Positions 1 to 33,856 of a stretch of DNA of 33,856 bases are shown here, piece after piece (within the stretch, counting starts at the first letter, position 1; every line of letters begins with the position of its first letter). The notes beneath the pieces are model-generated. The model had not been told where the DNA came from. It saw nothing but the letters and a program-made list of their open reading frames with translations, and did no database searches. The position numbers and the translations under genes are program-made. The stretch is from assembly GCA_031264865.1 (NCBI GenBank), contig JAISDJ010000164.1, forward strand, positions 1 through 33,856. Reading direction: 5' to 3'. This DNA comes from Tannerellaceae bacterium (GTDB lineage: Bacteria > Bacteroidota > Bacteroidia > Bacteroidales > Tannerellaceae).

Positions 1-864
1 TGCGTTCAGTGCATTCCGCACTTTTTCTATGACGGTGTATTCAATGGCATTAAGAGGATGGAAGTCCGACATGGTAGCCAGGTTGTCTTCCATTTGCTCG
101 ATGTTGGACATGCCGCTCAGTACGGTAATTACGTTGTCGAGGGACGCGGCGAAACGCAGGGCCCAGGAAGAGGGCGAAGCGTGGGGATTGGCCTCGTGCA
201 GAATGTCGGCAAGCGGCGGCGTGAGTTTGGAGAGCAACCCTCCTTTGAGCGGTTCCATGATAATGATTGGCTTCTTATGCTTCTTTGCCACTTCAAAACA
301 GTTAGCAGACTGTACTGTAGGGCTGTCCCAATCGGCATAATTGATTTGAAGTTGTACAAACTCCATTTCGGGATGCTTTGTGAGGATATCATCAAGCACG
401 TCCGCCGTATCATGAAATGAAAAGCCAGCGTGTTTTATAAGCCCCTTTTCGCGCTGTTCGAGAACGAAATCCCACAGGCCGAAATCATCAAACACTTTGG
501 TACGCTCGGCCCCGCAGTTGTGAAGTAAATAGAAATCGAAGTATCCGGCGCCGGTACGCTTCAAGGACATGAAAAACATTTGCTTGGCTTCCTCCGCGTT
601 TTTTGCTCCGGCCCACGCGGGTAGTTTTGTGGCAAGCTGGAACTTTTCGCGAGGGTATCGGTCTACAAGTGCGATCCTGGCGGCTTCTTCAGATTTTCCG
701 TTGTTATAGCCATAGGCTGTATCAAAGTAGGTAAAGCCTGCTGCGAGGAATTTGTCTATCATAGCCTTCGTCTGCTCAATATCAATCTGTTCTCCCATTA
801 GGATCTGTTCTCCGAGCATGGGAAGTCGCATTAAGCCAAAGCCGAGTTTTGAAATCGTTTCCAT
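1..864 (-). CDS. Aldo/keto reductase, C-terminus cut by window edge
   Basis: NAD(P)H-dependent aldo/keto reductase of the TIM-barrel family; its substrate cannot be read from sequence. The frame is open from the ATG at 864 to the window edge, 288 codons. The start reads METISKLGFGLMRLP, typical of bacterial family members. The usual catalytic tetrad is visible: Asp and Tyr in FDTAYGYNNGKSEEA, Lys in LATKLP, and His in FYLLHNCG. Later parts of the barrel (VQLQINYADWD, IIIMEPLKGG, and a WALRFAAS segment) are in the expected order. Many relatives in anaerobes carry a C-terminal ferredoxin-like cysteine cluster; that part would lie outside the window, so its presence is unknown. The gene lies downstream of the dehydrogenase at 1049-2086 on the same strand, but a 184-base gap with a hairpin separates them, so co-transcription is uncertain. 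Confidence 0.88.
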   Translation of the reverse strand, partial: METISKLGFGLMRLPMLGEQILMGEQIDIEQTKAMIDKFLAAGFTYFDTAYGYNNGKSEEAARIALVDRYPREKFQLATKLPAWAGAKNAEEAKQMFFMSLKRTGAGYFDFYLLHNCGAERTKVFDDFGLWDFVLEQREKGLIKHAGFSFHDTADVLDDILTKHPEMEFVQLQINYADWDSPTVQSANCFEVAKKHKKPIIIMEPLKGGLLSKLTPPLADILHEANPHASPSSWALRFAASLDNVITVLSGMSNIEQMEDNLATMSDFHPLNAIEYTVIEKVRNALNA

Positions 865-900
865 TTTTTACCTGTTTTTATTTTTTTCCATAAAGGTAAG

Positions 901-940
901 AAAAATTTCATGCCTAGCTTTTCTAAAAAAGTTAGGCATC
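901..940 (-). repeat. Dispersed hairpin, copy A
   Basis: Imperfect inverted repeat with arms at 911-922 and 927-938 (TGCCTA... against ...TAGGCA) and a T-rich/A-rich inner stem. Read on the minus strand, the hairpin is followed by GGCATGAAATTTTT, the same flank found after copies B (10420-10457) and C (23648-23685). Directly after it on the minus strand is TACCTTTA (898-891), one base from the Bacteroides -7 consensus, so the hairpin sits where the -33 region of the reductase promoter would be. Confidence 0.6.
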
Positions 941-993
941 TCTTGAAAAAAAGTGTATCATATCAATTTCAAAGGATATGCCTCCAATCTCCG

Positions 994-1014
994 AAGAAAG
1001 CCGCCGGATTTCTT
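994..1014 (-). terminator. Possible weak terminator of the dehydrogenase gene
   Basis: Stem-loop 35 bases after the dehydrogenase stop: AAGAAA (994-999) pairs with TTTCTT (1009-1014), and two inner C:G pairs follow after one mismatch. The tail is not a clean T run, so termination efficiency is doubtful. Confidence 0.3.
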
Positions 1015-1048
1015 GTCGTTATAGCTTAACTAAATGGCCTTGTAATAA

Positions 1049-2086
1049 TTAGAGCCGTCCGCCGTCGGCAGACCAGGTGCTACCTGTAATAAAGCTGCTT
1101 GTTTCGTCTGCCAGGGTTACATAGAGTGGTGCCATTTCAACCGGATGCCCCATGCGTCCGAGTGGTGTTGATTTGTTGAGATTTTCCACGTTGCTGTCAG
1201 GAGCGCCGAAATAAACTTGCATCGGTGTCCAAATTGGGCCAGGGGCAACACCATTCACACGAATGCCGCGTTTGGCAACCTGCTTGGCAAGAGCGCTGGT
1301 AAATGCAACGAGTGCAGCCTTAGTAGCGCTGTAATCGAGAAAATCCTCACTTGGCGAGAAGGCTGTAACCGAACTTGTGAACACAATGGAGCTTCCTGGT
1401 TTCATTATGGCAATAACGGCTTTTGATAGCCAGAAAGCTGCATAAAGATTTGTTTTTACTGTCTGGTCGAACTGTTCGCTCGAATGTTCGAGAATGTCGG
1501 GCAGGAACCAGCCATAGCCGGCATTACTGACCAGGATGTCAAGACCGCCAAGTTCGCTTTCCGTCCGAGCAACAAGATTTCGGCAAAAGTCTTCGATACG
1601 AATATCGCCGGGAATGGTAACGGCCTTCCGTCCCTCGTGGCGAATGATGTCGGCCACCTCCTGCGCATCCGCTTCCTCTTCAGGTAAGTAGTTGATAGCA
1701 ATATCTGCACCTTCGCGAGCAAAGGCGATGGCTACCGCACGACCAATACCTGAATCGCCGCCGGTAATGAGGGCTTTGCGACCGGCAAGGCGACCAGAGC
1801 CACGGTAACTCGTTTCTCCACAATCGGGTTTCGGGATCATCTTGCTTTGAAGTCCGGGCCAATCTTGCTTTTGTGTTGGCTGATCGTTTGGGAACCGGGT
1901 ACATGGGTCTATTAGTGGATCACCTGATTGTTGCATTGTTGTATTTTCCGTCACTGCCTGAGTCAGGGCAACTGCCGGTGAAACAGCTACTGCCAGCCCG
2001 GCAAGGGCTACACCCTTGATTGCGTTACGACGACTTATATCGTTTGCATTAGGAATGATTCGTTTCAAAAAAATCTTTTTCATCAT
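1049..2086 (-). CDS. Exported short-chain dehydrogenase/reductase (YghA-like)
   Basis: NAD(P)-dependent oxidoreductase of the classical SDR family, closest in layout to the long YghA/general-stress-39 type with an N-terminal extension. Residues 1-45 hold a twin-arginine-like signal: SRRNAIKG at 18-25 followed by a hydrophobic Ala/Val stretch ending near 45. The cofactor loop TGGDSGIG is at 108-115, the NAG motif at 188-190, and the catalytic Ser239, Tyr252 and Lys256 (in YSATK) are all present, so the enzyme should be active. The segment DWPGLQSKMIPKPDCGE before the Rossmann fold is typical of the subgroup. The substrate is unknown; relatives are described as glucose/ribitol-type or stress-linked dehydrogenases. 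A second ATG at 2083 is an equally possible start. A minus-strand -7-like box lies upstream at 2138-2145. Confidence 0.9.
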   Translation of the reverse strand: MMKKIFLKRIIPNANDISRRNAIKGVALAGLAVAVSPAVALTQAVTENTTMQQSGDPLIDPCTRFPNDQPTQKQDWPGLQSKMIPKPDCGETSYRGSGRLAGRKALITGGDSGIGRAVAIAFAREGADIAINYLPEEEADAQEVADIIRHEGRKAVTIPGDIRIEDFCRNLVARTESELGGLDILVSNAGYGWFLPDILEHSSEQFDQTVKTNLYAAFWLSKAVIAIMKPGSSIVFTSSVTAFSPSEDFLDYSATKAALVAFTSALAKQVAKRGIRVNGVAPGPIWTPMQVYFGAPDSNVENLNKSTPLGRMGHPVEMAPLYVTLADETSSFITGSTWSADGGRL

Positions 2087-2137
2087 TTATTTTTTATTGC
2101 GTTATTTTATATGTCTTTAGCCTACCCGGCGATAGCA

Positions 2138-2145
2138 CAAAAATA
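2138..2145 (-). promoter_or_regulatory. Possible -7 box for the dehydrogenase gene
   Basis: CAAAAATA on the plus strand reads TATTTTTG on the minus strand, matching TAnnTTTG, 52 bases before the start codon. I see no TTTG or TTG at the usual 19-20 base spacing upstream, so this is a half-supported promoter. Confidence 0.35.
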
Positions 2146-2303
2146 ATGTGAGAGTTCTATTGATTGTTTTTCTCTGTGGCTCAATTTCTTTTGTTGTCAG
2201 GCTCTATTGATTTTTTTCTTATCCTCTTTATCGACTGAAAAAGAAGATTCGTCTATTATTCTTTCCCTTATGTGGATATTGTTTGCCGGAGGGGGGCGGG
2301 CCC

Positions 2304-2324
2304 GTTAATTTTGTTCTCATTAAC
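2304..2324. other. Small stem-loop before the efflux operon
   Basis: GTTAAT (2304-2309) and ATTAAC (2319-2324) are perfect inverted arms around a 9-base loop, 22 bases before the ATG of the outer membrane channel gene. It could be an operator for the paired regulator or a leader structure; nothing further supports either. No clear TAnnTTTG box is seen in the 260-base gap at 2087-2346, so the operon promoter is not identified. Confidence 0.3.
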
Positions 2325-2346
2325 AGGCTATCAAATTAAAAGCAAT

Positions 2347-3666
2347 ATGAGACACATCCTTTTAGTACTACTCACCCTCTTACTTTTGTTCGGTACAGGA
2401 ATCCACGCACAGGAAAGCCGGCAAAAACAATGGACACTCAAAGAATGCCTGGATTATGCTTCGGAACATAATATTCAGGTAAAGAAAAGCAAAGTCAGTT
2501 CTTTGTCGGGAGAAGAAGATACACGGAATGCAAAGGCAAAATTATTCCCTTCTCTTTCGGCGTCTGTATCACAGAATTTCGTGAATTACCCTTCGGGCGA
2601 GGTGGCAACGAACAATAGCTATACCGGTAATTATGGTGTAAATGCCAGTTGGACGCTCTTTGATGGTAACCGCCGCGGTAATACGATCAAACAACAGGAG
2701 CTGTATGATGAGGTAAACACGCTTAGTGTGGAACAGAGCGAAAACGACATCCGGATAGCTTTGATACAAGGCTATATGCAGGTATTATATGCCTATGAGG
2801 CTATCCGCATCAATGAAAATACGGTGGAAGTATCCAAGGCGCAACGCGATCGTGCGGAAGAGTTGTTCAAGGCAGGCTCCATATCAAAAGTAGACCTTGC
2901 TCAGATGGAAAGTCAGTATAGTACGGATAAATATCAGTTAGTGGCATCACAAACAAATCTGGACAACTATAAATTGCAGCTTAAACAGTTACTTGAGCTG
3001 GATATTATGGAAGAAATGCTGTTGGATATACCTGAATTAACGGATAATGATGTGATGGCGCCGCTTCCTCCGAAAGAGGTTGTTTATGCCACTTCGCTGG
3101 CTGTGATGCCTGAGGTGAAAAGCAGTGAATTAGGTATTGATATTGCTGATTTGGAACTAAAGAAGGCGCGTGCAGGCTATTATCCTACACTCTCTCTCAA
3201 TGCCGGAATGGGAACCGGGCATGCCTCCGGCAGTTATTCTTTTACGAATCAGTTGTGGGACAGGTTCAACCAGAGTATTGGCTTGGCTGTAAGTATCCCT
3301 ATCTATAGCAACCGCGATAACAAGACGGCTGTTAATAAGGCGAAGTATGCACTTACCACCAGCCAGCTCGAATTACTCAACACACAGAAAGCTTTGCTCC
3401 GTACGGTGGAAGGTATCTATCTGGATGCCACTTCATCGCAGAATGAATACCTCTCGGCCGTAGAACGCGTGAAGTATATCGAAGAAAGCTTCAAACTAAC
3501 GGAAGAACAGTTCTTTCTCGGTATGAAAAACACCCTGGAGCTGCTTACCGAGAAAAACAACTTATTGAATGCCCGGCAGCAGGAACTTCAATCCAAATAC
3601 ATGTCGATTATGAGTATCCAGTTACTTAATATTTATCAAAGGAAACCCATTGACATAAACTATTAA
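2347..3666 (+). CDS. TolC-family outer membrane efflux channel (ABC module)
   Basis: Outer membrane factor that forms the exit duct of a tripartite pump. I chose the ATG at 2347 because it gives a clean signal peptide (MRHILLVLLTLLLLFGTGIHAQ); the frame could start at 2272, but the added 25 residues look non-coding. The 439 residues hold the two repeated OEP halves, with long helices such as the segment rich in Glu/Gln after WTLKECLDYASEHN, and barrel strands such as YYPTLSLNAGMG and SIGLAVSIPIYS. WTLKECLDYA at the start is the standard entry motif of Bacteroidetes TolC homologues. The adaptor gene starts 24 bases downstream, then the ATPase and permease follow, so this is the first gene of a MacAB-TolC-like operon. 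Confident on family; the exported substrate is not predictable. Confidence 0.92.
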   Translation: MRHILLVLLTLLLLFGTGIHAQESRQKQWTLKECLDYASEHNIQVKKSKVSSLSGEEDTRNAKAKLFPSLSASVSQNFVNYPSGEVATNNSYTGNYGVNASWTLFDGNRRGNTIKQQELYDEVNTLSVEQSENDIRIALIQGYMQVLYAYEAIRINENTVEVSKAQRDRAEELFKAGSISKVDLAQMESQYSTDKYQLVASQTNLDNYKLQLKQLLELDIMEEMLLDIPELTDNDVMAPLPPKEVVYATSLAVMPEVKSSELGIDIADLELKKARAGYYPTLSLNAGMGTGHASGSYSFTNQLWDRFNQSIGLAVSIPIYSNRDNKTAVNKAKYALTTSQLELLNTQKALLRTVEGIYLDATSSQNEYLSAVERVKYIEESFKLTEEQFFLGMKNTLELLTEKNNLLNARQQELQSKYMSIMSIQLLNIYQRKPIDINY

Positions 3667-3690
3667 CCGGTAAAATAAATAAACATAGAT

Positions 3691-4905
3691 ATGAAAAAGA
3701 ATAAGAAACTAATAATTGGCGTAGCAGTTGTGGCAATATGCGCTGTCTGCCTGTTCCTTTTCGCGGGAAAATCATCTAAAAATGTGCTAAGCCTGGAAAT
3801 GACGCAGGCAAGCCGCACAACGATCTCTAATTCCGTTACCGCAACCGGCACGGTAGAACCGGTAGTAAAGGTGGAAGTGGGTACGCAGGTATCAGGTATC
3901 ATCAACAGAATATATGTAGATTTCAACAGTGAAGTAAAGAGAGGGCAACTAATTGCCGAAATGGATAAAGTGAATCTGGAAGCCGAACTCCAATCTAAAG
4001 AAGCTGTACTGGCAAGCAGCAAGACGGAATTTGAATATCAGCAGCGAAACTATGCACGCAGTAAAACACTTTACGAAAAACAATTGATAAGCGATACGGA
4101 ATACGAAACAGCCACCTATACGTATGAAAAGGCAAAGAATAGCTATGAGAGTAATGTGGCCGACATGACAAAGGTTCGTCGCAACCTCGAATACGCCATC
4201 ATTACCAGCCCTATCGACGGCGTGGTAATTAACCGCGCTGTGGAAGAAGGCCAAACGGTAGCCGCAGGCTTTAGCACGCCAACATTATTCACCATTGCCA
4301 ACGATCTTACACAAATGCGTGTAATAGCCGATGTGGATGAGGCAGACATAGGTCAGGTGGAAGAAGGCCAAAATGTGAAATTTATGGTAGATGCTTATCC
4401 GAACGATGTGTTTGAAGGAAAGGTAACACAGGTACGGCTTGAAGCAACCACTACATCGAATGTAGTTACGTACGAGGTAGTGATCAGCGCCTATAACCCC
4501 GATTTGAAACTTAAACCGGGATTAACGGCTAATGTGACCGTTTATACGCTCGAACGTCCGAATGTGCTCACGGTACCGAGTAAAGCCTTGCGGTTTGTCC
4601 CTGATGCCGAAATACTCGAATCGATGAATATCATAGTAGAAAATCCGACAATGGAAACAATTCCGGGAAAACGAATTGTATGGAAACGGGAAGGAAATAT
4701 TCTGAAACCGAAACAAATATCCATAGGAACATCTAGCCTGAACATAGTAGAAGTGACCGACGGTCTGACCGACGGAGAGGAAATCGTATTGGATTTAGCT
4801 ACAGCAGGTCCAGCCGTAGCAGCCGGTCAGGGTGAAAGAAGTCCGTTTATGCCTGGCCCTCCGGGAAACAGGAATCGGAACGGAAATGGTAATGGCAACC
4901 GGTAA
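3691..4905 (+). CDS. MacA-like periplasmic adaptor (HlyD/MFP family)
   Basis: Membrane fusion protein that links the inner membrane ABC transporter to the TolC-like channel. One N-terminal membrane anchor at about residues 5-25 (IIGVAVVAICAVCLFLFAG) is followed by a lipoyl half-motif (VEVGTQVSGIINRIYV), a helical hairpin at about 90-165 rich in Glu, Lys and Tyr, the second lipoyl half (ITSPIDGVVINRAVEEGQTV), and a beta-barrel region with LKPGLTANVTVYT. Length 404 fits MacA. The last 20 or so residues are an unusual Pro/Gly/Asn/Arg tail (PGPPGNRNRNGNGNGNR) absent from textbook MacA. The gene begins 24 bases after the channel gene and ends 11 bases before the ATPase gene, so all are probably one transcript. 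Confidence 0.92.
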   Translation: MKKNKKLIIGVAVVAICAVCLFLFAGKSSKNVLSLEMTQASRTTISNSVTATGTVEPVVKVEVGTQVSGIINRIYVDFNSEVKRGQLIAEMDKVNLEAELQSKEAVLASSKTEFEYQQRNYARSKTLYEKQLISDTEYETATYTYEKAKNSYESNVADMTKVRRNLEYAIITSPIDGVVINRAVEEGQTVAAGFSTPTLFTIANDLTQMRVIADVDEADIGQVEEGQNVKFMVDAYPNDVFEGKVTQVRLEATTTSNVVTYEVVISAYNPDLKLKPGLTANVTVYTLERPNVLTVPSKALRFVPDAEILESMNIIVENPTMETIPGKRIVWKREGNILKPKQISIGTSSLNIVEVTDGLTDGEEIVLDLATAGPAVAAGQGERSPFMPGPPGNRNRNGNGNGNR

Positions 4906-4916
4906 ATAAGAGACTA

Positions 4917-5657
4917 ATGAAAGAGACCATCCGATTAGAACAGATAGGACGCGACTTCCATGTAGGAGACGAAGTGGTTCACGCTTTGCGTGATGTATCC
5001 TTCACCATATCCGAAGGAGAGTTCGTTACTATCATGGGAACATCCGGTTCGGGGAAAAGTACGCTGCTTAATACGTTAGGTTGTCTGGATACGCCAACAC
5101 GGGGCGAATATTATTTGGACGGAACCTCTGTGCGGACAATGGGGAAAAACGCCCGTGCAACACTGCGTAACCGCAAGATCGGTTTCGTGTTTCAAAGCTA
5201 TAACCTGTTGCCTAAAACAACAGCCATCGAGAATGTCGAATTACCCTTAATGTATAACCCGTCGTTTAATGCGTCGGCGCGTAAGCGGAAAGCTATTGAA
5301 TCGTTGAAATCTGTAGGGTTAGGAGATCGTCTGAACCATAAAAGCAATCAGATGTCGGGCGGACAAATGCAACGTGTAGCCATTGCCCGTGCACTGGTAA
5401 ATGATCCGGCGGTTATTCTGGCCGATGAAGCAACCGGAAACTTAGATACCCGTACCAGCCACGATATTCTGGTGCTTTTCCAACGATTACATGCCGAGGG
5501 ACGGACGATCATTTTTGTAACGCATAATCCTGAAATATCGTTGTATAGCAGCCGGAATATTTTACTGAAAGACGGGCGCGTGGTGACGGATACAACAAAT
5601 AAAAATATACATTCGGCAGCCGACGCCCTTGCCAAACTACCGGTAGAAAATGATTAA
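4917..5657 (+). CDS. ABC transporter ATPase (MacB/LolD-type)
   Basis: Nucleotide-binding subunit that powers the pump in the cytoplasm. All motifs are intact: Walker A GTSGSGKST at residues 41-49, Q-loop in GFVFQSYNLLP, signature MSGGQ (a conservative change from LSGGQ), Walker B VILADEATG followed by NLD, and the switch His in FVTHNPE. At 246 residues it is a stand-alone ATPase, so the system is split compared with E. coli MacB, where ATPase and permease are fused. The D-loop region and the tail (AADALAKLPVEND) show nothing odd. It lies between the adaptor gene (11 bases upstream) and the permease gene (10 bases downstream). Confidence 0.95.
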   Translation: MKETIRLEQIGRDFHVGDEVVHALRDVSFTISEGEFVTIMGTSGSGKSTLLNTLGCLDTPTRGEYYLDGTSVRTMGKNARATLRNRKIGFVFQSYNLLPKTTAIENVELPLMYNPSFNASARKRKAIESLKSVGLGDRLNHKSNQMSGGQMQRVAIARALVNDPAVILADEATGNLDTRTSHDILVLFQRLHAEGRTIIFVTHNPEISLYSSRNILLKDGRVVTDTTNKNIHSAADALAKLPVEND

Positions 5658-5667
5658 CTGAAAGAAA

Positions 5668-6888
5668 ATGAATATAGCAAATTTATTTAAAATAGCCCTG
5701 AAGGCGCTTGCCAACAACAAGATGCGCGGCTTCCTCACCATGCTTGGGATTATTATCGGAGTAGCTTCCGTTATTACCATGCTTGCGATCGGACAGGGAT
5801 CGAAGAAAAGCATCCAGTCGCAAATCAGTGAAATGGGCTCGAATAGGATTATGATACAACCGGGAGCCGATATGCGTGGAGGCGTAAGGCAAAGCGCCTC
5901 GGCAATGGAAACATTAAAACTTACCGACTACCGGAACATAGCGGATGAAACACGTTTCCTGGCAGCCATCTCTCCTACGGTAAACAGTAGTGGGCAAGTA
6001 ATCTACGGAGCCAATAATAAACCTAGCACTATCTATGGCGTAAACCAGGATTATTTGGAGATACGTCGTTACAACGTAAACGACGGAAGTATGTTTACCG
6101 AACAAGATATTGCCAGTGCAGCTAAGGTATGCGTAGTGGGAAAAACCGTTGTCGACGAATTATTTACGAATGGAGAAAACCCCGTGGGGAAAGTTGTCCG
6201 CTTCAATAAAATTCCATTCACCATTATAGGCGTACTTACCAGCAAGGGATATAATAGCATGGGTATGGATCAGGACGACGTCATTTTAGCTCCATTTACA
6301 ACCATCCAAAAGCGCGTCCTGGCCATTACCCATTTGCAAGGGATCAATGCTTCGGCTATAAAAGAAGAATATACCCAACAAGCCATTGATGAAATCTCGG
6401 AGATTTTGCGCCGGAACCACAAGTTGAAACCGGAAGATGCTGACGACTTCACCATCCGTTCAATGGAAGAGCTTAGTTCGATGATGACCTCTACGATGAA
6501 TTTACTGACGATTCTCCTGGCATCGGTGGCGGGTATATCCTTATTGGTGGGAGGTATCGGGATTATGAATATCATGTATGTGTCGGTAACGGAGCGTACG
6601 CGCGAAATTGGTCTCCGGATGAGTATCGGAGCTAAGGGGGTAGATATTCTTTCGCAATTCCTGATTGAATCCATTCTGATTAGCGTAACCGGCGGGCTGA
6701 TCGGCGTTATCTTTGGAGTCATTATGGCATTGCTTATCAAATTCGGCGCTAATTTCCCGATATATGTACAAACATGGAGTATTTTCCTTTCGTTTGGCGT
6801 ATGTACCGTTACAGGTATCTTCTTCGGTTGGTATCCGGCAAAGAAGGCGGCACAATTAGATCCTATAGAAGCGATTCGTTTTGAATAA
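5668..6888 (+). CDS. ABC transporter permease (MacB/FtsX type)
   Basis: Inner membrane permease of the mechanotransmission class. Topology follows MacB: one transmembrane helix at about residues 20-42 (TMLGIIIGVASVITMLAIGQG region), a large periplasmic domain to about residue 270, then three helices near 280-305, 330-360 and 370-392. The cytoplasmic turn VTERTREIGLRMSIGA between helices 2 and 3 is the standard FtsX-domain signature, and the C-terminal LDPIEAIRFE is typical of the family. The 406-residue length matches split MacB permeases. The stop lies just before the histidine kinase gene, whose likely ATG is at 6905, so the sensor is probably transcribed with the pump genes. Confidence 0.94.
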   Translation: MNIANLFKIALKALANNKMRGFLTMLGIIIGVASVITMLAIGQGSKKSIQSQISEMGSNRIMIQPGADMRGGVRQSASAMETLKLTDYRNIADETRFLAAISPTVNSSGQVIYGANNKPSTIYGVNQDYLEIRRYNVNDGSMFTEQDIASAAKVCVVGKTVVDELFTNGENPVGKVVRFNKIPFTIIGVLTSKGYNSMGMDQDDVILAPFTTIQKRVLAITHLQGINASAIKEEYTQQAIDEISEILRRNHKLKPEDADDFTIRSMEELSSMMTSTMNLLTILLASVAGISLLVGGIGIMNIMYVSVTERTREIGLRMSIGAKGVDILSQFLIESILISVTGGLIGVIFGVIMALLIKFGANFPIYVQTWSIFLSFGVCTVTGIFFGWYPAKKAAQLDPIEAIRFE

Positions 6889-6904
6889 ACCTTACCTTTG
6901 CGCC

Positions 6905-7993
6905 ATGAAAGAGAGTGATACTTTACAGAATAAACCGATACCTGCATTAACAAGTCATCCCAAGCAATTGGGAGGGTTTATACATATTATTATATGGGGA
7001 TTATTATTTTGCTTCCCGTTTTTGTTTTCCGGCAGAAATTCCGAAAGTATCGGCTGGAGTGACTATCTCCGTTTTGCAACGGTATTAGTGGGTATCATCC
7101 TTGTATTTTATGTCAACTACTATTATCTGATAAAACGCTTTTTGTTTACTCGCCAAACCAAATGGTATTTGTTAAGCAATTTACTGTTATTTGCGGTATT
7201 GATTATAGTTGTCTATTTTATAATGGAACAGATTCCCGAACCGGAGGGAAGAGAGCGGGGCCCTCGTCATAACGAGCCTTCCCTACAGCTTTATGTCATG
7301 TTTCTTTTTTTCGATTTCATTAAATACCTGTTCACCGCAGCGCTAAGTGTAGCGCTTAAAATGACAAGCAGTTGGTATAAAATGGAAACGGAACGGACGG
7401 AATTGGAAAAGAGCCGCACGGAAGCCGAATTACAGAACCTTAAAAGCCAACTTAATCCCCATTTCTTATTCAATACGCTGAATAACATTTATAGTTTGAT
7501 AGCTATCAGTCCGGAACAGGCGCAGGAAGCTGTGCACGACCTGAGCCGCCTCCTTCGGTATGTGTTATATGAGAGCAGCGAGTCTTATGTTACCGTAGGG
7601 AAAGACTTGGACTTCTTGCATAACTATGTAGAGCTAATGCGTATCCGCCTGCCTAAACATGCCGAACTGAAAACAGAAATACAAACTACTTCGCCCGATA
7701 CATTAATCGCTCCGTTATTATTTATTACACTGATAGAAAATGCCTTTAAACATGGTGTAAGCAATAATAAACCCTCCTTTATACAGATTGAAATAGCCGC
7801 CGACAACAAACAAATTATCTGTTATATACGCAACAGTTACTTTCCCAAGGATGATACCGACAAAAGCGGTTCAGGTATCGGTTTGGTAAACTTGCGTAAG
7901 CGTTTAAATCTTCTTTATCCCGGAAAATACAGTTTTGTATATGGGCAAGAAGGGAATGATTATAACTGTAAACTGGAATTAACCCTTGATTAA
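6905..7993 (+). CDS. LytS/YehU-type sensor histidine kinase
   Basis: Membrane histidine kinase of the His_kinase (PF06580) class. I prefer the ATG at 6905; an earlier in-frame start at 6881 would overlap the permease stop. The N-terminal 170 residues hold about four hydrophobic helices (IIIWGLLFCFPFLF; VLVGIILVFYVNYYYLI; LLLFAVLIIVVYFIM; and a fourth near the Arg/Glu-rich loop). A short coiled coil rich in Glu leads to the phosphoacceptor in LNPHFLFNTLNN, His186 by this start. The ATPase part has the N-box IENAFKHG and the glycine box GSGIGLVNLRKRL. There is no separate sensor domain, so the signal is probably sensed in or near the membrane. The LytTR regulator gene follows after 70 bases. 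Confidence 0.92.
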   Translation: MKESDTLQNKPIPALTSHPKQLGGFIHIIIWGLLFCFPFLFSGRNSESIGWSDYLRFATVLVGIILVFYVNYYYLIKRFLFTRQTKWYLLSNLLLFAVLIIVVYFIMEQIPEPEGRERGPRHNEPSLQLYVMFLFFDFIKYLFTAALSVALKMTSSWYKMETERTELEKSRTEAELQNLKSQLNPHFLFNTLNNIYSLIAISPEQAQEAVHDLSRLLRYVLYESSESYVTVGKDLDFLHNYVELMRIRLPKHAELKTEIQTTSPDTLIAPLLFITLIENAFKHGVSNNKPSFIQIEIAADNKQIICYIRNSYFPKDDTDKSGSGIGLVNLRKRLNLLYPGKYSFVYGQEGNDYNCKLELTLD

Positions 7994-8007
7994 GATGGTT
8001 AAGCTGT

Positions 8008-8038
8008 TTTGAAAGAGAGTTTATAAATGTTATATTTG
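8008..8038 (+). promoter_or_regulatory. Bacteroides-type promoter for the LytTR regulator gene
   Basis: TTTG at 8008-8011, a 19-base spacer, then TATATTTG at 8031-8038, an exact match to the TTTG/TAnnTTTG consensus. Transcription would start near 8045, giving a short leader before the ATG at 8064. This suggests that the regulator can be made independently of the pump and kinase genes upstream. Confidence 0.7.
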
Positions 8039-8063
8039 TAGTTGTTCTTCAAAGTAATAGAGT

Positions 8064-8810
8064 ATGATACTAACCTGTGCGATTATTGACGACGAGCCTT
8101 TGGCAGTCAGCTTGCTGGAGAGTTATGTCAATAAAACACCTTTCCTGAAACTGTCCGGCACATATAATAGCGCTGTTAATGCATTGGCGGAATTAGAAAG
8201 GGAAACGGTAGAACTGCTTTTTCTTGATATACAAATGCCGGAACTAAATGGCATGGAGTTTTCACGCATGGTTACGTATGATACACGTATTATTTTTACA
8301 ACAGCTTTCGGACAATATGCTTTGGATAGTTATAAAGTAAACGCATTGGATTATTTATTGAAACCAATTAGTTATCCTGATTTTCTCCAGTCTGCTCAAA
8401 AGGCATTGCAATGGTACGAATTACTCCGCAAACCAAACGCGCATATAACGGAAACTGCCGATAAAAAACAGGAGCCGGAATCTATCTTTATCAAAAGCGA
8501 ATATAAACTAATACAAATCGAACTGGCTAAAATTTTATATATAGAAGGATTAAAGGATTATGTAAAGATTTACATCGAAGACCAACCCCGTCCTATTTTG
8601 TCGTTAATGAGCATGAAAAGTATGGAAGAATCGCTTCCTGCAAGTCGCTTTGTAAGAGTACATCGCTCCTTTATTGTACAACCTGAAAAGATAAAAGTGA
8701 TAGAGCGCAATCGTATCGTCTTTGGAAAAGAATATATTCCGATATCCGATAGTTACAAGGATACTTTCAACGCTTTTCTCAGTAAACGCTCTTTACTTCC
8801 TAAAACGTAG
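8064..8810 (+). CDS. LytTR-family response regulator
   Basis: Two-domain DNA-binding regulator, partner of the kinase just upstream. The receiver domain (about 1-120) has the acidic pair in IIDDEP at 8-12, the phosphorylated Asp55 in LFLDIQMPELNG, and the conserved Lys in DYLLKPI. The LytTR DNA-binding domain covers about 145-245, with the family hallmarks IFIKSEYKLIQIE, ILYIEGLKDYVKIYIE and FVRVHRSFIV. At 248 residues it has the usual length. It has a good promoter of its own at 8008-8038. Its likely targets include the efflux genes upstream, but no LytTR direct repeat could be confirmed by eye. The peptidase gene converges on it with only 5 bases between the stops. Confidence 0.94.
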   Translation: MILTCAIIDDEPLAVSLLESYVNKTPFLKLSGTYNSAVNALAELERETVELLFLDIQMPELNGMEFSRMVTYDTRIIFTTAFGQYALDSYKVNALDYLLKPISYPDFLQSAQKALQWYELLRKPNAHITETADKKQEPESIFIKSEYKLIQIELAKILYIEGLKDYVKIYIEDQPRPILSLMSMKSMEESLPASRFVRVHRSFIVQPEKIKVIERNRIVFGKEYIPISDSYKDTFNAFLSKRSLLPKT

Positions 8811-8815
8811 AGATA

Positions 8816-10288
8816 CTAAAAGAGGGATATCAAAAGTTTTTCCAGATTCTGTATCATAAAACGGTTCTCCCCCGAATAATTGTTTACAAATACGGCAACA
8901 GCATACTGTTTTCCGTTTTTGGTTATGTATCCTGCAAAACTTCTTACGCCGCTCATCCCCCCGCTTTTCAGTAAAGCCTTTCCTTGCAATGAAGAGCCTT
9001 TCAGGAAATTGGCCACCGAACCCTCCAAACCAGCTTTAGGCAAGGAGGCAAGAAAGGCGTCCGATTGGTTGGATTTATTCCCCATGTAGCATAATAAATC
9101 GCAAATAAATGAAGCCGTTACTTTATCGGCAGCAGCCAGCCCGCAACCGTCATGCATCTGGAGGGAAGAGACGTCTAATCCCTTTTCATGCCAATACGCT
9201 TTAACCACTTCGATCCCTTTCCCCATAGAAGAAATAACCTCCCCCGGTTTGGTTTTATATCGTAAACCCATCGTTTTCAATAAGGCGTCTGCAAATAGAT
9301 TATGACTCCGTTCGTTGATAATTCGTACAATTTCACGAAGGGTGGGAGAGTAGGTGGTAACAATCGTCTTCCGTTTACGTTTTGTCCATTTGTTTTCTTC
9401 CGATAAAATACGATAACAAGTAGGGATACCCTCAATGGTAATCCCTTTTGCCCGTAAGCAATCAGATGTATATTGAGCCAGAAACAACGCAGGATCGGGA
9501 ATATCTCCTTGTATAAGAAAATGCTCCTTATTGGCAGGGATAACGCCATATAAGTAACGATCATTTACAAAAGGCGCCCCCACAATATAACAACTATCCG
9601 TTTTTACGGCGGCAGCTTTCAAATAATTATGAAAGCGAATTGCCGGCATAACGGGGTCTGTCTCTATGATTTTCGGCGTGCTGCCTGTAGTTCCTGTATT
9701 CAAATAAAGTTTGTATAGATTATCAAACACTGAAATTCCATAGCTGCCGGCGCCATAATGACTACCCATATCTTCATGTACCCACTTCATGGGAATACCT
9801 TCGATGTCGAAAATGCTTTCGTCGGCAATAACAGAGCCTGTAATCTTTTTAATACCAGCCTTTGTTATGGCTTGTATCCACTGAGGCATGAATGTGTTTT
9901 GGCTAGGCGTATACCCGTTTCGATTCTCTACAAAATGAGAAGAACCTAATGTAGGGTCGCCGCTTCCTTTAATATATAAATTACCTTTCAGTGTCCCGTT
10001 CACGATTTCGCCGTCATATTCCAAGGAGGTCTTATATCTGTAATCTTCCCCCAATAGTTCAAGAGCGGTAGCCGACGTTACTAGTTTTAAAACGGAAGCT
10101 GGCGTCAATTCGCGATCAACATCATACGCATAAAGCACTTCACCGCTTTTCACCTCCTTAACCATAAAAGAAAAAGAGGCCCCTTTCATCGTCCTAAGCT
10201 TCAACAATTGTTTGACAGATTGATTTTGTGCAGTCAACATCGGCAAGAAGCAAAAACATAGAAACAGTATAGCTAATTTAGTACGCAT
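8816..10288 (-). CDS. dacB: D-alanyl-D-alanine carboxypeptidase/endopeptidase (PBP4, family S13)
   Basis: Periplasmic penicillin-binding protein that trims or cuts peptide cross-links of peptidoglycan. A signal peptide covers residues 1-20 (MRTKLAILFLCFCFLPMLTA). The three active-site motifs are present: SxxK as Ser65-Val-Leu-Lys68 in TPASVLKLVTSA, SxN in ERSHNLFAD, and KSG in LLKSGGMSGV (the KTG-box equivalent). The large insert between the first two motifs and the total of 490 residues agree with the S13 family. The segment GDPTLGSSHF is typical of Bacteroidetes members. The gene is alone on the minus strand between two plus-strand units; its 3' end meets the LytTR gene, and its 5' end faces the tRNA-Lys gene across 283 bases. 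No convincing promoter box was seen upstream. Confidence 0.93.
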   Translation of the reverse strand: MRTKLAILFLCFCFLPMLTAQNQSVKQLLKLRTMKGASFSFMVKEVKSGEVLYAYDVDRELTPASVLKLVTSATALELLGEDYRYKTSLEYDGEIVNGTLKGNLYIKGSGDPTLGSSHFVENRNGYTPSQNTFMPQWIQAITKAGIKKITGSVIADESIFDIEGIPMKWVHEDMGSHYGAGSYGISVFDNLYKLYLNTGTTGSTPKIIETDPVMPAIRFHNYLKAAAVKTDSCYIVGAPFVNDRYLYGVIPANKEHFLIQGDIPDPALFLAQYTSDCLRAKGITIEGIPTCYRILSEENKWTKRKRKTIVTTYSPTLREIVRIINERSHNLFADALLKTMGLRYKTKPGEVISSMGKGIEVVKAYWHEKGLDVSSLQMHDGCGLAAADKVTASFICDLLCYMGNKSNQSDAFLASLPKAGLEGSVANFLKGSSLQGKALLKSGGMSGVRSFAGYITKNGKQYAVAVFVNNYSGENRFMIQNLEKLLISLF

Positions 10289-10419
10289 GACAAACGTTTA
10301 TTCTATTCTGATTTAGAGAATCTTTATAAGAAGCGAAGATAAAAACTTTTGAGAGATAAGCCACCGCTCCAAGCTAATTGAAAAGAAAAAAGATTATTAT
10401 TGCCCTATTTCTCAAGAGG

Positions 10420-10457
10420 TGCCGACCTGTTTTCAAAAAGGTTGGCATGAAATTTTC
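10420..10457 (+). repeat. Dispersed hairpin, copy B
   Basis: TGCCGACCT (10420-10428) pairs with AGGTTGGCA (10439-10447), one G:T pair apart from perfect, and the flank TGAAATTTTC follows. Copy B lies between the divergent peptidase and tRNA genes, so it is not at the 3' end of any gene visible here. The hairpin and flank match copies A (901-940) and C (23648-23685). The rest of the 10289-10511 gap shows only A/T-rich sequence. Confidence 0.65.
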
Positions 10458-10511
10458 AACACGATAAATTGTATTTTTCATGCGTTTATCCTGAAAAAAC
10501 GTTCACAGGTA

Positions 10512-10541
10512 TTGTATATTTAAAATTTCGTCTTACCTTTG
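10512..10541 (+). promoter_or_regulatory. Promoter of the tRNA-Lys gene
   Basis: TTG at 10512-10514, a 19-base spacer, then TACCTTTG at 10534-10541, a full match to the TAnnTTTG box. The mature tRNA begins 31 bases after this box. Confidence 0.7.
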
Positions 10542-10571
10542 CACCCGCGTTCACTATTAAACGCACAGGCA

Positions 10572-10644
10572 GATTTGCTAGCTCAGCAGGTAGAGCACAT
10601 CCCTTTTAAGGATGGGGTCCTGGGTTCGAACCCCAGGCAGATCA
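10572..10644 (+). tRNA. tRNA-Lys (anticodon TTT)
   Basis: A full cloverleaf can be drawn. Acceptor GATTTGC (10572-10578) pairs with GCAGATC (10637-10643) with one G:T pair. The D arm is GCTC/GAGC (10581-10584 and 10593-10596). The anticodon stem CATCC/GGATG (10598-10602 and 10610-10614) encloses loop CTTTTAA with anticodon TTT at 10605-10607. The variable loop is 10615-10619, the T stem is CTGGG/CCCAG with loop TTCGAAC (10625-10631), and the discriminator base is A10644. CCA is not encoded; the next bases are CTA. The gene marks the left edge of the A/T-rich accessory stretch. Confidence 0.95.
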
Positions 10645-10679
10645 CTAAAAGAATTCAAGGAAAAGGAATTCAACGTAGA

Positions 10680-10706
10680 TCCCTGATATCCATTCGATGT
10701 CAGGGA
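10680..10706 (+). terminator. Possible terminator after tRNA-Lys
   Basis: TCCCTGA (10680-10686) and TCAGGGA (10700-10706) form a 7-bp stem, which can extend by two more pairs around the loop, followed by TTTA. The T tract is short, so this is a modest call. Confidence 0.45.
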
Positions 10707-10787
10707 TTTACGGTTGATCAATGAAATCAGGCTAAAGAATGCGTTGAAGGTTACGGACGCATGGTAGAGGAATAAATCAGACTCTCA

Positions 10788-10817
10788 TTTGGTAGAGGAA
10801 AGAATATATTATTTTTG
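10788..10817 (+). promoter_or_regulatory. Promoter of the two-gene phosphoesterase operon, with direct repeats
   Basis: TTTG at 10788-10791, an 18-base spacer, then TATTTTTG at 10810-10817. The expected start near 10824 would give a leader of about 67 bases before the ATG at 10891. The 10-base sequence GGTAGAGGAA occurs at 10763-10772 and again at 10791-10800, 28 bases apart, with the second copy abutting the -33 box. That position suits a regulator site, but the role is inferred. Confidence 0.6.
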
Positions 10818-10890
10818 CACTAACTAATAGCTAACAATCGTAATAGATAATAAAAATATCTTTTGTGGGAGAAGCCTTGAACAGAACATT

Positions 10891-13800
10891 ATGGGAAACA
10901 ATTACTTTATTGAAGATACAGCTCTTCTGATAGGGTTGATATCTATGCCTGACAATAAAAAATCCGAATCGTTTTTTAATGATAAAATTAAAGAACATTT
11001 GTCTGATAACTATAAGAAAGGCAGAAACGATTATAATATTAATAACCGTTCTGGTGAGACTGTAGATGATTTGTTGTATAACCCAATAGGTTTTAAAACA
11101 TTTGGTGATTACGACTTGGCTGTATTTTCACTCATTGATGATATATCTTATCCACATAGAATTTTTCACTCGCACAAAAGTCTGATGGAACCTGAGAATT
11201 CAGGAAATAAAGAATCCTCAAATGACAGCTATGACTACCAGGTTATAACTTGTATCAATACCTACAAAGGGAAAGATGCATACGAAGGTCCCCAAAAGCA
11301 TAAATTGAGCGATTTATTCAACCCTCCTTCCAAGAAATTTGACAAATACCCATACCTAAGTATCTCGAAAGCCAAGATAACAAATTATTTCTTAATGGGT
11401 AATGGCATAATTTTTAGTGATTTAGTTAAAAATAAATTATATGCTTTATGTGAAGAATATAATAAAGGGGAAGAAAAGCCAATAGAAATAATAGTTCTCG
11501 ATAGCTTAGGCAGTGAAGAATTGGTGATTGTTTCGTTCTCAAAAAATCTCTCATCTCTTATTCAGTTTGTCCACGAGGCTAGATGCCTACAATTGGAATC
11601 TCTCAGAACGGTTAATGAAGATCAATATAACGAAATCATTAGCAATAAACTGGATATATTCTCCTTGGACGAAAAAATAAACTGGAAAGAAACACATGTT
11701 TTCTCTGCAATGAACTCCATAGGAGGGTACAGGATTGACCTTGTAGAAAACAAGGTTTCAGAATATGACTTTCTGCCACAATCGTTTTCTGACCCGGACA
11801 ATTCTGTTTATATTGAATTCGTTTGGGATATAAAACCCGGACATGCAAAGAAATTTTATGAGAATCTGCGACAAAAAGGCAGACCTTACAAGTTGAATTT
11901 CGAGGAAGTAGATAGTGATCCTCTGCGTTTGTACAATAGTGCATGGAGATATAAATTACCGGTGCCCGACGAAACAGATCATGTCACAGTTACCGGGTTT
12001 ATCAACCAAATAGAATTCCTAAGAAAATTTGATAGTGAACATAGCCATACGCGACGCCTACGAATGAAAGTCTATTTAAAAAATGAATCAGGCATATTGA
12101 GTTTTTTACAACCAGTAAACGAGTTTGATGAGATTAATCACCCCAAGCCCAAATTATACAAAGGAAGACTTGTGTTCAGCCCATCTATACTCATCGGTTT
12201 GAGAAAAAATTTCAATAAAGCGAATATTTCTAAACTACTTCGGGAAAGGGTGATGAAAATGTATAATAACTACAACAGTTGTATATCAGACCCAATGTAT
12301 TTCTCCAGTTTTACCGATTTGGTTGGCTTTATGATTACTCTTGCTTCTGAATCATTAGACTATTGTAAGGGCGACTATCAATCTTCCATTGATTTTAACG
12401 AATGGATGAATGTTTGCGTAGAAAGTTTTGAACAGGCTTACTTTAATCGGTTTCATCAGAGTACCCGAATAAACGAGATTCCGGAGTTCAATATCGAATG
12501 GAATGGAGGGATTCAACAAATACTTTCATCGCTTGATTGTGCTTTCAAGGAACTTTCCGACAAGACTTACAAAACACATTACTATCAGAAATTTGTATAC
12601 GTATCTGGCTACGAACGGGTCCGTGTGAGTGAAAATACACTAAGAATTAATATGCTATACGTCACTTATCCGGAGTTGTTTGCCACATCTATATATAAAG
12701 AAGTTTTCAATTTTCTAGGACGTGAAAGTTTGAGGAAAGACTATGCCCCAGAGGCATTGACTAAATTTCGAGATCCCAATTACCCATCCTTTCTGAAGGA
12801 ATGTATTGAGAGACAGGCTGGCTATGACATGGGCAATTCAGTTCATAAATTTCTTTTAAGCAAGATAGACCGAGAACATATAAATACATTTATTGCCGAC
12901 TTCCTTTCCTATAATTACGGCTATGCGTGCGACTATGACTTGTTCTCACATTCATATTGGAAACATCTCTTACAAACATCTATGTTTTATGATAGATGCG
13001 GCCAACTGGACCATAAAATGTTTGTTTCATTTCTAACTCGGATGCTGTTTGTCTTTATCATTACCAGTAAAGAAGCAGAAGAAACAGAAGAGGCAGAAGA
13101 GGCAGAAGAAAGTTATGAGATGAAATTTCGCTTTACTCCCGAAAATACAGCTATCAGCGATCTTTGGATGCGTTACTACAACGATGTTCTGATTTTTGTA
13201 AAGTGTTTATGTACCATATTAAGATGGCACAAATTTAAATCTACGTTTTATGACCTCATAAATGTTCTGAAGGAAGAGGAGTTGACGAATGAAAATTTGC
13301 AATTGATGAAAGATAGAATCAACTTATCTCAGAGGAAAAACATCCCTGATGATATTGTAAGTGTTCTGTATGAAGTAAAAATAAAGAAAGATGTTGGATT
13401 AATAATAGAAAAATTTAAGCAGAACCGTATTCACGAATATAAAGATGGCGACAATGCTAGCTATTTTGTGACAAGTCTTTCGAGAGCTTTCCTGAAATAT
13501 ATGTATGAACTGGATATGGAAAATATCACATTAGAAAAGGGTAAGAGCATAAGCCATGTACTCGAAAGAGATGAAGAGGGGAAACCTAAATTAGAGGATA
13601 TGGAAGGGTGCTTTTCTAATATACTTTCAGATCCCCATGGTGGCCTCTTTTGTATAAACAGTAGTATCCAGAAAAAAAGCTTGTCAGCACGTATCGTATA
13701 CTACCGTTCTCTCTATCATTTTTGTATGAAGCGAAAAAATAAAAATATCAGTGAGCTAGCGGACAGAATGGATGATTTACGAGAAAAGATACAATCATGA
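10891..13800 (+). CDS. Large protein of unknown family, partner of the phosphoesterase
   Basis: I do not recognise the family. The 969 residues have no signal peptide and no clear membrane helix, so the protein should be cytoplasmic. Residues 1-240 show two similar alpha/beta units with a hydrophobic strand after an acidic turn (FGDYDLAVFSLIDD at 72-84 and SEELVIVSFSKN at 208-219). Another strand-helix unit lies near 305-400 (VYIEFVWDIKPGHAKKFYE). The 440-720 part is mostly helical; LYVTYPELFATSIYKEVFNF near 589-608 and the later INTFIADFLSYNYG near 665-677 recall the layout of zinc peptidases, but an HExxH motif is absent. A Glu/Ala repeat at 728-739 joins this part to a helical C-terminus. 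The stop overlaps the next start (ATGA), so the two proteins are translationally coupled. The gene is richer in A/T than its neighbours, in line with transfer. A sensor or substrate-recognition role for a conflict system is my guess only. Confidence 0.85.
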   Translation: MGNNYFIEDTALLIGLISMPDNKKSESFFNDKIKEHLSDNYKKGRNDYNINNRSGETVDDLLYNPIGFKTFGDYDLAVFSLIDDISYPHRIFHSHKSLMEPENSGNKESSNDSYDYQVITCINTYKGKDAYEGPQKHKLSDLFNPPSKKFDKYPYLSISKAKITNYFLMGNGIIFSDLVKNKLYALCEEYNKGEEKPIEIIVLDSLGSEELVIVSFSKNLSSLIQFVHEARCLQLESLRTVNEDQYNEIISNKLDIFSLDEKINWKETHVFSAMNSIGGYRIDLVENKVSEYDFLPQSFSDPDNSVYIEFVWDIKPGHAKKFYENLRQKGRPYKLNFEEVDSDPLRLYNSAWRYKLPVPDETDHVTVTGFINQIEFLRKFDSEHSHTRRLRMKVYLKNESGILSFLQPVNEFDEINHPKPKLYKGRLVFSPSILIGLRKNFNKANISKLLRERVMKMYNNYNSCISDPMYFSSFTDLVGFMITLASESLDYCKGDYQSSIDFNEWMNVCVESFEQAYFNRFHQSTRINEIPEFNIEWNGGIQQILSSLDCAFKELSDKTYKTHYYQKFVYVSGYERVRVSENTLRINMLYVTYPELFATSIYKEVFNFLGRESLRKDYAPEALTKFRDPNYPSFLKECIERQAGYDMGNSVHKFLLSKIDREHINTFIADFLSYNYGYACDYDLFSHSYWKHLLQTSMFYDRCGQLDHKMFVSFLTRMLFVFIITSKEAEETEEAEEAEESYEMKFRFTPENTAISDLWMRYYNDVLIFVKCLCTILRWHKFKSTFYDLINVLKEEELTNENLQLMKDRINLSQRKNIPDDIVSVLYEVKIKKDVGLIIEKFKQNRIHEYKDGDNASYFVTSLSRAFLKYMYELDMENITLEKGKSISHVLERDEEGKPKLEDMEGCFSNILSDPHGGLFCINSSIQKKSLSARIVYYRSLYHFCMKRKNKNISELADRMDDLREKIQS
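13072..13107 (+). repeat. Four 9-base tandem units inside the 969-residue gene
   Basis: Four near-identical in-frame 9-base units (pattern GARRCAGAA) encode EAE-ETE-EAE-EAE at residues 728-739. They mark a charged linker between two helical regions, and the repeat unit keeps the frame if copy number changes. Confidence 0.75.
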
Positions 13801-15368
13801 AGAATATAGTTATACTCAGTCTCTCGGATCTTCACATCAGAGGAGGAAATTCCGATCCATTTGATCTTATCTCTTGTAAGTTTAAAGAGTTTATAAAAAC
13901 TAAGTTAAATGATCCCAAGGAAGCTGAGTGGAAGCCGGATTTTTTATGCATAACAGGAGACATAGCTCATAAAGCAAAACCCGAACAATATGAGATAGCG
14001 AAAAATTTTATAAATGAACTATGTAACCTGTGGAAAATCCCAAAAGAAAATGTTTTAATGGCACCTGGTAATCACGATATGTTCTTTAACGTAACACCTG
14101 TTAAACCTCCCCAAATTCATCTAAAAGACGGTGGAGTATCGATAACTTTGCTAGAGGGATATTCTAATTATTGTAATTATCTTGAAAAGTATTTTAACCA
14201 ATTAGAAAAAATTCTACCCAAAAAGAGAGAAACCATTGCAACGTATAAAGAAGAGAATTTCTCGACTATTGTTGAAATATTTGAAAATTATTGTAAATTT
14301 AGGCAGGAATTCATCCAAAGTGCCTCTCTTGATTGCGAATATATCCACTCCGATCTTTTTCGAGAGGCAGAAAAGTTAAAAAACATAATGGGATGTGTCA
14401 AGTTTCCGAAAAGACGCATTGCCTTTATCGAATTTAATAACACATGGAATTCGGTGCCTGAAGACACGCTTTCGTTCCGACGTTTTCAGTTACAATTTGG
14501 TGTCGATATTGTAAAAGATATTGAAAAGAAAATAGACAAGCTCAAAAAAGATAATTATATCATCATATCTCTGTTTCATCATCCTATATACAATCTGAGT
14601 GAGCAGGAGTATCAATCGTCTGGATCCAATCCCTGCGTGTACGATCTTATCATTGAAATGTCTGATATTTGCCTCTCAGGGCACCAACACGGCCCCAAAG
14701 CCAAAAAACCGGATCGCCTTGCCAACAAGACACAATATTTTCTGAATGGTGCTTTTAATGATAAAAACGAATATGCGAACGATTGCTCAGCTTCTTTATT
14801 AAGGATAAATCGTGTTGAGAATACCGTAGAAGAAAGATATATAACTCAGGATTCTGACCAAAAATGGTGTTTAGGCGTAGTAGATTCCAATATTTATCCG
14901 TTATGTCGTCGTATTAAGAGTCACAAGGACCGAGAAGATGAATTATCTTCTACTGAGGTTTCTCATAAGTTACATAATCAGGATAATATATTATTCAATA
15001 ACATAGTTACCTCCTATTTTGGAGAGCGTTTTAATTTGATTAATTCTGATGAAGGTAAAAATGAAGGTGTTTCTGTTAGAAAGCTACAATATGGTGACGA
15101 AAACGAGCTTGTAGGAACTATCTTATTTGTCGAATTGAGCTCATATTCCAAGAAGCAGATTATTTTGATCAAAAAAGTTATTGAGCATGATGGGACCATT
15201 CCTATTCCGATCGGTGTATATGCTGACCAAAATATTCGTAGGACTGAATTCGGGGATAAAAATGAAGAAAATTCGCCCCCGGAGTACAATCGTTTAGCCG
15301 AAGAACTGAATACCCATATCCTCAAAGGAGAGGTGCTTCTTTTCTTAGTGAAAACAAATATTGTTTAA
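13797..15368 (+). CDS. Calcineurin-like metallophosphoesterase with extra C-terminal domain
   Basis: Two-metal phosphoesterase; possible substrates include nucleic acid, nucleotides or phosphoproteins, and the sequence does not decide. All metal-binding motifs are present: Asp11 and His13 in SDLHIRGG, Asp55 in ITGDIAH, Asn92-His93 in APGNHDMF, His261/His262 in LFHHPIYN, and GHQH at 295-298. Between GNHD and the strand RIAFIEFNNTW (about 207-217) there is a helical insert of roughly 105 residues, longer than in small family members. After the catalytic core (to about 345), a linker leads to an alpha/beta domain at about 395-523, including VGTILFVELSSYSKKQ and GEVLLFLVKT, that I cannot assign. 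There is no signal peptide. The 4-base overlap with the 969-residue gene implies coupled translation and a shared task. Phosphoesterases of this fold with C-terminal extensions have been proposed as parts of prokaryotic conflict systems; membership here is inferred. Confidence 0.92.
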   Translation: MKNIVILSLSDLHIRGGNSDPFDLISCKFKEFIKTKLNDPKEAEWKPDFLCITGDIAHKAKPEQYEIAKNFINELCNLWKIPKENVLMAPGNHDMFFNVTPVKPPQIHLKDGGVSITLLEGYSNYCNYLEKYFNQLEKILPKKRETIATYKEENFSTIVEIFENYCKFRQEFIQSASLDCEYIHSDLFREAEKLKNIMGCVKFPKRRIAFIEFNNTWNSVPEDTLSFRRFQLQFGVDIVKDIEKKIDKLKKDNYIIISLFHHPIYNLSEQEYQSSGSNPCVYDLIIEMSDICLSGHQHGPKAKKPDRLANKTQYFLNGAFNDKNEYANDCSASLLRINRVENTVEERYITQDSDQKWCLGVVDSNIYPLCRRIKSHKDREDELSSTEVSHKLHNQDNILFNNIVTSYFGERFNLINSDEGKNEGVSVRKLQYGDENELVGTILFVELSSYSKKQIILIKKVIEHDGTIPIPIGVYADQNIRRTEFGDKNEENSPPEYNRLAEELNTHILKGEVLLFLVKTNIV

Positions 15369-15440
15369 GCGATTTGGACAAGTCACTACAGGCCAATTTC
15401 GGGTAAGTGGGTAGTTTTCATAAAAAAAGCACTTTAGATA

Positions 15441-15471
15441 TTTGATATTCTTGTAATTAGTTTTATATTTG
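15441..15471 (+). promoter_or_regulatory. Consensus promoter of the 70-residue ORF
   Basis: TTTG at 15441-15444, a 19-base spacer and TATATTTG at 15464-15471, a perfect match to the Bacteroides consensus. It lies 50 bases before the ATG at 15522, so the small gene is likely transcribed separately from the phosphoesterase pair. Confidence 0.7.
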
Positions 15472-15521
15472 CTTCGCACTTTACATATATTGACAGATCC
15501 TATAGATAAATTAAAGTTGTT

Positions 15522-15734
15522 ATGGCTTACACAATTAAAGAACTTTTGGAAATATTGCATCCTGAAATGGATGCAGAGGGAATTTCCGATTTAATGGAGG
15601 GAATGAGTGAATCACTTTTGAATTCAGATTTGAGTAGTTCTAATTATGAGGAAGTAAAGGCTGCTGTCGACGCATCTTTGAAAGAATTGCCGGCAGAGCG
15701 TTCTACCGAGGTTTGCTACTTCATACATATTTAA
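15522..15734 (+). CDS. Small acidic protein of unknown function, 70 residues
   Basis: No family recognised. The product is acidic (many Asp/Glu, few Lys/Arg), probably helical, cytoplasmic and without a signal peptide; it begins MAYTIKELLEILHPEMD. A good Bacteroides promoter 50 bases upstream supports real expression. The C-terminal residues CYFIHI break the helical, charged pattern and may be a frameshifted end, so the gene could be a shortened form of a longer ancestor. It lies between the phosphoesterase gene and a Fic-like remnant in the A/T-rich accessory stretch. It could be a third component of the phosphoesterase system or unrelated; I have no evidence for either. Confidence 0.6.
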   Translation: MAYTIKELLEILHPEMDAEGISDLMEGMSESLLNSDLSSSNYEEVKAAVDASLKELPAERSTEVCYFIHI

Positions 15735-15843
15735 AATTTATTGTATCTTTTATGTCGTAATGAATTGTTAAATACCATTCTTCCGACGGGTGAAGGAGTG
15801 TTTTCGGCCATTCCCCTTTTGCTTTACCTAATTTTTCCATATC

Positions 15844-16122
15844 ATGCCGACTCTCTCAATTTGTTATCCCATACTTCGTAAGCTATATAATATGTTTCTA
15901 AGTCTAAATCGTGGGAATTTCTCTGAAATAAAACTGTCGGAGGGTTATATCAAGCAATTGCGCCAGCTTTTACTGAAGTATAGCAATAAGGATGAACGAC
16001 ATCGTGGCGGATATAAACATTTGCCCAATAAGGTAGTTGCAACTTATCCGACAGGCAAGAAAAAGACGATTTTTGCCATCACTAAACCGGCTTATGTAAT
16101 TAACGACGAAAAACAATTATAA
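15844..16122 (+). pseudogene. Probable remnant of a Fic-family protein
   Basis: The 92-residue frame contains SEGYIKQLRQLLLKYSNKD, then ERHRGGYKHLPNKVVA, which I recognise from the N-terminal half of Fic (AMP-transferase) domains in Bacteroidetes, where a similar YIKQLH...KDERHRGxYK...NxV block precedes the catalytic loop. The catalytic HPFxxGNGRxxR motif is absent and the frame ends soon after the block (KPAYVINDEKQL). An in-frame stop at 15829 blocks extension upstream. I therefore read it as a decayed piece and not a working gene. An alternative is a small stand-alone protein. Family assignment is from memory of the motif and is not checked. The gap at 15735-15843 contains nothing I can name. 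Confidence 0.45.
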
Positions 16123-16127
16123 CTGAT

Positions 16128-16161
16128 GGTAGGCTATCCAAATCAAGAGCCTGCCGTTTTT
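16128..16161 (+). terminator. Rho-independent terminator between convergent genes
   Basis: GGTAGGCT (16128-16135) pairs with AGCCTGCC (16148-16155), with one G:T pair, followed by GTTTTT. It acts for plus-strand transcripts; on the minus strand the tail is not T-rich, so it may not stop the pump operon. Confidence 0.65.
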
Positions 16162-16164
16162 CAT

Positions 16165-19100
16165 TCAATCCTTTATCTCAATCTGTATTTTCCGGTCGAA
16201 TCCGAATCTGGCTCGTAGCTTATCGGTTATATAATAGACTAATGGGACGATAATGAGGGTGAGGAACATCGAACTGATGAGGCCTCCGATAACTACCCAG
16301 GCCAATCCGTTCTTCCATTCGGCGCCTGCACCTCCGGCTAATGCGATGGGGAGCATGCCGATGATGGTTGCCAGGGTGGTCATGATGATGGGGCGGAAAC
16401 GTTTGTGGGTTGCTTCTAGCAAGGCGGCTTTCAGTTCCATCCCTCCGGCTTTCATCTGATTGGTGAAGTCTACGACCAAGATGGCATTTTTAGCCACAAG
16501 TCCGATAAGCATCAATAAGCCTAAAATGGTAAAGACATTCAGGGATTCCATTGTCAGCGACAGCGCTAAAAAGGCGCCGATGATAGCTAACGGGATAGAG
16601 AACAACACGACAAACGGATAGACGTAGCTATTGTAAAGAAGCACCATAATCAGGTAAACCAACAGGATGGAAATAATAAGCGCCATGCCTAAAGTGCCGA
16701 AGCTCTCGTCCTGGTTTTCCAGATCACCGCCGTAGCTGATCGTGATTGTTTCCGGCAGGTTTAGCTCTGCAATTACGTTATCTATATCTGCGCCAATGTC
16801 TCCTACAGGTCGTCCGCCTGCCTGACAGCTTACCGTGACGGAAGGGGCACGGTTGCGGCGTTCCAGCTTCGTAGGCCCTTCCACCTCTTCTATCTGGGCA
16901 AACTGGCTGAGCTTGATTACTTCGCCGGATGCGTTTGGCAATGAAAAGTTCTTGATATCTGTTACATTCTTCCTGCCGGATGGATCGAGGCGGATCGTCA
17001 TGTTGTATTCATTATTCCCTTCTCGGTATTTCGCGTCTGTATTGCCGCTGAAAGCATTGTACAGGGCGAATCCCAAACCGTCCGGCGAGATACCCAGGCT
17101 AGCCATCTTTTCGCGGTCGGGGGTGATGCTGATTTCCGGGTTGCCTTCTTCTACCGATAGTTTCGGATCGATTACTCCTTTCACCGAGTAAAAGGCTTCA
17201 TAGATTCGGTTGGCTGCACTTATGACAGGATCTATGTCGTTTCCTGTTACATAATACTGTATCGGATCATCGTCTACATCTCCCATTAAGCCTGATGTGG
17301 CAGTTGTGAACCGGGCTCCCGGAATGTTCTTTTGCAAGGTGAATTTTACTTCTCTTGCCAAATCCATATCACTCGTTGTACGCTGGTTGTATGAAACCAT
17401 CTTTATGCGAATCTCGGCCAGGCGAGCTTGCGGCTGTCCGTTTTCTTCTGCGCCGACTGTTGTAAAGACGGTCTTAACCAACGGGCTGCTCATGATAATC
17501 CCCTCTGCTTGTAAGGTAATGGCATTGGTTTGTTCAACCGTTGCATCACGAGGCAGTTCAATGTCGATGATAAATTGCCCCTGGTCACCCTGAGAGGCAA
17601 ACTCAGCTCCGATAAATCCGAATCCGAGAAGGCTGACTGAGCCTGCTAATGCTAAAAAGGTTATCCCAAAAACAAGTAGCTTATGCGAGAACGACCAGTT
17701 TAACAGGATCGAAAAGTTTTTCCCTACACGGCTAATCCCATTTTCAAAACCATATACCACTTTTCCTATCCATCGGTCCGGGTTTAGTTTTTCCAGTTTT
17801 CCGAAACGGGAAGAAAGCAAGGGCACGATAGAAAACGAAACCAGCAGACTGAATAAGGTTGCGATGGCAATCGTCAAAGCAAACTGGCGGAATAAATCGG
17901 AAATAACCCCTTGTGTAAGGGAGACCGGTATAAATACAACGACCAGCACCAGGGTAATAGACACAATGGTAGGCCCGATTTCACGTATCCCGTCATAAGC
18001 CGCCTGAACGCTGCTCTTACCCATTTCCAGATGACGGTGGATATTCTCAATCACTACAATCGCATCGTCTACCAAGATACCCACAGCAAGGGTTAATGCC
18101 AGCAGCGACATCAGGTTGAGGCTGAACCCAAACAAGTACATGAAAATAAAGGTAGAGATAAGCGATGCGGGGATAGCAATACTTACGATAACAGCATCCC
18201 TGAAACTGTGCAAAAACAACAGCATGGTAAAAGCCACAAGAATAATGGCAATCACCAGGTCTTTCATCACCGAACGGGAGGCTTCCAACGTAAATCCGGA
18301 ACTGTTTGCGGCTACTACGAAATCCAGTTCCCTGTTTTTATTATGTTCTTTGGCCTGTTCCAGCAGAGCTAAAACAGCGTTGGATACTTCCACCGAATTG
18401 GCGTCGGACGAACGCTGGATGGTGATACCAATCGAGGGGACGCCATTCACACGGTTAATGGTGACGGCTTCTTTATACGTATCGGACACTTCTGCTATAT
18501 CCCGTACTTTTACCACTGTTCTGTCGGCGCTGTATTTCAGTACGGTATTCTCTATTTCCGTCATGTTGTGAAACTTCCCCTGCAGGCGTATCAATACCTG
18601 TTCGTTGTCATTTTTAACCTTTCCGGCAGGGAAATCAAGGTTCAAGGCTACCAGGGTATTGCTTACGTCTACAATGGAAAGGCCGTAGGCGCTCATTCGT
18701 TCTTCGTTGATATTGATCTGTATTTCCCTTTCCTGCCCACCGATAAGGTTCACACGGGCAACGCCCTGGATGCGTTCCAGCATCGGCTTCACTTCTTTGT
18801 CGATCAAATCATAAAAGGCGGTTTCATCCATTTGAGCCGTAGAGCCGATCGTCATGATCGGTATATCGTTCAGGTCGAAGTTACTTAGCGACGGTTCTTC
18901 TACATTGTCCGGCAGGTCGCTGCGGATGGCGTTTATCTTGCGTTGGGCGTTTTGAAGCGCTATATCCACATCTACCTCTACTTTTAGCTGAATCGTTACC
19001 ACCGAAAAGGTTTCCATTGAAATAGAGCTGATATTCTCTACTCCTTCGAGGGAAGAAACGGCGTCTTCTATTTTTTTAGTCACGGAGTTTTCCACTTCAA

Positions 19101-19269
19101 AAGGGCCTGCTCCCGAATAAACGGTACTCACGGCTATGGCGCTGGAATTGATCTTTGGAAACAATTCCTGGTTGAGATTACTGTATGAAAACAGACCGAA
19201 GAATACGAGTATCGCAAAGGTTACCACTACAACCGTAGGGCGAATGATGGATAATTTAATAATATTCAT
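16165..19269 (-). CDS. RND efflux pump, inner membrane subunit (AcrB-like)
   Basis: Proton-driven RND transporter of the hydrophobe/amphiphile exporter type. At 1034 residues it has the standard length and the standard order: N-terminal helix (IRPTVVVVTFAILVFFGL), first periplasmic porter part (LFPKINSSAIAVSTVYSGAGP), a helix bundle with the proton-relay Asp pair in AVGILVDDAIVVIENIHRH, and the second half beginning near HKLLVFGITFLAL. The last helix bundle with GLVAKNAILVVDF and FRPIIMTTLATIIGMLPIALAGG is complete. No disrupted motif is seen. It is the last gene of a five-gene minus-strand operon, 6 bases after the adaptor gene. The exported compound is not predictable; AcrB-like pumps usually export drugs, bile salts or detergents. 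Confidence 0.95.
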   Translation of the reverse strand: MNIIKLSIIRPTVVVVTFAILVFFGLFSYSNLNQELFPKINSSAIAVSTVYSGAGPFEVENSVTKKIEDAVSSLEGVENISSISMETFSVVTIQLKVEVDVDIALQNAQRKINAIRSDLPDNVEEPSLSNFDLNDIPIMTIGSTAQMDETAFYDLIDKEVKPMLERIQGVARVNLIGGQEREIQININEERMSAYGLSIVDVSNTLVALNLDFPAGKVKNDNEQVLIRLQGKFHNMTEIENTVLKYSADRTVVKVRDIAEVSDTYKEAVTINRVNGVPSIGITIQRSSDANSVEVSNAVLALLEQAKEHNKNRELDFVVAANSSGFTLEASRSVMKDLVIAIILVAFTMLLFLHSFRDAVIVSIAIPASLISTFIFMYLFGFSLNLMSLLALTLAVGILVDDAIVVIENIHRHLEMGKSSVQAAYDGIREIGPTIVSITLVLVVVFIPVSLTQGVISDLFRQFALTIAIATLFSLLVSFSIVPLLSSRFGKLEKLNPDRWIGKVVYGFENGISRVGKNFSILLNWSFSHKLLVFGITFLALAGSVSLLGFGFIGAEFASQGDQGQFIIDIELPRDATVEQTNAITLQAEGIIMSSPLVKTVFTTVGAEENGQPQARLAEIRIKMVSYNQRTTSDMDLAREVKFTLQKNIPGARFTTATSGLMGDVDDDPIQYYVTGNDIDPVISAANRIYEAFYSVKGVIDPKLSVEEGNPEISITPDREKMASLGISPDGLGFALYNAFSGNTDAKYREGNNEYNMTIRLDPSGRKNVTDIKNFSLPNASGEVIKLSQFAQIEEVEGPTKLERRNRAPSVTVSCQAGGRPVGDIGADIDNVIAELNLPETITISYGGDLENQDESFGTLGMALIISILLVYLIMVLLYNSYVYPFVVLFSIPLAIIGAFLALSLTMESLNVFTILGLLMLIGLVAKNAILVVDFTNQMKAGGMELKAALLEATHKRFRPIIMTTLATIIGMLPIALAGGAGAEWKNGLAWVVIGGLISSMFLTLIIVPLVYYITDKLRARFGFDRKIQIEIKD

Positions 19270-19275
19270 GGTTTC

Positions 19276-20337
19276 TTAATGATTAAGAATGGATACCTGC
19301 GAACCATCTTTCAGATTGATTTGCCCGTTGACTACAATTATATCATCCGGCAAAAGGCCTTTTACCACCTCTGCCTGTTCCGTATCAACCCGGCCAATCA
19401 GTACAGGCGTTTTATAAGCTCTGTCATCGCGGACAACATATACAAACGGCGCTTTCATCCCGCCTGTGATTGCCTTGCGGCTCACTACGATCGTATTGGT
19501 ATCCGTTTCTTCCGGATCAAAAACGGCGGCGGCATACATACCGGGCTTCAGGTCTTTGTTACTGTTCAGGGTAAGTTCTACCGGATAGCTGTACAGGTTG
19601 TTTCCTTTTGGGGCGATTACATCTACCACGCCTATAAACGGTTTATCGGGATAGAGGTCGGTTGTAATGGTTGCTTTATCTCCTTTGTGTAACCTGAGTA
19701 CTTCTTTTTCGGTTACATGAATCTTCATTTTCAGGGAATGGCCGTCTACAATATCAGCTACGGGGTTGCCCGGGCTGAGGAGTGTTCCTTCTTCAAAGAA
19801 ATCTTCATCAATCATGCCGTTTACGGGGGATAGGATGGTTGTATTGGCCAGTTGGTCTGTAAGCTCTGCTATCCGGCTTTCGGCGCTTCGGCATACGAGT
19901 TGGTTTTCTTCCAGTTCGCGTGTGGTTACGGCGTCTGCGGCTGCAAGGTTTTGGAAGCGTTCTACGTCCTTACCGGCTTTGGCGTAATCCATTTCCGCTA
20001 TACGCAGGTTTTCTTTTATCACGCTGTTTTCCAGTTGGGCGATAAGCGTACCTTTAGTTACTGTATCACCCGCCTTCTTATATTTTTTCACAACAACGGC
20101 CTGTGCTTTTGAATAGATCGTGACTTCGTTTCCGGCTTCTATACGCCCGTTCGCACGGAACTGGTTACTGACCGGGATATTTCCCGGTTTCTCTACCGTT
20201 ACGGGGATGACCGTATTTACCAGTAGCGACAACTCCGCCTTATGGTCTATCTCCTTTTTATTATCCGCTAGTTTCCATGCAATAGCCCCGGTGGTGGCAA
20301 TAGTTATAAGGATTGGAGTAATTACGTTTGTTTTCAT
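19276..20337 (-). CDS. RND efflux periplasmic adaptor (AcrA/MdtA-like)
   Basis: Membrane fusion protein linking the RND pump to the outer membrane channel. The N-terminus has a hydrophobic anchor (ITPILITIATTGAIAWKLA) without a lipobox Cys. The first lipoyl half (EAGNEVTIYSKAQAVVVKKYKKAGDTV) is at about 68-95, a short helical hairpin runs to about 165, and the second half (ILSPVNGMIDEDFFEEGTLL) follows, then a beta-barrel with KGDKATITTDLYPDKPF and LKPGMYAAAVFD. At 353 residues it is short but within range. The gene lies 6 bases upstream of the pump gene and 11 bases downstream of the channel gene. Confidence 0.92.
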   Translation of the reverse strand: MKTNVITPILITIATTGAIAWKLADNKKEIDHKAELSLLVNTVIPVTVEKPGNIPVSNQFRANGRIEAGNEVTIYSKAQAVVVKKYKKAGDTVTKGTLIAQLENSVIKENLRIAEMDYAKAGKDVERFQNLAAADAVTTRELEENQLVCRSAESRIAELTDQLANTTILSPVNGMIDEDFFEEGTLLSPGNPVADIVDGHSLKMKIHVTEKEVLRLHKGDKATITTDLYPDKPFIGVVDVIAPKGNNLYSYPVELTLNSNKDLKPGMYAAAVFDPEETDTNTIVVSRKAITGGMKAPFVYVVRDDRAYKTPVLIGRVDTEQAEVVKGLLPDDIIVVNGQINLKDGSQVSILNH

Positions 20338-20348
20338 ATATGTTATGT

Positions 20349-21695
20349 TTACTTGTTATTCAGTAAGTTTTCCAATATTCCGTTTGCTTTCAGCATGTCT
20401 ACTTCGGTTTTTCTGAACCGTATAAGTTCTGCCGCGTACGTTATTTTAGCTTCCCGTAGAGATGTTTCCGTTTCCAGCAAGTCGGTCATACCGGCCAGGC
20501 CTTCTTTATAAAGCATCATCGACTGAGCATATACCTTCTCTGCTAATTGAAGATTTTCTTTCTGCGCCTGCACCGACTCATAGGTGACTGTTAGTTGTTC
20601 TTGTGCGTTGCGGTAGCTTGCCGCTATATTTTGTTGGGTTTCCTGCATATCCCACTCCAACCGTTGCCGTTGTATCTGCCGTTGTTTTACCTGACTATAT
20701 TTGCTGAATCCATCAAAAAGCGGAACAGTTAAACGAACGCCCACCATCACGGAGTTAAACCAAGGCTCCTTCGAAAGGTTTAATTTGTCGGATTGAAACT
20801 GATATCCGGCGGAAGCAACCGCAGACAGTGTAGGGAGATACCTCATCCGTTCCTGTTTGATTTGCAAATCCAGGATGTCTTTCTGTTTCTCAAGTATCGT
20901 TAGCTCGATTCTGTCCTGTGGCGGAGAACAGCTGTGAAGCGTTGGCGCTACGATATTTTTCATCTCCGAATCGTCTAGCTCCAACCGTTCTTCAACCGGC
21001 ATTCCCAGTAAGATCTGTAAATAGCGTTTTTGTTGAGCGATGGTATTTTTAATATGTTCTCCCCGTATTCGCAGATTGATCAGATTTACTTTGATACGGT
21101 TCAAATCAACTTCCCGTGTGATATTTTGCTGCACACGTTCTTTCATTAAGATATGCAACGAATCCTGTTTTTCTATCATGTAGCGGATGTTGTCCAGTTC
21201 CTGCATGCTGTTGAGAATATCATAAAAGGCATAACTCACGTCGAAAATGATTTCTTCTTTCGTCATGATACTCCGTAATCGTTGAAGTTCATAGTTGTTT
21301 TTTGCGATTTTAATGCCGGTAAACAGGGAAGGATCAAAAAGAACCTGCTCTAAGGAAGCTGTAAAATCAAGCGTATTCTTCGTACCCATTTCAACAGGTA
21401 TCTGCACGCCGGGCTCTCCTATGATTTCTCCGGGAAGCATTGTTTTTCCTAAGATTACATTATTGTCAAAACTGCCGCTGCCGTTAATCTGTGGAAGTAT
21501 CCCGGAACGTACTTCCTGCTTTTGATGCACTGCTTCTTCCATATCGAGCGCCGCCCTGTATGCCGGATAACTATTATTTACAGCAAAATCAAGACATTGC
21601 CCAAGCGAATATCTCTGCGGTCGCTCTTGCGCCTTTACCGGGTTTGAATAAAGAAGAAAGGCCACCCCTGTGATGAGTAGGATTATTGTTTTCAT
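20349..21695 (-). CDS. TolC-family outer membrane efflux channel (RND module)
   Basis: Outer membrane exit duct for the RND pump. A signal peptide covers residues 1-22 (MKTIILLITGVAFLLYSNPVKA), and RYSLGQCLDFAVNNSYPAYRA is the typical family entry. The two OEP repeats are visible, with strands LEQVLFDPSLFTG and GVRLTVPLFDGFSK and long Glu/Gln-rich helices between. Length 448 is normal. The start ATG overlaps the stop of the LytTR gene by 4 bases, so regulator and channel are translationally linked. It differs clearly in sequence from the other channel at 2347-3666, so the two are not recent duplicates. Confidence 0.92.
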   Translation of the reverse strand: MKTIILLITGVAFLLYSNPVKAQERPQRYSLGQCLDFAVNNSYPAYRAALDMEEAVHQKQEVRSGILPQINGSGSFDNNVILGKTMLPGEIIGEPGVQIPVEMGTKNTLDFTASLEQVLFDPSLFTGIKIAKNNYELQRLRSIMTKEEIIFDVSYAFYDILNSMQELDNIRYMIEKQDSLHILMKERVQQNITREVDLNRIKVNLINLRIRGEHIKNTIAQQKRYLQILLGMPVEERLELDDSEMKNIVAPTLHSCSPPQDRIELTILEKQKDILDLQIKQERMRYLPTLSAVASAGYQFQSDKLNLSKEPWFNSVMVGVRLTVPLFDGFSKYSQVKQRQIQRQRLEWDMQETQQNIAASYRNAQEQLTVTYESVQAQKENLQLAEKVYAQSMMLYKEGLAGMTDLLETETSLREAKITYAAELIRFRKTEVDMLKANGILENLLNNK

Positions 21696-22411
21696 TTGTT
21701 CAGCATCTTTTTAGAAATAAACCGTTCAAACAGGTCGTTCCTGTATATATTGCCAATCGGTATTTCATGTTTCCCGATCACCACATCGTTATTGCCTAAA
21801 GACGAAACATGCTTGATATTGACCACATACGATTTACTTACCCTGACAAATGTATTTTGCGGCAATTGTACCTGTATGTTTTTGAACGTGATCAGCGTAA
21901 TAACCTTCTGACTTTCGGTATGAATGATCACATAATCCTTTAGCCCTTCAATAAACAGAATGTCATTAAGGTAGATTTTAATGATCCGTCTGTCCGACTT
22001 AATAAAGATATAATCATCCTCAACAGCCTCAAACCGGTTCTGCTGATCGTGAGCGAGCAGTTCAAGATAATTAAACGCTTTGGACACCGCTTTTTGAAAC
22101 CGGTTCAGTTTTATTGGCTTCACCAGATAATCAATCGCATCTACTTCATAACTGTCAATGGCATATTCGGCATACGCTGTTGTAAATATGACCAGTGTTT
22201 GATTGCCGATTGTCTTTGCAAACTCAATCCCGTTTATTCCCGGCATCTGTATATCGAGAAAGATCAAATCAACTTTATTGTCTTCGAGGAAAACGGAAGC
22301 GGACGAGGCATCGTAAAATTCTCCAATCAGTACTAAGCCTTCCGTTTTATCCATTAAAAGTTGCATCCCTTTGCGTGCTAAAGGTTCGTCGTCTACTATA
22401 ATACACTGCAT
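21692..22411 (-). CDS. LytTR-family response regulator (RND module)
   Basis: DNA-binding regulator for the second two-component pair. The receiver has IIVDDEP (residues 4-10), Asp53 in IFLDIQMPGING, and the Lys in DYLVKPIKLNRF. The LytTR domain (about 130-235) shows YIFIKSDRRIIKIYL, ILFIEGLKDYVIIHTE and FVRVSKSYVVNI, followed by IPIGNIYRNDLF. At 239 residues it is a standard member. The gene overlaps the kinase gene by 16 bases and the channel gene by 4 bases, so the operon couples sensing and export physically. It probably controls its own operon; a binding site could not be verified by eye. Confidence 0.94.
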   Translation of the reverse strand: MQCIIVDDEPLARKGMQLLMDKTEGLVLIGEFYDASSASVFLEDNKVDLIFLDIQMPGINGIEFAKTIGNQTLVIFTTAYAEYAIDSYEVDAIDYLVKPIKLNRFQKAVSKAFNYLELLAHDQQNRFEAVEDDYIFIKSDRRIIKIYLNDILFIEGLKDYVIIHTESQKVITLITFKNIQVQLPQNTFVRVSKSYVVNIKHVSSLGNNDVVIGKHEIPIGNIYRNDLFERFISKKMLNK

Positions 22412-23493
22412 AACTTTAGATATAAATTAACCTGATAAATCGTTTCTTTCTCATTTATTTCCAACGAATAGGTATCTCCATACAGAAGTTCCAACCGCCT
22501 TCTTACGTTTGCCAGCCCTATACCTCCTACCGTTTTATTGTTATTGGGAATAGCAGGTATGGAGTTGATGCAAGAGAACCATAATGTATCTCCAGCGTCC
22601 CTGAAAGCTACATAGACATAAGAGCCGTTTGTGCCTCCGGCGCTATATTTTACCGCATTCTCAACGAACGGAATAAAAAGCATGGGAGGTACTGTTGTAG
22701 CCATATCACAATCATTCGATATGGAAAATTCAAACTGATCCCTTCGTATCTTTTCCAGATTCAGGAAGTCGGTTAGAAACCGGATGTCGGAAGCTAAAAG
22801 CACGGTAGGTTGCGAACTGTCATATAACTGATATCGTAACAAATCGCTTAACATGAATACCACCTGAGACGCCGTTTCCGGATCGGTATTGATCAATACA
22901 TTCGTATTATTGAGTGTATTGAACAGGAAATGAGGCGTTATCTGATTCTTTAACAGCTCCAGTTCCGATTGAATCGTATTCGTTTCCAGTTCGTAGATAT
23001 GCGACTTGTCAATAATCCAATGCTGGAATAATTTAATCGCCGTAGATGCCCCCAGAAAGGACCCAAACAGGAATATGAACGAGAAATAAGCCTTGATATA
23101 TTCCCTTATGCCTATCACCTGTTCTCCTATATCTTCCTTAATTTCGTGACTGAACTCCGGTGAAAAGTGATAAATCACCCCTATCAACAGAAGAAAAAGG
23201 GAGGTTATCAGTAAAAAAACCGACAAGAAATAGCGCCGGTAATTATCCGTAAACAATAATTTGGGTATAAGATAATAGAAGTTCAGGTAGATAATCCCGA
23301 TACAAAGCATACAGATCGCCACAAACAGGAGTATAGTCCCTCCACTTACGTTCTTGCCGAAAGGAGATGTATTGCCAAACATAAGTAAAGCAAAAAAGAG
23401 AAACATCAGAAGATGCCTGTACACTCTCTTTTTCGGGTTTACAATAAAGTCCAGTAATAGATTCCCCTCAAATAGTTTATTTTTGCTGTTCAT
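22396..23493 (-). CDS. LytS/YehU-type sensor histidine kinase (RND module)
   Basis: Membrane histidine kinase of the PF06580 class, 365 residues. Four hydrophobic segments occupy about residues 27-160 (HLLMFLFFALLMFG; ILLFVAICMLCIGIIYLNFYYL; LSVFLLITSLFLLLIGVIYHF; YFSFIFLFGSFLGAS). The phosphoacceptor is His188 in QITPHFLFNTLNN, the N-box is FVENAVKYS, and the glycine box is VGGIGLANVRRRLELLYG. It resembles the kinase at 6905-7993 in layout but clearly differs in sequence. It is the first gene of the five-gene operon, and a -7-like box lies 27 bases upstream. Confidence 0.92.
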   Translation of the reverse strand: MNSKNKLFEGNLLLDFIVNPKKRVYRHLLMFLFFALLMFGNTSPFGKNVSGGTILLFVAICMLCIGIIYLNFYYLIPKLLFTDNYRRYFLSVFLLITSLFLLLIGVIYHFSPEFSHEIKEDIGEQVIGIREYIKAYFSFIFLFGSFLGASTAIKLFQHWIIDKSHIYELETNTIQSELELLKNQITPHFLFNTLNNTNVLINTDPETASQVVFMLSDLLRYQLYDSSQPTVLLASDIRFLTDFLNLEKIRRDQFEFSISNDCDMATTVPPMLFIPFVENAVKYSAGGTNGSYVYVAFRDAGDTLWFSCINSIPAIPNNNKTVGGIGLANVRRRLELLYGDTYSLEINEKETIYQVNLYLKLCSVL

Positions 23494-23519
23494 ATATATT
23501 TATTTAAGTATATATGATG

Positions 23520-23527
23520 CAAATATA
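23520..23527 (-). promoter_or_regulatory. Probable -7 box of the RND efflux operon
   Basis: CAAATATA on the plus strand reads TATATTTG on the minus strand, an exact TAnnTTTG match, 27 bases before the kinase ATG. No TTTG or TTG is seen at the usual distance, which would fit a promoter that needs an activator. The gap 23494-23691 otherwise holds only hairpin copy C. Confidence 0.5.
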
Positions 23528-23647
23528 AAGCGCTTACTAATACGGATTTTGGTTTTTCGACCTAACGCCCTCCCCACCCGACGAAACCGATTTAGTATTC
23601 GACATCTAGTATTCGTGTACAGTTTCCTTGCCTGAGGCTGAATAGAT

Positions 23648-23685
23648 GGAAAAAATTCATGCCGACCTTTTTGAAAAAAGGTCGG
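23648..23685 (-). repeat. Dispersed hairpin, copy C (possible pdxR terminator)
   Basis: CCGACCTTTTT and AAAAAAGGTCGG arms (23662-23685) form a near-perfect stem. On the minus strand it is followed by CATGAATTTTTTCC, matching the flank of copies A and B. It begins 7 bases after the pdxR-like stop, so in this copy it could also end that transcript. Confidence 0.65.
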
Positions 23686-23691
23686 TACCGT

Positions 23692-25065
23692 TTACAAATA
23701 CATTCCCAATATCTGTATGCCTCTTTCGAGGTTTTCTTTCGGGAGCGAGGCATACCCTAAACGGATTCCCTGTATGGGTTCTCCGAAACTGAATCGGTCG
23801 GGTGTATAAAAGGCTACCTGTTTCCGGTTGGCTAATTCTTTTAGTTTGTATAAATCAATCGGTTCTATCGGTTGTATCCAGAAGGCTAACCCGCCATCCG
23901 GTTTTTTATAGGTAACTTTATCTTTCAGGTAGTAGTCGAGCAGCGAAGCAAAGAAGTCTCTCTTCTCTGCATAAAGGCTTACCATTCTTTTCTTGTGCCG
24001 GCTGACGTCGCCTTCATTTATCAGTTCCAGGATGGCTTGTTCCATAATACTATCCCCTTGTATGTCGATAATCCTGCGCAAAGCGCCTGCTCGCTCGATA
24101 AAACCGGTCGAGCTGTAGATATAGCCGATACGGATAGCCGGTGCTATCAGTTTGCTGAGCGTCCCGATATAAATATAATTATGAATCCCTTCGTAAGCGG
24201 AGACCGGCATCACCGGACGTTGCCCGAAATGATATTCATTGTCATAATCGTCTTCTATAATGGTAAACCGATAGTTGTTAGACAATTCAATTAGTTTCAG
24301 ACGGCGGTTCAGGCTTAGCGTAACTGTTGTGGGATATTGGTGGTGCGGCGAGATATGTAATGCTTTTACCCGATGTGTTGTCAGTGCTTCCTCTACTTCG
24401 TCTATTCGGATACCTTCGTCGTCTACAGCGATAGGAATCAGGGTGGCGCCGGCATGAAGATAGGTTTCCCAGGCCGGTTTGAATCCAGGATTCTCAATCA
24501 GTACTACGTCTCCTTTCTCCAGCAGGCATTGGGCGGTGAGGTAAAAGGCCATCTGGCTTCCCCGGGTGATACAGATTTGTTTGGCTGATGTATTCATACT
24601 CCGGTTATAATTCAGCATCATTGAAATGGCTTCCCGGAAACGAATATCCCCAAACTCGCTGGCCCGGTTCATGATCCCGCCTGCTTTCCGGGCGAATATC
24701 CGGCGGTACGACCTGGCCAACTCATTAATAGGCGCGCAAGACGTATCCGGCAGACCATCATCAAAAAATATGAAATCGTTCTTTACGGTTTCCAATGTAT
24801 GTAGAGGCAATTTGTCCGACACATAACTCCCTTTCCGTTCCGAAGCAACCAACCAACCTTCCGATAAAAGAATATCGAACGCCTGTACTACCGTATTACG
24901 GTTTACTTTTAGTAATGTCGCGATTTGCCGCGTTCCGGGTAAAGCTTCCCCCACCTTTAGCGTTCCGTTTTTAATATACGAAATGATCTCGTCGGCAATC
25001 TGGATATAAACAGGCTTAGCGCTGTTCTTATCTATCTCTAACCGAATTAACCAAGGCCTTAACAT
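23692..25065 (-). CDS. pdxR: MocR-family regulator (PdxR-like), GntR HTH plus aminotransferase domain
   Basis: Transcription factor that probably senses pyridoxal 5'-phosphate. I start it at 25065 (MLRPWLIRLEI); an earlier ATG at 25122 lies upstream of a minus-strand TATATTTG box and would place coding sequence in the promoter. The 457 residues hold a GntR winged helix at about 15-85 (PVYIQIADEIISYIKNG, then LPGTRQIATLLKVNRNTVVQAF) and a class-I aminotransferase-like domain from about 115. The PLP-binding Lys is in YIGTLSKLIAPAIRIGY, and GSQMAFYLTAQCL and the IIEDDYDNEYH segment are typical. It faces pdxS across about 90 bases, the classic arrangement in which PdxR activates pdxST and represses itself. 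The pdxR name is by context and family; another MocR target is possible but less likely. Confidence 0.88.
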   Translation of the reverse strand: MLRPWLIRLEIDKNSAKPVYIQIADEIISYIKNGTLKVGEALPGTRQIATLLKVNRNTVVQAFDILLSEGWLVASERKGSYVSDKLPLHTLETVKNDFIFFDDGLPDTSCAPINELARSYRRIFARKAGGIMNRASEFGDIRFREAISMMLNYNRSMNTSAKQICITRGSQMAFYLTAQCLLEKGDVVLIENPGFKPAWETYLHAGATLIPIAVDDEGIRIDEVEEALTTHRVKALHISPHHQYPTTVTLSLNRRLKLIELSNNYRFTIIEDDYDNEYHFGQRPVMPVSAYEGIHNYIYIGTLSKLIAPAIRIGYIYSSTGFIERAGALRRIIDIQGDSIMEQAILELINEGDVSRHKKRMVSLYAEKRDFFASLLDYYLKDKVTYKKPDGGLAFWIQPIEPIDLYKLKELANRKQVAFYTPDRFSFGEPIQGIRLGYASLPKENLERGIQILGMYL

Positions 25066-25067
25066 CG

Positions 25068-25113
25068 TTGGACTATTTGTATTTATTAAAACTGGCACGC
25101 AAATATAGTCCAA
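25068..25113. promoter_or_regulatory. Candidate PdxR operator between pdxR and pdxS
   Basis: GGACTAT (25070-25076) and ATAGTCC (25105-25111) are perfect inverted 7-base arms, extended to TTGGACTATTTG and CAAATATAGTCCAA, with centres 35 bases apart. The right arm overlaps the minus-strand -7 box TATATTTG (25107-25100) and abuts the pdxS promoter region; the left arm lies in the pdxR leader. The spacing of whole helical turns (35 bases is about 3.3 turns) is only approximate. Confidence 0.5.
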
Positions 25114-25121
25114 ACGTGTCA

Positions 25122-25129
25122 TACTTTTG
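25122..25129 (+). promoter_or_regulatory. Probable -7 box of pdxST
   Basis: TACTTTTG matches TAnnTTTG, 29 bases before the pdxS ATG. The -33 position (about 25099-25102) has no TTTG, which is consistent with a promoter that needs an activator such as PdxR. Confidence 0.5.
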
Positions 25130-25158
25130 CTCCCAATTAATAATTAAAACATCAAAGC

Positions 25159-26043
25159 ATGCAAACAGAAATTAATAAACAGTACGAACTAAACAAGAAT
25201 CTGGCTCAAATGTTAAAGGGCGGCGTAATCATGGATGTTTCAACTCCTGAACAGGCGCGTATAGCCGAGGATGCAGGCGCCGCCGCCGTTATGGCATTAG
25301 AAAGAATACCGGCAGATATCCGTGCAGCCGGAGGTGTATCCCGCATGAGTGACCCGAAAATGATCCGAAGCATACAGGAAGCTGTTAGTATCCCGGTAAT
25401 GGCAAAGGTTCGTATAGGCCATTTTGTAGAAGCCCAGATATTAGAAGCGATCGAAATTGATTATATCGACGAAAGCGAAGTGCTTTCTCCTGCCGACGAT
25501 AAATTCCATATAGACAAAAGCAAATTCAAAGTCCCGTTTGTTTGTGGAGCGAAGAATATAAGTGAAGCCCTCCGCCGGATTGCTGAAGGCGCTTCCATGA
25601 TTCGCACCAAAGGCGAACCTGGAACCGGTGATGTAATCCAGGCCGTTCGCCATATGCGTGCGATGACTTCTGAAATCCGGCGTATACAGAACCTGAAGGA
25701 GGACGAATTATATTATGCCGCCAAAGAACTCCAGGTTCCCTACGAACTGTTACGGGACGTACACGAAAATGGCAAGTTACCTGTTGTAAACTTTGCTGCC
25801 GGCGGAGTAGCTACGCCTGCTGATGCTGCTCTTATGATGCAGTTGGGAGCCGAAGGTGTATTCGTTGGTTCCGGTATTTTTAAATCAGGCAATCCGACCA
25901 AAAGAGCCCAAGCAATCGTGAAGGCCGTTACAAATTTCAACGATCCCATCCTATTGGCCGAAATCTCTGCCGATCTTGGAGAAGCGATGGTTGGTATAAA
26001 CGAAAGCGAGATACAATTGCTAATGGCGGAAAGAGGAATCTGA
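25159..26043 (+). CDS. pdxS: Pyridoxal 5'-phosphate synthase, lyase subunit PdxS
   Basis: Synthase subunit that builds PLP from ribose 5-phosphate, glyceraldehyde 3-phosphate and ammonia delivered by PdxT. The 294 residues match the family in length. The two catalytic lysines are Lys83 in MAKVRIGH and Lys151 in [11 protein letters not shown], equivalent to Lys81 and Lys149 of the Bacillus enzyme. Asp26 in [10 protein letters not shown] and the block [20 protein letters not shown] are conserved. The gene is the first of a two-gene operon with pdxT (1 base apart) and faces the PdxR-like regulator. The enzyme makes PLP by the DXP-independent route. No oddities seen. Confidence 0.97.
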
Positions 26044-26044
26044 C

Positions 26045-26623
26045 ATGAGAATCGGAGTCTTAGCTTTACAAGGCGGATTTATCGAACATATCCGGATGCT
26101 TCGCTCTTTGCAAGTCGATTCCTTCGAGATACGAAAAAAGGAAGACTTGCAAACAGCGATAGACGGACTGATTTTGCCGGGCGGTGAAAGCACTGTTATC
26201 GGCAAATTACTAAAAGAACTCGACCTGTTCGATCCACTGAAAGAACAAATCCAAAACGGCCTCCCCACCTTCGGAACCTGTGCCGGCATGATACTGTTGG
26301 CCAAAAAGATTGTTGGTACGAATACAACGTATTTCGGAGCCATCGATATAGACGTAAAAAGGAATGCTTACGGCCGTCAGTTAGGCAGCTTTCTCACCGA
26401 AGCCACATTTAAAGGAATCGGTGTTATTCCGATGACCTTTATACGCGCTCCCTACATTGAACAGGCCGCGCCGGAAGTAGAAATCCTGTCGGAAGTAGGC
26501 GGACACATTGTCGCCGCCCGCCAGAACAATATCCTAGCCACCTCCTATCATCCTGAACTAACAACAGACAATCGTGTCCATCGCTATTTTATCGAACAAG
26601 TAAATCATAGATTACACCTTTGA
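26045..26623 (+). CDS. pdxT: Pyridoxal 5'-phosphate synthase, glutaminase subunit PdxT
   Basis: Class-I glutaminase that supplies ammonia to PdxS within a cytoplasmic synthase complex. The catalytic triad is complete: Cys79 in FGTCAGMILLA, His169 and Glu171 in SYHPELT. The glutamine-binding loop LPGGEST is at 44-50, and the N-terminus MRIGVLALQGGFIEH is standard. The 192-residue length is normal. The ATG begins one base after the pdxS stop, so the pair is made in fixed proportion. After the stop there is no clear terminator in the 127 bases before the glycosylase gene. Confidence 0.97.
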   Translation: MRIGVLALQGGFIEHIRMLRSLQVDSFEIRKKEDLQTAIDGLILPGGESTVIGKLLKELDLFDPLKEQIQNGLPTFGTCAGMILLAKKIVGTNTTYFGAIDIDVKRNAYGRQLGSFLTEATFKGIGVIPMTFIRAPYIEQAAPEVEILSEVGGHIVAARQNNILATSYHPELTTDNRVHRYFIEQVNHRLHL

Positions 26624-26750
26624 TACGATTGGCATAGAAAATATAAATGTAAAGTCGGAAAAAAGAAATATCTTAGCAGCATAAATAGAAAGAAATGAAC
26701 AGATAACAATGAATGATTCAATAGTGTAGCAGATTCAATAATTATAAACC

Positions 26751-27332
26751 ATGAAAGAAAACAATAGGATCCAACGCTGCGATTGGAGTGGATCGGACCC
26801 GTTATATATCGATTACCATGATAATGAATGGGGCAAGGAAGTAAATGATGACAAGACTATGTTTGAATTTCTCGTGCTTGAAAGCGCTCAGGCTGGATTA
26901 AGCTGGATTACTATTCTTCGTAAACGGGAGGGATACCGTAAGGCTTTTGCTGATTTTGATGCGGAAAAAGTGTCCCTTTTTACCGATAGAGATGTGGAAC
27001 GGTTAATACAGAATCCGGATATTATTCGTAACAGATTAAAAATAGCCGCTACTATCTCCAATGCTAAATGCTTCCTTGATGTTCGGAAAGAGTTTGGAAG
27101 TTTCTGTGTTTATCTGAAATCATTTCTTCCGGAAAGAAAACCTATTATTAATCATTGGAAAACATTGAGAGAAGTTCCTGCATCGACACCTTTATCGGAT
27201 GCCATTAGCAAGGATATGAAAAAACGGGGATTCAAATTCTTTGGAACAACCATATGTTATGCGCATCTGCAAGCTGTTGGTTATGTGAATGATCATTTGA
27301 TTAATTGTCATTGTCATCCGAATAACAAATAA
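26751..27332 (+). CDS. tag: DNA-3-methyladenine glycosylase I
   Basis: Base excision repair enzyme that removes 3-methyladenine from alkylated DNA, acting on the chromosome in the cytoplasm. The zinc-site residues expected for Tag are present: Cys10 in QRCDWSG, His23 in DYHDNEWG, and His182 and Cys186 near the C-terminus (NDHLINCHCH). The conserved glutamate is Glu44 in LVLESAQAGLSW, and the block FKFFGTTICYAHLQAVGYVNDH is a family hallmark. Length 193 fits. It stands between pdxT and the peptidase with a 14-base gap to the latter, so it may share a transcript with the peptidase gene. A possible -7-like TATCTTAG near the start of the gap is one mismatch off and is not claimed. Confidence 0.94.
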   Translation: MKENNRIQRCDWSGSDPLYIDYHDNEWGKEVNDDKTMFEFLVLESAQAGLSWITILRKREGYRKAFADFDAEKVSLFTDRDVERLIQNPDIIRNRLKIAATISNAKCFLDVRKEFGSFCVYLKSFLPERKPIINHWKTLREVPASTPLSDAISKDMKKRGFKFFGTTICYAHLQAVGYVNDHLINCHCHPNNK

Positions 27333-27346
27333 TAAAACTTTCTGAT

Positions 27347-30061
27347 ATGAATGTTCGTAAGAAAACGATACTCCTGTTCGCAATAGCTATTGTTACGCCT
27401 GTTGTGGCTCAGATAGCAAAGCAACCGATGTCTTTTGATGATCTGACCGGTTGGGAACGCATTACGGAACAAGTTATTTCCGATAACGGGAAGTGGGTAG
27501 CTTGTAAAATGGAACCTTGGATAGGGGATGCCATTGTAGAAGTATTTAATGCAAAAGGAGAAAAAGCCGCCTCTTTTGAACCTGCCGAAAAAATCGCTTT
27601 CTCTTCATCTTGTAATTATTTGTTGGTTACAGAAAGACCGACACTAAAAAACAGGGAAGAGTTGAAGTTGAAGAAAACGAAAGAAGAAGATATGCCAATG
27701 GATAAATTGGTAATATTTAATCTATCTACTAAGAATGAAGAACGAATTGATTCGATAAAATCATATAAGTTGTCTGATACTATGGATTGGATTGCCTGGC
27801 AGAGAGGGAAGAAAACCGATTCGGCCTTATATATTCGTTCTTTAAAATCAGTTCAACACACTGTTTTCCCTGCTGTCACCGATTTCCATTTTGCAAAGGA
27901 GGGGAATATTTTATGTTATGTCTCTAAAGGAGATAGCCTTGACACAAAGGCCGGACTATATATCTATGATCTGGGAAAAACAGTCTCCCGGTTGATTTAC
28001 AAAGGAGAAGGCGTTTTTAAACAGGTTACGTTTAGTGAAAAAGGAGATAAGCTGGCCTTTCTTTATTGTGCAGATAAAGACTCAACAGCCACTTGCTTTT
28101 CATTATATATATCCGAGAATCATCTTCCGGCGACAGCTATTGTGAATAAGCAGCATCAGGTGATACCTGAAAATTGGATAATAAGTGAACATGGATCGAT
28201 TCATTTTTCAGATAATGCAGAACGTCTTTTCTTCGGTATCGCTCCACAGCCTAAACAAAGAGATACAACCATCCTGAATGAAAATCGTCCGAAAGTGGAA
28301 ATATGGAAATGGGATGAGGGGATTCAATATACACAGCAGAAATACAATAAAGAAACGGATTTGAAGAAGACATATACGGCTGCCTATAATTTCAGTAAAG
28401 AACAAGCTGTTCTTTTATCATCGGCAGATAAGCCGGGTTTAATTTTGGCCGACAAAGGGAACGCATCTGTCGGACTATTAACTACCTCCCAACCGTATGA
28501 TCTGGAACGCATGTGGGTGGGAAGAAGCCGTTACGATGTGTACACCGTAGATATGGAAACAGGCGGTACGCAACGCGTCAAAGAATCATTACTTGCCAAT
28601 GTACATCTCTCGCCCAGAGGGAAATATGCTTATTGGTATAATCCGGAAGATAGTTCGTGGTATACTTGGTCGATAGCGGATAAAAAAGAATACCGGCTGA
28701 CAACGCCTGCTTCTTTTCTTGCCTGGGATGAGGATAATGACATACCTGATTACCCACGCCCGTATGGGATTGCCGGTTGGACGAAGAATGATGAATATGT
28801 GTTGTTGTATGACCGGTATGATATCCGACAATTTAATCCGAAAGGAAACGAATCGCCTGTTAACCTGACAATGAACGGGCGAGACAAACAGATCACCTAT
28901 CGGTACATACCATTAGATAAAGAAGAGACGGCAATTGACAGGGATAGCCTGCTGCTATTATCCGGCTTCGACGAGCAAACGAAAGGTTACGGATATTATA
29001 AAGTCCGCTTCTCTTCACCTGCCGCTCCCGTAGCATTGCTGGCAGGAAATTTCATGTTGAACACACCGCTGAAAGCGAAGAAAGCAAATATGGTTGTCTA
29101 TACGTTGGAGACATTCGGACAATATCCGGACGTAAAACTGACTGATTTGAGTTTCAAGCGTTCTGTTCAATTAACAGATGGTTATAAGCAACAACAAAAT
29201 ATCCTGTGGGGAAATGCCGAACTTGTCTCCTGGACATCATTGGATGGTAAGCCGTTGCAAGGAGTTATTTATAAACCGGAGAACTTCAACCCTCAAAAGA
29301 AATATCCTTTACTGGTGAACTTTTACGAGCGTAATTCGGAAACACTCTATTCATACCGGATGCCGGAGCCTCACCGTTCGACGCTTGATTATCATTTTTA
29401 TAACAGCAACGAATATATCCTATTCAATCCGGATATAGTGTATGAAGACGGTTATCCCGGCGAGAGTTGTTTCAACAGTGTGATGCCCGGTATTTCGCTG
29501 CTGATATCCAAAGGGTATATAGACGAAAAGGCTGTCGGGGCGCAAGGGCATAGCTGGGGAGGCTACCAGGTGGCTTACCTGGCAACACGAACGAACCTCT
29601 TTGCCGCCATTGAATCGGGCGCCCCTGTGGTGAATATGTTCAGCGCATATGGTGGAATCCGCTGGGGATCGGGTTTAAATCGCTCGTTCCAGTACGAACA
29701 TACCCAAAGCCGTATCGGAGCGACGATCTGGGAATCCCCTTTACGCTATTTCGAAAACTCACCCATATTTACGATGAACAAAGTAGAAACGCCTATCCTG
29801 ATCATGCATAACGACAACGACGGACATGTTCCCTGGTATCAGGGAATCGAATACTTTGTCGCACTCAAACGCTTGCAAAAACCCGTCTGGTTATTAAATT
29901 ATACCGGAGAAGTCCATTGGCCGATGAAGGTAGCGAATCGCGTTGATTTCCAAAAGCGCATGTTTCAGTTCTTTGAACATTACCTCAAGAGAAAACCCAT
30001 GCCTCAATGGATGAGCGAAGGCATACCCGCCATCGACCAGGATTTCGAATTAGGATATTAA
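27347..30061 (+). CDS. S9-family (prolyl oligopeptidase type) serine peptidase, secreted
   Basis: Secreted alpha/beta-hydrolase peptidase, 904 residues. A signal peptide covers about residues 1-21 (MNVRKKTILLFAIAIVTPVVA). The middle part (about 30-620) is a long beta-rich region, as expected for a propeller domain that gates access. The catalytic domain holds Ser736 in AQGHSWGGYQ, Asp825 in HNDNDGHVPW and His857 in TGEVHWP, a complete triad. The likely task is cutting short peptides in the periplasm or at the cell surface; the exact specificity is unknown. The phrase HNDNDGHVPWYQG is common in Bacteroidetes S9 members. It ends 8 bases from the stop of the convergent TonB-like gene, and I see no room for a classic terminator there. 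Confidence 0.92.
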   Translation: MNVRKKTILLFAIAIVTPVVAQIAKQPMSFDDLTGWERITEQVISDNGKWVACKMEPWIGDAIVEVFNAKGEKAASFEPAEKIAFSSSCNYLLVTERPTLKNREELKLKKTKEEDMPMDKLVIFNLSTKNEERIDSIKSYKLSDTMDWIAWQRGKKTDSALYIRSLKSVQHTVFPAVTDFHFAKEGNILCYVSKGDSLDTKAGLYIYDLGKTVSRLIYKGEGVFKQVTFSEKGDKLAFLYCADKDSTATCFSLYISENHLPATAIVNKQHQVIPENWIISEHGSIHFSDNAERLFFGIAPQPKQRDTTILNENRPKVEIWKWDEGIQYTQQKYNKETDLKKTYTAAYNFSKEQAVLLSSADKPGLILADKGNASVGLLTTSQPYDLERMWVGRSRYDVYTVDMETGGTQRVKESLLANVHLSPRGKYAYWYNPEDSSWYTWSIADKKEYRLTTPASFLAWDEDNDIPDYPRPYGIAGWTKNDEYVLLYDRYDIRQFNPKGNESPVNLTMNGRDKQITYRYIPLDKEETAIDRDSLLLLSGFDEQTKGYGYYKVRFSSPAAPVALLAGNFMLNTPLKAKKANMVVYTLETFGQYPDVKLTDLSFKRSVQLTDGYKQQQNILWGNAELVSWTSLDGKPLQGVIYKPENFNPQKKYPLLVNFYERNSETLYSYRMPEPHRSTLDYHFYNSNEYILFNPDIVYEDGYPGESCFNSVMPGISLLISKGYIDEKAVGAQGHSWGGYQVAYLATRTNLFAAIESGAPVVNMFSAYGGIRWGSGLNRSFQYEHTQSRIGATIWESPLRYFENSPIFTMNKVETPILIMHNDNDGHVPWYQGIEYFVALKRLQKPVWLLNYTGEVHWPMKVANRVDFQKRMFQFFEHYLKRKPMPQWMSEGIPAIDQDFELGY

Positions 30062-30069
30062 AAAATATG

Positions 30070-30750
30070 TTATTGTAAGCGGAAGGTAATTGGGATGGTG
30101 TATTTTACGCGTACCGGTTTACCTCGTTGTTTGCCGGGGCTCCATTTCGGCATGGTGTTGATTACACGAAGCGCTTCTTTGTCTAGCGATGGGTCTACGC
30201 CTCGAGATACTTCCGCATCCACTACCGAACCATCGCGATTTATTACAAAGGAACAGGTAACACGCCCTTGAATACCGTTTTCCTGAGCAATTACCGGATA
30301 TTTGATGCTCTTGTTGACAAACCGCAACAATTCAGTTTCCCCGCCGGGAAATTGAGGCATCTCTTCCACAAAAATAAAGGGAGTGGATGCGTCTTCTTCC
30401 TCATCGTCTGTGTTTGTCGGCGGGATGTATGTATCCGGCTGCGCTGTGTCTGGAGTGTCTTCGGTGGTAATGATGTCTACATTGTTTACATTTACATTAT
30501 CTTCTACAATGGTTAGAACATCCGCCACAATTGTTTGAGGAGGAGGGGGAGTTGTTTGTTCGGACATTGTAACGGGGATCTCGTCTACCCATTCGATACC
30601 GCCGTCTCCATCGTTTACTAAGAGCGTAATATCTTGAGTTCCCCATTCGAAGCTAACGAACAAGATGGCCATTGCAACTACCAAACCCATTAACAGGCTC
30701 ATTGGTTTCCCGTTTTCCAAATTTGCTTTCGCTGATTTTTTAGTTTCCAT
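30070..30750 (-). CDS. TonB-like energy transducer
   Basis: Inner-membrane-anchored protein of the TonB family, 226 residues. One helix at about 19-37 (SLLMGLVVAMAILFVSFEWG) is followed by a linker that is acidic and Thr/Asn/Pro-rich (EDTPDTAQPDTYIPP) instead of the Pro/Lys-rich one of E. coli TonB. The C-terminal TonB domain covers about 128-226 (FPGGETELLRFVNKSIKYP, GIQGRVTCSFVINRDGSV, MPKWSPGKQRGKPVRVKY). ExbB/ExbD genes are not in view. It probably drives outer membrane TonB-dependent receptors, but no receptor gene is adjacent, so the partner is unknown. It is monocistronic and faces the DUF1080 gene across 186 bases. Confidence 0.9.
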   Translation of the reverse strand: METKKSAKANLENGKPMSLLMGLVVAMAILFVSFEWGTQDITLLVNDGDGGIEWVDEIPVTMSEQTTPPPPQTIVADVLTIVEDNVNVNNVDIITTEDTPDTAQPDTYIPPTNTDDEEEDASTPFIFVEEMPQFPGGETELLRFVNKSIKYPVIAQENGIQGRVTCSFVINRDGSVVDAEVSRGVDPSLDKEALRVINTMPKWSPGKQRGKPVRVKYTIPITFRLQ

Positions 30751-30795
30751 ACTATTACATTTAGAAAATTCGTACTATTAAAGAAAGACTTCTTT

Positions 30796-30807
30796 CAAAA
30801 CGTTTTG
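30796..30807. promoter_or_regulatory. Perfect 12-base palindrome upstream of the TonB-like gene
   Basis: CAAAACGTTTTG equals its own reverse complement. It lies 46 bases upstream of the TonB-like start, next to an imperfect inverted repeat GAAAGA-CT-TCTTTC. The position suits an operator, but there is no TAnnTTTG box nearby to anchor it. Confidence 0.35.
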
Positions 30808-30936
30808 TTTGTCTTTTTACTTTATAGATGCAATAACGCCTGCAGATTCCATAAAAAAAGTTTTTACCTGATATGAATATAAATTAATATAACTATCTTT
30901 AGCCTTGAAATTTTCTGTGTTTAACTCAATTAATAA

Positions 30937-31668
30937 ATGATCATGAAAAAAGTTGTATTACTCTCAATGCTTTTGGTTGTTGTTTGCTCTTTTTCTATAA
31001 TGGCGCAAACAGCCAACACTCTCACAGCAAAAGAGAAAAGCGAAGGTTGGACATTACTGTTCGATGGAAAAAATTTTGATGGATGGCGGAAATGTAACGC
31101 TACGGGAATGGCTGTCAACTGGTCTGTCAACGACAATGCTATGAAAGTAGCTCGCGGTGAAAGAGCCGGTCGGGGACAAAATGGCGATATCTTATTCGGT
31201 GCTAAAAAATTCGGCAATTTCGAACTCTCTGTCGACTGGAAAATCGAAAAAGAAGGTAATTCGGGTATTTTCTACTATGTGGTGGAATATCCCGGTGAAC
31301 CGATTTACTATGCCGCTCCCGAAGTACAGGTGCTGGACAACTGGAATGCCGGCGATAATAAACTGACGAATCACTTGGCTGGTTCTTTGTATGATATACT
31401 TCCCGCCCTGCCACAGAATGCCAAACCTGCCGGCGAATGGAATACCATTGTTATCTGTGTGAAAGATGGGCATGTTACTCATACGCAGAATGGCGTAAAA
31501 GTAGTAGAGTACACACTTTGGACTCCGGAATGGTATGAACGTGTAGCCAAAAGTAAATTCAAAGATTGGCCCGGCTTTAAAGAAGGCCCTGCTAAGGAAG
31601 GATATATTGGTTTGCAAGACCATGGATATGATTGTTGGTTTCGCAATATCAAAATCCGTGAACTGTAA
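30937..31668 (+). CDS. Secreted DUF1080 protein (putative sugar hydrolase/binding)
   Basis: Secreted protein of the DUF1080 family (also called 3-keto-disaccharide hydrolase), 243 residues, with a concanavalin-like beta-sandwich. A signal peptide runs to about residue 25 (MKKVVLLSMLLVVVCSFSIMAQ). The hallmark block LLFDGKNFDGWRKCN follows at about 42-55, with EGNSGIFYYV, EVQVLDNWN and the C-terminal GYIGLQDHGYDCWFRNIKIREL, as expected for the family. The exact substrate is not known. Two ATGs six bases apart (30937 and 30943) are possible; I keep the first, though MKKVVLL at 30943 is the better signal peptide start. A strong terminator follows at 31698-31730. Confidence 0.9.
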   Translation: MIMKKVVLLSMLLVVVCSFSIMAQTANTLTAKEKSEGWTLLFDGKNFDGWRKCNATGMAVNWSVNDNAMKVARGERAGRGQNGDILFGAKKFGNFELSVDWKIEKEGNSGIFYYVVEYPGEPIYYAAPEVQVLDNWNAGDNKLTNHLAGSLYDILPALPQNAKPAGEWNTIVICVKDGHVTHTQNGVKVVEYTLWTPEWYERVAKSKFKDWPGFKEGPAKEGYIGLQDHGYDCWFRNIKIREL

Positions 31669-31697
31669 ATAGTTTCCAGTCCATCCTTTATAATATG

Positions 31698-31730
31698 AAA
31701 AAGAAGCCGGCTCAATGTCGGCTTCTTTTT
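31698..31730 (+). terminator. Rho-independent terminator after the DUF1080 gene
   Basis: A 12-base arm ending in AGAAGCCG (31698-31709) and its complement CGGCTTCTTTTT (31719-31730) form a perfect stem around a 9-base loop, with the T run in the 3' arm. Confidence 0.85.
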
Positions 31731-32022
31731 GTATAAAGCATTTATATCCTGTTTAACAATTATTTGAAAGCTTTTCTTCCGGCTTTTTGCTTCTTTCGAT
31801 TCTTCCGGCCTTTTTTACCTCTATAAACCAATAATTAGAAAATCTTATTGTCGTATTACGGAAGACGGATGTATTTTTTAAAAAGGGTTTGCGAAAAATG
31901 ATAATTAATAAAGGGCGTTTTGTCTTTTTTGAAATATTTTCCTAAGAAGTTATATATTAAAAACGCCTGATACTACTACTATTTCATAATACGTTCATTA
32001 TATATAAGAAACGATAACAAAA
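31731..32022. other. A/T-rich gap before the fimbrial locus
   Basis: The gap 31669-32022 is 354 bases. Past the terminator it is A/T-rich. TTCTTCCGGC followed by a T run occurs twice (31774-31788 and 31800-31815). I see no tRNA and no perfect TAnnTTTG box, so the promoter of the next operon is not identified. Confidence 0.6.
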
Positions 32023-32136
32023 ATGATAATAATGATAATTTTGTTAGTTGGAATGCTACTACTTTTGTCCTGTAACTGTGATAGTTCTTACAACAGCTTT
32101 AAGAATCGTAACAAAAAGAATACAAATATAAATTAG
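32023..32136 (+). CDS. Short lipopeptide ORF, 37 residues
   Basis: The frame reads MIIMIILLVGMLLLLSCNC, then a short polar Lys/Asn-rich tail. Residues 14-17 (LLSC) fit a lipobox with Cys17 as the lipidation site, after a hydrophobic stretch. It ends 22 bases before the likely DUF3575 ATG at 32159, so the two may be co-transcribed. Small lipoproteins of this kind are often missed by annotators. No Shine-Dalgarno is seen, which is normal for this group. It could also be a random short frame; the lipobox and the position are the only support. Confidence 0.45.
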   Translation: MIIMIILLVGMLLLLSCNCDSSYNSFKNRNKKNTNIN

Positions 32137-32158
32137 TGTCTTGCGAAAATTTGATTTT

Positions 32159-32761
32159 ATGATGCGTAAACGAATATGTGCGTATAATATGGTGTTTCAT
32201 TCTGGAAAAAACCATTATTTCCGAATATTAATTATATGGATGATGGCTATTCAGGGTATATCTGCACAACAAGTTGGTATAAAAAGCAATTTGTTGTATG
32301 ATGCTACTACGACATTTAATTTAGGACTGGAAATCGGTTTGGCTCCTAAATGGACGCTGGAATTGCCGGTTAATTATAATCCGTGGGATTTCCCTGAAAA
32401 CCGTAAACTGAAACATTGGGCTGTACAACCGGAAGCGCGTTATTGGTTCTGCGAAAAATTCAATGGGCATTTTATAGGACTACATGCTGTAGTAGCCGGT
32501 TATAATGTTGGAGGATTAAAAGTGTTTGGCCTCAATAAACATCGTTATGAAGGAAATCTTTATGGAGGTGGCTTTTCATATGGATATCAATGGATTCTTA
32601 CCAAACGCTGGAGTATTGAAGCAACAGTAGGTGTAGGTTATCTACGCCTTGACCATGGCAAGTATCCCTGTGGAAAATGTGAGACTAAGCTAGACAATTT
32701 TACCAAAAATTGGTTTGGTCCTACCAAAGCAGGCGTCAGCATCATCTATATTCTTAAATAA
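32159..32761 (+). CDS. DUF3575 outer membrane beta-barrel protein
   Basis: Small outer membrane protein of the DUF3575 family. The frame can be opened from a TTG at 32141, but the ATG at 32159 is better (MMRKRICAYNMVFHSG...), and another ATG at 32189 is possible. A signal peptide with core FRILIIWMMAIQGISAQ precedes the mature part, which begins QQVGIKSNLLYDATTTFNLGLEIG. PKWTLELPVNYNPWDFPE, KHWAVQPEARYWFCEKFNGHFIGLH and the closing strands are family hallmarks. In Bacteroidales, DUF3575 and DUF3868 genes usually head fimbrial (Mfa1/FimA-like) clusters. The DUF3868-type gene starts 16 bases downstream, so the two form one operon. Confidence 0.88.
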   Translation: MMRKRICAYNMVFHSGKNHYFRILIIWMMAIQGISAQQVGIKSNLLYDATTTFNLGLEIGLAPKWTLELPVNYNPWDFPENRKLKHWAVQPEARYWFCEKFNGHFIGLHAVVAGYNVGGLKVFGLNKHRYEGNLYGGGFSYGYQWILTKRWSIEATVGVGYLRLDHGKYPCGKCETKLDNFTKNWFGPTKAGVSIIYILK

Positions 32762-32777
32762 GAGAGAGCGTCAGGAT

Positions 32778-33856
32778 ATGAAAAAAATATACAATGTATG
32801 CATGATTGTTTTGGCAGGATTAATATTTATCACAACCTTTGATAGTAGTGCCCAAACAGAGTCTGTTATCTTCAACGGACAAATTCCGGTAAAAATACAA
32901 CGGTTACGCCAGACGGAAGATTCTGTTCAATTGGTGATGGATATTGATTTGACAAACGTAAAAATCAGTACGGAGCGTTCGCTTGTGCTGACGCCTATAT
33001 TAATTTCGCCTCAGGGACGTGAAGTGAAGTTGAAAAACATCCTGATAAACGGACGCCAGCGTCATAAAGCCTTTGTACGTGAAGTGGCATTAAATGGTTG
33101 GGAGCGTGAAGTTAAAAAGACACATTATGGCGTTGTTCCTCTCACAAAAGAAAATCGTAAGGTGTATCGCTATACGCAATCGGTTGGTTTTGAGAGTTGG
33201 ATGCGTGATGCCAGAATGGATATAGAGACAGACTTATGTGGCTGTGCAGCAGGGAGCATACAACAAGTCGCATCCGAGAAAGTAGCGAGTCGTATTGTGC
33301 TTGATGGAGCAAAAGAATATCGCGCGTTGCCGAATGTGGCTTATATTCACCCGGAAGTGGAACAAATCAAAGCGCGTAGCGAATCATGCGATGTATTTCT
33401 TGATTTCCCGGTAGCTCGGACGGAGATTAATCCGAGTTTTGGAAACAATCCCCGCGAGTTGGCTAAAATAGAACAGATCATGAATGAGATCCGTACGGAT
33501 AAAAATCTTACTGTAACGGGTGCGATAATTTCCGGTTATGCTTCGCCTGAAGGAGATGTTAACTTTAACAATCAATTATCACGCGGCCGTGCCGAGGCTT
33601 TACGAAACTACCTGTCTATGCGCGCGGGCATACCCGGTCATTTATATCAGGTGGGTTTTGGCGGCGAAGACTGGGAAGGTTTAGCCAGGTTGGTGCAAAA
33701 TTCACATATCGAACCCAAAGGTACGATTCTTTCAATCATCAATTATTACAATCCGATGGAGCGTAAGAACCGTTTGAGAGCATTGAACGGCGGCCGTACC
33801 TATCAACAGCTATTACATACACTCTATCCTCAATTGAGACGAGTAGTGGCAAAGAT
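32778..33856 (+). CDS. DUF3868/OmpA-like protein, C-terminus cut by window edge
   Basis: The frame is open from the ATG at 32778 to the window end, at least 359 residues. A signal peptide runs to about residue 26 (MKKIYNVCMIVLAGLIFITT...AQTES). The N-terminal half (residues about 27-150, with LTNVKISTERSLVLTPILIS and the blocks REVKLKNILINGRQRHKAFV and VALNGWEREVK) is the DUF3868 pattern, and from about 190 the protein turns to an OmpA-C-like region (LTVTGAIISGYASPEGDVN, NNQLSRGRAEALRNYL). It is probably an outer membrane or periplasmic accessory of a fimbrial cluster whose subunit genes would lie beyond the window. Truncation is by the window edge and not by mutation as far as visible. Confidence 0.85.
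   Translation, partial: MKKIYNVCMIVLAGLIFITTFDSSAQTESVIFNGQIPVKIQRLRQTEDSVQLVMDIDLTNVKISTERSLVLTPILISPQGREVKLKNILINGRQRHKAFVREVALNGWEREVKKTHYGVVPLTKENRKVYRYTQSVGFESWMRDARMDIETDLCGCAAGSIQQVASEKVASRIVLDGAKEYRALPNVAYIHPEVEQIKARSESCDVFLDFPVARTEINPSFGNNPRELAKIEQIMNEIRTDKNLTVTGAIISGYASPEGDVNFNNQLSRGRAEALRNYLSMRAGIPGHLYQVGFGGEDWEGLARLVQNSHIEPKGTILSIINYYNPMERKNRLRALNGGRTYQQLLHTLYPQLRRVVAK

Follow-up and report, generated by a model that had tools for sequence, protein, structure and literature searches.

What is the function of the two overlapping genes that follow a tRNA-Lys gene in a Tannerellaceae genome, one encoding a calcineurin-like phosphoesterase and the other a very large protein? We addressed this question in a contig of 33,856 nucleotides (JAISDJ010000164.1, assembly GCA_031264865.1), hereafter the window, which belongs to a draft assembly of 376 contigs with 6.86% contamination. 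Taken together, the comparisons presented below are best explained by a mobile immune module that is rare, has a core not described before and can exchange its effector. No published description of this pair was found in searches of open-licence full texts.

Gene pair and its setting

ORF calling in the window confirmed two genes, 10891-13800 and 13797-15368, that overlap by 4 bases (ATGA) as the first-pass annotation had described. The features of the locus are as follows.

10572-10645, + strand: tRNA-Lys (ttt), likely former integration site (ARAGORN; integrase gene after the same tRNA in the genus-mate G003)
10713-10772, + strand: tyrosine integrase remnant, 20 residues, one stop (similarity to the G003 integrase)
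10788-10817, + strand: Bacteroidales-type promoter-like site TTTG-N18-TATTTTTG (pattern scan)
10891-13800, + strand: 969-aa large protein, putative core or sensor (ORF; relatives in genomes G119 and G1190)
12433-12720, + strand: most conserved stretch in the large protein, aa 515-610 (conserved with G119 and G1190)
13797-15368, + strand: metallophosphoesterase (MPE), 523 aa, proposed effector (PF00149; DS8_antiphage and DS9_1_antiphage below cut-off)
14904-15365, + strand: C-terminal part of the MPE, aa 370-523, possible coupling domain (no match in Pfam or with the GAAD of the plasmid relatives)

The ORF of the large protein begins 246 bases 3' of the tRNA-Lys end, and the pair has a G+C content of 0.352 versus 0.433 in the remainder of the window, in agreement with the A/T-rich position after a tRNA gene noted earlier. 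From their translations, we take one flanking gene to encode an enzyme of the penicillin-binding protein 4 type and the other an AcrB-type exporter; no other defence genes were identified within the window. As to the single shared promoter claimed earlier, a promoter-like site starts exactly at position 10788, the first position of the stretch singled out in the first-pass annotation, and matches the Bacteroidales-type promoter consensus TTTG-N18-TATTTTTG. Since the + strand of the window carries four matches to this pattern, three of them elsewhere, its assignment as the promoter of the pair is suggestive only. Two short ORFs lie 3' of the MPE gene. The ORF at 15522-15734 (70 aa, with a promoter-like site at 15441) has no clear family in Pfam apart from a weak HMD match (0.024), and that at 15844-16122 has only a weak Pfam match to FtsH_ext (0.064). 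With its motif LLKYSNKDERHRGGYKHLPNKV, the latter may resemble part of a Fic-type protein.

The metallophosphoesterase and its plasmid relatives

The MPE is a calcineurin-like enzyme (PF00149 in Pfam, E 6.8e-13, 49.9 bits with a cut-off of 21.5) with the full set of metal-binding motifs; D11, H13, D55, N92-H93, H261-H262 and GHQH at 295-298, which the first reading of the sequence had listed as intact, were all found. In an alignment of the window MPE with four GASH-linked plasmid relatives, these motif positions, the L/Q fillers excepted, were invariant across all five sequences, and ten active-site residues were identical in all of them. The best NCBIfam matches were DS8_antiphage (7.1e-24, 83.6 bits, cut-off 790) followed by DS9_1_antiphage (1.8e-12, 46.9 bits, cut-off 420), both scores being far under the curated cut-offs and derived mainly from aa 9-100, and the PADLOC matches were PDC-S60 (1.8e-18), Effector (3.5e-12) and PDC-S10 (1.2e-4). 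PF00149 occurs at eight places in the source genome, the window MPE included; among the six other MPE ORFs scanned (of seven other places), none matched DS8 or DS9 at E<=0.01. According to PMC13092281, DS-8 and DS-9 are DefensePredictor systems composed of a metallophosphatase with NACHT and a metallophosphatase with HAD, respectively; both protect E. coli, protection is lost on mutation of metallophosphatase residues, and the substrates are given as unknown. The C-terminal region of the window MPE (aa 370-523) matched nothing in Pfam, GAAD included, and its comparison with the GAAD region of the plasmid relatives was empty. Neither the MPE nor the large protein contains a Walker A motif or, by hydropathy, a transmembrane segment.

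A tblastn search of plasmids with the MPE yielded 13 records, each with less than 80% coverage, of which six were inspected (Pantoea, Klebsiella, Paraburkholderia, Aliivibrio, Nostoc and Deinococcus). A GASH gene, a hallmark of GTPase-based conflict systems, accompanies the MPE in four of these six. The GASH-annotated gene lies directly 3' of the MPE in Pantoea, Klebsiella and Paraburkholderia, and in Aliivibrio the DNA between the two contains a hypothetical gene along with an IS30 transposase. By Pfam, the Pantoea operon comprises five genes encoding Metallophos+GAAD, GASH, DO-GTPase2, DO-GTPase1 and GAP1-N1, and the final gene of the Paraburkholderia and Aliivibrio operons is likewise GAP1-N1. 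The Pantoea-type operon corresponds to what PMC7159879 describes as the GAP1-N1 GTPase-centric conflict system; that paper names the calcineurin-type domain as the commonest effector of these systems and presents GAP1 as large and multi-domain, with the role of coupling effectors. In the Nostoc relative (L037:4403-8734), WD40, Ras/Roc and MPE are joined in one chain and a NACHT gene follows it, and in Deinococcus the relative found was a short MPE flanked by transposase genes. Judged by its sequence kinship, the window MPE is of the conflict-system type.

The large protein

Nothing in Pfam, NCBIfam, PADLOC, PHROGs or the PDB sequences matched the large protein convincingly, and the PDB sequence search returned nothing at E<=5. 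The first-pass annotation had allowed that it might turn out to be a known metabolic or structural protein; no such family was found for it. Two candidate identities were considered and set aside, likeness to a receptor (best PDB profile match 0.25) and likeness to the WhiA LAGLIDADG domain (weak Pfam match, 0.12). Identity with GAP1 or GASH found no support, the comparisons of rather thin profiles being empty, though the large protein may be distantly related to them. An AlphaFold2 model computed without an alignment reached a mean pLDDT of 34.6, a very low confidence, so that its mixed alpha/beta N-terminal half and helical part from about residue 430 are a hint only.

The block of aa 515-610 that is conserved among the relatives carries the motifs NRFH .. 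NGGIQQ .. TYPELFA .. KEVFN, and where the window protein ends this block in KEVFN, the G1190 relative has HEAAN. The KExxN / HExxN element could be a worn zincin-type helix, and therefore the putative sensor may descend from a peptidase.

Further copies at other sites

In the genome searches, counts include the query genome where it was sampled, the samples overlap, and scoring in the large searches was limited to the top two candidates of each genome. The large protein was found in 2 of 123 genomes of the family, 1 of 395 of the phylum and 2 of 395 of the class, as well as in one of 60 genomes around G119 (G119 itself) and one of 64 in the order of G1190 (G1190 itself). Profile searches gave 1 of 393 in the order (profile A3) and 2 of 395 in the phylum (profile A12). 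The A12 match in G445 (E 0.0046, 14.4 bits) contains three stops and was dismissed as chance. The MPE was found in 2 of 123 genomes of the family. In addition, pattern scans of genome contigs (MPE and large protein) and of viral contigs (both proteins, the conserved block and a two-row alignment), based on short peptide patterns that find mainly close relatives, yielded no confirmed relative. Tblastn of the large protein and of its G1190 relative against plasmids and phages gave no match, nor did the conserved block against plasmids, the MPE against phages or the partner of the G1190 relative against plasmids. The large protein was found in none of 17 genus-mates, several of them incomplete, and the pair is thus not a constant feature of one site in all relatives, the case that the first-pass annotation had named as refuting its reading. 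Searched across genomes, the large protein has two other copies, in G119 and G1190, at sites different from that in the window, and the MPE partner is kept in G119 alone. Three loci of the large protein are therefore known, one of them decayed.

G119 belongs to the same family and a different genus. By tblastn, residues 6-608 of the large protein match there at E 5e-60, two stops interrupting the match; a second piece lies in another frame, and the MPE lies 3' of it, spread over two frames. Because of the stops in the large protein and the frame shifts in both genes, both genes of this pair are decayed. Their G+C content is 0.391 versus 0.489 in the surroundings. The next gene 3' of the pair matches MkoC in PADLOC (5.4e-174, residues 3-804) and is divided over two overlapping ORFs; MkoC is a component of the Mokosh anti-phage system.

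G1190 belongs to another order of the class and encodes an intact relative of 1136 aa (E 3.9e-21; BLASTP 9e-32, with most of the length aligned), and T4SS coupling-protein and relaxase genes are nearby. Instead of an MPE, its partner, encoded 18 bases 3' in the same orientation, is a protein of 202 aa with three hydrophobic segments (predicted 3-TM), which had no match in Pfam, PADLOC or NCBIfam and whose best PDB matches were potassium channel pores (weak, E 0.075 and worse). We read the replacement of the MPE by this protein as a predicted exchange of the effector at one locus. Among four proteins near the G1190 copy, the sole PADLOC match was a weak one to PD-Lambda-3_A (0.0064), given by a DUF5677 protein; this protein and a CoiA_N-like protein (0.0018) are encoded at L049:3804-4709 and 4761-6254, respectively.

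Mobility and the tRNA-Lys site

The tRNA-Lys is present in 6 of 11 stretches around dacB, these being from ten genus-mates together with a second, partial dacB copy of the source assembly. In the genus-mate G003, the same tRNA-Lys is followed by a gene for a tyrosine integrase (XerD model, 3.9e-25). The remnant at 10713-10772 of the window, between the tRNA and the pair, has 16 of 20 residues identical to this integrase and 83.6% identity over 55 nt at the DNA level (E 9.6e-11). An integrative element was thus probably once inserted at this tRNA-Lys. An attR site was not found, the 3' end of the tRNA (12-25 bases) having no recurrence in the window, and for that reason we only infer that the pair was brought in by the former element. 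Absence from all 17 genus-mates, other sites in G119 and G1190, conjugation genes and the integrase remnant together mark the pair as a mobile accessory module.

Two further observations concern this region. In the window, the gap from dacB to the tRNA-Lys measures 283 bases (10289-10571), and an ORF intervenes in the six tRNA-bearing genus-mate stretches; this ORF is presumably permease-like. The second, partial dacB-lytR copy (G000:C276, L031) is 84% and 92% identical to the genes of the window, which fits a mixed-strain assembly.

Proposed function and alternatives

The first-pass annotation had compared the layout with anti-phage and other conflict modules, and this resemblance gained substance from the conflict-type MPE and from relatives of the large protein located at other sites, beside an mkoC-like gene or near conjugation genes. 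We consider it probable that these two genes form a conflict module acquired by lateral transfer and most likely directed against phage, composed of a core and an exchangeable effector. The large protein, as the core, would sense infection and hold the effector, and the MPE would be released or activated upon infection. The activated enzyme would then hydrolyse a nucleotide, a nucleotide signal or nucleic acid as its phosphodiester or phosphoanhydride substrate and so halt phage growth, perhaps via cell arrest. The effector slot would be exchangeable, as the predicted membrane protein beside one relative of the core suggests.

The gene overlap, the mobile setting and the decay in G119 also fit an addiction module, in which the large protein would be harmful and the MPE (in G1190 the membrane protein) would restrain it or destroy its signal in a toxin-antitoxin-like or self-controlling manner; phosphodiesterases can destroy nucleotide signals, and PMC7159879 lists this role for a calcineurin-type enzyme. 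However, a membrane protein such as that encoded second in G1190 would be ill suited as an antidote to the same toxin, no recognised toxin domain is present in the large protein, and because the protection by DS-8 and DS-9 is abolished without MPE activity, the MPE is better seen as an effector than as an antidote. We consider such an arrangement unlikely. Somewhat less likely still is a stripped GAP1-N1 GTPase system with the large protein as an unrecognised GAP1-kind core. The MPE type is common to the GAP1-N1 operons, and GAP1 is, according to PMC7159879, large, multi-domain and effector-coupling. On the other hand, a GAP1 match was absent in Pfam, the GAP1 and GASH profile comparisons were empty (with thin profiles), GAP1-N2 was found in neither of two genomes (the source genome and G119), and reading of the neighbouring ORFs revealed no adjacent GTPase or GASH gene. 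A cargo pair of mobile elements without an immune role, serving for example the nucleotide or DNA metabolism of the element, would agree with one copy near conjugation genes and another beside an integrase remnant, but the relatives of the MPE are conflict-system proteins and one copy adjoins an mkoC-like gene, and this explanation appears very improbable.

Within the preferred reading, a conflict module with an exchangeable effector, we propose with some reserve, and as the less probable outcome, that the large protein represents a type of immune core not described so far, which would need neither a nucleotide-driven switch nor GTPase partners and could be wired to different effectors, an MPE in the window and a pore-forming membrane protein in the order of G1190. 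If true, the pair would add an immune core family missing from the libraries searched, reached via an effector type proven in defence, and would widen the unsolved question of what the metallophosphoesterases of conflict systems cut. Moreover, the exchange of effectors around one core makes the core role testable, with the same sensor beside a soluble enzyme or a channel.

Comparison with known systems

Mokosh is linked to the pair only through the MkoC neighbour of the G119 copy, and neither the large protein nor the MPE matches a Mokosh model in PADLOC. The GAP1-N1 systems share with the pair a related MPE encoded as a separate gene and a large multi-domain partner. In contrast to them, the large protein showed no likeness to GAP1 or GASH in comparisons of thin profiles, the GAAD of the Pantoea effector is not found on the window MPE, and in place of an operon with two DO-GTPases and GASH there is a two-gene operon with neither GASH nor GTPase in Pfam, its flanks being judged by reading. 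From DS-8 the pair differs in that NACHT is fused to the MPE there, whereas here there is no NACHT in Pfam and no Walker A in either protein, and from DS-9 in that the partner there is a HAD phosphatase and here a 969-aa protein without a HAD match or known family. Although the NCBIfam equivalog cut-offs for both are missed (83.6 versus 790 and 46.9 versus 420 bits), DS-8 and DS-9 gave the best NCBIfam matches and have an MPE domain of the same type, and the active site that is required there is intact here.
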